The notes under the pieces: model-generated
Seen by the model: the letters and a program-made list of their open reading frames with translations, nothing else
Databases searched by the model: none
What the model was told of the DNA's origin: nothing
Translations under genes and position numbers: made by a program
NCBI RefSeq assembly: GCF_000702905.1
Contig: NZ_JNKR01000013.1
Location: 1 to 59,971, forward strand
DNA: 59,971 bases
Reading direction: 5' to 3'
Source of the DNA: Mitsuokella jalaludinii DSM 13811
GTDB lineage: Bacteria; Bacillota; Negativicutes; Selenomonadales; Selenomonadaceae
Shown here: positions 1 to 59,971 of the stretch, piece after piece
Layout: each line of letters opens with the position of its first letter
Position numbering within the stretch: the stretch's first letter is position 1

Positions 1-92
1 TTACGAATTTTGTGTGGTAACTTAATTGTACTAGCGGCAATAGACTATGTCTATTTTTTATGAAATTGAATTTGCGAAATATATTTTACCTT
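1..92. other. AT-rich flank ending at a composition break
   Basis: The first 92 bases are markedly AT-rich, while the sequence after about position 93 is GC-rich like the rest of the window. I see no complete gene, promoter or Shine-Dalgarno site here. The break falls inside the next reading frame, where its family-like sequence begins, so it looks like a recombination or deletion junction. Confidence 0.45.
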
Positions 93-703
93 ATCTCGCG
101 ACGGTCTCGGCGCTTGTCGGCAAGGGCACTGCTGGTGACGCACTGCGCTACCACCTGCAGACGGCGCGGCAGCACGGTGTCACGAGAGAGGAGATGGCCG
201 CATTGCTCACGCATCTGGCCTTCTACGCTGGCTGGCCGAATGCCTGGGCTGCCTTCCCCGTGGCCAAGGAAGTCTACGCCGATGCAACGGATGCAGAGGG
301 GCGCGGCGGCTTCTTCGGACTCGGCGAGCCCAATGATGCCTACGCCAAGTACTTCACGGGGCGGTCGTATTTGAACGTCTTGTCGAAGCCGGGCGAGCCG
401 CTTGTCATCTGCAACGTCACGTTCGAGCCGGGCTGCCGCAATTTCTGGCATATCCACCACGCGAAGCAGGGCGGCGGCCAGGTCCTCATCTGCGTCGACG
501 GCGAGGGCTGGTATCAGGAAGAAGGCAAGGCGCCGCAGAGCCTCACACCAGGCGACATCGTCGAGATTCCCGCAGGCGTCAAGCACTGGCACGGTGCCAA
601 GCAGCACAGCTGGTTCTCCCACCTCGCCTTTGAGATCCCGGGCACGGAGACGAGCAACGAGTGGTGCGAGCCCGTCACGGAAGCCGAGTATCCGCAGGAT
701 TGA
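47..703 (+). CDS. Carboxymuconolactone decarboxylase-like/cupin fusion, probably 5'-truncated
   Basis: The 218-residue frame has a CMD (AhpD-like) segment, residues about 17-75, with ALRYHLQTARQHGVT and THLAFYAGWPNAWAAF. A cupin domain follows, residues about 95-205, with metal-site histidines in FWHIHH and KHWHGA and the blocks EGWYQEEG and SLTPGD. Family members are usually about 250 residues and carry roughly 50 more N-terminal residues, including the acidic residue before the RSLVTVSAL-type helix. Here that part is replaced by about 15 unrelated residues encoded by AT-rich DNA, and there is no ribosome binding site before the ATG. Family knowledge suggests a small-molecule decarboxylase or peroxidase-like oxidoreductase. 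I infer a 5'-truncated and possibly non-functional gene, though the reading frame stays open to its normal end. Confidence 0.6.
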   Translation: MSIFYEIEFAKYILPYLATVSALVGKGTAGDALRYHLQTARQHGVTREEMAALLTHLAFYAGWPNAWAAFPVAKEVYADATDAEGRGGFFGLGEPNDAYAKYFTGRSYLNVLSKPGEPLVICNVTFEPGCRNFWHIHHAKQGGGQVLICVDGEGWYQEEGKAPQSLTPGDIVEIPAGVKHWHGAKQHSWFSHLAFEIPGTETSNEWCEPVTEAEYPQD

Positions 704-729
704 CGCCTTATGTTAGAAGGAGAAATACT

Positions 730-1899
730 ATGTTAGGAAATTTTACGTACTGCAATCCAGCAAAGCTTTATTTTGGCGATCAGTCGCTCGATTACTTGAA
801 CACGGAACTGCCGAAGTACGGCAAGAACGTCGTCCTGATCTACGGCGGCGGCTCGATCAAGAAGAACGGCATCTACGATGATGTCATCAAGATCCTCGAG
901 GCGCAGGGCAAGAATGTGGCAGAGATCGCGGGCGTCATGCCAAATCCGACGCTCGCGAAGCTCTATGAGGGCATCGAGATCGCGCGCAAGCATCAGGCGG
1001 ATCTGCTCCTGGCCGTCGGCGGCGGTTCGGTCTGTGACTATGCCAAGGCGGTGTCCGTCTCAGTCAATTGCGAGGAAGATCCGTGGGAGAAATACTTCGT
1101 GCGCTTTGAGGAGCCGTCCTGCGAGACGCTGCCGGTCGGCTGCGTGCTGACGATGGTCGGGACGGGCTCGGAGATGAATGCAGGTTGTGTCATCACCAAT
1201 CAGGAGACAAAGCAGAAAATAGGTCACGTCTTTGCAGACGAGAAGATCATCCCGCGCTTTGCCATCCTGAACCCGCGGTACACGATGACGTTGCCGCACC
1301 GCCAGATGGTAGCAGGCATCTACGATATCTTCAATCACATCTGCGAGCAGTATTTCTCCGGTGAGGATGATAACACGAGCGATTACATCAGCGAGGGCCT
1401 GATGCGCTCCGTCCTGCATGCCAGCCGCATTGCCAACAAAAACCCGCAGGACTACGAGGCACGCAGCAACCTGATGTGGACGGCGACCTGGGCGCTCAAC
1501 ACGCTGATTGCCAAGGGGAAAAGCACGGACTGGATGGTTCACATGCTCGGCCAGGCCGTCGGCGCCTATACGAATGCGACGCACGGCATGACGCTTGCAG
1601 CTGTCTCACTGCCGTACTACCGCTACATCCTGCCGTACGGCCTGCCGAAATTCAAGCGCTTCGCCATTGAAGTCTGGAAGGTCAACCCGGAAGGCAAGAC
1701 AGATGAGGAGATTGCCGAGGAAGGCCTCAAGGCCATGGAAGATTGGATGAAAGAACTCGGGCTTGCCATGAAGATCTCCGAGCTCGGCGCGACAAAAGAT
1801 ATGATCGATGGCATCGCCGATGCTACGCTCCTACTCGAGGGCGGCTACAAGGTGCTGAGTCGTAAGGAAATCGTTGAAATTTTGGAGGAAAGTCTCTGA
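730..1899 (+). CDS. Iron-containing NAD(P)H-dependent alcohol dehydrogenase
   Basis: This 389-residue protein belongs to the group III Fe-type alcohol dehydrogenases (BdhA/YqhD-like), which reduce aldehydes to alcohols with NAD(P)H. Visible are the nucleotide-binding GGGSIKKNG near residue 45, GGGSVCDYAKAVS near residue 97, GTGSEMN near residue 148, and the metal-ligand region with HRQMVAGIYDIFNH and, later, HMLGQAVGAYTNATHG. I start it at the ATG at 730 because AGAAGGAG lies just upstream; a longer frame from 661 adds 23 residues without similarity. It follows the truncated CMD/cupin gene and ends in its own terminator. A role in disposing of reactive aldehydes fits the neighbourhood but is inferred. 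Confidence 0.88.
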   Translation: MLGNFTYCNPAKLYFGDQSLDYLNTELPKYGKNVVLIYGGGSIKKNGIYDDVIKILEAQGKNVAEIAGVMPNPTLAKLYEGIEIARKHQADLLLAVGGGSVCDYAKAVSVSVNCEEDPWEKYFVRFEEPSCETLPVGCVLTMVGTGSEMNAGCVITNQETKQKIGHVFADEKIIPRFAILNPRYTMTLPHRQMVAGIYDIFNHICEQYFSGEDDNTSDYISEGLMRSVLHASRIANKNPQDYEARSNLMWTATWALNTLIAKGKSTDWMVHMLGQAVGAYTNATHGMTLAAVSLPYYRYILPYGLPKFKRFAIEVWKVNPEGKTDEEIAEEGLKAMEDWMKELGLAMKISELGATKDMIDGIADATLLLEGGYKVLSRKEIVEILEESL

Positions 1900-1901
1900 T
1901 G

Positions 1902-1931
1902 AAAAAAGGCTCTCGCGGAGAGGGCCTTTTT
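1902..1931 (+). terminator. Rho-independent terminator after the alcohol dehydrogenase
   Basis: GGCTCTC (1908-1914) pairs with GAGGGCC-side bases 1920-1926 (one G-U pair) around the loop GCGGA, extended by an A run pairing with the T run at 1927-1931. It begins just after the stop codon at 1899. Confidence 0.85.
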
Positions 1932-2047
1932 GATTTTATAGGGTGGCGACGGAAGAGACGTTCCGTTCACCCCCTCGTCTATTTCATTTCTTTTATATAT
2001 AATAGAGGAGGTGTACCAATCATAGAAGATGATGGAGGAGTGGGAAA

Positions 2048-2938
2048 ATGGAGATACGCGTACTGCAGTACTTTATGGCGGTAGCCAGGCATGAGAACAT
2101 CACCAAGGCGGCGGAGGAACTTCACCTGACGCAGCCGACGCTTTCGCGGCAGCTGTCGGATCTCGAGGACGAACTGGGCGTGCAGCTGCTCGTGCGCGGG
2201 AAGCGCAAGACGCAGCTGACGGAAGCCGGACTGATATTCAAGGCGAGAGCGCAGGAGATTCTCAGCCTGACAGAAAAGACGAAGGAGCAGTTTGCCAAGA
2301 TGGATGAGCTCGTGGCGGGAGACATCTACATTGGTGCCGGCGAGACGCAGGCGATGGCCTGTGTCGCGAAAGTCCTGGCGCCGCTGCGCCGCTCCTATCC
2401 GCACATCCAGTTCCATCTGGTCAGCGGCGATGAAGACCGGATCTACGATTCTCTGCAGAAGGGATTGCTCGACTTCGGGATTGTCTGCCGGCCGGATGCA
2501 CCGCGGGCGTATGTGTTTCGCCGCATCCCGCACGACGATGCCTGGGGGCTCATGATGCGGGCAGACAACCCTCTGGCGGTCAAAGAGGCCGTACAGCGCG
2601 CCAATCTCTTGCAGGAGCCGCTCATTGTATCGGAGCAGGCGATGAAGCATCACGAGCTGGATCATTATTTCGGCAGCGCAGCGGAGAAAATCGAGGTGGC
2701 CGGCACCTACAACTTGCTCTACAATACAATCTTCTTCATCGAGGCGGGCATGGGCAGTGCGCTTTGCTTCAAGGGCATGGCGGATGCCGTAGGTTCGTCA
2801 CGCGGGCTCGTCTTCCGTCCCTTGGACCCCGTGATTCGCTCGGCGAATTATGTGGTCTGGCGCAGAGACCAGGTCTTCTCCCGCGCCGGTCGTCTCGTCG
2901 TGGCGGCCCTGGACGAGGCGTTCTCTCATCATGCCTAA
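2048..2938 (+). CDS. LysR-family transcriptional regulator
   Basis: The 296-residue protein has the LysR winged helix-turn-helix at its N-terminus (EIRVLQYFMAVARHENITKA, then LTQPTLSRQLSDLEDELG). A periplasmic-binding-protein-like effector domain follows from about residue 90 (GDIYIGAGETQAM). GATGGAGGAG lies upstream of the ATG at a suitable distance. It sits between the alcohol dehydrogenase terminator and the promoter of the alpha/beta hydrolase, so it could control the latter; that is inference. The effector is unknown. A second, related LysR gene lies at 5974-6888 on the other strand. Confidence 0.9.
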   Translation: MEIRVLQYFMAVARHENITKAAEELHLTQPTLSRQLSDLEDELGVQLLVRGKRKTQLTEAGLIFKARAQEILSLTEKTKEQFAKMDELVAGDIYIGAGETQAMACVAKVLAPLRRSYPHIQFHLVSGDEDRIYDSLQKGLLDFGIVCRPDAPRAYVFRRIPHDDAWGLMMRADNPLAVKEAVQRANLLQEPLIVSEQAMKHHELDHYFGSAAEKIEVAGTYNLLYNTIFFIEAGMGSALCFKGMADAVGSSRGLVFRPLDPVIRSANYVVWRRDQVFSRAGRLVVAALDEAFSHHA

Positions 2939-2968
2939 AATGTATCATAGGTTATTAAAACCAAGTAT

Positions 2969-2997
2969 TTGTAATCATATACCCCTTCTCTTATAAT
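2969..2997 (+). promoter_or_regulatory. Sigma-A-type promoter for the hydrolase gene
   Basis: TTGTAA (2969-2974) and a perfect TATAAT (2992-2997) are separated by 17 bp. This lies 75 bp before the ATG at 3073, leaving a leader of roughly 70 nt that ends in AAGGAAGGGG. Confidence 0.75.
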
Positions 2998-3072
2998 GAA
3001 TGCATCAAGTAAAACAACCGGGCATGCAGCGGTGAGCTGCAACGATGCAACAATAAGGAAGGGGTTTTTTCC

Positions 3073-4245
3073 ATGAAGACATTCAAGAGCAAGAAAAGAG
3101 CCGCTTGGCTGATGGCCGCTGTGATGATGGGGACGTTCACTTTTGGAGGGATGACGATGCATACGACTTATGCAGCCGTGCCGACGAAAACGCTTGTGCA
3201 CGATTCACAGATGAAGCATGCGACGATCAAGGATCTGGACAACGACACGCGCGTCTTCGCCGTGGACAAGACGATTGAGGCCAAGAAGGTCACGTTCCAG
3301 AACCGTTACGGCTTCGATGTGGCGGGCCACCTCTACCTGCCGAAGGATTTCGATGACAAGAAGCAGTACAAGGCTGTCGTCGTGACGGGCCCGTTCGGCG
3401 CAGTCAAGGAGCAGTCCTCAGGCCTCTACGCACAGGAGATGGCCAAGAATGGCTTTGTTGCCGTCGCCTTCGATCCGTCGACCACGGGGGAGAGCAGCGG
3501 CAAGCGCCGCAATATGGGCTCGCCGGAGATCTTCACGGAAGATTACAGCGCGGCGGTCGATTTCGTCAGCAACCTCAAGTTCGTCAACCCGCAGCAGATC
3601 GGTGCCATTGGCATCTGTGGTCTCTCGGGCATGGCCATCACGGCAGCGACGAATGATACGCGCATCAAGGCGGTCGCGACCTCGGCTATGTACGACATGT
3701 CGGACAGCATCCGCAACCACTATCAAGGGGATTACTATACGCCGGAGCAGCGCGAGATTGTCAAGCACCACCTGGCCGAGATGCGCGATGAGGAGGCAAA
3801 GACAGGCAAGTCCATTCCCGGCTCGCATGAGCTCGCCGTCGATAAGGATGGCAAGGTGATCTCGACGAAGACGATGTTCCCCGACAAGCTGCCGGCGGAT
3901 GCACCGGATGTCGTGAAGGGCTTCTACGATTATTACGTCGGCCGCGCTTACCATCCGCGCGCCATCAACTCCAACACGCTGGCCTGGGATTCGACGACGC
4001 CATACGGCTTCTTCAACTTCTCGCTGATGGATCACATCAAGGAACTCAGCCCGCGCCCGCTGCTGCTCATCACAGGGGACAAGGCGCATTCTAAGTACTT
4101 CTCGGATGCGGTCTATGAAGCGGCAGATGGTCCGAAGGAGGAGATTGTCGTTCCGGGTGCTACGCATACGGATCTCTACGACCAGATGGACAAGATCCCC
4201 TTCGACCGCCTCGTCGCGTTTTTCAACAAGTACCTCGGTGAATGA
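3073..4245 (+). CDS. Exported alpha/beta hydrolase (dienelactone hydrolase/YcjY-like)
   Basis: The 390-residue protein starts with a basic stretch and a hydrophobic signal segment ending near TTYAA (residues about 1-35), so it is probably secreted or membrane-anchored. The hydrolase core includes GHLYLPKDF, VVVTGPFGAVKEQSS, and the nucleophile-elbow region GICGLSGM. In that region Cys182 or Ser185 could be the nucleophile; YcjY-like relatives have GICGSGG there. The acid and histidine are likely in ITGDKAHS and GATHTDLYD. The substrate is unknown. It has its own promoter and is followed 35 bp later by a lipoprotein gene, so the two are probably cotranscribed. Placement between LysR genes and an efflux pump suggests a xenobiotic or stress role. 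Confidence 0.82.
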   Translation: MKTFKSKKRAAWLMAAVMMGTFTFGGMTMHTTYAAVPTKTLVHDSQMKHATIKDLDNDTRVFAVDKTIEAKKVTFQNRYGFDVAGHLYLPKDFDDKKQYKAVVVTGPFGAVKEQSSGLYAQEMAKNGFVAVAFDPSTTGESSGKRRNMGSPEIFTEDYSAAVDFVSNLKFVNPQQIGAIGICGLSGMAITAATNDTRIKAVATSAMYDMSDSIRNHYQGDYYTPEQREIVKHHLAEMRDEEAKTGKSIPGSHELAVDKDGKVISTKTMFPDKLPADAPDVVKGFYDYYVGRAYHPRAINSNTLAWDSTTPYGFFNFSLMDHIKELSPRPLLLITGDKAHSKYFSDAVYEAADGPKEEIVVPGATHTDLYDQMDKIPFDRLVAFFNKYLGE

Positions 4246-4280
4246 TTGCTGGAAAGACGTACCCGGGAGGAAGATGTTTG

Positions 4281-4742
4281 ATGAGCAGATTGTTCTTTTT
4301 CTGTTGTGCTCTGATTGCACTTCTCGTGCTGGGATGTGGCGGCCCCGGAGTGGCAGCCACATCCTTGTCCGGGAAGGAGGCAGAGATGCACGAGACAGGA
4401 GCAGCATCCCTACTAGTGGGCAGCAAAGCGTATGCTCTGAAGTGGGCTGACACGGAGGCTGCTGCCGAGCTGCGGCAGCAGTTGCCGCTGGCCAAGACGT
4501 TTACAGAACTCCATGGCAACGAGAAATACTACAAACTGCCGCAGCACCTGACAGCGGCGGACGAAGATGTCCGCGAGATCCATAAGGGAGATGTCATGCT
4601 GTTTGACGGCCAGTATGTCGTGGTGTTCTATCAGGATTTTCAGACGACCTACCGCTACACGCGTCTGGGTCACGTCGAAGCAGCCAATGATCTGGACGCT
4701 GCTCTGGGAGCAGGTGATGTATTCCTGACCTTGCAACCATGA
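4281..4742 (+). CDS. Lipoprotein with cyclophilin-like fold
   Basis: A short hydrophobic leader (MSRLFFFCCALIALLVLGC) ends in a near-lipobox VLGC with Cys19, so this is a predicted lipoprotein of 153 residues. The rest matches the cyclophilin-like family often annotated as a cyclophil_like2 domain: a strand with SKAYALKW, LPLAKTFTELHGNEKYYKLP, then IHKGDVMLFDG, VVFYQDFQTTYRYTRLGHV and GAGDVFLTL. I start at the ATG at 4281, preceded by GGGAGG; an upstream ATG at 4242 lacks a good site and would bury the leader. Members of this family usually sit beside reductases and MFS pumps, as here. Its biochemical role is not established. Confidence 0.75.
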   Translation: MSRLFFFCCALIALLVLGCGGPGVAATSLSGKEAEMHETGAASLLVGSKAYALKWADTEAAAELRQQLPLAKTFTELHGNEKYYKLPQHLTAADEDVREIHKGDVMLFDGQYVVVFYQDFQTTYRYTRLGHVEAANDLDAALGAGDVFLTLQP

Positions 4743-4782
4743 GATGGGGAGAGCGGTCTGGAGGCGGAAAGGATGAGATGAT

Positions 4783-5964
4783 ATGAAACGACAGCAGCTA
4801 TTGCTCTTGATCTTGGCATTTGGTGTGTTCAGCATCCTCAATACGGAGATGGGCATCATCGGTATCCTGCCGATGGCGGCGGAGATGTACCAGGTGGATA
4901 TCGTACAGGCGGGGATGCTCGTCAGTCTGTTCGCGCTTGGCGTGGCCATCGCAGGGCCGACGATGCCGTTGCTGTTCTCGCGCTTCAATCGCAAGCACGT
5001 GATGCTGCTTGTGCTGGGCGTGTTCACGATCTGCAATGCACTGGCCGTCGTTGCGAGCGACTTCCAGCTCCTTTTAGTGCTGCGCGTCGTGCCGGCCTTT
5101 TTCCACCCGGTCTACTGTGCACTCGCCTTCAGCGTGGCCGCTGCCTCGGTGGCTCCAGAGGATGCGCCGCGGGCTGTGGCGCGCATCAACATGGGCGTCG
5201 CGGCCGGCATGGTCGTCGGCGTGCCCATCAGCAATGTCCTGGCAGCGACGTTTGACTTTTCGATGGCGATGGTCTTCTTTGCAGGCGTGACGGGGCTCAT
5301 GTTTCTGCTGACACTGGCCTTTGTGCCGGACTTGCCGGTGACGCAGCCAATGCGCTACGGCGCGCAGCTTTCCGTTCTGAAGCGCCCGCCGGTCTGGCTG
5401 GCCATCGTGGCGGTCATCTGCCTCAACGGTTCCATCTTCGGTGTCTACAACTACCTCGCTGATTATTTGCAGAAGGTTGCGGCACTGCCGGGAGAGCTCA
5501 TCGCAGCGCTGCTCCTCGTCTATGGCCTCTTGAACATCTGCGGAAGCTATCTGGGGGGCAATTTCCTCGCCAGGTGTCCCAGCACGACCGTACGCCTTTT
5601 CCCGCTGTGTACCATCGCGCTCTACTGCCTGCTCTTTGTGGGCGGTGGGAAGTTGCTGCCTCTTCTTGCGGCACTGATTGTGGCCTGGGGTATCCTCGGT
5701 GGCATCAATGCGAACATCAATCAGTACCTGCTGGCCTGCGTGGCATCGGATGCGCCGGATTTCAGCAACGGCCTGTTCCTGACAGCGGCCAATCTCGGCT
5801 GCATGGCGGGAACCATAATCAGCGGCTTTTTCATCCGCAGCCTCGGCCTGCCCTTCGTCGTCTGCGGTGGCCTGCTGCTGGCGGCCGCTGCCCTGCTACT
5901 CACAAAGTTCGTACACTGCCGGGCAGATGAGCAACAGGCGACGGATTGTCCTATCGGCTCGTAA
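4783..5964 (+). CDS. MFS transporter, AraJ/YdhP-like efflux family
   Basis: The 393-residue protein has about twelve hydrophobic segments. It shows the N-terminal signature of the DHA1/AraJ group (FSILNTEMGIIGILPMAA) and the GxxxGP-type fourth-helix region (FALGVAIAGPTMPLLFSRF). A typical loop follows transmembrane segment 2 (RFNRKHVMLL). Family members export drugs, sugars or arabinose-like compounds; the substrate cannot be read from the sequence. It lies 40 bp after the lipoprotein gene in the same direction, with GGAAAGGATGAG upstream, and converges with the second LysR gene only 9 bp away without a visible terminator. Confidence 0.87.
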   Translation: MKRQQLLLLILAFGVFSILNTEMGIIGILPMAAEMYQVDIVQAGMLVSLFALGVAIAGPTMPLLFSRFNRKHVMLLVLGVFTICNALAVVASDFQLLLVLRVVPAFFHPVYCALAFSVAAASVAPEDAPRAVARINMGVAAGMVVGVPISNVLAATFDFSMAMVFFAGVTGLMFLLTLAFVPDLPVTQPMRYGAQLSVLKRPPVWLAIVAVICLNGSIFGVYNYLADYLQKVAALPGELIAALLLVYGLLNICGSYLGGNFLARCPSTTVRLFPLCTIALYCLLFVGGGKLLPLLAALIVAWGILGGINANINQYLLACVASDAPDFSNGLFLTAANLGCMAGTIISGFFIRSLGLPFVVCGGLLLAAAALLLTKFVHCRADEQQATDCPIGS

Positions 5965-5973
5965 CAAGTGGTT

Positions 5974-6888
5974 TTATGGCAGATTGCTGTTCGTTTTTGA
6001 CGCTTCGGCGATGTGCTTCCGGAGCTCTTCAAGGAAGACACTGCTGGATTTTGAGAGCAGGCGGTATTTCTTCCAGACGATGACGGCGCTGAGCGTGAGG
6101 GCGGGCTCGCGTGGGATGAACTTTAAGTGGCCGGTGTCGAGCTGCAGCAGTTCGTCGATGCCAATCGCATTCACGATGCCCGTGCGGATGAAGTGGGAAG
6201 CGTTGCTGATGAGGTCGAACTTGCCGACGATGTTCATCGTTTCAGCGGATACCTTGCCGCCCGACCATTGACGGTAGTCATAGCGGTTGAGCGACTGGCG
6301 TGAGGAGACGAGCAGCGGCATTGCGTTCAGGTCATCGGGCGTGATGCCGCTATTCTGCGCCCATTTGCTGTCATCGCGCGTCACGATGCCGACGCGCATC
6401 GTTTCGGGCAGCCGGATGAAGTGATACTGCTCGACGTTGAATGGTTCGATCATCAGCGCAAAGTCGATAAGGCCGTGGGCGAGTTTTTCCTCGACGGTGT
6501 CAGCATTGCCGGTGAAGAGCTCGACCGTCAGGCGCGGGTAGCGGCTATGCAGCTCGGCAAAGAGATCGGCGAGGATGTGCATGGCATGCGTCTCGCCTGC
6601 GCCGATGCGGATACAGCCCGCAAGGTCAATCGTGTCATTCTTCATCTCGTCTTCTGTCTGGTTGACGAGCGCGAGGATTTCCTCGGCCCGCTGGCGCAGG
6701 TGTATGCCGTCCTCTGTCAGCACGGTGCTGCGGCTCGTGCGCGTGAAGAGCTTCTTGCCGAGCTCGTCTTCGAGGTCGGCAATCTGGCGCGAGAGTGTCG
6801 GCTGCGTCACATGCAGCACATTGGCGGCCTCGGTCATATTCTGTTCCCTGGCCACGGCCAGGAAGTACGATAAGGTGCGCAGTTCCAT
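5974..6888 (-). CDS. LysR-family transcriptional regulator
   Basis: The 304-residue protein has the LysR helix-turn-helix (ELRTLSYFLAVAREQNMTEA, VTQPTLSRQIADLEDELGKK) and an effector domain starting near GCIRIGAGETHAM. Start choice: AAGGGG lies 8 nt before the ATG at 6888, and a TTG one codon upstream is less likely. It is divergent from the flavin reductase gene at 7081, and a 13-bp perfect palindrome lies between them, the usual layout for a LysR gene and its target. It resembles the regulator at 2048 closely in the DNA-binding part, so the two may recognise related sites. Confidence 0.9.
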   Translation of the reverse strand: MELRTLSYFLAVAREQNMTEAANVLHVTQPTLSRQIADLEDELGKKLFTRTSRSTVLTEDGIHLRQRAEEILALVNQTEDEMKNDTIDLAGCIRIGAGETHAMHILADLFAELHSRYPRLTVELFTGNADTVEEKLAHGLIDFALMIEPFNVEQYHFIRLPETMRVGIVTRDDSKWAQNSGITPDDLNAMPLLVSSRQSLNRYDYRQWSGGKVSAETMNIVGKFDLISNASHFIRTGIVNAIGIDELLQLDTGHLKFIPREPALTLSAVIVWKKYRLLSKSSSVFLEELRKHIAEASKTNSNLP

Positions 6889-6917
6889 CAAAGATTCCCC
6901 TTTCGTCCGTATGCGAT

Positions 6918-6957
6918 AAAAGTACCTGCTTCTATTTTAGGGAGCAGGTACTTTTTT
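6918..6957. promoter_or_regulatory. 13-bp inverted repeat in the divergent LysR/flavin reductase promoter region
   Basis: AAAAGTACCTGCT and AGCAGGTACTTTT form a perfect inverted repeat separated by about 11 bases, followed on the plus strand by a T run. It has the shape of a terminator, but it lies upstream of both genes. The T run merges with a consensus TTGACA at 6956-6961, so an operator or attenuator is plausible. The half-site AGCAGGTA recurs at about 7024-7031. Confidence 0.6.
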
Positions 6958-6985
6958 GACAAGCATTTAATAATAAAAATGTATG
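6956..6985 (+). promoter_or_regulatory. Candidate promoter for the flavin reductase operon
   Basis: A perfect TTGACA (6956-6961) is followed 18 bp later by a weak TGTATG (6980-6985). The -35 element abuts the arm of the inverted repeat, so occupation of that repeat could block it. The weak -10 would suit an activator-dependent promoter. Confidence 0.4.
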
Positions 6986-7080
6986 ACGCAAGCTGAAATA
7001 TAAGCATTTCACATTTCAATGTAGAGCAGGTAAGATAAGAGTAGCAAGAGACGAAGATAAGAACTGGGAGGACAATAGAA

Positions 7081-7632
7081 ATGAAGAAAAATATTGGTAA
7101 AGCCTTGGCACTGTATCCGGCACCGCTTATCGTTGTCGGCAGCCTGGTCGACGGCAAGCCGAATTGGACGCTCGTCGCGCATGCAGGCATCATGGCTCAC
7201 AGCCATCTGATGCTCTCGATGGTCGAGAGCCATTATACGAATCGAGGAATCCTGGCGACGAAGAACGTATCGGTCAATGTCGTGGATGAGAGCTGGCTCA
7301 AAGAAGCGGACTATATGGGCGTAGTTTCCGGGAACAAGACCGATAAGTCTGGGACGTTTGCCTATACGCTCGGAGAGCAGGGGACACCGCTCATCGACAA
7401 GGCCAAAGTCTCGATTGAGTGTTCTGTCATCGATGACTACAAGCTGGATGGATTCGATAATTTCATCTGCCGCATTGAGAATACGTATGCAAGTGAGACG
7501 ATCCTCAACAAAGCAGGCAAGATCGATTACCACGTGTTCAAGCCTGTCCTGTTCGAATTCCCGACGTATGAGTACTTCGTCACGGGAGAAAAGGTCGGTG
7601 ACTGCGCGCGCATGAATCGCAACGCTCAGTGA
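7081..7632 (+). CDS. Flavin reductase family protein (FMN-binding split barrel)
   Basis: The 183-residue protein matches the flavin reductase/FMN-binding split-barrel family: ALYPAPLIVVGSLVDGKPNW at the start, then a VAHAG segment and SHLMLSMVESHYTNRGI. Its mid-section contains VVSGNKTDKSG, and the end has NFICRIENTYASETIL. Such proteins bind FMN and either supply reduced flavin or act as small reductases. GGGAGG precedes the ATG at 7081. It is the first gene of a collinear run reaching 11198 and is divergent from a LysR regulator that may control it. Confidence 0.85.
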   Translation: MKKNIGKALALYPAPLIVVGSLVDGKPNWTLVAHAGIMAHSHLMLSMVESHYTNRGILATKNVSVNVVDESWLKEADYMGVVSGNKTDKSGTFAYTLGEQGTPLIDKAKVSIECSVIDDYKLDGFDNFICRIENTYASETILNKAGKIDYHVFKPVLFEFPTYEYFVTGEKVGDCARMNRNAQ

Positions 7633-7649
7633 CGGTATGAGGGAAGCAT

Positions 7650-7883
7650 ATGGATTTGAAATCAATGAACCGCGGATATCAACAGGGAATATGTGAGGCC
7701 GATGCCTGCCGGTGCGAGCTTTCATCGTTGCCGGACGATGCCGCGCGCATCTGTTTTCTCAAGCGTCATCGACGCAAGCTCATGGCAGCCTTGCATGAGG
7801 CGGAGGAAAAGCTCTCCTGCATCGACTACATGATCTATGAACTGGAGAGGAAGCAGAAAGGGGGCGGCTCTGATGAATCGTAG
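7650..7883 (+). CDS. Small protein of unknown function with MerR-like C-terminal coiled coil
   Basis: I do not recognise this 77-residue protein with confidence. Its second half (FLKRHRRKLMAALHEAEEKL, then IDYMIYELERKQ) resembles the dimerising coiled coil at the C-terminus of MerR regulators, but no helix-turn-helix precedes it. Three cysteines lie in the first half and at the coil. GAGGGAAGC precedes the ATG, and its end overlaps the next gene by 11 bp, so it is probably translated and coupled to the flavodoxin gene. It may be a remnant of a MerR-type regulator or a genuine small partner protein. Confidence 0.55.
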   Translation: MDLKSMNRGYQQGICEADACRCELSSLPDDAARICFLKRHRRKLMAALHEAEEKLSCIDYMIYELERKQKGGGSDES

Positions 7884-8559
7884 GGAATTCTTGAAACTGA
7901 CAGGCATGGGAGCCATGACGGTATTCCTCAGCGGCTGTGGCCTTTCGGCACTGACGGGACAGGAAAAGGATGCTTCAGGTATGGCAGCGCATGAGAAAGG
8001 TGAGATTTCGGGAGGGAAAGCAATGAAGATTGTCGTGATCACAAGCAGTCCGCATCCACATGATGAATCAACATCCATCTATCTGGCTGACCGCTTCACA
8101 AAAGGAGCAACACAGGCCGGCCATGAGGTATTCACCTTTGACGCGGCCAACAGTGAGACGCATCCGTGCCGCGGCTGCGACCAGTGCCATATGGATGGCC
8201 CGTGTATCTGGAAGGACGACATCGAGAACGCCTTGATGCCGAAGATGCTGGAGGCAGATCTGCTCGTGCTGACGACGCCGCTCTATTACTTCGGCATGTC
8301 GGCACAGCTCAAGACAATCGTTGACCGCTTCTACTCGCGGACGGGCAGGCTGCACGGCAAGAAGTCCATCCTGATCGCGACGGCTTACAACCGTGACGAT
8401 TGGACGATGGCGGCACTCGTCGATCACTACGACACACTGGTCCGCTATATGGAATGGCAGGATGTCGGCAAAGTACTCGGCATCGGCTGCGGTTCGCGCT
8501 CGCTCGTTGAGAACTCGAAGTTCGGCGACATGGCAGAGCAGATGGGGGCGAATCTTTGA
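7873..8559 (+). CDS. Tat-type lipoprotein flavodoxin/NADPH-dependent FMN reductase family protein
   Basis: The N-terminus MNRREFLKLTGMGAMTVF has a twin-arginine motif and leads to the lipobox LSGC with Cys22, predicting export and lipid anchoring. After a linker, a flavodoxin-like fold begins near residue 51 (KIVVITSSPHPHDEST for the FMN phosphate). It includes the cysteine-rich loop CRGCDQC...GPC, typical of iron-sulfur flavoprotein-type reductases, and TTPLYYFGMSAQLKTIVDR. The start at 7873 overlaps the preceding small gene. A second strong site, GGGAGG before the ATG at 8023 (Met51), could yield a cytosolic form without the leader. A paralogous leader occurs at 10533. Electron acceptor role inferred; substrate unknown. 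Confidence 0.8.
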   Translation: MNRREFLKLTGMGAMTVFLSGCGLSALTGQEKDASGMAAHEKGEISGGKAMKIVVITSSPHPHDESTSIYLADRFTKGATQAGHEVFTFDAANSETHPCRGCDQCHMDGPCIWKDDIENALMPKMLEADLLVLTTPLYYFGMSAQLKTIVDRFYSRTGRLHGKKSILIATAYNRDDWTMAALVDHYDTLVRYMEWQDVGKVLGIGCGSRSLVENSKFGDMAEQMGANL

Positions 8560-8587
8560 GTAATAGGGTGAATGAAGGAGCAGGAAT

Positions 8588-9595
8588 ATGGAATACACGA
8601 GATTGGGCAAGACGGATATTGAGGTTTCGCGCGTATGCCTGGGCTGCATGAGTTTTGGCAAGCCGACGATGCATGCGTGGACGCTCGATGAAGCGGCGAG
8701 CGAGCAGGTGATCTGCCACGCGCTGGCCCTTGGCATCAATTTCTTTGACACGGCAAACTGCTACAGCAGCGGGACGTCGGAGGAGTACCTTGGTCGGGCG
8801 CTGCAACGCAATCATATTCCCCGGGATAAGGTTGTGTTGGCCTCGAAGGTCTACTTTAATGAAGGCCGTCTTTCAAAGAATGCCATCCAGAGGGAAATCG
8901 AGGGCAGCCTGAAACGCCTCGGCACGGATTACCTGGACCTTTACATCATCCATCGTTTCGATTATGACACGCCGATGGAAGAGACGATGGAAGCCCTGGA
9001 TGGGCTTGTCCGGGTCGGCAAGGTACGGGCCATCGGAGCTTCCGCGATGTATGGGTACCAGTTTATGAACATGCAGCATATCGCTGAACAGCACGGTTGG
9101 ACGCCGTTCTCTGTCATGGAGAACCACTACAACTTGCTCTACCGCGAAGATGAGCGGGAACTCATCCCCATCTGCAAGCAGATGCAGGTTTCATTGATGC
9201 CGTACAGTTCGCTAGCAGCCGGTCATCTGGCGCGCAGGACATGGCGTTCTGATTCCCTGCGTGGCAAGACCGACCGCGTGGCCATGGGGAAATATGACCG
9301 AAGCGAACAGGAGGACATGAAGATTGTCGAGCGTGTCTATGAGCTGTCGGAGCGCTATGGTGTCAAGATGCAACAGATTGCTCTGGCCTGGGAATGGGCG
9401 AAAGGTGTTGCCACCCCGATTGTCGGCGCGACAAAGACGAAGTATCTCGATGATGCAGTTGGCGCACTCGCCGTCTCGCTGACCGAAGAGGACATTGCCT
9501 ATCTGGAGGAGCCTTACATTCCACACAGGGTTGTCGGGGCCATCCTCGAGAATCCGCCGCAGGGCGTCGTTCTGCTCGATGAAAAGAACGAATAA
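8588..9595 (+). CDS. Aldo/keto reductase
   Basis: The 335-residue protein is a TIM-barrel aldo/keto reductase of the YajO/general stress protein 69-like group. It shows MEYTRLGKTDIEVSRVCLGC and the catalytic tetrad in NFFDTANCYSSG (Asp, Tyr), VVLASKVY (Lys) and LYIIHRFD (His). The NADPH-binding end has TPIVGATKTKYLDDAV. It reduces aldehydes or ketones with NADPH; the natural substrate is unknown. AAGGAG precedes the ATG, and it lies 28 bp after the lipoprotein flavodoxin gene, so it is likely part of the same transcript. With the iron alcohol dehydrogenase at 730 it supports a carbonyl-detoxification theme. Confidence 0.9.
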   Translation: MEYTRLGKTDIEVSRVCLGCMSFGKPTMHAWTLDEAASEQVICHALALGINFFDTANCYSSGTSEEYLGRALQRNHIPRDKVVLASKVYFNEGRLSKNAIQREIEGSLKRLGTDYLDLYIIHRFDYDTPMEETMEALDGLVRVGKVRAIGASAMYGYQFMNMQHIAEQHGWTPFSVMENHYNLLYREDERELIPICKQMQVSLMPYSSLAAGHLARRTWRSDSLRGKTDRVAMGKYDRSEQEDMKIVERVYELSERYGVKMQQIALAWEWAKGVATPIVGATKTKYLDDAVGALAVSLTEEDIAYLEEPYIPHRVVGAILENPPQGVVLLDEKNE

Positions 9596-9643
9596 GAAAA
9601 GCATATATGAATCCATGAGGAAAGGAAACTGGGGGATGATGGT

Positions 9644-9877
9644 ATGATTTTTCAGAGGAGCAGACCGGATTGGAAAGGGCGACTGGCCAACGTCCTCATC
9701 CTCTTTGGACTTGTCTATGCGTGGCTCTGCTTCACATGCGTCTTGCGTCAGGGCCATGTCTCGGAGGACGACTACGTGCGCATGACGCAGGAAATCGTCG
9801 AGCAGAGCTTGCCGAAGGATGCTGTGCCGGCTGGTTGGGAGCGTTCGGTAAGGGAGACGAGAGAGGTGCAGCCATGA
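9644..9877 (+). CDS. Small single-pass membrane protein
   Basis: A 77-residue protein with a basic N-terminus (RSRPDWKGR), one hydrophobic helix (LANVLILFGLVYAWLCFTCV) and a charged C-terminal tail (about 45 residues). I do not recognise a family. Its stop overlaps the ATG of the next membrane protein (ATGA at 9874-9877), implying translational coupling and probably a common complex with it. Confidence 0.65.
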   Translation: MIFQRSRPDWKGRLANVLILFGLVYAWLCFTCVLRQGHVSEDDYVRMTQEIVEQSLPKDAVPAGWERSVRETREVQP

Positions 9878-10536
9878 GGTACGGCCTGGATATCTTGATG
9901 CTCGTCCTGCTGGTCGGTGAGATGATGTTCTTCTATCTGCCGCCTCTGGTACATGAAGCTGTAGGGGTGGCCTTCTTGTTGCCGATTGCCTGGCATCTCG
10001 CACTCAACCGCCGCTATGTCTCGTCGCTTGGAAGCGGACGGTGGAATGAGCCGCGGGCTCTTCGGTGCCTGCTGAACATCCTGTTCGCTGCTGCCTGCTT
10101 TTTGACGGTCATCAGCGGCTGCCTGACATCGAGCGAGCTCTTTGCAGATGTCGTGCCGTTCTCGCTGCGCGGCAATCCTTCGCTCTATCAGCTGCACAGC
10201 ACGGCGGCGCGGTACTTCCTGGTCTTAGCGGGACTCCATCTCGGTCTGCACTTGAAGGCTTGGTGGCAGAAATGGCTGCACGCTGCAGGCATCCCCTCGC
10301 GGCCATTGCCTGCAAGGATGCTCCTATTGGGGTTCGGTATGCTGCTAGGGGCAGCCGGTATCTATGCAGCCCATCAAGATCGGCTCGTCGAGCACCTGCA
10401 GGGCGCACATATCTTCATGACGCCGGCACTTTCATATAATGGTGCGGGCTATGCGTTGACGCAGGCAGGCATCTTCCTGTTGTTTGCCGAGATTGGCTGG
10501 CTTTTATCGCTTTGGAAAGGAGTGCGGAAAAAATGA
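9874..10536 (+). CDS. DUF4405-like cytochrome b-type membrane protein
   Basis: The 220-residue protein has about five or six hydrophobic helices. Histidines sit in or next to them: LVHEAVGVAF, IAWHLALNRRY, YQLHSTAARYF and LAGLHLGLHLKAWW. This pattern matches DUF4405, a family of small membrane proteins thought to bind b-type haem. I choose the ATG at 9874, which overlaps the preceding stop; a longer frame upstream is only an out-of-frame reading of that gene. It overlaps the next flavodoxin start by 4 bp. I infer that it passes electrons across the membrane to the lipid-anchored flavodoxin encoded immediately downstream. Confidence 0.7.
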   Translation: MRYGLDILMLVLLVGEMMFFYLPPLVHEAVGVAFLLPIAWHLALNRRYVSSLGSGRWNEPRALRCLLNILFAAACFLTVISGCLTSSELFADVVPFSLRGNPSLYQLHSTAARYFLVLAGLHLGLHLKAWWQKWLHAAGIPSRPLPARMLLLGFGMLLGAAGIYAAHQDRLVEHLQGAHIFMTPALSYNGAGYALTQAGIFLLFAEIGWLLSLWKGVRKK

Positions 10537-11198
10537 ATCGCAGAGAGTTTTTGAGAATCGGTGGCATGAGCATGATGGCTCTGGTACTTGGCGGATGCGG
10601 ACTGTCCTCGCTGACGGGGGAGTCATCGGGCGGACAGGCTGGCAGCAGCGCGGCCGCCGGCACGGCAGCGTCCTCCTCGTCGGGTACGGCAGCGGCGGCA
10701 GGCGGCAAGACGCTTGTCGTCTATTATTCCGCCACAGGACGCACGGAGCGGGTGGCTGAGGTCATTGCCAAGGAGCGTGGGGCGGATATCATGAAGCTTG
10801 TCCCTTCGCCGGACTACATGGAGGCAGACCTCGACTACAATGACGCGGGCAGCCGCGTGAGCCGCGAGCACGACGACGCTTCGCTGCGCGAGAAGATCCA
10901 GCTCCAGAAGGCGGTGCCCGACAACTGGGCCTCGTATGACACGGTCTTCATCGGCTACCCGATCTGGTGGGGGATTGCAGCCTGGCCGGTCGATGCTTTC
11001 GTCAAGGCCAATGATTTTTCGGGTAAGCAGGTTGTGACCTTTGCGACGGCTGCGAGCTCACCGCTCGGCAACAGCGGCAAACTCCTCGCCGAGATGGCCG
11101 GAGGCAAGGGCAGCTGGCAGGACGGCACGTGCTTCACGGGCAGCCTCAGCGATGCCAAGGTCAAGGACTGGCTCAAGTCCCTCAAGCTGTCAAACTAA
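10533..11198 (+). CDS. Tat-type lipoprotein flavodoxin
   Basis: The 221-residue protein starts with MNRREFLRIGGMSMMALVLG and lipobox LGGC (Cys22). It is nearly a copy of the leader of the flavodoxin at 7873, including the following CGLSSLTG. A Ser/Ala/Gly-rich linker (residues about 30-60) leads to a classical flavodoxin domain with the FMN phosphate loop SATGRT, YPIWWGIAAWPVDAFV around the isoalloxazine ring, and FATAASSPLGNSG. The start overlaps the preceding membrane-protein gene (ATGA), so the two are translationally coupled. A flavodoxin tethered outside the membrane is unusual, since classical flavodoxins are cytosolic. Its partner is probably the DUF4405-like protein. Confidence 0.85.
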   Translation: MNRREFLRIGGMSMMALVLGGCGLSSLTGESSGGQAGSSAAAGTAASSSSGTAAAAGGKTLVVYYSATGRTERVAEVIAKERGADIMKLVPSPDYMEADLDYNDAGSRVSREHDDASLREKIQLQKAVPDNWASYDTVFIGYPIWWGIAAWPVDAFVKANDFSGKQVVTFATAASSPLGNSGKLLAEMAGGKGSWQDGTCFTGSLSDAKVKDWLKSLKLSN

Positions 11199-11201
11199 CA
11201 G

Positions 11202-11238
11202 AAACACCTCGATGCATGGACGGCATCGAGGTGTTTTT
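11202..11238. terminator. Bidirectional terminator between the flavodoxin and phosphoesterase genes
   Basis: AAACACCTCGATGC (11202-11215) pairs perfectly with GCATCGAGGTGTTT (11223-11236), with T residues to 11238 on the plus strand and an A-flanked equivalent on the minus strand. It serves both convergent genes, and the minus-strand stop codon abuts it. Confidence 0.88.
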
Positions 11239-12497
11239 CATTTCGTCAGCGTGACGCGGTCAATCGTGGAGCCGTCTTCCAGGAAGCAGGTGGCGATGAG
11301 CTTTGCAGGCGTGACGGTGAGCGTCATGTAGTTGCGGTAGCGGTTTGGGTCGGACTGGTCGAGGCTGACTTTGTCAAAGGTCGTGTCGGGCGGCACGGTG
11401 TACCGCTCGTTGCCGGCGGGACCGAACATCAGGTAGACCGGACCGCGGCGGTCTGGCTGTTCGTTGTAGATATGGCCGCGGTTGCGGTAGGTGTGCATGT
11501 GGCCGGTGAGTACCAGGTCGATGCCGAGCGCATCGAAGGCCTTCATGAAGTCGTGGCCGACATCGCTGATGCCGCCTGCATGGCCCGTGCCCGGCTGGTA
11601 CTCGTCGTAGGCGATGACGTCCTTGTGCATCAGGACGATGTTCCAGGGTTTTTGGGAAGATTCGGCATCGTGCTTGAGCCAGAGCAGCTCTTCCTGCAGG
11701 AGGCCGGGCTTCAGGTCGTCGAGCTCAGTGATCTGCGTGTTGAGCACGATGAAGTGGGCGGGGCCGTAGTCGAATGAATAGTAGTAGCCGGGGAAATTCC
11801 GACTGCCGTTATCGGGGACCGAAAAGGATGTGAGATAGCGGCGCGGCAGGGCAAACTGCCAGTCGAGACCGTAGCATTCATGGTTGCCCATGACGGGGAC
11901 GAACGGCATGTCCTTCGCGCGGCCGCCCGTGAGCACGGAGAGAAAACTGTCCCAGTGCCAAGAGGATTGGCCGTTGTCGGTGAGGTCGCCGATGTCGGCG
12001 AGAAATGATGCCTGGGGATTGCGCGCAAGGGCTTTCTCGAGGAGCTGTGCGAAGGGTTCATATGTTTCGCCGCACTGGGAGTCGTCGATCAGCAGTGCCT
12101 CGAAGGCGGATACTTCACTGGCAGCCGTCACAATCGGCAGTGTGACGGTCTCATCTGCCATCCGGATGGTGCCCTCGTAATGCGTTGCGGGTGCCAGGCC
12201 CGTGAGGTGCACGGTGTAGAACGTCGTGGTCGTCGCGTCCTGCAGCAGGGTGTTGGCCTCTGGTGCATAGGGCTCAGGACTGCCGCCCGGCGCGGTCAGT
12301 ACAAAGGCTGCATCCTGACGCCCGCCGTCTGCCTGCCACATGACGGTGCGGCTCGTGCTGGAGTCTGCTGTGATGATCTGGCGCGGGAACTGTATCGTGC
12401 GGCTCGCAGCAGATGCCGGGATGTATCGCCCGAGGCCGAGTGCTACGAGCGCGCTCGTGCAGAGTTTGAGGAAGGTTCTTCTGGACATTTTATGCAT
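11238..12497 (-). CDS. Tat-exported metallophosphoesterase, purple acid phosphatase-like
   Basis: The 419-residue protein begins with a twin-arginine leader (SRRTFLKLCTSALVALG, ending near ASAAS). A fibronectin-like N-terminal domain follows (TADSSTSRTVMWQADGG to about residue 120). The calcineurin-like catalytic domain then shows DDSQ, ADIGDLTDNG, VMGNHE, IVLMHKD and LTGHMHTY, which together supply the dinuclear metal ligands. It probably hydrolyses phosphoesters outside the cytoplasmic membrane; the substrate is unknown. AGGAGG lies 5 nt before the ATG at 12497. It is transcribed alone, convergent with the flavodoxin operon. Confidence 0.87.
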   Translation of the reverse strand: MHKMSRRTFLKLCTSALVALGLGRYIPASAASRTIQFPRQIITADSSTSRTVMWQADGGRQDAAFVLTAPGGSPEPYAPEANTLLQDATTTTFYTVHLTGLAPATHYEGTIRMADETVTLPIVTAASEVSAFEALLIDDSQCGETYEPFAQLLEKALARNPQASFLADIGDLTDNGQSSWHWDSFLSVLTGGRAKDMPFVPVMGNHECYGLDWQFALPRRYLTSFSVPDNGSRNFPGYYYSFDYGPAHFIVLNTQITELDDLKPGLLQEELLWLKHDAESSQKPWNIVLMHKDVIAYDEYQPGTGHAGGISDVGHDFMKAFDALGIDLVLTGHMHTYRNRGHIYNEQPDRRGPVYLMFGPAGNERYTVPPDTTFDKVSLDQSDPNRYRNYMTLTVTPAKLIATCFLEDGSTIDRVTLTK

Positions 12498-12557
12498 GAT
12501 TTCCTCCTGTCGATTTCTTACTAGTATTATACGTCATTTGCCCCGCTGGGACAATTT

Positions 12558-12583
12558 TCCTGCGATGAAAGCAGGATTTTTTT
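12558..12583 (+). terminator. Short hairpin with T run upstream of the Memo-AMMECR1 gene
   Basis: TCCTGC (12558-12563) pairs with GCAGGA (12571-12576) and is followed by seven T. No plus-strand gene ends just before it, so it may be a leader attenuator for the gene at 12653 or a chance hairpin. Confidence 0.35.
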
Positions 12584-12652
12584 GAAATTTCTCGTAATCT
12601 TTTTATTAGTGATGAATTGGATTTTGATTCCTGGTCAAAAGGAGGGATTCTT

Positions 12653-14041
12653 ATGGCAGTCGTGGCTGCTATGGCGGTGCCACATCCGCCCATCATCCTG
12701 CCGGAGATCGGCAGGGGTGAGGAGAAGAAGATTGCGAGGACGACGGCGGCTTATCGCGAGGTCATGCGCCGTGCGGCGGCGCTGGAGCCGGATACGGTCG
12801 TCATCACGAGCCCGCACGCGACACTTTACAGCGATTACTTCCACATTTCACCGGGCAAGAAGGCTGTGGGGGATTTCTCGGCGTTCCGTTGCCCGGAAGT
12901 CAAGATCGAGGCGGCGTACGATGATGTCTTCTCAAAGGCACTGGCGGATTCCTGTGCGGCAGACGATCTTCCTGCCGGATTCCTCGGCGAGCGGGAGCCG
13001 GCGCTCGACCACGGCACGATGATCCCGCTCTACTTCCTGCAGCCGGAGCTCAAAAAGCCGGTCAAGGTCGTGCGCATCGGGCTCTCGGGCCTCGGCGCGG
13101 ATGTCCACTACCGGCTCGGCGAGAAAATCGCAGAGACGGCAGAAAAGCTCGGCCGCCGCGTCGTATTCATCGCGAGCGGCGACCTCTCGCACAAGCTCAA
13201 GGAAGATGGCCCGTACGGCTTTGCCAAGGAAGGGCCTGTCTTTGACGAGAAAGTCACGAAGGCTCTCGGCGCGGCGGATTTCCTGTCTCTTCTGACGATC
13301 TCGCCGGAACTTGCTGAGGGCGCGGCAGAGTGCGGCCTGCGCTCCTTCTGGATCATGGCGGGCGCCTTTGACTGCCAGATGGTCCATGCGGAACTCCTCG
13401 CGCATGAGGGCCCGTTTGGCGTCGGCTACGGCGTCGCATACTTCACGCCGGAAGGCCGTGATGATTCGCGCGACATCGGCCGCCAGCTCATCGAGAAGGA
13501 GGCGAATGACATCGCGGCGATACGCGAGCATGAGGACGCTTATGTGCGCCTGGCGCGCGCGAGTCTCGAAACGTTTGTGCGCAGCCACGTCATGATGCCC
13601 CTGCCGAAAGACCTTCCTGAGGATCTGCAGGACAGGCGCGCGGGGTGCTTCGTCTCCATCAAGAAGGATGGACGCCTGCGCGGCTGCATCGGCACGCTGG
13701 CACCGGGCCGCCGCAATCTCGCCGAGGAGATCATCTGCAACGCCGTCTCGGCTGGCATGCACGACCCGCGCTTCCCGCAGGTCACGCCGGACGAACTTTC
13801 GAGACTAGTCTACGATGTCGATGTGCTGTCTGAGCCGGAGCCGATTGACTCGCCGAAGGCTCTTGACGTCAAGCGCTACGGCGTCATCGTGCAGAACGGT
13901 GAGCGGCGCGGCGTCCTGCTGCCGGATCTCGCGGGCGTCGATTCCGTCGAGCAGCAGATCGCCATCGCGCGCCGCAAGGGCAATATCGGCGCGAAGGAGA
14001 AGGTAACGCTCTGGCGCTTCGAGGTGAAGCGCCATGTCTGA
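12653..14041 (+). CDS. amrA: AmmeMemoRadiSam system protein: Memo/LigB-like domain fused to AMMECR1
   Basis: The 462-residue protein joins two domains. The N-terminal half (about 1-270) is the Memo/class III extradiol dioxygenase-like fold, with AVPHPPIILPEIGRG, VVITSPHATLYSDYF, EREPALDHGTMIPLYF and IASGDLSHKL carrying the histidines. The C-terminal half (about 285-462) is AMMECR1, with GCFVSIKKDGRLRGCIGT and its LRGCIG signature, then YDVDVLSEPE. AAAGGAGG precedes the ATG at 12653. It overlaps the radical SAM gene by 8 bp. In many bacteria and archaea these three components occur together; the chemistry they perform is, to my knowledge, not firmly settled. Confidence 0.87.
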   Translation: MAVVAAMAVPHPPIILPEIGRGEEKKIARTTAAYREVMRRAAALEPDTVVITSPHATLYSDYFHISPGKKAVGDFSAFRCPEVKIEAAYDDVFSKALADSCAADDLPAGFLGEREPALDHGTMIPLYFLQPELKKPVKVVRIGLSGLGADVHYRLGEKIAETAEKLGRRVVFIASGDLSHKLKEDGPYGFAKEGPVFDEKVTKALGAADFLSLLTISPELAEGAAECGLRSFWIMAGAFDCQMVHAELLAHEGPFGVGYGVAYFTPEGRDDSRDIGRQLIEKEANDIAAIREHEDAYVRLARASLETFVRSHVMMPLPKDLPEDLQDRRAGCFVSIKKDGRLRGCIGTLAPGRRNLAEEIICNAVSAGMHDPRFPQVTPDELSRLVYDVDVLSEPEPIDSPKALDVKRYGVIVQNGERRGVLLPDLAGVDSVEQQIAIARRKGNIGAKEKVTLWRFEVKRHV

Positions 14042-14906
14042 TGCAACTGGAGTACCTGGCAGAAAAGCTGTCTGCTGGCTCTGCCCGCACCGCTGCCATC
14101 TTTCTGATGGGCAGACAGGATTCTGCCGCGCGAGGCAGAATCAGGGTGGCATCATCCGCTCTCTGAGTTACGGCCTCTTGACGTCGGCGGCACTCGACCC
14201 CATCGAGAAGAAGCCGCTCTATCACTTCCGTCCCGGCAGCATGATCCTGTCGCTCGGCAGTTTCGGCTGCAATCTGCGCTGCCCGTTCTGCCAGAATTAC
14301 ACGATCTCACAGGCGGGGCGCGACGGATTTGAGGGACAGCAGCTGCCGATGGACCGCACATCGCCGAAGGAGATTGTGGCGGCGGCTCAGCGGCTCGAGG
14401 AGACGTCGGGCAATATCGGTGTGGCCTTTACCTACAACGAACCGCTCGTCGGCTATGAATTCGTCTGCGATACGGCACGCCTGCTCAAGGAAGCGGGCCT
14501 CGCCGTCGTGCTCGTGACGAACGGCCAGATCACGGCAGAGCCTTGGCTGCACTTGCTGCCGTATGTCGATGCGGTCAACATCGACCTCAAGGGCTTCACG
14601 CAGTCGTTCTACGACTGGATCGGCGGTGACCTCAAGACGACAAAAGCCGCCATCGAGATGGCGGCCGAAGCGGGCGTCCATGTGGAAGTCACGACGCTCG
14701 TGATACCGGGAAAGAACGATAGCGCCGAGGAGATGGCGGCGGAGGCAGAGTGGCTGGCGGGCATCTCAGCGGAGCTGCCGCTCCACCTCTCGCGTTACTT
14801 CCCGCGCTACCTTTCAGATATCCCCATGACGCCTGCTGAGACGCTGCAGCGACTCAGGCGGATTGCCGGAGCAAGGCTGCGCTTTGTTCACCTCGGCAAT
14901 GTCTGA
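14034..14906 (+). CDS. amrS: AmmeMemoRadiSam system radical SAM enzyme
   Basis: The 290-residue protein carries the radical SAM motif CNLRCPFC (Cx3Cx2C) near residue 80 for a 4Fe-4S cluster. An N-terminal cysteine group precedes it (CWLCPHRCHLSDGQTGFC), typical of the PflA-like AmrS subfamily. LYHFRPGSMILSLGSFG and FTYNEPLVGYEF are family blocks. Its start lies inside the end of the Memo-AMMECR1 gene, so the pair is translationally coupled and presumably acts as one system. Its stop codon directly abuts the stop of the convergent gene at 14907 (TGATCA), with no terminator between them. Confidence 0.9.
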   Translation: MSDATGVPGRKAVCWLCPHRCHLSDGQTGFCRARQNQGGIIRSLSYGLLTSAALDPIEKKPLYHFRPGSMILSLGSFGCNLRCPFCQNYTISQAGRDGFEGQQLPMDRTSPKEIVAAAQRLEETSGNIGVAFTYNEPLVGYEFVCDTARLLKEAGLAVVLVTNGQITAEPWLHLLPYVDAVNIDLKGFTQSFYDWIGGDLKTTKAAIEMAAEAGVHVEVTTLVIPGKNDSAEEMAAEAEWLAGISAELPLHLSRYFPRYLSDIPMTPAETLQRLRRIAGARLRFVHLGNV

Positions 14907-15605
14907 TCACGCTTCTGGTGCGTGCTTGGCAGCTCGTTTCTCGTAGATCCAGGCGCCCACGACCAGGACGACGGCGAAGATGCAGACGACGATGAGGCGC
15001 GTCGGGTCTTCCTGATGCGTGAGCGTGTCGTGGCCAATGATGGCCTCGATGCCCGTCGAGGGGAATTTGCCGACGAAGGAGGCGATGACGTAATCGCGCA
15101 TCGACATGGCGGAGAGTGCGCCGAGCGCATTGAGCAGGATGGAGGGGAAGTACGGCACCATGCGGGCAATCAGCATGACGACGAAGCCCCGCCTGCCGCT
15201 GTACTTATCGAGATTTGATAGGGTCGGGTGCTTGTTGATGATCTTCTCGGCCGCATCGCGGAAGAAGAAGCGCAGCAGCACGAAGCTCAGCAGGACGCCG
15301 ACGGTCTCGGCGGTGACGGAGAGGAAGATGCCCCAGAAGATGCCGAAGATCAGCGTGTTGGCTGTCGAGAAGATGATGGCGGGCGGAAAGCCCAGCGCAT
15401 TGACGAAGAGCGTCAAGAGGAAGCTGAAGACGACGGCCCATTTGCCGAAGGAGGCGATGTAGGCGGCTGTCTCCTGGATGTCGCCGCGTGCGAGCAGCCC
15501 GCAGAGGTGCGGCAGGAAGGCAGGGTCTGCCAGGTGGATGATGAGGAAGAGCAGGACGATGGCCAGTGCAGCAGCCACCTTGACCATGCCCATGGATTTT
15601 TTCAT
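14907..15605 (-). CDS. TVP38/TMEM64 family (DedA-superfamily) membrane protein
   Basis: The 232-residue protein has about six hydrophobic segments and the SNARE-associated/VTT domain: FVNALGFPPAIIFSTANTLIFG, FWGIFLSVTAETVG, then LIARMVPYFPSILLNALGAL and FVGKFPSTGIEAIIGHD. The family is linked to lipid scrambling or membrane homeostasis. I start at the ATG at 15605 because AGGAGG lies 9 nt upstream; the frame extends further but without a start signal. It is divergent from the permease gene at 15784. Confidence 0.85.
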   Translation of the reverse strand: MKKSMGMVKVAAALAIVLLFLIIHLADPAFLPHLCGLLARGDIQETAAYIASFGKWAVVFSFLLTLFVNALGFPPAIIFSTANTLIFGIFWGIFLSVTAETVGVLLSFVLLRFFFRDAAEKIINKHPTLSNLDKYSGRRGFVVMLIARMVPYFPSILLNALGALSAMSMRDYVIASFVGKFPSTGIEAIIGHDTLTHQEDPTRLIVVCIFAVVLVVGAWIYEKRAAKHAPEA

Positions 15606-15783
15606 ATGGTGATTCCTCCTAGAGTCAATCTTGCTGGTGTTTGTCTTTTCATTATAGCATCGATTCGATGGAGATTGCCTGAATCCCACCGACTTTTTGC
15701 AGGAGTTCCTGTACATCGATGGAGATTCCTTGGATTCTATGATAAAATAAAAAATATTAGTCTGATTTCAAGGAGGAGTTCTC
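15606..15783. promoter_or_regulatory. Divergent promoter region with a 51-bp-phased direct repeat
   Basis: TCGATGGAGATT occurs at 15665 and again at 15716, each followed by a related CCTGAATC/CCTTGGATTC. The spacing of 51 bp is close to five helical turns. TATGAT at 15738-15743 may be a -10 element for the permease gene, but no good -35 is visible, so activator dependence is possible. Confidence 0.4.
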
Positions 15784-17055
15784 ATGCAGGAATTGCTGCC
15801 TGGATTTTTGGCAGCGCTCTCTCTTTCGGCCTCGCTGCTGCTCGTGCCGACGCTCCTGACACAGGTGGGGGCGCCGTTCATGGGCATCTACACGGCCTCG
15901 ATGCTCATGGCCTTCGCGGGCACGCTGGCCTTCGGGAGGCTCGGTCTGCCCGTCGCTGCAGCGCCGGGAGCGGCGCTGACCTCGTGGCTCGTCGCCATCG
16001 TCATGCTTGCGCACGGCGTGAGCTGGCAGATGGTGCTCTTCATGGGCGCTGTCGTCTCGCTCGTCATGACGGCAGCACTCGCCTTCACTGTATTCTCGAA
16101 GCGGCCGGGACGGCTGGCGGGACTTGTTCAGCTTTTCCCCCCGTGCATCGCGGACGGCCTTCAGGGTGCTGTCGGCCTCATGCTGCTCGTGCAGGGCCTC
16201 TATCAGGGGCACCTCCTCATGGGCTCGCCGACGGGCCCTGTGCAGCTCGGCAATATGGCCGATCCTGTCGCGTATATCAGTCTCGTCGGCATCATCGCGA
16301 TGCTCTCCCTCATGGCTGTCGGAGCGCGCTGGGCCGTGCTCGGCGGCGTTCTCACGAGCGCTGTTCTCGCTTTCTCTGGCGGCTTCTGGGTACTGCCGGA
16401 CGCTCCTTTTTTCCTGCCGGAGGGCCTTGACCGCACCGGCCTTCAGCTCATATTCATGAACGGGTGGGAAAATATAAGGGTATGTGATTATGCAGACCTC
16501 TCGCTCGTCCTTGTGCTCTTCCTCATTCTCTCAGGGTGGGGAGGGCTCAAGGCACTTGCTCCGCATCTTGATGACGGGCAGATGGGACGGTCACTGCTAT
16601 CCCTGAGTGGCCTGAGCTTCATCGCCTGCCTGCTCGGCACGATGCCGCTGACGGCGGCGCCGGAGTCGGCGGCGGGGCAGGCCACGGGCGGCCGCACGGG
16701 CCGCATGGCGTACTGGACGGCAGCCTTCCTCGCGCTCCTGCTCTTCATGGAGCCGACGCTGCAGTCGATGGCCTCATTCCCGAGCATCTTCGCTCCGGCC
16801 TTCGCCGGGGCAGGGCTCGTACTCCTGCTGCGCATGAAGCCGGTGTTCTCAGGCGGTCTTGCAGACAAGGTGGCAGCGGGGCTGCTCTTCCTCATCTTGC
16901 CGCTGACGCAGGACGTTGCGGCAGGTCTCGGGGCGGCCTGCATCGCTTACGTCAGCCTGACCCTGCTGTCGGGCGGGCACGTCAGCCGCTTCCTGCGCGT
17001 GCTGGCGGTGGCCTTCCTCTTGTATTTTTTCTATGGTTTCTGGTCAATCTTGTAA
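15784..17055 (+). CDS. NCS2-family (AzgA-like) purine permease
   Basis: The 423-residue protein has about twelve to fourteen hydrophobic segments. It aligns by eye with AzgA-type hypoxanthine/guanine permeases: AAPGAALTSWLVAIVMLAHGVSWQ in the position of APGMGLNAFFAYTVVLGMGYSWQ, and SAAGQATGGRTGRMAY in the position of ESATGIAAGGRTGL. It probably imports a nucleobase with protons. The substrate-determining NAF-type motif is replaced by SWLV-like residues, so specificity may differ. A purine role would fit the pur genes about 35 kb away, but that is only suggestive. Confidence 0.75.
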   Translation: MQELLPGFLAALSLSASLLLVPTLLTQVGAPFMGIYTASMLMAFAGTLAFGRLGLPVAAAPGAALTSWLVAIVMLAHGVSWQMVLFMGAVVSLVMTAALAFTVFSKRPGRLAGLVQLFPPCIADGLQGAVGLMLLVQGLYQGHLLMGSPTGPVQLGNMADPVAYISLVGIIAMLSLMAVGARWAVLGGVLTSAVLAFSGGFWVLPDAPFFLPEGLDRTGLQLIFMNGWENIRVCDYADLSLVLVLFLILSGWGGLKALAPHLDDGQMGRSLLSLSGLSFIACLLGTMPLTAAPESAAGQATGGRTGRMAYWTAAFLALLLFMEPTLQSMASFPSIFAPAFAGAGLVLLLRMKPVFSGGLADKVAAGLLFLILPLTQDVAAGLGAACIAYVSLTLLSGGHVSRFLRVLAVAFLLYFFYGFWSIL

Positions 17056-17086
17056 CTCGTATATCGTATAAGGAGTGTTTCGATCC

Positions 17087-17971
17087 GTGTCAATGCATTG
17101 GAATTCGTATGGAAAATATCTGTTAACGGGAGTCGTTCTCGGCTCGTTCCTGCTTTATGCGCCGTCTGTCACAGAGGCAAAGCGCGCCCACAAAGCACCG
17201 CAGAACAGCGCTGAGGTCACGGTAGCCGTGCCGGATGTCATGAACGAGACAAAGCAGGCACAAAGACCTTCCCGCAAGCATCAGGCCGACCCGAAGATCG
17301 GCATCCGCCAGGATCTGCGCGGTGAGGATCAGCTGCACGCAACATCGGAAAAGGAACTGTCGGGCGGCAGCGACTTCCAGTCGCGCATCCACAACATCCT
17401 CTATCCGTCTGGACAGGCCGCTCAGCAGATGACACCGCTTGCCGTGCCGCAGACCATCTCGGCTTACGACAACTCGATCATCGGCACGCCGCTCGCGAGC
17501 CAGGAGCAGTGCGTGCGCTACCTCTTGAGCAACAACCCGAACCCGGACATCACCGTTTCGCCGCAGCAGCTCGTCTCGTACTACTATGAAGAGGGTGCGC
17601 GCGAGGGCATCCGCCCGGACGTCGCCTTTGCTCAGGCGCTCAAGGAGACAGGCTTCTTCCGCTACGGCGGCGATGTCATCCCGCAGCAGAACAACTTCTG
17701 CGGCCTCGGGACGACGGGCGGCGGCGTCAAGGGCGCTTTCTTCGCGACGGCGCAGCTCGGTGTCCGCGCGCACATCCAGCACCTCTTGGCGTATTCGTCG
17801 ACGCGCGAGCCGAGCGAGCCGGTCATCGACCCGCGCTACCAGCTCGTGCGCGACTCCTACGGCACGCGCACGCTCGGCACGTGGGAAGACCTCAACGGCC
17901 GCTGGGCTGTGCCGGGATACACGTACGGCCAGAGCATCCTCTCGATGTTCCGAGCCATGCTGACCGAATGA
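17087..17971 (+). CDS. Exported glucosaminidase-domain protein (GH73-like)
   Basis: The 294-residue protein has an N-terminal signal segment (YLLTGVVLGSFLLYAPSV, cleavage near TEA). A low-complexity charged region follows (about 30-125), then a C-terminal glucosaminidase/lysozyme-like domain starting near SPQQLVSYYYEEGAREGIRP. The catalytic glutamate is likely in FAQALKETGFFRYGG, followed by NNFCGLGTTGG and GVRAHIQHLLAY. It should cleave peptidoglycan glycan strands. AAGGAG at 17070-17075 is 11 nt before the GTG at 17087, which I prefer; the ATG at 17093 is the alternative. Confidence 0.8.
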   Translation: MSMHWNSYGKYLLTGVVLGSFLLYAPSVTEAKRAHKAPQNSAEVTVAVPDVMNETKQAQRPSRKHQADPKIGIRQDLRGEDQLHATSEKELSGGSDFQSRIHNILYPSGQAAQQMTPLAVPQTISAYDNSIIGTPLASQEQCVRYLLSNNPNPDITVSPQQLVSYYYEEGAREGIRPDVAFAQALKETGFFRYGGDVIPQQNNFCGLGTTGGGVKGAFFATAQLGVRAHIQHLLAYSSTREPSEPVIDPRYQLVRDSYGTRTLGTWEDLNGRWAVPGYTYGQSILSMFRAMLTE

Positions 17972-18054
17972 TGCAGGGGCATCTGAGCCCTCTGTCATGC
18001 ATAAAGAAATCAAGATCGCAATTATTTCCAGATTGAAAGGGATGAAATCACTCG

Positions 18055-19674
18055 ATGATTACAGTCAATAATGTCAGCCTCCAGTTTGGCAAGCGCGTCC
18101 TCTACAAGGACGTCAACCTCAAGTTCACGCCGGGCAACTGCTACGGCATCATCGGCGCGAACGGTGCCGGCAAGTCCACCTTCCTCAAATTGCTGGCAGG
18201 CGACATTGAGCCGACGGGCGGCACAATCGAGATTACACCGGGCGAGCGCCTCGCTGTCCTGCAGCAGGACCACTATGCCTATGATGACTACGAGGTCCTG
18301 CGCACGGTCATCATGGGCCACAAGCGCCTTGTGGAGATCATGGATGAGAAGGATGCGCTCTACGCGAAGCCGGATTTCTCCGAAGAGGACGGCATGCGCG
18401 CTTCGGAGCTCGAGGCGGAGTTTGCCGAACTCAACGGCTGGGATGCAGAGTCCGAGGCCGCACGTCTGTTGAACGGCCTCGGCATCCCCGAAGAGGAGCA
18501 CACGATGAAGATGGCGGACCTCACGGCGAAGGAGAAGGTCCGCGTGCTGCTCGCCCAGGCGCTCTTCGGCAGCCCGGATATCCTGCTCTTAGATGAGCCG
18601 ACGAACCATCTCGATGTTGAGTCGATCAACTGGCTCGAGAACTTCCTCGCCGACTTCCCGAATACGGTCATCGTCGTCTCGCATGACCGCCACTTCCTCA
18701 ACCAGGTCTGCACCTACATCTGCGACGTTGACTTCGGCGAGATCAAGCTCTATGCGGGCAACTACGATTTCTGGTATCAGTCGAGCCAGCTCGCCCTGCA
18801 GCTGCAGAAGGAGCAGAACAAGAAGGCCGAGGAGAAGATCAAGGAACTGCAGACCTTCATCGCGCGCTTTGCCGCCAATGCTGCGAAGTCCAAGCAGGCG
18901 ACGAGCCGCAAGAAATTGCTCGACAAGATCAAGGTCGAGGACATCAAGCCGTCTTCGCGCCGCTATCCGTATATCGCCTTCGCGCCGGACCGCGAGGCGG
19001 GCGACCAGCTGCTCCAGGTCGACGGCATCTCCAAGTCGGTCGACGGTGAGCAGGTCCTCAAGAATGTCAGCTTCACGCTGAAGCGCGGCGACAAGGTCGC
19101 TTTCGTCGGCCCGAACAGCATCGGCAAGACGATGCTCTTCAAGATCCTCATGGGCGAGGAGCAGGCGGACGAGGGTACGTTCAAGTGGGGCGTGACGACG
19201 ACGCAGGCATACCTGCCGTCTGACAACTCGGCTTACTTCGACGGCGTCGACCTCAACCTTGTCGACTGGCTGCGCCAGTATTCGAAGGATCCGGATGAGA
19301 CGTTCGTGCGCGGCTTCCTCGGCCGCATGCTGTTCTCGGGCGAGGAGAGCCAGAAGAAGGCATCGGTCCTTTCCGGTGGCGAGCGCGTGCGCTGCATGCT
19401 CTCGCGCATGATGCTCTCGGGCGCGAATGTGCTGCTCCTCGATGAGCCGACGAACCACCTCGACCTCGAGTCGATCACGGCACTCAACAACGGCCTGATC
19501 GCCTTCAAGGGCACGGCGCTCTTCGTCTCGCACGACCACGAGTTCGTCCAGACGATCGCGAACCGCATCATCGACATCACGCCGGACGGCGTTGTCGACC
19601 GCCTCTCGACGTACGATGACTTCCTCGCGAATGAGACGGTGCGCCAGCAGCTCCAGGAGAAGTACAAGAAGTAA
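18055..19674 (+). CDS. ABC-F family ATPase (YbiT/Uup-like)
   Basis: The 539-residue protein has two ATPase domains and no membrane segments, as in ABC-F translation factors. Walker A motifs are GANGAGKST and GPNSIGKT; Walker B plus D-loop is LLLDEPTNHLD in both. The interdomain linker (about residues 235-300) is a charged helical pair (QLQKEQNKKAEEKIKELQTF) that in the family reaches into the ribosome near P-site tRNA. The first signature is LTAKEKVRVLL rather than LSGGE, a change seen in YbiT-like members; the second is canonical (LSGGERVRCML). Function in ribosome rescue or stress is inferred from the family. Confidence 0.92.
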   Translation: MITVNNVSLQFGKRVLYKDVNLKFTPGNCYGIIGANGAGKSTFLKLLAGDIEPTGGTIEITPGERLAVLQQDHYAYDDYEVLRTVIMGHKRLVEIMDEKDALYAKPDFSEEDGMRASELEAEFAELNGWDAESEAARLLNGLGIPEEEHTMKMADLTAKEKVRVLLAQALFGSPDILLLDEPTNHLDVESINWLENFLADFPNTVIVVSHDRHFLNQVCTYICDVDFGEIKLYAGNYDFWYQSSQLALQLQKEQNKKAEEKIKELQTFIARFAANAAKSKQATSRKKLLDKIKVEDIKPSSRRYPYIAFAPDREAGDQLLQVDGISKSVDGEQVLKNVSFTLKRGDKVAFVGPNSIGKTMLFKILMGEEQADEGTFKWGVTTTQAYLPSDNSAYFDGVDLNLVDWLRQYSKDPDETFVRGFLGRMLFSGEESQKKASVLSGGERVRCMLSRMMLSGANVLLLDEPTNHLDLESITALNNGLIAFKGTALFVSHDHEFVQTIANRIIDITPDGVVDRLSTYDDFLANETVRQQLQEKYKK

Positions 19675-19721
19675 GACGTTAGACACTGAAGATGTAAGGA
19701 TGTAAGGATGGGCGATGACGG

Positions 19722-21323
19722 ATGCTCGATAAATTCTTGCAGAATGCGATAGAGGATGCGGGCGCTACAGGGCGCCTGCGCGAGATGATCGGTGTCCTGC
19801 GCAGACGCGAAGTCGTGCGCGGCATGACGCCGGAGAAGCTGCGGCAGGTCCTCGAGGACCTCGGTCCGACATTTGTCAAGCTCGGCCAGATCATGAGCAT
19901 GCGGCCGGACTTCCTGCCGCCGGAGTACTGCGATGAGCTCATGAAGCTGCAGTCCGGTGCGAAGCCGCTGCCGTTTCCCATCATCCTCGAGGTCATCGAG
20001 AAGGAGTACAGCCGCCGCTGGTCTCAGATCTTCCGCTCCATCGACGAGGAAGCGCTGGGTTCGGCGAGCATCGCACAGGTGCACCGCGCTGTGCTGACCT
20101 CAGGCGAGAAAGTCGTCATCAAGGTGCAGCGGCCGGGCATCTACGAGATCATGAGCAAGGACATCGTGCTCCTCAAGCGCGCGGCGACGCTATTGAAGAT
20201 CGTCAGCCACTCGCAGGATGTCCTCGACTTCAACATGGTCCTCGACGAGATGTGGACGATCGCCAAACAGGAGATGGACTTCCTCATGGAGGCCGACCAC
20301 ATCGAAGAGTTCGAGCACCTCAACCGCGATGTCGACTATGTCAGCTGCCCACGGGTCTTCCGACAGCTCTCGACGCAGCACATTCTCGTCATGGAGTTTG
20401 TCGACGGCATCCGCATCGATGACTTCGACAAGCTGCGCGCGAATGGCTACGACATCAACCTGCTCGGGCGCCATCTCGGCGAGAACTACGTCAAGCAGAT
20501 CATCGAGGACGGCTACTTCCATGCCGACCCCCACCCGGGCAATATCTGGGTGAAGAACGGCCGCATCGTCTGGCTGGACCTCGGCATGATGGGGCGCCTC
20601 TCGAGCCGCGACCGCATTGCCATCCGCAAGGCTGTGATGGCGCTGGCGAATCACGATACCTTTGAGATGAAAGCCGCCGTGCTCTCTCTGGGTGTCGTGC
20701 GCGGCCGCATTAACCACACAGCGCTCTATCAGGACATCGATTCGATGATGGCGCAGTACAGCTCACTCGACTTCAAGTCGCTGCAGATGGGCGTCTTGAC
20801 GCGCCAGATCATGAATATCCTGCGCGTCCACCGCATCGCCTGCCCACAGGGGCTCTCGATGTTCGCGCGCGGTGTCCTGACGATTGAGGGCGTCATGCGT
20901 CTCTGCTGCCCGAAGGTCAGCTTCGTCGAGATCTTCGCGAAGAGCCTCGCCCTCGACTTCAAGAAGAACTTCAGTTGGCACGATGAGATGGACAAGGTCA
21001 AGCGCGAGGGCTTCCTGCTCATGCGCAAGTCCGCACAACTGCCGGAACAGATCTCGGACATCCTCAAGATGACGATGAGCGGCCAGACGAAGGTCAACCT
21101 CGACCTCACAGGCTCGGAGGAGCCGCTGAACCGCATGGACAAGATGATCAACAAGGTCATCATCGCCGTGCTCTGCGCAGCGCTGCTCCTCGGATCCAGC
21201 ACGATCTGCACGACGAATATGACGCCGAAGATCATGGAGATTCCCCTGCTCGGTTTCCTCGGGTACCTCATCGCCTTTGTGCTGAGTATCCGCCTGATCT
21301 GGGAGATACACAAAGGAGCCTAG
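19722..21323 (+). CDS. ABC1 kinase-like (AarF/UbiB family) membrane-associated protein
   Basis: The 533-residue protein has the ABC1/UbiB kinase-like hallmarks: the KxGQ motif in FVKLGQIMSMRPDFLP, SIAQVHRA, VIKVQRPGI, then HADPHPGNIWV and WLDLGMMGRLSSRDR. Two transmembrane helices close the protein. Family members are atypical ATPases tied to isoprenoid-lipid or quinone metabolism. Its substrate here is unknown, and no ubiquinone genes are nearby. It follows the ABC-F gene by 47 bp and ends in a strong terminator. Confidence 0.9.
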   Translation: MLDKFLQNAIEDAGATGRLREMIGVLRRREVVRGMTPEKLRQVLEDLGPTFVKLGQIMSMRPDFLPPEYCDELMKLQSGAKPLPFPIILEVIEKEYSRRWSQIFRSIDEEALGSASIAQVHRAVLTSGEKVVIKVQRPGIYEIMSKDIVLLKRAATLLKIVSHSQDVLDFNMVLDEMWTIAKQEMDFLMEADHIEEFEHLNRDVDYVSCPRVFRQLSTQHILVMEFVDGIRIDDFDKLRANGYDINLLGRHLGENYVKQIIEDGYFHADPHPGNIWVKNGRIVWLDLGMMGRLSSRDRIAIRKAVMALANHDTFEMKAAVLSLGVVRGRINHTALYQDIDSMMAQYSSLDFKSLQMGVLTRQIMNILRVHRIACPQGLSMFARGVLTIEGVMRLCCPKVSFVEIFAKSLALDFKKNFSWHDEMDKVKREGFLLMRKSAQLPEQISDILKMTMSGQTKVNLDLTGSEEPLNRMDKMINKVIIAVLCAALLLGSSTICTTNMTPKIMEIPLLGFLGYLIAFVLSIRLIWEIHKGA

Positions 21324-21328
21324 CTCCA

Positions 21329-21357
21329 AGACCCGCCGCACTGCGGCGGGTCTTTTT
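21329..21357 (+). terminator. Rho-independent terminator after the ABC1 kinase gene
   Basis: GACCCGCCGC (21330-21339) pairs with GCGGCGGGTC (21343-21352) and is followed by five T (21353-21357). Confidence 0.9.
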
Positions 21358-21480
21358 ACGTGCGGCATGTGGCGGGATTCTGTGCGGCATGGTAAAATGA
21401 TGACAGAGGTATAACCGTTGCAGGCAAATGGCAAGACCATGTGCGATGGTGCGTAGAGATGGAAAAGGAGCGATGCAGAT

Positions 21481-21843
21481 ATGGGCATGAGAGGTGTGCG
21501 CGGTGCGATCACCGTGGAACAGAACGAAAAGGAAGCAATCTGGCAGGCGGCCAAGGCGATGATGCAGGAGCTCATCGAGCGCAATGAACTGGCACCGGAG
21601 GATATCGGTGCGGTGATCTTCAGCATGACGGAAGATCTCACGGCGGCTTTCCCGACGGCTGGTGTGCGCCAGCTGCCGGGCTTCGACCTCGTGCCGCTCT
21701 TTGACGCGCGTCAATGTGCGATTGAGGGCAGCCTGGAGAAGTGCATTCGCGTGCTCGTGCTCGCCGATACGGGAAAAGCACAGCGTGATATCCACCACAT
21801 CTATATGGGAAAGGCTGTCGCACTTCGTCCTGATATACGCTGA
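21481..21843 (+). CDS. aroH: Chorismate mutase, AroH class
   Basis: The 120-residue protein matches the small trimeric AroH-type chorismate mutase, which converts chorismate to prephenate for Phe/Tyr synthesis. Visible are MRGVRGAITVEQNEKEAI with the conserved Arg, SMTEDLTAAFPTAGVRQLPG, VPLFDARQCAIEGSLEKCIR with the catalytic Glu and Arg, and the end HHIYMGKAVALRPD. AAGGAG lies about 10 nt before the ATG. A possible extended -10 (TGGTAAAAT) lies near 21389-21397. It stands alone between terminators, next to transketolase, whose product erythrose 4-phosphate feeds the shikimate pathway. Confidence 0.9.
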   Translation: MGMRGVRGAITVEQNEKEAIWQAAKAMMQELIERNELAPEDIGAVIFSMTEDLTAAFPTAGVRQLPGFDLVPLFDARQCAIEGSLEKCIRVLVLADTGKAQRDIHHIYMGKAVALRPDIR

Positions 21844-21876
21844 ACACCATGGAATTGGTACCAAGTCATATAAAAT

Positions 21877-21918
21877 TTCTACAAGCTACTGTACTTTTTA
21901 TATAAAATCTTGTAGAAT
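21877..21918. promoter_or_regulatory. 9-bp inverted repeat in the transketolase promoter region
   Basis: TTCTACAAG (21877-21885) and CTTGTAGAA (21909-21917) are perfect inverted repeats, 23 bp apart. They flank an AT-rich core with TATATAAAAT, and the right arm overlaps a candidate -10 TAGAAT (21913-21918). I read this as an operator over the promoter. The regulator is unknown. Confidence 0.5.
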
Positions 21919-21978
21919 AGATGGAGTGAGAGGATTCATCAGGAATTTTCAGAATCAAGTGGTAAGGAGAGATACACT

Positions 21979-23982
21979 TTGAGTAACATCGATACGAAAT
22001 GCGTCAACGCGATCCGCGTGCTCGCAGCAGATGCAATCCAGAAGGCAAAATCCGGTCATCCGGGCCTGCCGCTCGGCAGCGCTCCGATGGCGTATGAGCT
22101 CTGGGCAAATCACATGAACCACAATGCCAAGGACCCGAAATGGGCCAACCGCGACCGCTTCATCCTGTCGGGCGGCCACGGCTCGACGCTGCTCTATTCG
22201 CTGCTCCATTTCTACGGCTACGGCCTGACGATGGACGATATGAAAGAGTTCCGCCAGATGGGCTCGCTGACGCCGGGCCATCCGGAGTACGGTCACACGG
22301 TCGGCGTCGAAGCCACGACGGGCCCGCTCGGCGCAGGCATGGGCATGGCTGTCGGCATGGCGATGGCAGAGGCACACCTCGCTTCGATGTTCAACCGCCC
22401 GGGCTACCCGGTTGTCGACCATTACACGTTCGCGCTCGGCGGCGACGGCTGCATGATGGAAGGCATTTCCTCGGAGGCGTTCTCGCTCGCTGGCACGCTT
22501 GGCCTTTCGAAGCTCATCATCCTCTACGATTCCAACAAGATCTCCATCGAGGGCAATACGGACATCGCCTTCACGGAGGATGTCCAGGCTCGTATGCGTG
22601 CCTTTGGGTTCCAGACGATCACAGTCGAGGACGGCAATGATCTCGAGGCCATCGGCAAGGCCATCGAAGAAGCGAAGGCTGACAAGGAGCATCCGTCCTT
22701 CATCACGGTCAAGACGCAGATCGGCTACGGCTGCCCGGCCAAGCAGGGCAAGGCCAGCGCTCACGGCGAGCCGCTCGGCGAGGAGAACGTCAAGGCCATG
22801 AAGGAGAACCTCGGCTGGCCGGAACCGGACAAGTCCTTCAACATCCCGCAGGATGTCTACGACCACTATGCAGACCTCGCCAAGAAGGGTGAGGCGGCAG
22901 AGGCTGCCTGGAACAAGATGTTCGCTGAGTACTGCGAGAAGTTCCCGGAGGACAAGGCTCGCTGGGAGAAGTACCACACGGCTGTCAATGCCGAGGCGCT
23001 CTACAACAGCGATGAGTTCTGGGCTTATGAGGACAAGGCTGTCGCAACGCGCAATCTCTCCGGCAAGATGATCAACCGCCTCAAGGACATCATGCCGAAC
23101 CTCATCGGCGGCAGTGCTGATCTCGCACCGTCGAACAAGACGCATATGGAAGGCGAGGGGGACTTCAGCAAGTTCAACTATGCGGGCCGCAACCTGCATT
23201 TCGGCGTCCGCGAGCTCGCCATGGCCGCGATTGCCAATGGCCTGATGCTCCACGGCGGCCTGCGCGCCTATGTCGCGACGTTCTTCGTCTTCAGTGACTA
23301 CACGAAGCCGATGGTCCGCCTGGCTGCCCTGATGGGCCTGCCGGTGACGTACGTCTTCACGCACGACAGCATCGGTGTTGGCGAGGATGGCCCGACGCAT
23401 GAGCCAATCGAGCAGATGGCCATGCTGCGCGCCCTGCCGAACATCAATGTCTTCCGCCCGGCTGATGCAACGGAGACGGCTGCCGGCTGGTACCTCGCTG
23501 TGACGTCTACGAAGACGCCGACGGCTCTCGTGCTCACGCGCCAGAACCTGCCGCAGCTCCCGGGCTCGAGCAAGGATGCCCTCAAGGGTGCTTATGTCGT
23601 CTCCGAGGCGAAGGATCCGGCGAACATGGCCGGTATCCTCATCGGCACGGGCTCTGAGGTATCGCTGGCCATCGAGGCACAGGAAGAGCTCGCCAAGAGC
23701 GGCATCGACGTCCGCGTCGTCTCGATGCCGTGCATGGATCTCTTTGAGCAGCAGAGCGCTGAGTATAAGGAGAGCGTCCTGCCGAAGGATGTCCGCGCGC
23801 GCGTCGCTGTCGAGGCGCTCTCGAGCTTCGGCTGGGGCCGCTACGTCGGCCTCGACGGTGCAACGGTCTGCATGGAGAGCTTCGGCGCTTCGGCACCGGC
23901 GGCACAGCTCTTCGAGAAGTTCGGCTTCACGAAGCAGCATGTCGTAGAAGTCGCCATGAAAGTCATTGCTGCCAATAACTGA
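21979..23982 (+). CDS. tkt: Transketolase
   Basis: The 667-residue protein is a full-length transketolase, which moves two-carbon units between sugar phosphates using thiamine diphosphate. It shows KSGHPGLPLGSAPMAYELW, GPLGAGMGMAVGMAMAE, and the ThDP site GGDGCMMEGISSEAFSLAG with the later Asn. The second domain has GSADLAPSNKTH, FGVRELAMAAIANG and the substrate loop HDSIGVGEDGPTHEPIEQ. Translation starts at TTG 21979, with AAGGAG 9 nt upstream. An inverted repeat lies in its promoter region, and a terminator follows the stop. The adjacent chorismate mutase gene makes a shikimate-pathway link plausible. Confidence 0.97.
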   Translation: MSNIDTKCVNAIRVLAADAIQKAKSGHPGLPLGSAPMAYELWANHMNHNAKDPKWANRDRFILSGGHGSTLLYSLLHFYGYGLTMDDMKEFRQMGSLTPGHPEYGHTVGVEATTGPLGAGMGMAVGMAMAEAHLASMFNRPGYPVVDHYTFALGGDGCMMEGISSEAFSLAGTLGLSKLIILYDSNKISIEGNTDIAFTEDVQARMRAFGFQTITVEDGNDLEAIGKAIEEAKADKEHPSFITVKTQIGYGCPAKQGKASAHGEPLGEENVKAMKENLGWPEPDKSFNIPQDVYDHYADLAKKGEAAEAAWNKMFAEYCEKFPEDKARWEKYHTAVNAEALYNSDEFWAYEDKAVATRNLSGKMINRLKDIMPNLIGGSADLAPSNKTHMEGEGDFSKFNYAGRNLHFGVRELAMAAIANGLMLHGGLRAYVATFFVFSDYTKPMVRLAALMGLPVTYVFTHDSIGVGEDGPTHEPIEQMAMLRALPNINVFRPADATETAAGWYLAVTSTKTPTALVLTRQNLPQLPGSSKDALKGAYVVSEAKDPANMAGILIGTGSEVSLAIEAQEELAKSGIDVRVVSMPCMDLFEQQSAEYKESVLPKDVRARVAVEALSSFGWGRYVGLDGATVCMESFGASAPAAQLFEKFGFTKQHVVEVAMKVIAANN

Positions 23983-24026
23983 TCGAATTGCATAGTCTCA
24001 GGGCGGTCGAGCCGCTCTGTATACAT

Positions 24027-24060
24027 AAAAGGTCCGCAGTCTGCGGGCCTTTTATTTTTT
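24027..24060 (+). terminator. Rho-independent terminator after tkt
   Basis: AAAAGGTCCGCAG (24027-24039) pairs with CTGCGGGCCTTTT (24041-24053) with one G-U pair, followed by a T-rich tail to 24060. Confidence 0.88.
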
Positions 24061-24175
24061 GTATACTTTTGCCAGCAATGTCCTCTGTACGAGGAATAAA
24101 AGTGCTGTTTTTGCGCGTGTCCATAAAAATGATACGCTAGACAGCGTGGACACACAAAACTTTATAAAATAAGTG
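24061..24175. other. Palindrome-rich spacer upstream of the str promoter
   Basis: No coding sequence is seen. TCCTC-TGTAC-GAGGA lies at 24081-24095. GTGTCC (24117-24122) and ACGCT (24134-24138) pair with the contiguous AGCGTGGACAC (24143-24153), forming a bulged hairpin. These may be regulatory sites just upstream of the promoter at 24176. Confidence 0.35.
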
Positions 24176-24204
24176 TTGACAAGGGTTTTGGAGGGTGTTA
24201 TATT
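24176..24204 (+). promoter_or_regulatory. Sigma-A promoter of the str (ybxF-rpsL) operon
   Basis: A perfect TTGACA (24176-24181) and TATATT (24199-24204) are separated by 17 bp, about 50 bp before the ybxF start. This is among the best promoters in the window and probably drives at least ybxF-rpsL-rpsG-fusA-tuf. Confidence 0.88.
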
Positions 24205-24257
24205 ATAGGAGTGCCTGATTCAAGCGCACGATTTAGTGATACAGGAGAGTGAAAGCA

Positions 24258-24515
24258 ATGACACTGGATGCACTGAAAAGCGCCAGTCGGGTAATGGGTA
24301 TCAAGCAGGTTTCCAAAGCTGTGAAGCGCGGAGATGCGGAATGCGTCTTCGTTGCCGATGATGCAGATGAACGCGTCATCGGACCGCTGCAGATTCTCTG
24401 CCGGGAACAGGATGTCTCGGTCGAGCATGCGGCGACGATGGCTGACCTCGGCAATGCATGTGGCATTGAGGTCGGCGCGGCAGCGGCGGCAGTCCTCAAG
24501 CAGCCTATTTGTTAA
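24258..24515 (+). CDS. ybxF: L7Ae-family ribosomal/K-turn-binding protein (YbxF-like)
   Basis: The 85-residue protein matches the bacterial L7Ae-like YbxF/RplGB group, which binds kink-turn RNA: KQVSKAVKRGDAECVFVADDAD, then the strand-loop VEHAATMADLGNACGIEVGA. AGGAG lies 10 nt before the ATG at 24258; a GTG at 24249 is too close to it. As in Bacillus subtilis, the gene precedes rpsL. Unlike there, rpoB and rpoC are not upstream: transketolase and its terminator are. Confidence 0.85.
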   Translation: MTLDALKSASRVMGIKQVSKAVKRGDAECVFVADDADERVIGPLQILCREQDVSVEHAATMADLGNACGIEVGAAAAAVLKQPIC

Positions 24516-24543
24516 AAACTCAGGAGCTCTGCTTCGGGGTTTT
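24515..24543 (+). promoter_or_regulatory. Terminator-like hairpin between ybxF and rpsL
   Basis: AAAACTC-A-GGAGC pairs with GCTTC-G-GGGTTTT around the loop TCT, beginning at the ybxF stop and followed by an AT-rich but not T-only stretch. It may partly terminate or process the transcript so that ybxF and rpsL levels differ. Confidence 0.4.
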
Positions 24544-24585
24544 AATAAATAATAAATTCTCAATATGAAGGAAGGAGGTGCATGT

Positions 24586-24969
24586 ATGCCTACTATCAAT
24601 CAGTTAGTTCGTAAGAGCAGAAAGAGCATGCAGGAGAAGTCCAAAGCACCAGCACTCAAGAATTGCCCGCAGAAACGTGGTGTTTGCACGCGTGTTTACA
24701 CGTCTACGCCGAAGAAGCCGAACTCGGCTCTGCGTAAGGTTGCCCGTGTTCGTTTGACGAACAGCATCGAGGTTACCGCATACATCCCAGGCATTGGTCA
24801 TAATCTTCAGGAGCATAGCGTTGTTCTGATTCGCGGCGGTCGTGTCAAGGACCTGCCAGGTGTTCGTTACCACATCATCCGCGGCTCGCTCGATACTGCC
24901 GGTGTGCAGGATCGCGGCCAGGGTCGTTCCAAGTACGGTGCGAAGAAAGCTAAAGCGAAGAAGAAGTAA
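24586..24969 (+). CDS. rpsL: 30S ribosomal protein S12
   Basis: The 127-residue protein is S12, which sits at the decoding centre and controls accuracy. It has [12 protein letters not shown] at the start, the KPNSALRK block (the region where streptomycin resistance changes arise in other bacteria; here wild-type-like), and [19 protein letters not shown]. The ATG at 24586 follows AAGGAGG. It is second in the str operon, before rpsG. Confidence 0.98.
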
Positions 24970-24989
24970 TGAAACGGTTCCTGCCCTGA

Positions 24990-25496
<507 letters not shown>

Positions 25497-25550
25497 GACT
25501 CAGTCTTCTCCTGCTGTGACGGGAGAAGAGTTCAAAGAAGGAGAACAAAA

Positions 25551-27629
25551 GTGGCAAGAGAGTATTCCCTTGAAAAGACTCGTAACATCGGTATCATGGC
25601 TCACATCGATGCCGGTAAGACGACGACCACGGAGCGTATCCTCTTCTACACGGGTGTCAATCACAAGATCGGTGAAGTACATGATGGTGCTGCAACGATG
25701 GACTGGATGGTTCAGGAGCAGGAGCGTGGTATCACGATCACGTCCGCTGCAACGACCTGCCATTGGAAAAATCATCGCATCAACATCATTGATACGCCGG
25801 GTCACGTGGACTTCACGGTAGAGGTTGAGCGTTCCCTGCGCGTACTCGATGGCGCTGTAGCAGTCCTGACTGCTCGCGGCGGTGTTGAGCCTCAGACTGA
25901 GACCGTTTGGCGTCAGGCTGAGAATTACAATGTTCCGCGTATGGCTTATGTCAATAAGATGGACATCACCGGCGCGGACTTCTTCAATGTCATCAAGATG
26001 ATGAAGGAACGCCTCAATGCAAACGCAGTTGCAATCCAGCTGCCGATCGGCGCTGAGGACACGTTCAAGGGCATCATCGATCTCGTCAAGATGGAAGCCA
26101 TCGTCTATGAAGACGACCTCGGCAAAGTCGAAGATGAAGTCGCGATCCCGGATGACATGAAGGATCAGGCTGAAGAATACCGTGAAATCCTCCTCGAGGC
26201 TCTTTCCGAGCTCGACGATGACTTCATGGAGAAATATCTCGGCGGCGAGGAGATCACGGAAGACGAGATCAAGGCTGTTATCCGCAAGGGTACGGTTTCC
26301 TGCAAGCTCTGCCCGGTCACCTGCGGTACTTCCTATCGCAACAAGGGTGTCCAGCCGCTCCTCGATGCAATCGTCGATTACATGCCGGCTCCGACGGATA
26401 TCCCGCCGATCGCTGGCATCAACCCGGAAACGGGCGAAGAGGACCATCGTCCGTCGAGCGACGATGAGCCGTTCGCCGCTCTCGCATTCAAGATCATGAC
26501 GGATCCGTACGTCGGCAAGCTCGCATTCTTCCGCGTATACTCCGGCATCCTCGATGGCGGCTCTTACGTGTACAACTCCACGAAGGGCAAGAAAGAGCGT
26601 ATCGGCCGTATCCTGCAGATGCATGCGAACAACCGTAAGGAAATCGACCGCGTCTACAGCGGTGATATCGCTGCTGCCGTCGGCCTCAAGGATACGACGA
26701 CGGGCGACACGCTCTGCGATGAAGAGCATCCGATCATCCTCGAGTCGATGGTATTCCCGGATCCGGTTATCTCCGTTGCGGTTGAGCCGTCGACGAAGAA
26801 CGACCAGGAGAAGATGGGCGTAGCACTCCAGAAGCTCGCAGAAGAGGATCCGACCTTCCGCGTCCGCACGGACCAGGAGACGGGCCAGACGATCATCTCC
26901 GGCATGGGTGAGCTTCACCTGCAGATCATCGTTGACCGCATGCTCCGCGAGTTCAAGGTCGACTGCAAAGTCGGCGAGCCGCAGGTTGCATACCGCGAGA
27001 CGATCCGCAAGTCCGTTGAGGCTGAAGGTAAGTTCGTCCGCCAGTCCGGTGGTCACGGCCAGTACGGTCACTGCTGGCTTAAACTCGAGCCGCAGGAGCC
27101 GGGCGAAGGCTTCTCGTTCGAGAACAAGGTTGTCGGCGGCGCTATCCCGAAAGAATTCATCAAGCCGATTGAAGATGGTGTCAAGCAGGCTATGGAAGCT
27201 GGCGTTGTCGCTGGTTATCCGATGGTCGACATCAAGGCAACGGTCTTCGATGGTTCCTTCCACGAAGTCGACTCCTCTGAGGCAGCCTTCAAGGTTGCCG
27301 GCTCCATGGCTTTCCGCAATGGTGCTGAAAAAGCAAATCCGGTTCTGCTTGAGCCGTATGTAAAAGTCGAAGTCACTGTACCGGAAGAGTACATGGGCGA
27401 TGTCATCGGCGATCTGAACTCCCGCCGCGGCCGTATCGATGGTATGGAAGCGCGCAATGGTTCCCAGGTCATCACGGGCTTCGTTCCGCTCTCCGAGATG
27501 TTCGGTTACTCGACGGATCTGCGTTCCAAGACTCAGGGCCGAGGGAACTACAGCATGGAAGTTGCTTACTATGATGAAGTTCCTAAAAATATTGCTGACA
27601 AGATTGTCGCAAAAAACAAAGGTGAATAA
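25551..27629 (+). CDS. fusA: Elongation factor G
   Basis: The 692-residue GTPase drives ribosomal translocation. It shows G1 [16 protein letters not shown]3 DTPGHVDF, and G4 NKMD, and all five EF-G domains by length. The C-terminal region includes [20 protein letters not shown] and [18 protein letters not shown]. Translation starts at GTG 25551 behind AAGGAG. It lies between rpsG and tuf. Codon use (many GTT, CGT and GCT) is of the highly expressed type. Confidence 0.98.
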
Positions 27630-27646
27630 GGGAGGAAAAAATCACA

Positions 27647-28840
<1,194 letters not shown>

Positions 28841-28860
28841 TCTTTCAACTTAATCTTTTC

Positions 28861-28890
28861 ATAAGAGCGGCGCTCGCGTCGCTCTTATTT
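28861..28890 (+). terminator. Terminator-like hairpin after tuf
   Basis: ATAAGAGCGGCG (28861-28872) pairs with CGTCGCTCTTAT (28877-28888) with one G-U pair. The T tail is short, so readthrough into the S10 operon is likely. It divides str from S10. Confidence 0.65.
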
Positions 28891-29015
28891 AAAGGTTAAA
28901 ATCAATATGGTACCCCCCAATGCGATGACGTGGCAGATGGCTCGGGTGTACCCGAGGGAACTGTTACGGAGAAATGTTTGGGCCAAGAGCCTGGACGATA
29001 AGGAGGAAAAACAAA
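28891..29015 (+). promoter_or_regulatory. Leader of the S10 operon with a stable hairpin
   Basis: No coding sequence is seen. CTCGGG (28941-28946) and CCCGAG (28951-28956) form a short GC-rich hairpin with loop TGTA, upstream of the rpsJ binding site AAGGAGG. No good -35/-10 pair was found, so expression may rely on readthrough from tuf. The hairpin could be part of autogenous control, but I see no certain L4-type site. Confidence 0.35.
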
Positions 29016-29327
29016 TTGTCTAAACAGCAGAAAATCAGAATCCGTTTGAAGGCTTATGATCATAAAGCCCTCGATCAGAGTGCCGTAAAGATTGTCGATA
29101 CGGCAAAGAAGACTGGTGCAATGGTATCCGGTCCGATTCCTCTTCCGACGGAAAAGAACATCTACACGATCCTGCGTTCCCCGCATGTCAACAAGGACAG
29201 CCGTGAGCAGTTTGAAATGCGCACGCATAAGCGCCTGATCGACATCCTGCAACCGACCAACAAGACGGTCGATGCTCTGATGCGTCTTGACCTGCCGGCA
29301 GGCGTAGACATCGAGATCAAACTTTAA
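29016..29327 (+). CDS. rpsJ: 30S ribosomal protein S10
   Basis: The 103-residue protein is S10 (NusE): [40 protein letters not shown] and [12 protein letters not shown] are typical. Besides its role in the 30S head, S10 joins antitermination complexes with NusB. The start is TTG 29016 with AAGGAGG upstream; a longer frame from 28974 has no S10-like residues. It opens the S10 operon. Confidence 0.97.
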
Positions 29328-29345
29328 TCCGAGGAGGTGGAATGA

Positions 29346-29990
29346 ATGTCGAAAGCTATCTTAGGTAGAAAACTTGGTATGACTCAGATCTTCACGGAAG
29401 AAGGCAAGGTTGTCCCGGTTACGGTCGTAGAGTCTGGCAACAACATCGTCATCCAGAACAAGACGGTTGAGTCCGACGGCTATAATGCAGTACAGCTCGG
29501 CTTCGGTGAAGTTAAAGAAAATAAAGTGAACAAACCCCTGAAAGGCCATTTCGAGAAGGCAGGCGTCAGCCCTGTAAAGTTCATTCGCGAGATGCGTCTT
29601 GCAGATGCTTCTGAATACAAAGTCGGTGACACCATCGGCGTTGACATATTTAGTGCTGGAGAACTTGTTGATGTTACGGGTACTTCCAAGGGCAAGGGTT
29701 TTGCCGGCGGTATCAAGCGTCACAACTTCGCTCGCGGTCCTATGGGCCATGGCTCCAAGTCCCATCGTGAGCCGGGTTCCACGGGTGCTATGATCTCCGG
29801 TCCTGGCGGACGTGTCCTCAAGGGCAAGAAGCTGCCGGGCCGCATGGGTGGCGAGCGCGTTACGGTTCAGCGCCTCACGGTCGTCCGTGTCGATGCAGAC
29901 CGCAACCTCATCCTCATCAAGGGTGCTATTCCGGGCCCGAAGAAGAGCTTCGTTGTGATCAAGAACACCGTTAAGCCGGGCAAAAACTGA
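29346..29990 (+). CDS. rplC: 50S ribosomal protein L3
   Basis: The 214-residue protein is L3, an early 23S rRNA binder reaching the peptidyl-transferase centre. [17 protein letters not shown] at the N-terminus and the loop region [20 protein letters not shown] followed by SHREPGSTG are characteristic. GAGGAGGTGGA lies just before the ATG, 18 bp after rpsJ. Confidence 0.98.
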
Positions 29991-30013
29991 TTGGAAGGAG
30001 GACACCAACAATT

Positions 30014-30637
30014 ATGGCTACAGTAGCAGTTTATGACATCACCAACAATCAGGTTGGCGATATCGAATTGAATGACAGCATCTTCGGCGTAGAGATGAAT
30101 GCAGGCCTCCTGCATCAGGCCGTCGTGATGCAGCTCGCAGCTCAGCGCCTCGGCACGCATGCCACGAAGACGCGCGGCTTTGTCCGCGGTGGCGGCCGTA
30201 AGCCGTGGAAGCAGAAGGGCACGGGCCGTGCACGTGCTGGTTCGACGCGCAGCCCGCTGTGGGTTGGCGGTGGTACGGTCTTCGGACCGCATCCGCGCAA
30301 GTATGCGTTCAGCATGCCGCGCAAGCAGCGTCGCCTCGCACTCAAGTGCGCACTCTCCGATAAAGTCAAGAGCGGCGACCTCATCGTTCTCGAGAGCCTC
30401 AACTTCGATGCTCCGAAGACGAAGCAGGTTGTCAAGATGCTCGGTGACTTCGGCGTCGATTCCAAGGCCCTCTTCATCACGGCTGATGAAGCTGAGAACG
30501 TCGAGAAATCCGCACGCAACATCCCGGGTGCGAAAGCCATCCAGGCTCTTGGCCTGAATGTCTATGATATCCTTCATCATGACAAGCTGTTCATCACGAA
30601 GGATGCCATCACCCGTATCGAGGAGGTATTCGCATAA
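30014..30637 (+). CDS. rplD: 50S ribosomal protein L4
   Basis: The 207-residue protein is L4, which lines the nascent-peptide exit tunnel. The tunnel-loop region [19 protein letters not shown] followed by [13 protein letters not shown] is clear. In E. coli L4 also represses its own operon; whether it does so here is unknown. Its stop overlaps the rplW start by one base (TAATG). Confidence 0.98.
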
Positions 30638-30918
30638 TGGAAGCACGTGATATCCTGATCCGTCCGCTGATCACTGAGAGAACGACTCAGCTCATGGCTG
30701 AAGGCAAGTACGTCTTCGTTGTTGCGAAAGCAGCCAACAAGATCGAGATTGCCAAAGCAGTCGCTGAGATCTTCAAAGTCAAAGTTGAGAAAGTCAATAC
30801 GGTCAACGTACTTGGCAAAACGAAACGCATGGGCCGCACGTCTGGCAAGCGCCCTGACTATAAAAAAGCCATCGTGAAGCTCGCTGCTGGCGAAAGCATC
30901 GAGTTCTTCGAGGCATAA
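30637..30918 (+). CDS. rplW: 50S ribosomal protein L23
   Basis: The 93-residue protein is L23, at the tunnel exit, where trigger factor and SRP dock. [20 protein letters not shown] and [18 protein letters not shown] are typical. It starts one base inside the rplD stop codon, so it is translationally coupled. Confidence 0.97.
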
Positions 30919-30941
30919 TCGAGAAAAGGAGGTACATTTAA

Positions 30942-31769
30942 GTGGCAGTAAAGAGTTTTAAACCATATTCTGCAGGCCGACGCTTCATGACGGTCGCATC
31001 GTTCGATGAGATCACGGCAAGCAAGCCTGAGAAGTCCCTGACGGAACGCCTGAAGAAGAACGGCGGCCGTAACCAGCAGGGCCGCCTGACCGTCCGCCAT
31101 CAGGGCGGCGGCCATAAGCGCCTCTATCGCGTGATCGATTTCAAGCGCACGAAGGACGGTATCCCGGCTCGCGTCGCTACGATTGAGTACGATCCGAACC
31201 GCAGCGCCCGCATCGCTCTGCTCAACTACGTTGACGGCGAGAAGCGCTACATCCTCGCACCGAACGGCCTCAAGGTCGGCGATCAGGTCGTTTCCGGCCC
31301 GGACGCTGATATCAAGGTCGGCAACGCACTCCCGCTCAAGAACATCCCGGTCGGCACGACGGTACACAATGTCGAGCTCAAGATCGGCAAGGGCGCACAG
31401 CTCGTCCGCAGTGCTGGTACGTCCGCACAGCTCATGGCTAAGGAAGGCGATTATGCACTCCTCCGCATGCCGTCTGGTGAGCTCCGCAAGGTGCACATCA
31501 ATTGCCGCGCCACGATCGGCGAGGTCGGCAATCTCGAACACGAGAACATCACGATCGGTAAGGCTGGCCGTAACCGCTGGCTCGGCGTTCGCCCGGAGAA
31601 CCGCGGCGTAGCGATGAACCCGAACGACCATCCGCACGGCGGCGGCGAGGGCCGCTCCCCTGTTGGCCGCAAGCACCCTGTTACGAAATGGGGCAAATGC
31701 GCTATGGGTGCAAAGACCCGTCGCAAGAAAGCATCCGACAAGCTCATCGTCAAAGGACGCACGAAATAA
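30942..31769 (+). CDS. rplB: 50S ribosomal protein L2
   Basis: The 275-residue protein is L2, needed for subunit association and peptidyl transfer. [31 protein letters not shown] and the C-terminal [20 protein letters not shown] with the conserved histidine region are present. It starts at GTG 30942 behind AAAGGAGG, 23 bp after rplW. Confidence 0.98.
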
Positions 31770-31818
31770 TAGAAATCGACAGGCAGCCTAGTGCCGCCTG
31801 ACGAAAGGAGGAGACACT

Positions 31819-32100
31819 TTGTCAAGATCTATTAAAAAAGGACCTTACGTTGCAGAGAGCCTGATGAAGAAGATCACGGCCCTGAACGAGGCTAACGATA
31901 AGAAGGTTGTCAAGACCTGGTCGAGAAGCTCCACGATTTTCCCGGATTTCGTCGGTCACACGATTGCCGTCCATGATGGTCGCAAGCACGTGCCGGTCTA
32001 CATCACGGAAGACATGGTAGGCCACAAGCTCGGTGAGTTTGCACCGACGCGCACGTTCAAAGGCCATGCCGGCGAAGAGAGAAAGACCTCTCTGAGATAA
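31819..32100 (+). CDS. rpsS: 30S ribosomal protein S19
   Basis: The 93-residue protein is S19 of the 30S head: [37 protein letters not shown] and [15 protein letters not shown]. Start is TTG 31819 with AAAGGAGGAG upstream. It follows rplB as in most bacteria. Confidence 0.97.
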
Positions 32101-32121
32101 TTTTGCGAAAGGAGAATCCTT

Positions 32122-32457
32122 GTGGAATCTAAAGCAGTAGCTAAATATGTTCGCATCGCTCCGCGCAAAGTTCGTGTCGTCATGGATCTCATCCGTGGCA
32201 AGAACGTCGCTGAAGCGTTCGCGATTCTGAAATTCACGCCGAAGGCTGGTGCCGAGGTAGTTGAGAAAGTCCTGCGTTCTGCTGTTGCAAACGCTGAGAA
32301 CAACTTTGATATGGACGTCGAGAAGCTCTACGTCAAGACGGCTTTCGCTGATCAGGGCCCGACGCTCAAGCGCATCCATCCGCGTTCCCGTGGACAGGCG
32401 TTCAAGATCTTGAAGCGTACGTCCCATGTAACCATCGTCGTTGACGAGAAGAACTGA
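32122..32457 (+). CDS. rplV: 50S ribosomal protein L22
   Basis: The 111-residue protein is L22, whose hairpin lines the exit tunnel. [20 protein letters not shown] and the loop [20 protein letters not shown] are typical. Start is GTG 32122 with AAAGGAG 7 nt upstream. Confidence 0.97.
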
Positions 32458-32474
32458 GCAAGGAGGGAAACGGT

Positions 32475-33143
32475 TTGGGTCAGAAAGTAAATCCGCATGG
32501 TATTCGTCTTGGCGTCGTCAAGACCTGGGATGCTAAGTGGTATGCAGACAAAGATTTTGCAGAGAACCTGCATGAAGATATCAAAATCCGTGACTATCTG
32601 AAGCAGAGCCTTCAGGCAGCCGGTGTGTCCAGAATCGAGACGGAGCGCAGCAAGAACCGTCTGAAGCTCACGATCCATACGGCTAAGCCGGGCATGGTCA
32701 TCGGCCGTGGCGGTTCGGGCATTGAGCAGATCAAAGAAGGTCTGAAGAAGTACACGACGAAGCGCGTGGACATCAACATCGCAGAGATCAAGCAGCCGGA
32801 TATGGACGCTACGCTCGTCGCTGAGAACATCGCTCAGCAGCTCGAGCGCCGCATCGCTTTCCGCCGTGCGATGAAGCAGGCCGTTGGCCGCACGATGCGT
32901 CTCGGCGCTAAGGGCATCAAGATCGCTTGCAGCGGTCGCCTTGGCGGTGCTGAGATCGCACGTAAGGAATCCTATCGTGAAGGAAGTATCCCACTTCATA
33001 CGCTCCGCGCTGATATCGATTACGGTACGGCAGAAGCTCACACGACTTATGGCCGCATCGGCATCAAGGTCTGGATCTTCAAGGGCGAAGTTCTTCCGGA
33101 AAGAAAGCAGGCTAAGACTGCAGCTGAAGGGAGCGAAGCTTAA
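32475..33143 (+). CDS. rpsC: 30S ribosomal protein S3
   Basis: The 222-residue protein is S3, at the mRNA entry tunnel. [20 protein letters not shown], the KH-domain [14 protein letters not shown] and [20 protein letters not shown] are typical. Start is TTG 32475 behind AAGGAGG. Its stop overlaps the rplP start by one base. Confidence 0.98.
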
Positions 33144-33586
33144 TGTTATTACCAAAGAGAGTCAAATACCGTAAACAGTTCCGTGGCCGCATGAAGGGCA
33201 AGGCTCATCGCGGCAATACGCTGAGCCATGGTGAGTTCGGTCTTGTAGCACTGGAGCCGGCATGGATCACGAACCGCCAGATCGAGGCAGCTCGTATCGC
33301 CATGACGCGTTACATCAAGCGCGGTGGCCAGGTCTGGATCAAGATTTTCCCGGATAAGCCGGTAACGGCAAAGCCGGCTGAGACACGCATGGGTTCCGGT
33401 AAAGGTTCGCCGGAGTACTGGGTAGCTGTCGTGAAGCCGGGCCGCGTGCTCTTCGAGATGGATGGTGTTTCCAAGGAAATCGCTATGGAAGCAATGCGTC
33501 TCGCAGGCCACAAGCTCCCGATCAAGACGAAGTTCGTTGTGAAGGAAGACAATAAAGCAGAGGGCGGTGAAGTAAATGAAGGTTAA
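33143..33586 (+). CDS. rplP: 50S ribosomal protein L16
   Basis: The 147-residue protein is L16, near the A-site of the peptidyl-transferase centre. [40 protein letters not shown] and the arginine-containing loop [20 protein letters not shown] are diagnostic. It is coupled to rpsC and overlaps rpmC by 11 bp. Confidence 0.98.
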
Positions 33587-33770
33587 TGAGATTCGCGAGA
33601 TGAACGCTGAGGAGCTCAACCAGAAGCTTGCTTCGCTCAAAGAGGAACTTTTCAACCTCCGTTTCCAGCTCGCCACCGGCCAGCTCGAGAACCCGATGCG
33701 TATCAAGGAAGTAAAGAAGACGATCGCCCGCATCAAGACGATCCAGCGTGAGAACGAGCTCAAGGCTTGA
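33576..33770 (+). CDS. rpmC: 50S ribosomal protein L29
   Basis: The 64-residue protein is L29: [38 protein letters not shown] and [13 protein letters not shown] form its two-helix fold. It starts inside the end of rplP and is followed by rpsQ 38 bp on. Confidence 0.96.
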
Positions 33771-33808
33771 TCACGGAAACTGATATGCAGAAGGAAGGAG
33801 GCTCCCTG

Positions 33809-34066
33809 ATGAGCGAAAGAAACGTACGTAAGACTAAGATTGGTAAGGTCATCTCCGATAAGATGGACAAGACCGTTGTTGTTGCAGTCGAGGAACTCGA
33901 GCAGCACAAGCTTTACAAGAAGCCGGTCAAGAGAACGGTCAAATTCCACGCACACGATGAGAAGAACGACGCACATGTTGGCGACAAGGTTTCCATCATG
34001 GAAACGCGCCCGCTGTCCAAGACGAAGCGCTGGAGAGTCGTTGAAGTCGTAGAACGCGCGAAATAA
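33809..34066 (+). CDS. rpsQ: 30S ribosomal protein S17
   Basis: The 85-residue protein is S17: [39 protein letters not shown] and [21 protein letters not shown] start at the ATG at 33809 because AAGGAGG lies 7 nt upstream; the frame opens earlier at 33767 but without a binding site or similarity. Confidence 0.96.
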
Positions 34067-34096
34067 TCCCAAATTATCGAAGAAGGAGGTCAAACA

Positions 34097-34465
34097 ATGA
34101 TCCAACAGCAAACCATCCTGAATGTTGGTGACAACACTGGTGCAAAGGAAATCATGTGCATCCGTGTTCTCGGCGGTTCCTACCGTAAATACGCTAACAT
34201 TGGTGATATCATCGTAGCTGCAGTCAAATCTGCTGCTCCGGGCGGCACGGTCAAGAAGGGCGATGTCGTAAAGGCAGTCGTAGTCCGCAGCGTCAAGGGC
34301 CTGCGCCGTGCAGATGGCTCCTACATCCGTTTCGACGAGAATGCAGCCGTCATCATCAAGGACGACAAGACGCCGAAAGGCACGCGTATTTTTGGACCGG
34401 TAGCCAGAGAGCTTCGCGATAAAGACTTCATGAAGATCGTTTCCCTGGCTCCTGAAGTACTTTAA
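34097..34465 (+). CDS. rplN: 50S ribosomal protein L14
   Basis: The 122-residue protein is L14, at the subunit interface: [40 protein letters not shown] and [12 protein letters not shown] are characteristic. GAAGGAGG lies 8 bases before the ATG. It opens the spc-type part of the cluster. Confidence 0.98.
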
Positions 34466-34483
34466 TTGTGAGGAGGTGCTATT

Positions 34484-34816
34484 TTGTCACTCGTAAAACT
34501 GAACGTTAAGAAGGGCGACACGGTTCTCGTGCTGTCCGGCAAAGATAAAGGCAAGCAGGGCAAAGTCATCGCAGCTATGCCGAAGAAGGGTAAGGTTGTC
34601 GTCGAAGGCGTCAACAAAGTGAAGCGTCACACGAAGCCGAACCAGAAGGCTCCGCAGGGCGGCATCCTCGTCAAGGAAGCTCCGATGCATGCATGCAAAG
34701 TCATGCTCGTCTGCCCGGCATGCCAGAAGGCAACGCGCGTTGCTCACAAGGAAGTCAATGGCAAGATGGTCCGCGCTTGCAAGAAGTGCGGCGAAGTCAT
34801 CGACCAGACGAAATAA
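34484..34816 (+). CDS. rplX: 50S ribosomal protein L24
   Basis: The 110-residue protein is L24, an assembly initiator: [20 protein letters not shown] is its KOW motif, and [20 protein letters not shown] follows. The C-terminus has CPACQKATR and CKKCGEV, a four-cysteine zinc-ribbon-like pattern. Start is TTG 34484 behind GAGGAGG. Confidence 0.97.
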
Positions 34817-34836
34817 TCACGAAAGGAGGAGCATAA

Positions 34837-35376
34837 GTGGATAGATTACAGGAAAAATACCAGAACGAAGTCTGCAAGGCTATGACGGAGAAGTTCGGCT
34901 ACAAGAACGTCATGCAGCTTCCGAAAATCGAGAAAGTCATCATCAACATGGGTGTCGGTGAAGCCGTTGGCAACCCGAAGGCCCTCGATGCTGCCGTGAA
35001 TGATCTGACGATCATCTCGGGCCAGAAGCCGCTCCTGACGCGTGCGAAGAAGTCCCTCGCCGCTTGGAAACTGCGTGAAGGCATGCCGATCGGCTGCAAG
35101 GTAACGCTGCGCGGCACGCGCATGTACCAGTTCCTCGATAAGTTCATGAACGTCGCTCTCCCGCGCGTCCGTGACTTCCGCGGTGTATCTGACAAGGCTT
35201 TCGACGGCCGTGGCAACTACGCTGTCGGTCTCAAAGAGCAGCTCATCTTCCCGGAAATCGAATACGATAAGATCGATAAGATCCGTGGCATGAACATTGT
35301 AATTGTTACGACGGCACAGACGGATGAAGAAGCCAGAGAGCTCCTGAAACTCATGGGTATGCCGTTCAAAGCATAA
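34837..35376 (+). CDS. rplE: 50S ribosomal protein L5
   Basis: The 179-residue protein is L5, which binds 5S r[24 protein letters not shown]-like [20 protein letters not shown] and [15 protein letters not shown] are typical. Start is GTG 34837 behind AAAGGAGGAG. Confidence 0.98.
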
Positions 35377-35390
35377 GGAGGTAAGGAAAC

Positions 35391-35576
35391 TTGGCTAAGA
35401 AGTCTATGATTGAGAAGTGGAGCAAGGAACCGAAGTTCTCCACGCGCGGCTACAACCGCTGCAAGATCTGCGGCCGTCCGCATGGTTATATGCGCAAGTT
35501 CGACATGTGCCGTATCTGCTTCCGCGAGCAGAGCTACAAAGGTGCTATCCCTGGCGTAACGAAAGCCAGCTGGTAA
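35391..35576 (+). CDS. rpsZ: 30S ribosomal protein S14, zinc-binding type
   Basis: The 61-residue protein is the short zinc form of S14. Two CxxC pairs, CKIC and CRIC, surround [12 protein letters not shown], and [20 protein letters not shown] opens it. Firmicutes often carry this form alone or with a zinc-independent paralogue; no paralogue is seen here. Start is TTG 35391 with AAGGAGG upstream. Confidence 0.97.
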
Positions 35577-35609
35577 TTTTGACATTTTGAAAGGAGGATA
35601 TCGGTTCAC

Positions 35610-36008
35610 ATGGTAATGACTGATCCTATTGCAGATATGCTGACCCGTTTGCGCAATGCAAACTCTGTATTCCACGAGAAGGTGGAAATCCCGGCTTCCA
35701 AGATCAAGACCGCTATTGCAGAGGTCCTGAAGGAAGAGGGCTTCATCAAAGACTACACGTTCACGGAGGACAACAAGCAGGGCGTTCTCACGATCGACCT
35801 CAAGTACGGTCCGCAGCGTGAGAAAGTCATCTCCGGTATCAAACGCATTTCGAAACCGGGCCTTCGCCAGTACGCAAAGCACGATGAGCTTCCGCGTGTC
35901 CTGGGCGGCCTTGGCATCGCCATCATCTCCACCTCGAAGGGCATCATGAGCGACAAGCAGGCCCGCAAGGCTGGTCTCGGCGGCGAAGTCATCGCTTACG
36001 TTTGGTAA
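35610..36008 (+). CDS. rpsH: 30S ribosomal protein S8
   Basis: The 132-residue protein is S8: [40 protein letters not shown] and [20 protein letters not shown]. Two in-frame ATG codons (35610 and 35616) are possible starts behind AAAGGAGG, and I keep the first. In E. coli S8 represses the spc operon. Confidence 0.97.
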
Positions 36009-36030
36009 TTAGTAGTCAGGAGGTGTACAG

Positions 36031-36582
36031 ATGTCAAGAATTGGTAGAGCACCGATTGAAATCCCGGCTGGCGTAACGGTTACGCTCGGCGAGGACAATC
36101 TGGTGAAAGTAAAGGGCCCGAAAGGTGAACTTTCCCGCCACATTCATCCGGATATGAAAGTAACCGTCGAAGGCAATGTTATCACGGTAACGCGTCCTTC
36201 CGACGATAAAACGCACAGATCTCTCCATGGTCTCAGCCGTACGCTGATCCACAACATGGTCGTCGGCGTAACGGAAGGTTTCTCCAAGAACCTCGAAATC
36301 AACGGCGTTGGTTATCGTGCCCAGAAGCAGGGCAAGAACCTCAACCTCTCCCTTGGTTTCTCCCATCCGGTCGTCGTTGAGCCGCCGCAGGGCATCGAGT
36401 TCGATGTTCCGTCGGCCAATGCCATCACGGTCAAGGGCATCGACAAGGAAGTTGTCGGCCAGATCGCTGCGGAGATCCGCAGCTTCCGTGAGCCGGAGCC
36501 GTACAAAGGCAAGGGTATCAAGTACGCTGGTGAGCACATCCGCCGCAAGGAAGGTAAAGCCGGCGCTAAGGGCAAGAAATAA
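36031..36582 (+). CDS. rplF: 50S ribosomal protein L6
   Basis: The 183-residue protein is L6: [37 protein letters not shown] and the C-terminal [20 protein letters not shown] are diagnostic. CAGGAGG precedes the ATG, 22 bp after rpsH. Confidence 0.98.
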
Positions 36583-36612
36583 GGACCAAATTCTAGAAAG
36601 GAGTGAATCTCT

Positions 36613-36972
36613 GTGCTTCTTAAAGCAGATAAGAACAAGGCACGCCAGAAACGTCATCTGCGCGTCCGCAACCATATCGCAGGCACGGCGGCTCGTCCGC
36701 GCCTCAACGTATATCGCAGCCTCGCAAACATCTATGCGCAGGTCATCGATGATGAGAAGGGCGTAACGCTCGTCTCTGCAAGCTCCCAGGACAAGGGTTT
36801 CGAGAACTACGGCGGCAACATCGAAGCAGCTAAGGCTGTCGGTGCAGAAGTCGCTAAGCGCGCTCTCGAAAAGGGCATCACGGAAGTCGTATTCGACCGT
36901 GGCGGCTATGTTTACCATGGCCGTGTCGCCGCACTCGCTGAAGCAGCCCGTGAAGCTGGGCTGAAATTCTAA
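36613..36972 (+). CDS. rplR: 50S ribosomal protein L18
   Basis: The 119-residue protein is L18, a 5S rRNA binder: [40 protein letters not shown] and [20 protein letters not shown]. Start is GTG 36613 with AAAGGAG 9 nt upstream. Confidence 0.97.
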
Positions 36973-36997
36973 GACAAAGTCCAAAGGAGGTAAATGA

Positions 36998-37504
36998 ATG
37001 GCTAGAAATATGGACAACGAGACTCCTGAGTTCGAGGAGAAAGTTGTATATATCAATCGAGTTGCAAAAGTCGTCAAGGGCGGCCGCCGCTTCTCGTTCA
37101 GTGCCCTTGTTGTCGTCGGCAACAAGAAAGGCAAGGTAGGCGTTGGCCTCGGCAAGGCTGCTGAGGTTCCGGAGGCAATCCGCAAGGGCGTCGAGGATGC
37201 GAAGAAGAACCTCGTCGAAGTCGCCCTCTACGACAACCGCACGATCCCGCACGAGATGATCGGCATCTTCGGTGCTGGCAAAGTCATGATGAAGCCGGCT
37301 GCCAAAGGTACTGGTGTCATCGCTGGCGGCCCGGCTCGTGCCGTCCTCGAGCTCGCTGGTATCCGCGATATCCTGACGAAGTCTCTCGGCTCCGCAAACC
37401 CGAACAACATGGTCCGCGCAACGATGGAAGGCCTCAAGGCACTCAAGCGTGCTGAGGCTGTCGCTGAGCTCCGTGGTAAGACGGTTCAGGAAATCTTAGG
37501 TTAA
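36998..37504 (+). CDS. rpsE: 30S ribosomal protein S5
   Basis: The 168-residue protein is S5, important for accuracy and mRNA unwinding: [40 protein letters not shown] and [20 protein letters not shown] are typical. AAAGGAGG precedes the ATG. Confidence 0.98.
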
Positions 37505-37519
37505 TAGGAGGCTCACAAA

Positions 37520-37705
37520 ATGGCAAAAGTTAAAGTCACGCTGAAGAGAAGCTTGATCGGTCGCCCGGAAACGCAGCGCAGAACCGTTCGTGCTCTTGGA
37601 CTGCGCAAGATCAACTCTGTTGTTGAGCTTCCGGATAACCCGGCCATCCGTGGCCAGCTCCACAAAGTAGAGCATCTGATCAAGGTAGAAGAAATCGCAG
37701 ACTAA
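37520..37705 (+). CDS. rpmD: 50S ribosomal protein L30
   Basis: The 61-residue protein is L30: [20 protein letters not shown] followed by [27 protein letters not shown] precedes the ATG, 15 bp after rpsE. Confidence 0.96.
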
Positions 37706-37727
37706 GACGAGACAGGAGGTGCACTAG

Positions 37728-38168
37728 ATGAAGTTACATGAATTACAGCCAGCAGCTGGTTCCCGCAAGGTCCGCAACCGCGTCGGCCGCGGCCTCGGCT
37801 CCGGCAATGGCAAGACGGCTGGTCGCGGCATGAAAGGCCAGAATTCCCGCAGCGGCGGCGGCGTTCGCACGGGTTTTGAAGGCGGCCAGATGCCGATCTA
37901 CCGTCGTCTGCCGAAGCGCGGCTTCAAGAATGTCTGGGCTAAGACGTTCGCAGAAGTCAACGTTGAGACGCTCAACCGCTTCGAAGACGGCACGACGGTC
38001 GATCCGGTCGTGCTCGTTGAGTCCGGCATCCTGAAGAATGTTCAGGATGGCATCCGAATCCTCGGCAACGGCGAGCTCACGAAGAAGCTGACGGTCCGTG
38101 CCAACGGCTTCACGAAATCCGCAGAGGAGAAGATCACGGCAGCAGGTGGCAAAGTCGAGGTGATCTGA
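37728..38168 (+). CDS. rplO: 50S ribosomal protein L15
   Basis: The 146-residue protein is L15: the glycine-rich N-terminus [20 protein letters not shown], the following [20 protein letters not shown] and [11 protein letters not shown] are diagnostic. Its stop is separated from the secY GTG by one base. Confidence 0.98.
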
Positions 38169-38169
38169 G

Positions 38170-40085
<1,916 letters not shown>

Positions 40086-40097
40086 CCGGAGGCTGTC

Positions 40098-40175
40098 GGT
40101 GATTCCCATCTGCATGGGATCACCACCGAATGATAGATGTTATTGTAAGGGCGGCCATTGGCCGCCCATTACAAT
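40098..40175 (+). promoter_or_regulatory. Two tandem hairpins in the adk-infA gap
   Basis: GGTGATTCCCAT (40098-40109) pairs with ATGGGATCACC (40114-40124, one bulge). ATTGTAAGGGCGGCC (40142-40156) pairs with GGCCGCCCATTACAAT (40160-40175, one bulge), followed some bases later by a T run. Together they may terminate or attenuate transcription after adk. The rest of this 209-bp gap has no gene. Confidence 0.5.
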
Positions 40176-40294
40176 GATATATGCATTTTTTAGAAGAATA
40201 ACCTGTTGTTGGGCATGGCATTAGAAAATCACACTCCTTAGATGAGATGACTTTGGCCCAACCAATTTCCATGAAGCATAAAGGGAGAAATGAC

Positions 40295-40513
40295 ATGTCG
40301 AAGCAAGATGTTATTGAAGTAGAAGGCAAAGTCCTGGAAGCACTGCCGAATGCGATGTTCCAGGTTGAGCTGGAGAATGGTCACGTTGTACTGGCGCATG
40401 TATCCGGTAAGATCCGCATGAATTTCATCCGCATCCTTCCCGGTGACAAAGTCACGATCGAACTCACGCCTTATGACTTAACGCGCGGCCGTATAACCTA
40501 CCGATTCAAATGA
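40295..40513 (+). CDS. infA: Translation initiation factor IF-1
   Basis: The 72-residue OB-fold protein is IF-1: [40 protein letters not shown] and [17 protein letters not shown] start at the ATG at 40295 with GGGAG 7 nt upstream; upstream in-frame ATGs add unrelated residues. Confidence 0.97.
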
Positions 40514-40592
40514 GCCAGGCTGTTCATTTTGCCCATCGTGAAAAAATATTTGACTTTTTTCGCTCCTGCCACTAGGCAGAACCGTGGAAACA

Positions 40593-40601
40593 TGGTATAC
40601 T
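40593..40601 (+). promoter_or_regulatory. Candidate extended -10 promoter before rpmJ
   Basis: TGGTATACT matches an extended -10 (TGnTATACT), 46 bases before the rpmJ ATG. No good -35 is at the right distance; a TTGACT at 40550-40555 is too far away. A small hairpin (CTGCC-ACTA-GGCAG) lies just upstream. Confidence 0.4.
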
Positions 40602-40646
40602 AGCAAAATGACAAGGCTGACAATATCGAAAAGGGGGCATATAACG

Positions 40647-40760
40647 ATGAAGGTAAAACCGTCAGTAAAGCGGATTTGCGAGAAGTGCAAGATCATCAAG
40701 CGCAAAGGCCGTGTAATGGTCATCTGCGAAAATCCGAAACACAAACAGAGACAAGGTTAA
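40647..40760 (+). CDS. rpmJ: 50S ribosomal protein L36
   Basis: The 37-residue protein reads [20 protein letters not shown] followed by [17 protein letters not shown]. This is L36 with the zinc-ribbon cysteines (CxxC, a later Cys and His). It lies between infA and rpsM, the usual place. Confidence 0.96.
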
Positions 40761-40786
40761 TGAATGAATAAGGAGGTGCTTTATTA

Positions 40787-41158
40787 ATGGCACGTATTGC
40801 CGGTGTAGATTTACCCCGTGACAAGAGAATTGAAATTGCTTTGACGTACATTTTTGGTATTGGTCTCAAGACTTCTCAGGATCTCCTGAAGATGACTGGC
40901 ATCAATCCGGATACTCGTACGCGAGACCTCACGGAGGACGAAGTTGTAAAACTTCGTGATGTCATCGATAAGAACGTCGTGGTCGAAGGTGACCTTCGCC
41001 GCGAGCGCCAGATGAACATCAAGAGACTCGTTGATATCGGCTGCTACCGTGGTCGTCGCCACCGTCTTGGTCTTCCTGTCCGTGGACAGAACACAAAGAA
41101 CAACGCCCGCACGCGTAAAGGCCCGAAAAAGGCTGTAGCAGGCAAGAAAAAGGACTAA
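40787..41158 (+). CDS. rpsM: 30S ribosomal protein S13
   Basis: The 123-residue protein is S13, bridging to the 50S subunit: [33 protein letters not shown] and [20 protein letters not shown] are diagnostic. AAGGAGG precedes the ATG. Confidence 0.98.
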
Positions 41159-41175
41159 TAAAGGAGGGTTAACTG

Positions 41176-41568
41176 GTGGCAGTTAAGAAAGCAGTTCGCA
41201 CGAAGAAAAAAGTTCGTAAGAACATTGAATATGGCGTAGCACATATCAGCTCTACGTTCAACAACACAATCGTTACGCTCACCGATAAGAGCGGTAATGC
41301 ACTTTCCTGGGCCAGCGCTGGCGGCCTCGGTTTCCGCGGCTCCCGCAAGAGCACGCCGTTCGCTGCACAGATGGCAGCTGAGACGGCTGCTAAGGCAGCT
41401 ATGGAACACGGCCTCAAGCAGGTCGAAGTTTACGTCAAGGGTCCTGGTGCCGGCCGTGAAGCCGCAATCCGTTCCCTGCAGGCAACGGGCCTCGAGGTCA
41501 ACATGATCAAGGATGTTACCCCGATTCCGCACAACGGATGCCGTCCGCCGAAGCGTAGAAGAGTATAA
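41176..41568 (+). CDS. rpsK: 30S ribosomal protein S11
   Basis: The 130-residue protein is S11: [40 protein letters not shown] and the C-terminal [15 protein letters not shown]. Start is GTG 41176 behind AAAGGAGG, 17 bp after rpsM. Confidence 0.98.
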
Positions 41569-41587
41569 TAGGAGGTGCATTTAACCG

Positions 41588-42181
41588 ATGGCAATTGATA
41601 GAGTACCAGCCCTGAAGAGATGCCGTGCCCTCGGCCTCGAGCCGGCTGTTATTGGTCGTTCCAAAGAATCGAAGCGTCAGCTCCGTCGCACGAACCGCAA
41701 GGTTTCTGAGTACGGCACGCAGCTGAAGGAAAAGCAGAAAGCAAAGTTCATCTACGGCGTGCTCGAGAAGCAGTTCCGTGGATACTACGATAAAGCAAAG
41801 AAGATGCAGGGCGTCACGGGTGAAAACCTCCTCGGCCTTCTCGAGCGCCGTCTCGACAACGTCGTTTACCGCCTTGGCCTCGCCAACACGCGCCGTCAGG
41901 CTCGTCAGCTCGTCCGTCATGGCCACTTCACGGTCAACGGCAAGCGCGTTGACATCCCGTCCGCACTCGTGAATGCCGGCGATGTCATCGCTGTGGCAGA
42001 GAAGAGCCAGAGCAATGCATTCTTCAAGGAGCTCAAAGAGAGCAGCAACGCACTGTCTGCTCCGGCATGGCTCCAGGCCGATCAGGCCAACCTCACGGGT
42101 ACGGTAACGCGTTTCCCGAACCGTGATGAGATCGATGTTCCTGTCAATGAGCAGGCTATCGTCGAGTTGTACTCCAAATAA
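41588..42181 (+). CDS. rpsD: 30S ribosomal protein S4
   Basis: The 197-residue protein is S4, a primary 16S binder. The S4 RNA-binding domain has [20 protein letters not shown] and [18 protein letters not shown]. The N-terminus is the short form ([20 protein letters not shown]) and lacks the zinc cysteines of the long form. AGGAGG precedes the ATG. Confidence 0.97.
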
Positions 42182-42230
42182 TGAATATTTGTGCCTGTGC
42201 GCATAGTGTTATTGAGGAGGTTCATTCAAG

Positions 42231-43190
42231 ATGATAGACATCGAGAAACCGAAAATTGAAATTGCGGAAATCAGTGAAGACAACCGCTACGGCAAGTTCA
42301 TCTGCGAGCCGCTCGAGCGCGGTTACGGCACGACGTTCGGCAACAGCCTGCGCCGCATGCTGCTGTCTTCTCTCGAAGGTGCTGCGATTACCTCCATCCG
42401 AATCGATGGCGTTCTCCACGAGTTCTCCACGATTCCGGGCGTCCGGGATGATGTGACGAACATCGTCCTCAACCTCAAAGAGCTCTGCCTCAAGATGACG
42501 GGCAATGAGCCGCGAATCATCCGCATCGATGTTGAGGGAGAAAAAGAGGTAACGGCTGCCGACATCATCTGTGATGCCGACATCGAGATCCTTAACCCGG
42601 ACCTCCATATTGCTACGGTCAACGAAGACGGCAAGCTCAAGATTGAGATGACTGTCGAGCGTGGCCGTGGCTACGTCCCGGCAGACAAGAACAAGAAGCC
42701 GGACGACACGATCGGTGTCATTCCGATCGACTCCATCTTCTCCCCGGTCAAACGCGTGAACTACACGGTACAGGATACGCGTGTAGGCAATGTCACGGAC
42801 TATGACCGCCTGATCCTCGAAGTCTGGACCGATGGTTCGCTTCGCCCGGAAGAGGCCGTCAGCAAGGCCGCTGGCATTCTTGTCATGCATCTCAAGCTGT
42901 TCCAGAATATGGATGGCCTCCCGGAGGAAGAGGAGGAAGAGGAAGCAACCTTCCCAGAGGAGGAAGAAGACGATTCTTCCAAGGTTCTCGATATGACGAT
43001 CGAAGACCTCGACCTCTCCGTACGTTCCTTCAACTGTCTCAAGCGCGCCAATATCAACACGGTCGCTGACCTTGCTGAGAAGACGGAAGATGACATGATG
43101 AAGGTCCGCAACCTCGGACGCAAATCTCTTGAGGAAGTCAAGAAGAAGCTCGAGGAACTCGGTTTAACGCTCAAACAAAACAACGACTGA
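42231..43190 (+). CDS. rpoA: DNA-directed RNA polymerase subunit alpha
   Basis: The 319-residue protein has the dimerising N-terminal domain ([39 protein letters not shown]) and the C-terminal domain that contacts UP elements and activators ([35 protein letters not shown]). The linker between them (residues about 232-250) is unusually acidic, with two runs of glutamate. GAGGAGG precedes the ATG. It lies between rpsD and rplQ. Confidence 0.98.
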
Positions 43191-43209
43191 CAGGAAAGTA
43201 GGGAAATCA

Positions 43210-43548
43210 ATGAGCTACAGAAAATTAGGACGTAACTCCGCAGCCCGCAAGGCGCTGTTCACGAGCATTCTCACTTCCTTCTTCAGATATGGCCGCATTG
43301 AGACGACGGAAGCTAAGGCAAAAGAGCTCCGCAAGTTCGCTGAAAACCTCATCACGCTCGCAAAGCGCGGTGACCTCAGCGCTCGTCGCCAGGCAATCGC
43401 TCAGCTGGCTGATGAAGATGTAGTAAGAAAGCTTTTCGATGAGATCGCAAGCAAGTACGCTGACCGCCAGGGCGGTTACACGCGTATCCTCAAGCTCGGC
43501 GTTCGCCGCGGCGATGCTGCTCCGATGGTCATCATCGAGCTCGTGTAA
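43210..43548 (+). CDS. rplQ: 50S ribosomal protein L17
   Basis: The 112-residue protein is L17: [40 protein letters not shown] and [20 protein letters not shown]. It is the last gene of the ribosomal cluster and is followed by a strong terminator. Confidence 0.98.
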
Positions 43549-43577
43549 TCCACATACGGATATACGGACCATACAAA

Positions 43578-43609
43578 GGCTGTCTGCCCACGCAGGCAGT
43601 CTTTTTTTT
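43578..43609 (+). terminator. Terminator of the ribosomal protein cluster
   Basis: GCTGTCTGC (43579-43587) pairs with GCAGGCAGT (43592-43600) with two G-U pairs, followed by eight T (43602-43609). Confidence 0.9.
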
Positions 43610-43672
43610 GCGCTCCTCGCGGCATGCAGCGTACTGAAAGCGTACTATTCTTCCGTCAACTTTGTTTGGCGT

Positions 43673-43701
43673 TTGTGTTGACCGTCAATCTGCGGTATAA
43701 T
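43673..43701 (+). promoter_or_regulatory. Promoter of the ecfA1-ecfA2-ecfT operon
   Basis: TTGTGT (43673-43678) and a perfect TATAAT (43696-43701) are 17 bp apart, 33 bp before the ecfA1 ATG. Confidence 0.7.
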
Positions 43702-43733
43702 AAGACCATTGATTCGAAAGGGAAGGTGAAGGT

Positions 43734-44624
43734 ATGGCATGGATTGAGCTGGAACATCTCTCGCACTGCTATCAGGCCGGCACGGAGCAGGAGCACCGTG
43801 CACTCGACGATGTGAGCCTTGCGGTCGAGGAGGGGGCATTCGTCGCGGTGCTCGGCGCGAATGGCTCGGGCAAATCGACGCTCGCGAAGCACCTCAATGC
43901 ACTCCTGTTGCCGACGTCTGGCGTCTGCCGCATCAACGGGCTTGACACGGCTGCGGCAGCCGATACAGGTGAGCTCTGGAAGATCCGCCAGCAGGTCGGC
44001 ATGGTCTTCCAGAATCCCGACAACCAGCTCATCGCAGCTGTCGTGGAAGATGACGTCGCCTTTGGACCCGAGAACCTCGGCATGCCGCCGGATGAGATCC
44101 GCACGGCTGTGCGCGAGGCGCTCGCCTGTGTCAACATGACGCATTACCGCAAGTTTGCGCCGCATCTGCTCTCAGGCGGCCAGAAACAGCGCGTGGCGAT
44201 TGCGGGGGCACTGGCGATGAAGACGCGCTGCCTCGTGCTCGACGAGCCGACGGCCATGCTCGACCCGCAGGGGCGCGCCGAGGTCATGGAGACGGTCTGC
44301 CGCCTGCACGAACAGCAGGGCATCACGATCGTGCTGATTACGCATTTCATGGAGGAGGCGGCGCTGGCAGACCGCGTCATCGTCATGGCGGACGGCCGCG
44401 TCGCTGACGACGGCACGCCGCGCGAGATTTTCCGGAAGGCCGCTGCGCTCAAGGCGTTCGGCCTCGATGTGCCGCTGGCGACAGAGCTCGGCCTGGAGCT
44501 TCGCGCGTCCGGCCTCGACGTGCCGCAGGACATCCTGACGGATGATGAGCTCACCTCTGCGCTCGTCACACTCGCGGATTATCCGCACGGCTTGACTGCT
44601 GCCACAAGAGAGGGGAGGGGTTGA
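43734..44624 (+). CDS. ecfA1: ECF transporter ATPase A1
   Basis: The 296-residue ATPase has Walker A GANGSGKST, the Q-loop region VGMVFQNPDNQLIAAVVEDD typical of ECF ATPases, signature LSGGQKQRVA, and Walker B CLVLDEPTAMLD. It powers uptake of vitamins or metals together with EcfA2, EcfT and interchangeable S components. Its stop lies one base before the ecfA2 TTG start. No S component is encoded nearby, so it probably serves several S proteins made elsewhere. Confidence 0.93.
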   Translation: MAWIELEHLSHCYQAGTEQEHRALDDVSLAVEEGAFVAVLGANGSGKSTLAKHLNALLLPTSGVCRINGLDTAAAADTGELWKIRQQVGMVFQNPDNQLIAAVVEDDVAFGPENLGMPPDEIRTAVREALACVNMTHYRKFAPHLLSGGQKQRVAIAGALAMKTRCLVLDEPTAMLDPQGRAEVMETVCRLHEQQGITIVLITHFMEEAALADRVIVMADGRVADDGTPREIFRKAAALKAFGLDVPLATELGLELRASGLDVPQDILTDDELTSALVTLADYPHGLTAATREGRG

Positions 44625-44625
44625 C

Positions 44626-45522
44626 TTGTCCATCACGTTAAAACATGTCGCGTATGTCTACATGCCCGGCACGCCGTTCGAGCATCAGGCGCTCGGCGAT
44701 ATCTCTGCCGTTATCGAGGAGGGCTCACTGACGGCCATCGCCGGCCACACGGGGTCGGGCAAGTCGACGCTCCTGCAGCAGTTCAACGGACTCTTGCAGC
44801 CGACGGCAGGCCGCGTGCTCGTCGATGATGTCGACATCAACCCCAAGGCGAAGAAGGATCGCGCGGCGGCCAGGGCCATGCGCCTCAAGGTCGGCATGGT
44901 CTTCCAGTACGCCGAGCAGCAGCTCTTCGAGGAAACCATCGAGAAGGACATCGCCTTTGGCCCGAAGAGCCTCGGGCTGTCCGAGGAGGAGACGGCAGAG
45001 CGCGTCAAAGAGGCGATGCGGCTCATGCATCTCGACTATGAGACGTACCGCAAGCGCTCGCCGCTCGCGCTCTCAGGCGGCCAGATGCGCCGCGTGGCGA
45101 TAGCAGGCGTGCTGGCCCTGCGGCCGAAGTACCTCGTCCTCGACGAGCCTGTCGCCGGCCTCGACCCGCGCGGCCGTGAGGAACTGGTGAAGACCATCCG
45201 CCATCTGCACGATAGGGAACACGTCACGATCATCCTAGTCTCCCATAATATGGACGATATCGCGCGGCTGGCCGACCACGTGCTCATCATGAACCAGGGA
45301 CGGCTCGTCTGCGATGCTTCGCCGCGCGAGGCCTTCGCGCAGGAGAATCTGCTCGAAGGGGCCGGCCTCAAGCTGCCACACGTCATGGCGCTGATGAAAG
45401 AGCTTCGCGCCAAGGGCCTGCCGGTGCGCATGGACTGCCTGACCATCGAAGAGGCGAAGCGGGAAATCTTGAACGTCTTGAAGGCTGTGAAGGGCAAAGG
45501 AGGCAAAAAACATGCTCAGTGA
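44626..45522 (+). CDS. ecfA2: ECF transporter ATPase A2
   Basis: The 298-residue ATPase has Walker A GHTGSGKST, VGMVFQYAEQQLFEETIEKD (the A2-type Q-loop), signature LSGGQMRRVA and Walker B LVLDEPVAGLDPRGRE. GGGGAGGGG precedes the TTG start at 44626. Its 3' end overlaps ecfT by 11 bp, so the three genes form one coupled operon. Confidence 0.93.
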   Translation: MSITLKHVAYVYMPGTPFEHQALGDISAVIEEGSLTAIAGHTGSGKSTLLQQFNGLLQPTAGRVLVDDVDINPKAKKDRAAARAMRLKVGMVFQYAEQQLFEETIEKDIAFGPKSLGLSEEETAERVKEAMRLMHLDYETYRKRSPLALSGGQMRRVAIAGVLALRPKYLVLDEPVAGLDPRGREELVKTIRHLHDREHVTIILVSHNMDDIARLADHVLIMNQGRLVCDASPREAFAQENLLEGAGLKLPHVMALMKELRAKGLPVRMDCLTIEEAKREILNVLKAVKGKGGKKHAQ

Positions 45523-46303
45523 CATCACGATCGGGCAGTACTTCCCCGGCAATTCCATCCTGCACCGGCTTGACCCGCGCACGAAGGTCGTGCTGCTCTT
45601 CTTCTACCTCGTCCTGATCTTCCTCTGCAAGAGCGGCATCTCCTATGGCGTGATGACGGTGTTGACGGCAGTCTTGATGCTGCTCTCCAAGGTGCCCATG
45701 CGCATGATGCTGCGCTCGCTGAGACCGCTCTGGTGGATCATCCTCTTCACCTTCGTCGTGCACATCTTCAGCACGCCGGGCGAGGAACTCTGCAAGGTCG
45801 CCTTCCTGAGCGTGACAGCGGAGGGCATCGTCGAGGGTTTCTATATCTGCCTGCGCCTTGTGCTCTTGATCCTCCTATCCTCGCTGCTGACCTTCACGAC
45901 GAGCCCGCTGAAGCTCACAGATGCGATGGAGGCCCTGCTCTCGCCGGGCAAGCGCGTCGGCGTGCCGGCACATGAGCTCGCGATGATGATGACGATTGCC
46001 CTGCGCTTCGTGCCGACGCTCATCCAGGAGACGGACCGCATCATGAAGGCGCAGCAGTCGCGCGGTGCAGATTTCATGACCGGTAGCATCATGAAGCGCA
46101 TGCAGGCATTCGTGCCCGTGCTCGTGCCGCTCTTCCTGTCGGCCTTCCGCCGCGCCGATGACCTCGCGATGGCGATGGAGGCGCGCTGCTACCGCGGCGG
46201 CGAGGGCAGGACGCAGATGAAGGCCCTGAAGATCACGAGCATCGACTATGTGGCCTGGGGCTTCAGCATCCTGCTGATTGCGGCAGTGCTGGCCCTCCGA
46301 TGA
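45512..46303 (+). CDS. ecfT: ECF transporter transmembrane subunit EcfT
   Basis: The 263-residue protein has about five to six hydrophobic segments and the coupling-helix signatures of EcfT, QQSRGADF and AMEARCYRGG, whose arginines contact the ATPases. DPRTKVVLLFFYLVLIFLC near the start is also typical. AAAGGAGG lies within the end of ecfA2. Confidence 0.92.
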   Translation: MLSDITIGQYFPGNSILHRLDPRTKVVLLFFYLVLIFLCKSGISYGVMTVLTAVLMLLSKVPMRMMLRSLRPLWWIILFTFVVHIFSTPGEELCKVAFLSVTAEGIVEGFYICLRLVLLILLSSLLTFTTSPLKLTDAMEALLSPGKRVGVPAHELAMMMTIALRFVPTLIQETDRIMKAQQSRGADFMTGSIMKRMQAFVPVLVPLFLSAFRRADDLAMAMEARCYRGGEGRTQMKALKITSIDYVAWGFSILLIAAVLALR

Positions 46304-46345
46304 ATCGATGAACTCTATGAACAACAGAAAGGACTTCATGCAGCG

Positions 46346-47140
46346 ATGAAACGAGAACACAAGGCGGAAATGAAGGCGCGCGCGCGCAATATCGTCCTCA
46401 AGGTCGCCTATGACGGCACGGCCTACCACGGCTTCCAGCGCCAGACGCCGCCAGTCGTTGCCGTGCAAAATATATTGGAAGAGAAACTGCAGGTGGTCTT
46501 CGGCGATTCCATCGAGCTCGCGGCATCGGGCCGCACGGATGCCGGCGTCCATGCCTACGGTCAGGTCGTCAACTTCTTCACGGATGGGCGCATCCCCACG
46601 GACCGCATTGTGCGCGCTGTCAACAGCCTGCTGCCCTCGGACATCGTCGTGCGGGCGGCGGGGGAGGCAGACCGCGACTTCAGCGCGCGCCACAGTGCGA
46701 AGAGCAAGACGTACATCTACCGCATCCAGCGCGGCGAAGTGCCTGATCCCATGACGGCGCGCTACGCCTGGTACATCCGGCGGCCGCTCGATGTCGCCGC
46801 CATGCGCGAGGCGTTCGGCTACATCCTCGGCACGCACGATTTCTCCGCCTTCCGCGCGAGTGGCGGTGCGCCGATGAGCCCCGTGCGCACGATGTACGAA
46901 GCGGCCGTCGAAGAAGCGGCGGGCAATCAGCTCGTCTGCCGCATCCACGGCAATGGCTTCCTCTATCACATGGTCCGCAACATCATCGGCACGGTCGCGA
47001 ATGTCGGCCTCGGCATCATCACGCCGCAGCGCTTCCAGGAGATCCTCGACGGATGCGACAGGACGAAGGCTGCGGCGACAGCGCCGGCCTGCGGCCTCTT
47101 CCTCGAAGAAGTCGACTACGGCGAGCGCTTCCATTTCTGA
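46346..47140 (+). CDS. truA: tRNA pseudouridine(38-40) synthase TruA
   Basis: The 264-residue protein has the catalytic aspartate block GRTDAGVHAYGQVVNF, the N-terminal VAYDGTAYHGFQRQ and FLYHMVRNIIGT near the end. It isomerises uridines 38-40 in the anticodon arm. GAAAGGA is the binding site, about 12 nt before the ATG at 46346. It follows ecfT, as in many Firmicutes; the rplM-rpsI pair that often comes next is missing. Confidence 0.94.
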   Translation: MKREHKAEMKARARNIVLKVAYDGTAYHGFQRQTPPVVAVQNILEEKLQVVFGDSIELAASGRTDAGVHAYGQVVNFFTDGRIPTDRIVRAVNSLLPSDIVVRAAGEADRDFSARHSAKSKTYIYRIQRGEVPDPMTARYAWYIRRPLDVAAMREAFGYILGTHDFSAFRASGGAPMSPVRTMYEAAVEEAAGNQLVCRIHGNGFLYHMVRNIIGTVANVGLGIITPQRFQEILDGCDRTKAAATAPACGLFLEEVDYGERFHF

Positions 47141-47162
47141 TCCAGCAACTTCTCCGCGTTTT

Positions 47163-47204
47163 GAGCCGCTCTGCTCCAGACTATTGGCAGAACGGCTCGT
47201 TTTG
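47163..47204 (+). terminator. Rho-independent terminator after truA
   Basis: GAGCCG-C-TCTGC (47163-47174) pairs with GCAGA-A-CGGCTC (47187-47198), with one internal mismatch, followed by TTTT (47200-47203). Confidence 0.75.
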
Positions 47205-47221
47205 TGCTGTGATGTCCGGAC

Positions 47222-47250
47222 TTGCGAACGAGTCGCAGATGGGTTAGAAT
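47222..47250 (+). promoter_or_regulatory. Candidate promoter of the activase/dehydratase gene
   Basis: TTGCGA (47222-47227) and TAGAAT (47245-47250) are 17 bp apart, giving a leader of about 70 nt. Confidence 0.55.
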
Positions 47251-47326
47251 AAAATGTGACCCTCGAAACAGGGGGGCTTATTCACTTATTTTCCAGAATC
47301 AATTCAAGACACTAGGTGGTGTGAAT

Positions 47327-50300
47327 ATGAAATCTGTATTGAATGTGGGGATTGATGTCGGTTCGACGACCATCAAGCTCGTCGTTCTCGACCATGAGAA
47401 GAAGATCCTCTACAAGAATTATGCGCGCCATTTCTCGGAGATCGGCAATGCCTTGCAGGAGAATCTGACGCATCTGAAATCCATCGTCGGCGAGAAGAAG
47501 TTCTCGTTTGCCCTGACGGGTTCAGCCGGCATGGGCATCGCTCAGCGCATTGGCCTGCCCTTCGTACAGGAGGTCATCGCCTGTGCCGCAGCGGTCAAAG
47601 CGCTCATCCCGCAGACGGATACCGTCGTCGAGCTCGGCGGCGAGGATGCGAAGATCACGTACTTCGGCGATGCGCCGGAGCAGCGCATGAATGGCGTCTG
47701 CGCCGGCGGCACGGGCTCGTTCATCGATCACATGGCCTCGCTCTTGTCGACCGATGCCAAGGGGCTCGACGACCTCGCGGTTAAAGGCAAGCAGATCTAC
47801 ACGATCGCCTCGCGCTGCGGCGTCTTCGCCAAGACGGATATCCAGGCGCTCATGAACGACGGTGCCGAAAAGGCGGATATTGCGCTGTCGATTTTCCAGG
47901 CGGTCGTCAATCAGACCATTGGCAACCTCGCGCAGGGCAGGCCGATAAGCGGCCACGTCGCCTTCCTAGGCGGCCCGCTGCACTTCCTGCCGGAGCTGCG
48001 CAAGCGCTTCATCGAGACACTGAAGCTCGACGATGAACATGTCGTTCACGTCGACTACGGCAATTACTTCGTCGCCATGGGTGCGGCGCTCTCTGACGAG
48101 GCAGAGGTCATCGACGTCGCGCGCCTCGAGCAGAGCATCGCGAAAGCGAAGGAAGCTGCTGCAAGGGAGACGCGCAAGGCGGACTTCACGCTGTTCGAGG
48201 ACCGCGCGGACTATGAGGCATTCAAGGCTCGCCACGACAAGGACAAGGTAAGGCGCGGCGACCTTAGCGCGTACCGCGGCCCTGTCTACATCGGCATCGA
48301 TGCGGGCTCGACGACGACGAAAATCACGGCCATCGGCAAGGACAAGGAGATCCTCTACACCTCGTACGGCAGCAATCAGGGCTCGCCCTTAAAGACGGTC
48401 GTCAAGGAGATGAAGGGCCTCTATGCGGCGCTGCCGGAGGGCACGCAGATTGCGGGCGCGATGACGACGGGCTACGGTGAGGCCATTGTCAAGGCTGCCC
48501 TGCACGCTGACGGCGGCGAGGTCGAGACGTTCGCACACCTGCGGGCGGCACAGGAATTCTGCCCGGATGTCACCTTCGTGCTCGACATCGGCGGCCAGGA
48601 CATGAAGTGCTTCTTCGTCAAGGACGGCAGTATCGGCAACATCACGCTCAACGAGGCGTGCTCGGCCGGCTGCGGCTCCTTCATCCAGAACTTCGCCGAG
48701 GGCCTGCACATGACGCCGGCGGAGTTCGCGGCCAAGGCCATCGACTCGAAGGCACCTGTCGACCTCGGCACGCGCTGCACGGTCTTCATGAACTCGAAGG
48801 TCAAGCAGGCGCAAAAAGAGGGCGCTGACGTCGCCGACATCTCGGCCGGCATCGCGTTCTCCGTCATCAAGAATGCGCTCTTCAAGGTCATGCAGCTCAA
48901 GGATGTCCGCGAGCTCGGCGACCACATCGTCGTGCAGGGCGGCACATTCTACAACGACGCCGTGCTGCGCTGCATGGAGAAACTCCTGGACCGTGACGTC
49001 ATCCGCCCCGATATCGCGGGCCTGATGGGCGCCTATGGCGCGGCCATCCTCGCGATGGAGGCGGCAGAGGAAGCCGGCACGCAGCAGTCGAGCCTGCTGT
49101 CGCCAGATGAGCTCGACCATTTCTCTGTCGCGACGAGTTCCTACCGCTGCCGCGGCTGCGGCAACAAGTGCCTGATCACGATGCAGAAGTTCCCGGACGG
49201 CGGCAAGTACTTCACGGGCAACCGCTGCGAGCGCGGCATCGGCGGCCAGAAGAAGGACTCCGACACGCCGAACATCTACCAGTACAAGTACGAGCGTCTG
49301 TTCAAGTACTACGAGCCGCTCGAGCAGCCCGTGCGCGGCACGATCGGCCTGCCGCGCGTGCTCAACATGTACGAGGACTACCCGTTCTGGTTCACGTTCT
49401 TCACGAAGCTCGGCTACCGCGTCGTGCTCTCGGGCAAGTCGAGCGCGAAGATGTACTTCAAGGGCATGGCGACGGTGCCGTCCGACTCGCTCTGCTACCC
49501 GGCCAAGATTGCACACGGCCACATCATGGACCTTATCGAGAAGGGCATCACGAAGATCTTCTACCCGTGCGAGCCCTACAACATGGTCGACGACAAGCAC
49601 CCGTCTGAGAACCACTACAACTGCCCGATTGTCGCTTCGTACGCTGAGAACATCCGCGGCAACATGGACATCCTGCGCGAGAAGCACATCGACTTCCTGC
49701 AGCCGTTCCTGCCGATCAACGACGAGAAGCGCATGGCCGCGCGCCTCTACGAGGAACTCGGCGCCCATGAGGGCTTGAAGAAAGAGGAGATTGTCGAGGC
49801 TGTCGACGAGGCCTACAAGGAGCTTGCCCAGTACCGCCAGGATGTGCGCGACTACGGCGCCAAGATCCTCGAGCGCGTCGAGAAGACGGGGGAGCAGGTC
49901 ATCATGCTCGTCGGTCGCCCCTATCACATCGACCCGGAGATCAACCACGGCATCCCGGAGATGATCCAGAGCTACCATCTGCCCATCATCTCGGAAGACG
50001 CCGTCTACCACGTGCCGGTCAAGGCGGCGAAGCTCAAGATCGTCAACCAGTGGAGTTACCACGCGCGCCTCTACCATGCGGCGCAGTTCGTCGCAGAGCA
50101 CCCGAACTTCACGCTGATCCAGTTCAGCTCGTTCGGCTGCGGCCTCGATGCGCTGACGACGGGGCAGGTCAAGGACATTCTCGAGGCTCACAACCGCATC
50201 TACACGATGATCAAGCTCGATGAAGTCTCGAACCTCGGCGCCGCGCGCATCCGCCTGCGTTCCCTGATGGCCGCGCTCGCGCGCCGCAAGCCCGTGCCGT

Positions 50301-51595
50301 ATCAGGAAGTCAAGCCAATCGAGCGCCCGCACTTCACCGCGGAGTGCAAGAAGACGCACACGATTCTCGCACCGCAGATGGCCCCGATACACTTCGAGCT
50401 CATCAAGTCGGTCATGCGCGACTATGGCTACAATCTCGTCGTGCCGGAGATGCCGGACAAGGCGGCCATCGACCTCGGCCTGCGCTACGTCAACAACGAC
50501 ATGTGCTACCCGTCCATCGTCGTCATCGGCCAGCTCATCGCCGCGCTGAAGTCGGGTGAGTACGACCCCGACCACACGAGCATCGCGATGTTCCAGACCT
50601 GCGGTGCCTGCCGCGCGACGAATTACATGAGCGTCCTGCGCCAGGCCCTCAAGTACGCGGGCTTCCCGCAGGTGCCGGTCTTCGCCGTGCACGGCCTGCC
50701 GGAGGAGACGGATGCCTTCCGCCTCACGCGCCCGATGCTCATCGCCGCCATCAAGGCCGCGATCTTCGGCGATCTCCTGCAGAACGTCAAGAATCGCATG
50801 ATGCCGTATGAGCTCCAGAAGGGTGAGACGCAGCGTCTCTTCGACAAGTGGATGGCAAAGTGCAAGGACGTCCTCAAGGACGGCGGCTACTTCAAGTTCC
50901 AGCGCACGATCAAGCAGATTGTCAAGGAATTCGACAATATCCCGATCGATGAAGAACTCTGGAAGCCGAAAGTCGGCATTGTCGGCGAGATCCTCGCGAA
51001 GTACCATCCGGTCGCGAACAACCACATCGAGAAGGTCCTGATGGAGGAGGGCGCGGAGGTCGTCATGCCGGACTTCGTTGACTTCTTCCTCTACTCGGCC
51101 TACGACCCAATCGTCAAGCACAGGCTGCTCGACGGCAAGAAGCGGAACAGCTTCTTCGGGCGCATGTTCATCAACATCATCAACTTCTACCGCGCGCCGA
51201 TGCGCAAGGCCCTCAAGAACAGCCGCCACTTCCTCGCACCGCACAAGATCGACGAGACGGCCAAGCTCGCCTCGCGCCATGTCAGCCTCGGCAACATGGC
51301 AGGCGAAGGCTGGTTCCTGACGGGCGAGATGGTCAAGCTCATCGACGAGGGTGTGCCAAATGTCATCTGCCTCCAGCCTTTTGGCTGCCTGCCGAACCAC
51401 ATCACCGGCAAGGGCGTCATGCACGAGCTGCGCGAGAGTTACACGGGAGCCAACCTCACCGCCATCGACTGCGATGCAGGCTCTTCTGAGGTCAATCAGC
51501 TCAACCGCATCAAGCTCATGCTCGCCGTCGCCAAAGAGCGCGGCCCCAAGCAGGAGAAAGAGGCGGAGAAGAGCAGCGAGGGAATGCGAGGGTGA
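47327..51595 (+). CDS. 2-hydroxyacyl-CoA dehydratase-related protein with two fused activase domains
   Basis: This 1422-residue protein has two BadF/BcrA/HgdC ATPase domains in tandem. The first starts at NVGIDVGSTTIKLVVLD and the second near residue 320 at IGIDAGSTTTKITAIG. Both keep the cysteine pair that holds the bridging 4Fe-4S cluster in HgdC: Cys125 (CAGGTG) and Cys164 (SRCGVF); Cys445 (ACSAGCG) and Cys484 (TRCTVF). Then comes a cysteine-rich patch (CRGCGNKC, residues about 607-614) and the DUF2229/HgdB-like part with NDMCYPSI, FQTCGACRATNYM and LQPFGCLPNHI. The start at 47327 has an AGGTGGTG site; the frame opens upstream without similarity. Such proteins are widespread in anaerobes. 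The substrate is unknown; ATP-driven low-potential electron transfer is inferred. Confidence 0.85.
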   Translation: MKSVLNVGIDVGSTTIKLVVLDHEKKILYKNYARHFSEIGNALQENLTHLKSIVGEKKFSFALTGSAGMGIAQRIGLPFVQEVIACAAAVKALIPQTDTVVELGGEDAKITYFGDAPEQRMNGVCAGGTGSFIDHMASLLSTDAKGLDDLAVKGKQIYTIASRCGVFAKTDIQALMNDGAEKADIALSIFQAVVNQTIGNLAQGRPISGHVAFLGGPLHFLPELRKRFIETLKLDDEHVVHVDYGNYFVAMGAALSDEAEVIDVARLEQSIAKAKEAAARETRKADFTLFEDRADYEAFKARHDKDKVRRGDLSAYRGPVYIGIDAGSTTTKITAIGKDKEILYTSYGSNQGSPLKTVVKEMKGLYAALPEGTQIAGAMTTGYGEAIVKAALHADGGEVETFAHLRAAQEFCPDVTFVLDIGGQDMKCFFVKDGSIGNITLNEACSAGCGSFIQNFAEGLHMTPAEFAAKAIDSKAPVDLGTRCTVFMNSKVKQAQKEGADVADISAGIAFSVIKNALFKVMQLKDVRELGDHIVVQGGTFYNDAVLRCMEKLLDRDVIRPDIAGLMGAYGAAILAMEAAEEAGTQQSSLLSPDELDHFSVATSSYRCRGCGNKCLITMQKFPDGGKYFTGNRCERGIGGQKKDSDTPNIYQYKYERLFKYYEPLEQPVRGTIGLPRVLNMYEDYPFWFTFFTKLGYRVVLSGKSSAKMYFKGMATVPSDSLCYPAKIAHGHIMDLIEKGITKIFYPCEPYNMVDDKHPSENHYNCPIVASYAENIRGNMDILREKHIDFLQPFLPINDEKRMAARLYEELGAHEGLKKEEIVEAVDEAYKELAQYRQDVRDYGAKILERVEKTGEQVIMLVGRPYHIDPEINHGIPEMIQSYHLPIISEDAVYHVPVKAAKLKIVNQWSYHARLYHAAQFVAEHPNFTLIQFSSFGCGLDALTTGQVKDILEAHNRIYTMIKLDEVSNLGAARIRLRSLMAALARRKPVPYQEVKPIERPHFTAECKKTHTILAPQMAPIHFELIKSVMRDYGYNLVVPEMPDKAAIDLGLRYVNNDMCYPSIVVIGQLIAALKSGEYDPDHTSIAMFQTCGACRATNYMSVLRQALKYAGFPQVPVFAVHGLPEETDAFRLTRPMLIAAIKAAIFGDLLQNVKNRMMPYELQKGETQRLFDKWMAKCKDVLKDGGYFKFQRTIKQIVKEFDNIPIDEELWKPKVGIVGEILAKYHPVANNHIEKVLMEEGAEVVMPDFVDFFLYSAYDPIVKHRLLDGKKRNSFFGRMFINIINFYRAPMRKALKNSRHFLAPHKIDETAKLASRHVSLGNMAGEGWFLTGEMVKLIDEGVPNVICLQPFGCLPNHITGKGVMHELRESYTGANLTAIDCDAGSSEVNQLNRIKLMLAVAKERGPKQEKEAEKSSEGMRG

Positions 51596-51600
51596 TTGGC

Positions 51601-51639
51601 GGTGCTGATTCGTTGAGGTGAGAGGCGTTTGGCAAAGGG
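51601..51639 (-). repeat. Flank repeat unit, copy 1
   Basis: A 39-bp unit beginning GGTGCTGATTCGTTG and ending TTTGGCAAAGGG on the plus strand. Copies recur at 51650-51689 and 51948-51987, each directly beside the 3' end of an element copy except this orphan. It may mark a lost element. Confidence 0.65.
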
Positions 51640-51649
51640 ATGGATTACC

Positions 51650-51689
51650 GGTGCTGGATTCGTTGAAATGAGTAGCGGTTGGCAAGGGG
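51650..51689 (-). repeat. Flank repeat unit, copy 2
   Basis: GGTGCTGGATTCGTTG...GGTTGGCAAGGGG, similar to copies 1 and 3, and abutting element copy A. Confidence 0.7.
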
Positions 51690-51691
51690 CC

Positions 51692-51865
51692 AGGGTGGTA
51701 TGTCCCGGCTTCGTCGCTCCGTTAAATGGGGCCCATGCCGATGCGTAGCGCTAGGCTGCTTCGCCGCCTGCCGCGGCGCCCTACACGGTAATAGAGGCTG
51801 AAAAGTCCTCGGGCCCCATCCCTGCGGGCAATCACTGCGCTCCTGCAGGCGGTACACACCACCCC
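51692..51865 (-). repeat. Structured element, copy A (full length)
   Basis: This 174-nt copy is oriented on the minus strand. Read that way, GGGGTGGTGTGT at the 5' end pairs with ACATACCACCCT at the 3' end (12 bp, two G-U). Inside, ATGGGGCCC pairs with GGGCCCCAT, CCTGC with GCAGG, and CGCCGC with GCGGCG around GGCAG. Conserved blocks shared with the other copies are GCCTGCAGGAGCG, TTGCCCGCAGGG, CCGCGGCAGGCGGCGAAG and CATTTAACGGAGCGACGAAG followed by CCGG. Confidence 0.75.
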
Positions 51866-51888
51866 GGCCTCAGCTCATACCGCTTTCT

Positions 51889-51940
51889 AAGAGTCCGCTC
51901 TAGCTCCATTTTTGCAGATGGAGTAGAGCGGGCTCTTTTT
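51889..51940 (+). terminator. Strong terminator between element copies A and B
   Basis: AAGAGTCCGCTCTAGCTCCAT pairs along its length with ATGGAGTAGAGCGGGCTCTT (51918-51937), with a few mismatches or G-U pairs, then a T run to 51940. It is the first clear plus-strand terminator after the activase gene, so copy A would lie antisense within that gene's 3' untranslated region. Confidence 0.85.
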
Positions 51941-51947
51941 GATTGCC

Positions 51948-51987
51948 GATGCTGGATTCGCTGAAGTGAGTCGCATTTGGCAAGGGG
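51948..51987 (-). repeat. Flank repeat unit, copy 3
   Basis: GATGCTGGATTCGCTG...TTTGGCAAGGGG, abutting element copy B. Confidence 0.7.
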
Positions 51988-51989
51988 CC

Positions 51990-52165
51990 GGTGGGACATG
52001 TTCCGGCTTCGTCGCTCTGCTAAATGGCCCCTATGGTGTTTCCAGCAACGAAGGAGCTTCGCCGCCTGCCGCGGCGTTCTTACATTGCGACTTGAGGCTA
52101 ATGGAGTGTTAGGGGCCATCCCTGCGGGCAGCCGCGCCGCTCCTGCAGGCGCAACATGTCCCCCC
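51990..52165 (-). repeat. Structured element, copy B (full length)
   Basis: This 176-nt copy is oriented on the minus strand. The outer stem is GGGGGGACATGTT with AACATGTCCCACC (one mismatch), a different sequence from copy A but the same pairing. The inner stem ATGGCCCCT/AGGGGCCAT also differs from copy A while staying paired. The blocks GCCTGCAGGAGCG, CGCCGCGGCAGGCGGCG and CATTTAGCAGAGCGACGAAG are retained. Confidence 0.75.
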
Positions 52166-52168
52166 GAC

Positions 52169-52269
52169 CTCGATGTCAAAGCGCCGCGGCAGGCGGCGAG
52201 GTGTGGGGGCGGTGGGGCGTTTCATGCGGCTCATTTAACGGAGTGACGAAACCGGAAGGGCACCACCCC
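52169..52269 (+). repeat. Structured element fragment E (3' part)
   Basis: Only the 3' half is present, in plus orientation: CGATGTCAAAGCGCCGCGGC, AGGCGGCGAGG, CTCATTTAACGGAGTGACGA, then CCGGAAGGGCACCACCCC, which would be the 3' arm of an outer stem whose partner is missing. It lies back to back with copy B. Confidence 0.65.
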
Positions 52270-52288
52270 GGCGCTTCGCTGCTCGATG

Positions 52289-52332
52289 AAAGAAGAGGGC
52301 GGCAGCGACGAAGCCGAAATACATGCCCTCTC
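52289..52332 (+). repeat. Structured element fragment F (3' end only)
   Basis: AGCGACGAAGCCGAAATACA followed by TGCCCTCTCCC resembles the last block and outer arm of the family. AGAGGGC at 52293 can pair with GCCCTCT, forming a compact remnant hairpin. Confidence 0.5.
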
Positions 52333-52356
52333 CCTACGATACGAATCCTGACTTCA

Positions 52357-52404
52357 AGGACATCTGACCCATTTCTTGACATTTTTCCCATCTGCCGTTA
52401 TGAT
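52357..52404 (+). promoter_or_regulatory. purC promoter with upstream AGGACA motif
   Basis: TTGACA (52376-52381) and TATGAT (52399-52404) are 17 bp apart. AGGACATCTGACCC lies at 52357-52370, a degenerate form of the palindrome seen before purE. CCGTTAT precedes both -10 elements. I infer a shared regulator of the two transcripts. Confidence 0.75.
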
Positions 52405-52453
52405 GGAGGTATGAAAATCCTATCTATCTTTATGTGACGGGAGACGATAACAC

Positions 52454-53326
52454 ATGAAAGAGTATAAGCCGTTCAAATCCGGAAAAGTTCGTGAGGTTTA
52501 CGATGCAGGCGACAGCATTATCATGGTTGCGACAGACCGCATCTCCGCATTCGACCACATCCTCAAGAACAAGATCACGAAGAAGGGCAAAGTCCTGACG
52601 CAGATGTCGAAGTTCTGGTTCGACTTCACGAAGGACATCATTCCGAACCACATGATCTCGGTGGACAATAACGACATGCCGGAGTTCTTCCAGCAGCCGC
52701 AGTTCCTCGGCAACAGCATGAAGTGCAAGAAGCTCACGATGCTGCCGATGGAGTGCATTGTCCGCGGCTATATCACGGGCAGCGGCTGGGCAAGCTATCA
52801 GGAGAACGGCACGATCTGCGGCATCAAGCTGCCGGCTGGTCTCAAGGAATCCGAGAAGCTGCCTGAGCCGATCTTCACGCCGAGCACGAAGGCAGAGCTC
52901 GGCGACCACGACGAGAATGTCTCCCTCGAGCAGGGCGCTGCTGTCTTCGAGAAGGAGTTCCCTGGCCATGGCATGGAGTATGCCGAGAAACTGCGCGACT
53001 ATACGATTGCCATCTATAAGAAGTGCGCTTCGTATGCTCTTTCGCGCGGCATCATCATCGCCGACACGAAGTTCGAGTTCGGCCTCGATGAGGATGGCAA
53101 GATCGTCCTTGGCGACGAGGTCCTGACGCCGGACAGCTCCCGCTTCTGGCCGCTCGAAGGTTATGAGGCAGGCAAGCCGCAGCCGTCGTACGACAAGCAG
53201 TTCGTCCGCGACTGGCTCAAGGCAAATCCGGATAGTGACTACAAGCTGCCGCAGGATGTCATCGACAAGACGATTGCCAAATACGTAGAAGCCTACAAGA
53301 TGATTACGGGCAAGGATCTCGACTGA
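52454..53326 (+). CDS. purC: Phosphoribosylaminoimidazole-succinocarboxamide synthase
   Basis: The 290-residue protein is PurC (SAICAR synthase), which joins aspartate to CAIR with ATP. KSGKVREVYDAGDSIIMVAT, DRISAFDHIL, ECIVRGYITGSGWASYQ and IIADTKFEFGLDEDGKIVLG are diagnostic. At 290 residues it is the longer form. GGGAG precedes the ATG. It has its own promoter and terminator, so it is transcribed at least partly apart from purE. Confidence 0.97.
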   Translation: MKEYKPFKSGKVREVYDAGDSIIMVATDRISAFDHILKNKITKKGKVLTQMSKFWFDFTKDIIPNHMISVDNNDMPEFFQQPQFLGNSMKCKKLTMLPMECIVRGYITGSGWASYQENGTICGIKLPAGLKESEKLPEPIFTPSTKAELGDHDENVSLEQGAAVFEKEFPGHGMEYAEKLRDYTIAIYKKCASYALSRGIIIADTKFEFGLDEDGKIVLGDEVLTPDSSRFWPLEGYEAGKPQPSYDKQFVRDWLKANPDSDYKLPQDVIDKTIAKYVEAYKMITGKDLD

Positions 53327-53338
53327 CCCTTGTCTCTC

Positions 53339-53369
53339 GCTCCCGGCTTGGCCGGGGGCTTTTCCTTTT
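53339..53369 (+). terminator. Rho-independent terminator after purC
   Basis: GCTCCCGGC (53339-53347) pairs with GCCGGGGGC (53351-53359), one G-U, loop TTG, followed by TTTTCCTTTT. Confidence 0.85.
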
Positions 53370-53374
53370 GCGCA

Positions 53375-53425
53375 AGGACACCTGTCCTGTTTTTTGTTGA
53401 CAGCCCAGATTTTTACCGTTATCAT
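53375..53425 (+). promoter_or_regulatory. purE promoter with perfect palindrome AGGACA-CC-TGTCCT
   Basis: TTGACA (53397-53402) and TATCAT (53420-53425) are 17 bp apart. The 14-bp perfect palindrome AGGACACCTGTCCT (53375-53388) sits just upstream of the -35, where an activator or repressor could bind. A related site precedes purC. Confidence 0.75.
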
Positions 53426-53476
53426 TAATGTATGAAATGATGTATTGCTTGAGTGTATAACAGGAGATGATAATCC

Positions 53477-53962
53477 ATGAAAGCAGCTGTTATCATGGGA
53501 AGCGACTCCGACTGGCCAATCCTGAAGCCAGCCGTTGAGCTCTTGAAACAGTTTGGTATCGAGTCGGAAGTGACAGTCGCCTCCGCGCACCGCACGCCGG
53601 CCAAGGTCCGTGAATTCGTCGAGTCGGCTCCCGCCAAGGGCGTCGGCGTCTTCATTGTCGGTGCAGGCGCTGCCGCACATCTCGCCGGTGTCGTGGCAAG
53701 CTACACGACGCTGCCGGTCATCGGCGTGCCGATCAATGCGACGTCGCTCAACGGCATGGACGCACTGCTCTCGACGGTGCAGATGCCGTCGGGCATCCCC
53801 GTGGCGACGATGGCCATCAACGGTGCGAAGAACGCTGCCATCTTTGCTGTCGAGATGTTCTCGATTGCAGATGATGACCTTAAGAAGAAGCTCGCTGACT
53901 ACCGCGCCGATATGGTCGCCGGTGTCGAGAAGAAGGCTGCACGCGTTGCGGCTCAGCTCTGA
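53477..53962 (+). CDS. purE: 5-(carboxyamino)imidazole ribonucleotide mutase
   Basis: The 161-residue protein is Pur[35 protein letters not shown] and [20 protein letters not shown] with [20 protein letters not shown]. It could be class I (needs PurK) or class II (acts on AIR and CO2 directly). No purK is in this window, so class II or a distant purK is possible. CAGGAG precedes the ATG. It heads the purE-purF-purM-purN run. Confidence 0.95.
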
Positions 53963-54048
53963 GCCGCGTCTTAGCGGCCTTCAGGCTCCATCAAGTCCCT
54001 TTGATAAGAAAATGTATCGTCAAGAGAAAAGGAAGAAGCAGAACAACC

Positions 54049-55488
54049 ATGTATGATAATGGCTACAACCCAGAACCGAAGTGGAAAGAGGAATGCGGCG
54101 TTTACGGCGTGTACTCCCATACGGAAGATGTCTCCGGTCTGACGTATCTCGGCCTCTACGCCCTGCAGCATCGCGGGCAGGAGAGTGCCGGCATCGCCAT
54201 CACGGATGGCGCCTGGATGGATGTGACGCGCGGCATGGGCCTCGTCAATGAAGTATTCCGCCATCAGGTCCCGCACATGGAGAATCAGTGCATTGCCGTC
54301 GGCCATGTGCGCTATTCGACGACGGGCTCGAGCCTGCTTGCTAACACGCAGCCGCTGCTCGTCAACTATGCGGGCGGCAAGATTGCGCTTGCCCACAACG
54401 GCAATCTGACGAATGCCGCTGAGATCCGCCATGACCTTGAGCAGCAGGGCACGATCTTCCAGACGTCCATCGATTCGGAAGTCATTGTGAACCTTGTCGC
54501 GCGCTCCCACAAGGAGACGATCGAGGAGCGCATCATCGAGAGCCTCAAGAAGGTCAAGGGCTGCTACTGCCTGACCATCATGACCGAGGAGAAGCTCATC
54601 GGCGCCCGCGATCCGCAGGGCTTCCGTCCGCTCTGCATCGGCAAGACGGAGGAGGGCAGCTGGATCCTCTCGTCGGAGACTTGCGGCCTCGATGTCGTCG
54701 GCGCTGAGTTCGTGCGCGATGTCCTGCCGGGTGAGATGGTCGTCATCGACCAGGACGGTCTCAAGTCGTATCCGTTCGCGACGGACGAGAAGAAGGCCGG
54801 CTGCATCTTCGAACACATCTATTTCGCACGTCCGGACTCCGTCATCGACGGCCAGAGCGTCCACGAAGCGCGCTTCCTCATGGGGCGCGAGCTCGCGCGC
54901 GAGTCGGGCTTCAAGGGCGATATCGTCATCTCCGTCCCGGACTCCGGCACGACGGCAGCGACGGGCTTTGCCTATGAATCGGGCATCCCGTTCGTCGAGG
55001 GCCTGATCAAGAACCGCTACATTGGCCGTACCTTCATCCAGCCGACGCAGAAGAAGCGCGACACGGCAGTCAAGCTCAAGCTCAATGCCATCCGCTCCGT
55101 CGTTGAGGGCAAGTCGGTCATCATGGTTGATGACTCCATCGTCCGCGGCACGACGAGCGGCAAGATCGTCCGCATGCTCCGGAACGCCGGGGCAAAGGCT
55201 GTACATGTCTGCATCAGCAGTCCGCCAATCGGCTATCCATGCTTCTATGGCATCGATACCAGCGTCCGCAAGGAACTCATTGCCGCGACGAAGTCCGTCG
55301 AGGAGATCCGCGAGTTCATCGGTGCGGATTCCCTGCACTTCCTGAGCATCGATGGCCTCAAGAGATGTGTGCCGAACCTCAATGCAGAGGACATGTGCTA
55401 CGCCTGCTTCAATAGTGCCTACCCGATCAAGGATGGCGCAAAGCCGGCAGGCGACAGCAAGTACGTCTTCGAGCAGCGCAAGTGCTGA
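54049..55488 (+). CDS. purF: Amidophosphoribosyltransferase
   Basis: The 479-residue protein is PurF, the first committed enzyme of purine synthesis. Cys16 in EECGVYGVYS is the glutaminase nucleophile once the 15-residue propeptide is removed, as in the B. subtilis-type enzyme. ALQHRGQESAGIA, GHVRYSTTGSS and the PRPP loop MVDDSIVRGTTSGKIV follow. The C-terminal C-x2-C (MCYACFN) is consistent with the 4Fe-4S type. I start at the ATG at 54049; an in-frame TTG at 54001 is less likely. Confidence 0.96.
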   Translation: MYDNGYNPEPKWKEECGVYGVYSHTEDVSGLTYLGLYALQHRGQESAGIAITDGAWMDVTRGMGLVNEVFRHQVPHMENQCIAVGHVRYSTTGSSLLANTQPLLVNYAGGKIALAHNGNLTNAAEIRHDLEQQGTIFQTSIDSEVIVNLVARSHKETIEERIIESLKKVKGCYCLTIMTEEKLIGARDPQGFRPLCIGKTEEGSWILSSETCGLDVVGAEFVRDVLPGEMVVIDQDGLKSYPFATDEKKAGCIFEHIYFARPDSVIDGQSVHEARFLMGRELARESGFKGDIVISVPDSGTTAATGFAYESGIPFVEGLIKNRYIGRTFIQPTQKKRDTAVKLKLNAIRSVVEGKSVIMVDDSIVRGTTSGKIVRMLRNAGAKAVHVCISSPPIGYPCFYGIDTSVRKELIAATKSVEEIREFIGADSLHFLSIDGLKRCVPNLNAEDMCYACFNSAYPIKDGAKPAGDSKYVFEQRKC

Positions 55489-55551
55489 AGGCGAGCCACA
55501 GGATTTTGTCAGACAGGATAAGACAGGATAGGAAAGGAACCAGGAGATCAA

Positions 55552-56604
55552 ATGGCAGAACAACTTACCTATAAGGATTCCGGCGTCGATATCGATGCTG
55601 GCAACTACTCCGTCAAACTCATCAAGGACAGCGTCAAGGCGACGTATCGTCCGGAGGTTCTCGGCGACCTCGGCGGCTTCGGCGGTCTTTTTGCGCTGAA
55701 TTCCGGCAAGTACAAAGAGCCGGTCCTCGTCTCCGGCACGGATGGTGTCGGCACGAAGCTGCGCCTCGCTTTCATGCTCGACAAGCACGACACGATCGGC
55801 CAGGATGCTGTTGCCATGTGCGTCAACGACATCCTCGTACAGGGCGCCGAACCGCTTTTCTTCCTCGACTACCTTGCAGTCGGCAAGCTCGACCCCGAGC
55901 AGGTCGCTGCTGTCGTCAAGGGCGTCGCAAATGCCTGCAAGGAGTCCGGCTGTGTTCTCATTGGCGGCGAGACGGCTGAGATGAGCGGCTTCTACCCGGT
56001 CGGTGAGTACGACATCGCTGGCTTTGCCGTCGGCGTCGTCGAGAAGTCGAAGGTCATCACGAGCGAGCGCGTCAAGGAAGGCGATGTGCTCTTAGGCCTA
56101 CCTTCCTCCGGTGTCCATTCGAACGGCTATTCCCTCGTGCGCAAGATCTGCTTCGAGCACAAGGGCTTCAAGGGCGACGAGTACATCGACGAGCTCGGCA
56201 AGACGATTGGCGAGGAACTCCTGACGCCGACGCGCCTCTATCCGAAGACATGCCTGCCGCTCATCGAGAAATTCGACATCCACGGCATGGTCCACATCAC
56301 GGGAGGCGGCTTCTACGACAACATCCCGCGCGCACTGCCGGAGGACATGGCCGTCGAGATCGACAGCTCCGTCTGGCAGATGCCGACGATTTTCCGCCTG
56401 CTTCAGCAGTGGGGCAATGTCGACTGGCATGAGATGTACCGCACGTTCAACATGGGCATCGGCATGGTCATCATGGCCAGCCGCGAGGAGGCCGACAAGA
56501 TCAAGGCGCACCTCGAAGCCGAGCATGAGACGGTCTACGAGATCGGCCGCGTCGTCCGCGGCAATCACGATGTGACGATCAAAGGCGGCGTGTTCGATGA
56601 GTAA
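55552..56604 (+). CDS. purM: Phosphoribosylformylglycinamidine cyclo-ligase
   Basis: The 350-residue protein is PurM (AIR synthetase): [60 protein letters not shown] and [11 protein letters not shown] are typical. CCAGGAG precedes the ATG. It overlaps purN by 8 bp. Two or three copies of a GACAGGATA-like sequence lie in the purF-purM gap. Confidence 0.97.
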
Positions 56605-57217
56605 GCAAGTATTGGGCGTGCTGTGCTCCGGCCGCGGCACCGACCTCCAGTCCATCATCGATGCTATCGGCCGCGGTGAAGTCGATGCGACGATTGCCGT
56701 CGTGTTGACCGACAAGCCGGATGCCTACGCGCTGACGCGCGCTGAAAAAGCCGGCATCAAGGCCGTCTGCATCGACCGCAAGCAGTTCGACGGCCGTCAG
56801 CCGTTCGAGGAAGCCCTGATCGCGGCCCTCGATGAGGCAGGCGTCACGCTCGTCGTGCTCGCTGGCTTCATGCGCATCCTGACGCCGTACTTCGTGCGCC
56901 ACTACGCAGGACGCATCATGAACATCCACCCGGCCCTGCTGCCGAGCTTCCCGGGCGCACACGCGCACCGCGACGTGCTCGCCTACGGCGTCAAGGTCAG
57001 CGGCTGTACCGTCCACTTTGTCGACGAAGGCACCGACAGCGGCCCCATCATCCTGCAGGCCGCCGTTCCTGTGCTCGATGACGACACCGAGGAGACACTC
57101 GGTGCCCGCGTCCTCGAGCAGGAGCACATCATCTACCCGAAAGCCATCCAGCTCTACTGCGAAGGCCGCCTCAAAGTAGAAGGCCGCCACGTGCGCATCC
57201 TGTCCGCCAAGCAGTAA
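56597..57217 (+). CDS. purN: Phosphoribosylglycinamide formyltransferase
   Basis: The 206-residue protein is PurN, the 10-formyl-THF-dependent GAR transformylase: [20 protein letters not shown], the catalytic [16 protein letters not shown] and the later [16 protein letters not shown] with the Asp. It starts inside purM, so translation is coupled. Confidence 0.96.
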
Positions 57218-57255
57218 ACATGCTGGGGATGGGGCTGTGTAAGAAGTAGCTAGGG

Positions 57256-57438
57256 AAGGGGATGGTGTCCGCCTGCAGAAGCGAAGCGCTTGCCCGAAGG
57301 GCTGGCCGACAGATAATCCCCAGCTATGTTCCGCAATGTAAGAACGCTGCGTCAGGCGGCGAACCACCTTTGCCATAAGTAAAGAGGCGAGAAGGCCATT
57401 CAGCGAAGCGCCGAAGCCGAAAAAACTCGCCCCTGCCC
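57256..57438 (+). repeat. Structured element, copy C, in the purN-purH gap
   Basis: This copy has about 180 nt in plus orientation. GCCTGCAGAAGCG, TTGCCCGAAGGGCTGGCC, CGCTGCGTCAGGCGGCG (hairpin with one G-U) and GGCCATTCAGCGAAGCGCCG with AAGCCG match the other copies. The inner stem TGGCC/GGCCA holds, while the outer stem is weaker here. The upstream sequence GTAGCTAGGGAAGGGGATGG is shared almost exactly with copy D. It lies in the 259-bp gap inside the purine run, and would be transcribed sense. Confidence 0.75.
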
Positions 57439-57476
57439 ATGCACGATGTAAACAAACTGAGAAAGAGGTACACACC

Positions 57477-58070
57477 ATGAAGATCAAGCGCGCTCTCATC
57501 AGCGTATCGAATAAACAGGGCGTCGTCGAATTCGCCCGCAAGCTCCACGAAGCAGGCGTTGAGATCGTCTCGACGGGCGGCACGATGAAGGCCATCAAAG
57601 AGGCCGGTATCCCCGTCACCTATGTCAGCGACGTCACGGGTTTCCCGGAGATCATGGATGGCCGCGTCAAGACCCTGAATCCGTACATCCACGGCGGCAT
57701 CTTGGCCGTCCGCGACAATCCCGAGCACGTCCGCGAGATGGAGGAGCATCATATCACGGGCATCGACCTCGTCGCCGTCAACCTCTATCCGTTCAAAGAG
57801 ACGATTGCCAAGCCGAACGTCACGCTCGCTGAGGCCATCGAGAACATCGACATCGGCGGCCCGGCCATGGTCCGCGCTGCAGCCAAGAACTTCAAGTTCG
57901 TCACGATCATCACGAACCCGGCCCGCTACGATGCCATTGCCGAGCAGGTCGCGAAGAACGGCTGCGTCGACGACCGCACGCGCATGGAGCTCGCACAGGA
58001 GGCCTTTGCCCATACGGCCGCTTACGACACGATGATCAAGGATTATCTCGCCGAGCAGCTCAAGAAATAA
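57477..58070 (+). CDS. purH: IMP cyclohydrolase domain protein (PurH N-terminal domain only)
   Basis: The 197-residue protein covers only the MGS-like IMP cyclohydrolase part of Pur[41 protein letters not shown] and [20 protein letters not shown] followed by AVNLYPF and [17 protein letters not shown]. Ordinary bacterial PurH is about 510 residues with a C-terminal AICAR transformylase. Here a stop codon and a terminator follow at once, and no transformylase sequence is seen before purD. It should catalyse FAICAR to IMP. Formylation of AICAR must then be done by another protein. AAAGAGG precedes the ATG. Confidence 0.93.
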
Positions 58071-58076
58071 GGATAC

Positions 58077-58125
58077 GAGCCTTCCCCTGCGGGCGTTTCT
58101 ATGCCTGCGGGAGAAGGCTGTTTTG
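58077..58125 (+). terminator. Hairpin terminator between purH' and purD
   Basis: AGCCTTCCCCTGCGGGC pairs with GCCTGCGGGAGAAGGCT with one mismatch and G-U pairs, followed by GTTTTG. The T run is short, so partial readthrough into purD is likely. Confidence 0.65.
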
Positions 58126-58153
58126 TGATTTACGTGATATTGGAGGAACTACC

Positions 58154-59437
58154 ATGAACATCTTAGTGATCGGTTCCGGTGGCCGCGAGCACACGCTGGC
58201 CTGGAAACTCGCGCAGTCGCCGAAGGCCACGAAGCTCTACGCTGTGCCGGGCAATCCAGGCATGGCTGATGTCGCCGAGTGCATCGGAGACGTCGACATC
58301 TGCGACAACGAAGCCCTCGTCAAGCTCGCCGAGGAGAAGGCCATCGACCTCGTCGTCGTCGGCCCGGAAGTCCCGCTGACGAACGGCGTTGTCGACGCCA
58401 TGAACAAAGCCGGCATCAAGGCCTTCGGCCCACGCAAGTCGGCTGCCGAGATCGAGGGCTCCAAGTCCTTCTCCAAGAACCTCATGAAGAAGTACGGCAT
58501 CCCGACAGCCAAGTACGAAGTCTTCACCGATGCCGAAGCAGCCCGCGACTACATCAAGAAGGAGGGCGCCCCAATCGTCATCAAGGCCGACGGCCTTGCC
58601 GCCGGCAAGGGCGTCATCGTCGCCATGACACTCGACGAGGCACTCGATGCCGTCCACGAGATCATGGATGACGCCGCCTTCGGCAAGGCAGGCAGCCGCG
58701 TCGTCATCGAGGAGTTCATGGACGGTGAGGAAGCCTCCCTCTTAGCCTTCACCGACGGCAAGACCATCTGCCCGATGGTCAGTTCCCAGGACCACAAGCG
58801 CGCCTACGACGGCGACAAAGGCCCCAACACCGGCGGCATGGGCACCTATGCACCGGCACCGGTCATGACCGACGAGATGGTGAAGATTGCCACCGAGCGC
58901 ATCTTGAAGCCGACCATCGCCGCTATGGCAAAAGAAGGCAGGCCCTATAAAGGCTGCCTCTACGCCGGCCTCATGATCACCAAAGAAGGTCCGAAAGTCG
59001 TCGAGTTCAACGCCCGCTTCGGCGACCCCGAGACGCAGGTCGTCCTGCCGCTCCTCAAGAGCGATCTCGTCGACATCATGCTCGCCTGCGCCGACGGCAC
59101 CCTCGACGAAGAGCACATCGAATGGAGCAATGGGGCAGCAGTCTGCGTCGTCATCGCCTCCGGCGGCTACCCGAAAGCCTACAAGAAAGGCTTCCCGATT
59201 GATGGCCTTGAAAAAGCAAAAGCCCTCGGCACCCTCGTCTTCCATGCCGGCACCGCCGAGAAAGACGGCAAGATCGTGACGAGCGGCGGACGCGTTCTCG
59301 GCGTCGTCGCCACAGCCGAAGATATCCGCACTGCCGTCGACAAAGCCTATAAGGGCGTCAACGCCATCACCTTCGAAGGCGCCTTCCACCGCACGGACAT
59401 CGCCCATCGCGCCCTCGAGCGCCTGACCGATAAATAA
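58154..59437 (+). CDS. purD: Phosphoribosylamine-glycine ligase
   Basis: The 427-residue ATP-grasp enzyme makes GAR: MNILVIGSGGREHTLAWKLA, VVVGPEVPLTNGVVDAMNKA, KADGLAAGKGVIVAMT and the ATP-grasp metal site EFNARFGDPETQVVLPLL. TTGGAGG precedes the ATG. It is the last gene of the purine run and has its own strong terminator. Confidence 0.97.
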   Translation: MNILVIGSGGREHTLAWKLAQSPKATKLYAVPGNPGMADVAECIGDVDICDNEALVKLAEEKAIDLVVVGPEVPLTNGVVDAMNKAGIKAFGPRKSAAEIEGSKSFSKNLMKKYGIPTAKYEVFTDAEAARDYIKKEGAPIVIKADGLAAGKGVIVAMTLDEALDAVHEIMDDAAFGKAGSRVVIEEFMDGEEASLLAFTDGKTICPMVSSQDHKRAYDGDKGPNTGGMGTYAPAPVMTDEMVKIATERILKPTIAAMAKEGRPYKGCLYAGLMITKEGPKVVEFNARFGDPETQVVLPLLKSDLVDIMLACADGTLDEEHIEWSNGAAVCVVIASGGYPKAYKKGFPIDGLEKAKALGTLVFHAGTAEKDGKIVTSGGRVLGVVATAEDIRTAVDKAYKGVNAITFEGAFHRTDIAHRALERLTDK

Positions 59438-59456
59438 GACAATTTATCCCACTGGT

Positions 59457-59489
59457 AAAAAGACACGGCCCATATGCCGTGTCTTTTTT
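59457..59489 (+). terminator. Rho-independent terminator after purD
   Basis: AAAAAGACACGGC (59457-59469) pairs with GCCGTGTCTTTTT (59476-59488) around CCATAT, with the tail to 59489. Confidence 0.92.
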
Positions 59490-59574
59490 ATTGGTCTTCC
59501 ATATCTGAAAAAGTGAGTGCGAGCGAAGCAAAGCACGCCCTAGAACATCGAGGAAAGGGCAGTACCTAGGAAAG

Positions 59575-59620
59575 AGGTGGGGAATTTTGCCTGCAGAAGT
59601 GCTTGCCCGTATGGTTGGCC
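59575..59620 (+). repeat. Structured element fragment D' (5' part)
   Basis: GGTGGGGAATTTTGCCTGCA, AGTGCTTGCCCGTATGGT and TGGCCGG repeat the 5' portion of the family just before full copy D, so this is a partial tandem duplication or an older truncated insertion. Confidence 0.6.
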
Positions 59621-59638
59621 GGTAGGCAGTAGCTAGGG

Positions 59639-59816
59639 AAGGGGGATGGTTTTCGCCTGCAGAAGCGGAGTGATTGCCCGTAGGGCTGGCCGACAGAGAT
59701 GCTTGCTAGGTAATGCGATGTCAGAACGCCGCGTCAGGCGGCGAAGTCACTTAGAAAAAAAAGCAAAGTCGAGGAGGCCATTTAACGGAGCGCCGAAGCC
59801 GAAAATCATCCCCCTT
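59639..59816 (+). repeat. Structured element, copy D (full length)
   Basis: This copy has 178 nt in plus orientation. AAGGGGGATGGTTTTCG pairs with CGAAAATCATCCCCCTT over 17 bp with one G-U, the best outer stem in the family and different in sequence from copies A and B. Internal blocks are GCCTGCAGAAGCG, TTGCCCGTAGGGCTGGCC, CGCCGCGTCAGGCGGCG and GGCCATTTAACGGAGCGCCG followed by AAGCCG. It occupies most of the gap between the purD terminator and the tRNA terminator. Confidence 0.78.
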
Positions 59817-59849
59817 CCCCTTATGAGATGTCAACCAGCCTCACGCACG

Positions 59850-59877
59850 AAAAAAGCCGCCAGCAAAAGCTGACGAC
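59850..59877 (-). terminator. Terminator of the tRNA-Pro gene
   Basis: On the minus strand GTCGTCAGC pairs with GCTGGCGGC (G-U pairs) around TTTT, followed by six T. It lies 12 bases beyond the tRNA 3' end. Confidence 0.85.
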
Positions 59878-59889
59878 TTGAACATTCAA

Positions 59890-59966
59890 TGGTCGGGATG
59901 ACAGGATTCGAACCTGCGGCCTCATCGTCCCGAACGATGCGCGCTACCAAACTGTGCCACATCCCG
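59890..59966 (-). tRNA. tRNA-Pro (anticodon CGG)
   Basis: Read on the minus strand, CGGGATG pairs with CATCCCG as acceptor stem, followed by A and an encoded CCA (59892-59890). The D arm is GCACAGTTTGGTAGCGC, the anticodon arm CATCG-TTCGGGA-CGATG gives anticodon CGG, and the T arm is GCAGG-TTCGAAT-CCTGT. All arms pair, so it reads CCG proline codons. Confidence 0.93.
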
Positions 59967-59971
59967 TAGTC

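Follow-up and report, generated by a model that had tools for sequence, protein, structure and literature searches.

Results

A small operon for two lipoprotein-type flavoproteins and a DUF4405 membrane protein

The window, the whole 59,971-nucleotide stretch of Mitsuokella jalaludinii DSM 13811 DNA analysed here, contains a small operon in a rumen/gut-type bacterium. The original prediction described a collinear run of genes for a flavin reductase, FldA, an aldo/keto reductase, a one-helix protein, a DUF4405 protein and FldB, and all of these were found where it had placed them, on the forward strand. The first gene (7081..7632) encodes a flavin-reductase-like protein (PF01613) in which no signal peptide was seen; it is a candidate cytosolic electron donor, with homologues in G002 (L051), L057 and L060. 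FldA in its long form (7873..8559) consists of a Tat signal, a lipobox with Cys22, a variable spacer and an FMN_red domain with a CX2CX2CX5C motif. It is followed by an aldo/keto reductase of cytosolic type (PF00248; 8588..9595), by TM77 (9644..9877), a 77-aa protein in which a single membrane helix can be made out by eye and which has a distant homologue in L060 (40%), by the DUF4405 membrane protein (PF14358; 9874..10536), a candidate haem-b conduit, and by FldB (10533..11198), in which a Tat lipobox leader and a low-complexity linker precede a Flavodoxin_4 domain. The ATGA overlaps reported for the last three genes are real (9874-9877 and 10533-10536), and the gene set recurs within the family. 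A divergent LysR gene on the reverse strand (5974..6888) is, from its position, the likely regulator of the operon; LysR genes also lie near several related clusters.

Two features at this locus were absent from the original prediction: an in-frame start within FldA at 8023, and a 77-codon open reading frame without a recognised family (7650..7883, forward strand), which shares 11 nt with the start of FldA. The latter occurs in close relatives upstream of FldA or of DUF4405, with identities of 97% (L049), 71% (L051), 80% (L052) and 36% (L064). The look of its C-terminus raised the suspicion of MerR kinship, and a BLASTP comparison with one MerR gave nothing useful.

Tat-type lipoprotein leaders of FldA and FldB

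By direct reading, FldA and FldB both start with MNRREFL, and in both L-S-[AS]-L-T-G comes after a GCG lipobox that contains Cys22. An RRxFL n-region, a hydrophobic stretch and a lipobox cysteine, which together characterise Tat lipoproteins, were present in both FldB and the long form of FldA. Searching the genome with its own FldA returned five matches at E <= 0.001, and the leader was matched solely by that of FldB (36 aa, 53% identity, E 3.3e-6). The Pfam TAT_signal model scored 15.3 and 11.4 bits for the two leaders, below its cut-off of 22.7. Translocase genes are present in the genome, with TatC at 224.5 bits and two adjoining TatA-like ORFs by eye. The twin-arginine and lipobox readings, together with these genes, bear out the claim of Tat-lipoprotein leaders; the lipid modification itself is a prediction. 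Across 82 FldA orthologue rows, strict patterns found RRxF in 77, [SGA]GC[GT] in 76 and both in 73; two further leader-bearing rows (L122 and L144) missed the FldA domain pattern and lie outside the 82.

Among 53 FldB relatives, a Tat leader was seen by eye in six, all in the clade of the window, and a Sec lipoprotein leader in 30; the FldB of G005, which has a Tat leader and has lost most of its domain, lies outside these 53 rows. The labels "none" and "SecSP" on the FldB tree reflect strict patterns, and by eye Sec lipoboxes are visible in L056, L103, L113, L114 and L065, and Sec-type signal peptides in L037, L064, L086, L089 and L098. Leader types and tree fit a single event in the Mitsuokella/Selenomonas bovis clade, in which FldB exchanged a Sec leader for a Tat leader. 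Given its long branch (0.98), the whole FldB gene of the Tat group may instead have been acquired from elsewhere. The suggestion that the twin leaders recombine fared less well: same-genome FldA/FldB pairs from five genomes (nucleotide identity 0.64-0.69) were no closer than cross-genome pairs within the clade (0.59-0.74), and we saw no sign of continuing exchange. Under the Lol rule of E. coli, a glycine after the lipobox cysteine would route a lipoprotein to the outer membrane. If that rule applies here, this glycine would place both lipoproteins away from DUF4405 and would speak against the conduit proposed below.

Predicted cofactors of FldA and FldB

The two proteins had been described as a pair of flavodoxin-fold proteins. 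FldB is a Flavodoxin_4 protein (PF12682, 123 bits). FldA has a flavodoxin-like FMN fold and belongs with the iron-sulfur flavoproteins, not with classical flavodoxins. The FldA domain belongs to FMN_red (PF03358, 62.4 bits), and its AF2 model (pLDDT 75) matched FMN reductases, azoreductases and flavodiiron proteins with Z of 16.5-17.9. A CX2CX2CX4-8C pattern was found in 82/82 rows and the four cysteines were invariant in 17/17. In the window, codons 8167..8205 (forward strand) span Cys99 to Cys111 as C-x2-C-x2-C-x5-C, a motif that matches the one given for iron-sulfur flavoproteins in PMC3164229 and marks a probable [4Fe-4S] site; loop residues 100-103 had low confidence in the AF2 model. For FldA, neither sequence searches of the PDB nor the structure list brought out a solved Isf structure, which leaves room for kinship.

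No match to ApbE was found in the genome of the window (G000, 99.99% complete) by a search that was positive in 7/14 genomes. ApbE was likewise absent from all three genomes of the genus, and was matched in 64/121 genomes of the family. FldB aligned to 4j8p with nothing inserted between strand 1 and helix 1, where the flavinylation insertion would lie, and none of 65 FldB and 100 FldA ORFs (duplicates counted) matched a loose pattern for the ApbE-type motif. Flavinylation of FldA or FldB by ApbE is thus unsupported.

The DUF4405 protein as a candidate haem-b conduit

The DUF4405 protein scored 31.5 bits against PF14358 (cut-off 26.7); PF01292 was matched at E 0.0044, below the Pfam cut-off. 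Membrane histidines had been claimed for this protein, and four central ones were invariant in a 51-row alignment, counting the rows that cover each site: His27 (50/50), His41 (50/50), His108 (51/51) and His122 (51/51). These four are defined by our alignment, and not by a residue-by-residue match to the four of Huang et al. (2024, PMC11334425). That paper reports that a DUF4405 protein from a member of the Oscillospiraceae binds haem b and that DUF4405 genes adjoin genes for extracytosolic flavodoxins, and it compares DUF4405 with transmembrane electron-transfer proteins of the MsrQ and PepSY type. The haem role in the original prediction is therefore published for another DUF4405 protein and would extend to the present one by analogy. 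A fold search with its model returned formate dehydrogenase cytochrome b (Z 9.3) and b6f (about 7.5), a level at which matches between helical bundles are unsafe; cytochromes were not singled out, TRP/polycystin channels ranking beside formate dehydrogenase cytochrome b.

From the leaders, the Tat genes, the missing ApbE match, the internal Shine-Dalgarno (SD) sequence and ATG, the cysteine and histidine motifs and the gene linkage, all read directly from sequence, we propose the following model. The flavin-reductase-like protein and/or a short form of FldA (start 8023, see below) would draw electrons from NAD(P)H in the cytosol, and these would cross the membrane via the haem-binding DUF4405 protein. 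Outside, the lipid-anchored long form of FldA and FldB would accept them from the DUF4405 haem and reduce an extracytoplasmic electrophile, possibly a quinone, an azo or nitro compound, or a plant phenolic. FldA and FldB would be exported by Tat with FMN, and in FldA the iron-sulfur cluster, already inserted; with cofactors loaded before export, covalent flavinylation by the absent ApbE would be unneeded. Haem and iron-sulfur occupancy, the direction of electron flow and the substrate are what we infer here. On balance we think that the whole model, a transmembrane flavin/haem conduit with FldA in two forms and Tat-loaded outer flavoproteins, probably holds.

Electrons could alternatively come from the menaquinol pool, with DUF4405 acting as a quinol:flavodoxin oxidoreductase for the lipoproteins, and with short FldA and the flavin reductase as ordinary cytosolic enzymes. 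The resemblance of DUF4405 to the cytochrome b folds of quinol enzymes would suit this reading; the two Z values are weak, and the PF01292 match lies below its cut-off. Against it stand the published likening to MsrQ- and PepSY-like proteins (PMC11334425, as above) and the leaderless flavoproteins encoded directly beside DUF4405. We regard a menaquinol source as rather unlikely.

Linkage of FldA and FldB to DUF4405

FldA or FldB was encoded in 26/32 DUF4405 loci examined, and some operons (L077, L078 and L080) code for an exported as well as a leaderless Flavodoxin_4 around DUF4405; both findings favour the conduit. Conversely, 43 of 80 named FldA loci had no same-strand DUF4405 or FldB gene within 3 kb, so FldA may not depend on the conduit in every case; where both flanks of FldA extended for 3 kb (51 loci), DUF4405 was present in 22 and FldB in 22. 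By eye, the neighbours look like stress genes (aldo/keto reductase, carboxymuconolactone decarboxylase, cupin, monooxygenase-like, MFS). The unlinked loci and such neighbours could also be read as a sign that FldA and FldB each act alone as detoxifying reductases of the envelope, co-induced by LysR under electrophile stress, while DUF4405 serves otherwise. This is unlikely in view of the linkage from the DUF4405 side; moreover, an exported flavoprotein finds no NAD(P)H outside and needs a membrane donor.

A conserved internal start in FldA

A second in-frame ATG lies within FldA at 8023, with an SD core 7-8 nt upstream (GGGAGGG, 8010..8016, forward strand), at the position where leaderless relatives begin. 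Translation from this codon, Met51, would give a short form (8023..8559, forward strand) that is predicted to be cytosolic. We examined its conservation in 81 orthologue rows, 78 after removal of duplicates; L047, L050 and L075, which have no visible leader, were omitted. The ATG was present in all 78 and the SD core in 76, against 23.2 ± 3.9 expected from synonymous recoding, with a maximum of 35 in 500 trials. The spacing between the two was 7 nt in 66/78 and 8 nt in 8/78. Where codon -4 encodes glycine, its third base was a purine in 65/65 rows, compared with 27% for glycine elsewhere in the FldA gene, and this site had the lowest third-base entropy among 46 conserved four-fold sites examined. 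In 8/78 rows the glycine is replaced by glutamate, and the codons TCG-GAG-G retain GGAGG in a shifted register. Hence the SD is retained through amino-acid changes across the family, while the spacer directly upstream varies freely.

The internal SD had an energy of -9.9 kcal/mol, compared with -1.9 at 643 other internal Met codons; the value for the long start was -6.75, based on the 35/78 rows in which an ATG shortly precedes RR and the frame is open over 20 nt upstream. In single sequences the excess is small (median p 0.09, with 31% below 0.05); the signal draws its strength from all orthologues together, and these share ancestry. Under a loose rule, strong internal SD starts were found in 15/21 FldA genes, at least one of them at another codon, and, among other cluster families named by eye, in cupin 1/6, amidohydrolase 2/6, CMD 2/6, ABH 1/5 and ABM 1/3; the same rule found none in FldB (0/23), DUF362-like (0/6) or CMD-cupin (0/4) genes.

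FldA-type matches outside the class, read on both strands, carried no leader (0/14, from 11 genomes). Such leaderless relatives begin at or within a few residues of the internal Met, their frames being open for 1-19 residues upstream; in one, L159, the in-frame residues just before Met read V-G-G-K-S. In G009 a separate leaderless gene adjoins the leader-bearing gene, and the long gene has a weaker SD-like site (-6.9); the internal SD is equally weak (-7.0) in G037, where no second copy lies so near. In G040, which keeps a strong internal site (-9.3), a leaderless copy directly follows DUF4405 and the leader-bearing copy is elsewhere.

The SD-like sequence might instead pause translation to aid the Tat leader or the folding of the flavoprotein, no short protein being made, and its place between leader and folded domain, the same in orthologues, would suit such a pause. 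A start codon would then be unneeded, yet an ATG stands at start-like spacing in all 78 rows, at the point where leaderless relatives begin, which makes a pause improbable. That the SD and ATG are a functionless relic of an ancestral cytosolic gene to which a leader was added in front would agree with the start position of leaderless relatives and with the residues before Met in L159, but is very hard to reconcile with an SD kept across the family beside a spacer free to vary. The dual start of FldA is thus well supported by sequence, and we infer that the second start is used in cells. With two starts, one gene should give both a lipid-anchored and a cytosolic enzyme. Finding FldA without lipid in the cytosol would not alone contradict export of the long form, because the internal start predicts a cytosolic form.

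Discussion

Flavin-based electron transfer in the envelope has precedents, because DUF4405 haem-b cytochromes and their flavodoxin neighbourhoods have been published (Huang et al, 2024; PMC11334425). The clusters described there involve the same two Pfam families, with a haem-b protein in the membrane and a flavodoxin outside; they contain apbE and a flavinylation insertion, and in many cases a flavin transporter. The window operon differs in having no ApbE match and no flavinylation motif, and its Tat leaders would allow non-covalent loading before export. What is new here is the iron-sulfur flavoprotein motif in a lipid-anchored-type FldA, the conserved second start in its gene, and the Tat leader of FldB, which is confined to the clade of the window among the 53 relatives compared.

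The MsrPQ system consists of a cytosolic flavin reductase, Fre, a membrane haem-b protein, MsrQ, and MsrP, which is folded before Tat export. The operon as modelled resembles it in each of these respects and differs in its terminal partners, which are flavoproteins where MsrP is a molybdenum enzyme. Bacterial genes with two in-frame starts yield products that differ at their N-termini. FldA would be alike in combining one gene, two N-termini and possibly two places. It differs in its family-wide second start and in being a redox lipoprotein whose gene often neighbours that of a membrane cytochrome. To our knowledge no exported, lipid-anchored Isf has been described, and a literature search on Isf with Tat gave none by title or start of abstract. 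The Isf of Methanosarcina thermophila and its relatives is an FMN flavoprotein that has the compact motif CX2CX2CX5-7C in common with FldA (PMC3164229); FldA differs in its predicted lipid anchoring and export, and its cluster binding is read from the motif. Searches on DUF4405 and periplasmic flavodoxins, Tat lipoproteins and internal starts did not find the present arrangement beyond PMC11334425, judged by titles and abstract openings, with few subscription papers covered.

PMC11334425 argues that flavinylation serves mainly to keep flavin from being lost outside the cytosol, and that extracytosolic flavodoxins show signs of this modification. The FldA/FldB family suggests a second solution to flavin loss, namely folding and loading in the cytosol followed by Tat export with a lipid anchor. 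More tentatively, FldA might sit on both membrane faces as donor and acceptor of the haem-b protein, forming a symmetrical flavin-haem-flavin conduit across the Selenomonadaceae in which Tat export keeps non-covalent FMN outside without ApbE. If the conserved internal start is used, it would be a testable case of bacterial dual targeting that delivers a single redox enzyme to both membrane faces, and the single annotated start would cover just half of the products of the FldA gene.

Gene order and linkage

The operon outlined in the original prediction is real. The same-strand run begins with a flavin reductase-like gene (7081-7632) and continues with a 77-codon ORF (7650-7883) that overlaps the start of FldA (7873-8559) by 11 nt, an aldo/keto reductase (8588-9595), the one-helix, 77-aa protein TM77 (9644-9877), the DUF4405 protein (9874-10536) and FldB (10533-11198). 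The ATGA overlaps claimed for the last three genes (TM77/DUF4405/FldB) are present, and a divergent LysR gene (5974-6888) lies upstream of the run. The 77-aa product of the ORF at 7650-7883 matches no recognised family and has 71-97% identity to counterparts in L049, L051 and L052 (loci from relatives); its overlap may couple FldA translation. In the window, L051 and L060, a CxxC sits within or close to the TM77 helix; the tail of TM77 is conserved as [SP][EQ][DE]DY[VA]RM[TS]QE, a pattern that was also found in L050. Farther upstream are genes for an alpha/beta hydrolase whose N-terminus resembles a signal sequence, for a lipoprotein of cyclophilin-like type (lipobox seen by eye) and for an MFS transporter. 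Homologues of the hydrolase and transporter (window 3073-5961, upstream of LysR) occur near DUF4405 clusters in other genera (L056, L058, L060, L068), as do those of the cyclophilin-like gene in L052 and L058.

DUF4405 homologues were found in 37 of the 80 genomes searched, 36 of these 37 being among the 49 same-family genomes, and 26 of 32 fetched DUF4405 loci carried FldA or FldB on the stretch. Counted within 3 kb on the same strand, 80 named FldA loci included 33 with DUF4405, 31 with FldB, 27 with both and 43 with neither. In the 51 loci whose flanks reach 3 kb or more each way, DUF4405 and FldB were each present in 22; since even full flanks gave 22/51, short contigs explain missing partners only in part. 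His27, His41, His108 and His122 of the DUF4405 protein are invariant, and His126 and His179 are kept in 48/51 and 49/51 sequences. Its structural model was confident (pLDDT 91), but the fold search was ambiguous, with formate dehydrogenase cytochrome b (Z 9.3) ranked among ion channels. PMC11334425 describes a DUF4405 protein that binds haem b and finds DUF4405 genes linked to apbE and to flavinylated extracytosolic Flavodoxin_4.

A conserved predicted second start in FldA

Behind the lipobox, FldA orthologues have a freely variable spacer and then mostly S-G-G-K-x-M-K-I-V-V. In the window, positions 8010-8025 read GGGAGGG, six bases, ATG. A Shine-Dalgarno (SD) core, counted as GGAGG, GAGGG, AGGGG or GGGGG, precedes this internal ATG in 76 of 78 distinct leader-bearing orthologues, against 23.2 ± 3.9 of 78 expected (maximum 35 in 500 trials) upon synonymous recoding of seven codons with each gene's own codon usage. 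The spacing to the ATG is 7 nt in 66/78 and 8 nt in 8/78. SD hybrid energy was -9.9 at the internal start and -6.75 at the long start (35 rows), and far weaker (-1.9) across 643 further Met codons inside the genes.

At the -4 Gly codon the third base is a purine in 65/65 cases, compared to 27% for Gly codons elsewhere in FldA, and the third-base entropy of this codon, 0.62 bits, is the lowest of 46 conserved four-fold sites (next 0.99). Purines account for 6% to 62% at twelve further conserved Gly sites, the adjacent one at -3 among them, and for 96% at one conserved Ala four-fold site. Glu replaces this Gly in eight sequences, always as TCG-GAG-G with GGAGG kept one base leftward, and Arg does so in three (TCG-AGG-GG). 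Because these replacements still keep the SD core, selection seems to act on nucleotides. The excess per single sequence is modest (median p 0.09), and the orthologues share ancestry, which the within-gene controls partly answer. Another family of the class also retains the site (L156). By these comparative measures, the predicted second start of FldA is conserved.

FldA matches outside the class (14 in 11 genomes) never carry a leader (0/14). Their frame is open just 1-19 residues upstream of the internal-ATG column, and in most the start codon lies at that column or within a few residues of it; the internal ATG is, in the alignment, the predicted start position of leaderless relatives. In leaderless L159, V-G-G-K-S stands in frame directly before Met, and judged by L159 the leader-bearing linker looks as if an old ribosome-binding site were now read through. 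Genome G009 encodes a leader-bearing FldA directly followed by a leaderless one, the pair adjoining a DUF4405-like gene and a gene for what by eye is a cyclophilin-like lipoprotein. In G040 the leaderless FldA comes immediately behind DUF4405, and the leader-bearing copy lies at another place. These split genes indicate that the lineage uses both forms of FldA. Internal SD energies of the long genes were -6.9 (G009), -9.3 (G040) and -7.0 in G037, which has no such close second copy. Separately, two of six exported carboxymuconolactone decarboxylase-like genes from related clusters (L060 14295-14780, L065 7104-7532) have an ATG with a strong SD just past the signal peptide, and leaderless versions of this family occur in L045 and L054.

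Leaders and cofactors of the two flavoproteins

As claimed, FldA and FldB carry similar twin-arginine leaders, each with an MNRREFL start and lipobox Cys22, and in the window's genome (2.41 Mb, completeness 99.99%) the FldB leader was the sole other leader matched by FldA at E <= 0.001. This genome encodes one TatC, with two TatA-like ORFs adjoining tatC (by eye). Among 82 distinct FldA rows, 77 have RRxF, 76 the lipobox pattern and 73 both, and rows missing a pattern include one leaderless and two truncated sequences; a predicted Tat lipobox leader is thus nearly universal in FldA orthologues. The closest named relatives by FldA identity are a Selenomonadaceae MAG, Selenomonas montiformis, S. 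bovis and Mitsuokella multacida. The 53 distinct FldB N-termini, sorted by eye, comprise 6 with a Tat lipobox (window, G001, G002, G044, S. montiformis and S. bovis), 30 with a Sec lipobox, 9 other Sec-type or anchor-like, 6 with none and two not classed. Of these genomes, G002 falls within the window's genus. The draft assembly G005 has a Tat-type leader of the same kind on a gutted FldB (L050 7334-7528), where an internal deletion leaves only the leader and C-terminal end; DUF4405 is kept, FldA is cut merely by the contig end, and the genome encodes ApbE.

The FldB-domain tree unites the Tat rows and a 5'-truncated G002 duplicate on one long branch, next to an Acidaminococcus protein that has a Sec lipobox. 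Despite the long branch, this fits a single Sec-to-Tat change. Nucleotide identity of FldA/FldB leader pairs was 0.64-0.69 within genomes and 0.59-0.74 between genomes of the clade. As same-genome pairs are no closer than cross-genome pairs, ongoing recombination is not indicated; of the suggested leader duplication or recombination, one old leader copy fits, as would convergence on a common Tat lipoprotein leader.

FldA matches FMN_red (PF03358) and, by its motif, is assigned to the iron-sulfur flavoprotein type. Cys99, 102, 105 and 111 are invariant across an alignment of 17 orthologues that takes in the leaderless one, and CX2CX2C with a further Cys 4-8 residues on occurs in 82/82 FldA rows; according to PMC3164229, [4Fe-4S] clusters of iron-sulfur flavoproteins are most likely bound by a compact motif, CX2CX2CX5-7C. 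The AlphaFold2 model (mean pLDDT 75, with low values for the leader and some of the Cys loop) shares its fold with FMN reductases, azoreductases and flavodiiron proteins (Z 16.5-17.9), and a profile search of PDB sequences gave 7d38, titled flavone reductase, as top match.

No match to ApbE, which attaches flavin covalently to exported proteins, was found in the window's genome or in two other genomes of the genus; it is present in 64/121 of the family. The ApbE-type motif is absent from 100 FldA and 65 FldB ORFs, so the FldA and FldB lipoproteins should hold FMN without a covalent bond. Tat exports folded proteins, and both could thereby leave the cytosol with FMN already loaded. The motif is likewise missing from Sec-exported relatives of FldB, and Tat is therefore not the family's sole way of doing without flavinylation.

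Proposed electron pathway

Family membership suggests FMN in FldA and FldB, FeS in FldA and haem in the DUF4405 protein. Electrons could pass from NAD(P)H to the cytosolic flavin reductase or short FldA (from the internal ATG), cross by way of the DUF4405 haem to long FldA and FldB on the outside, and finally reach an extracytoplasmic electrophile. The main rival is a conduit fed by menaquinol. Our guess at the substrate, a quinone, azo or phenolic compound, draws on the fold neighbours of FldA and on gene company in relatives (named by eye), namely exported carboxymuconolactone decarboxylase, cupin, monooxygenase-like and amidohydrolase proteins. In Selenomonadaceae clusters L037-L068, enzyme families that are usually cytosolic bear export signals, in combinations that differ between clusters: these four and DUF362-like proteins (family names by eye). 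The broad idea is the same as in published DUF4405 cytochrome/extracytosolic flavodoxin systems, but the flavodoxins there (PMC11334425) are flavinylated. Within the literature searched, a Tat-leader iron-sulfur flavoprotein with a conserved predicted internal start would be new, as would a Sec-to-Tat leader change of FldB in a clade whose genus is without ApbE.
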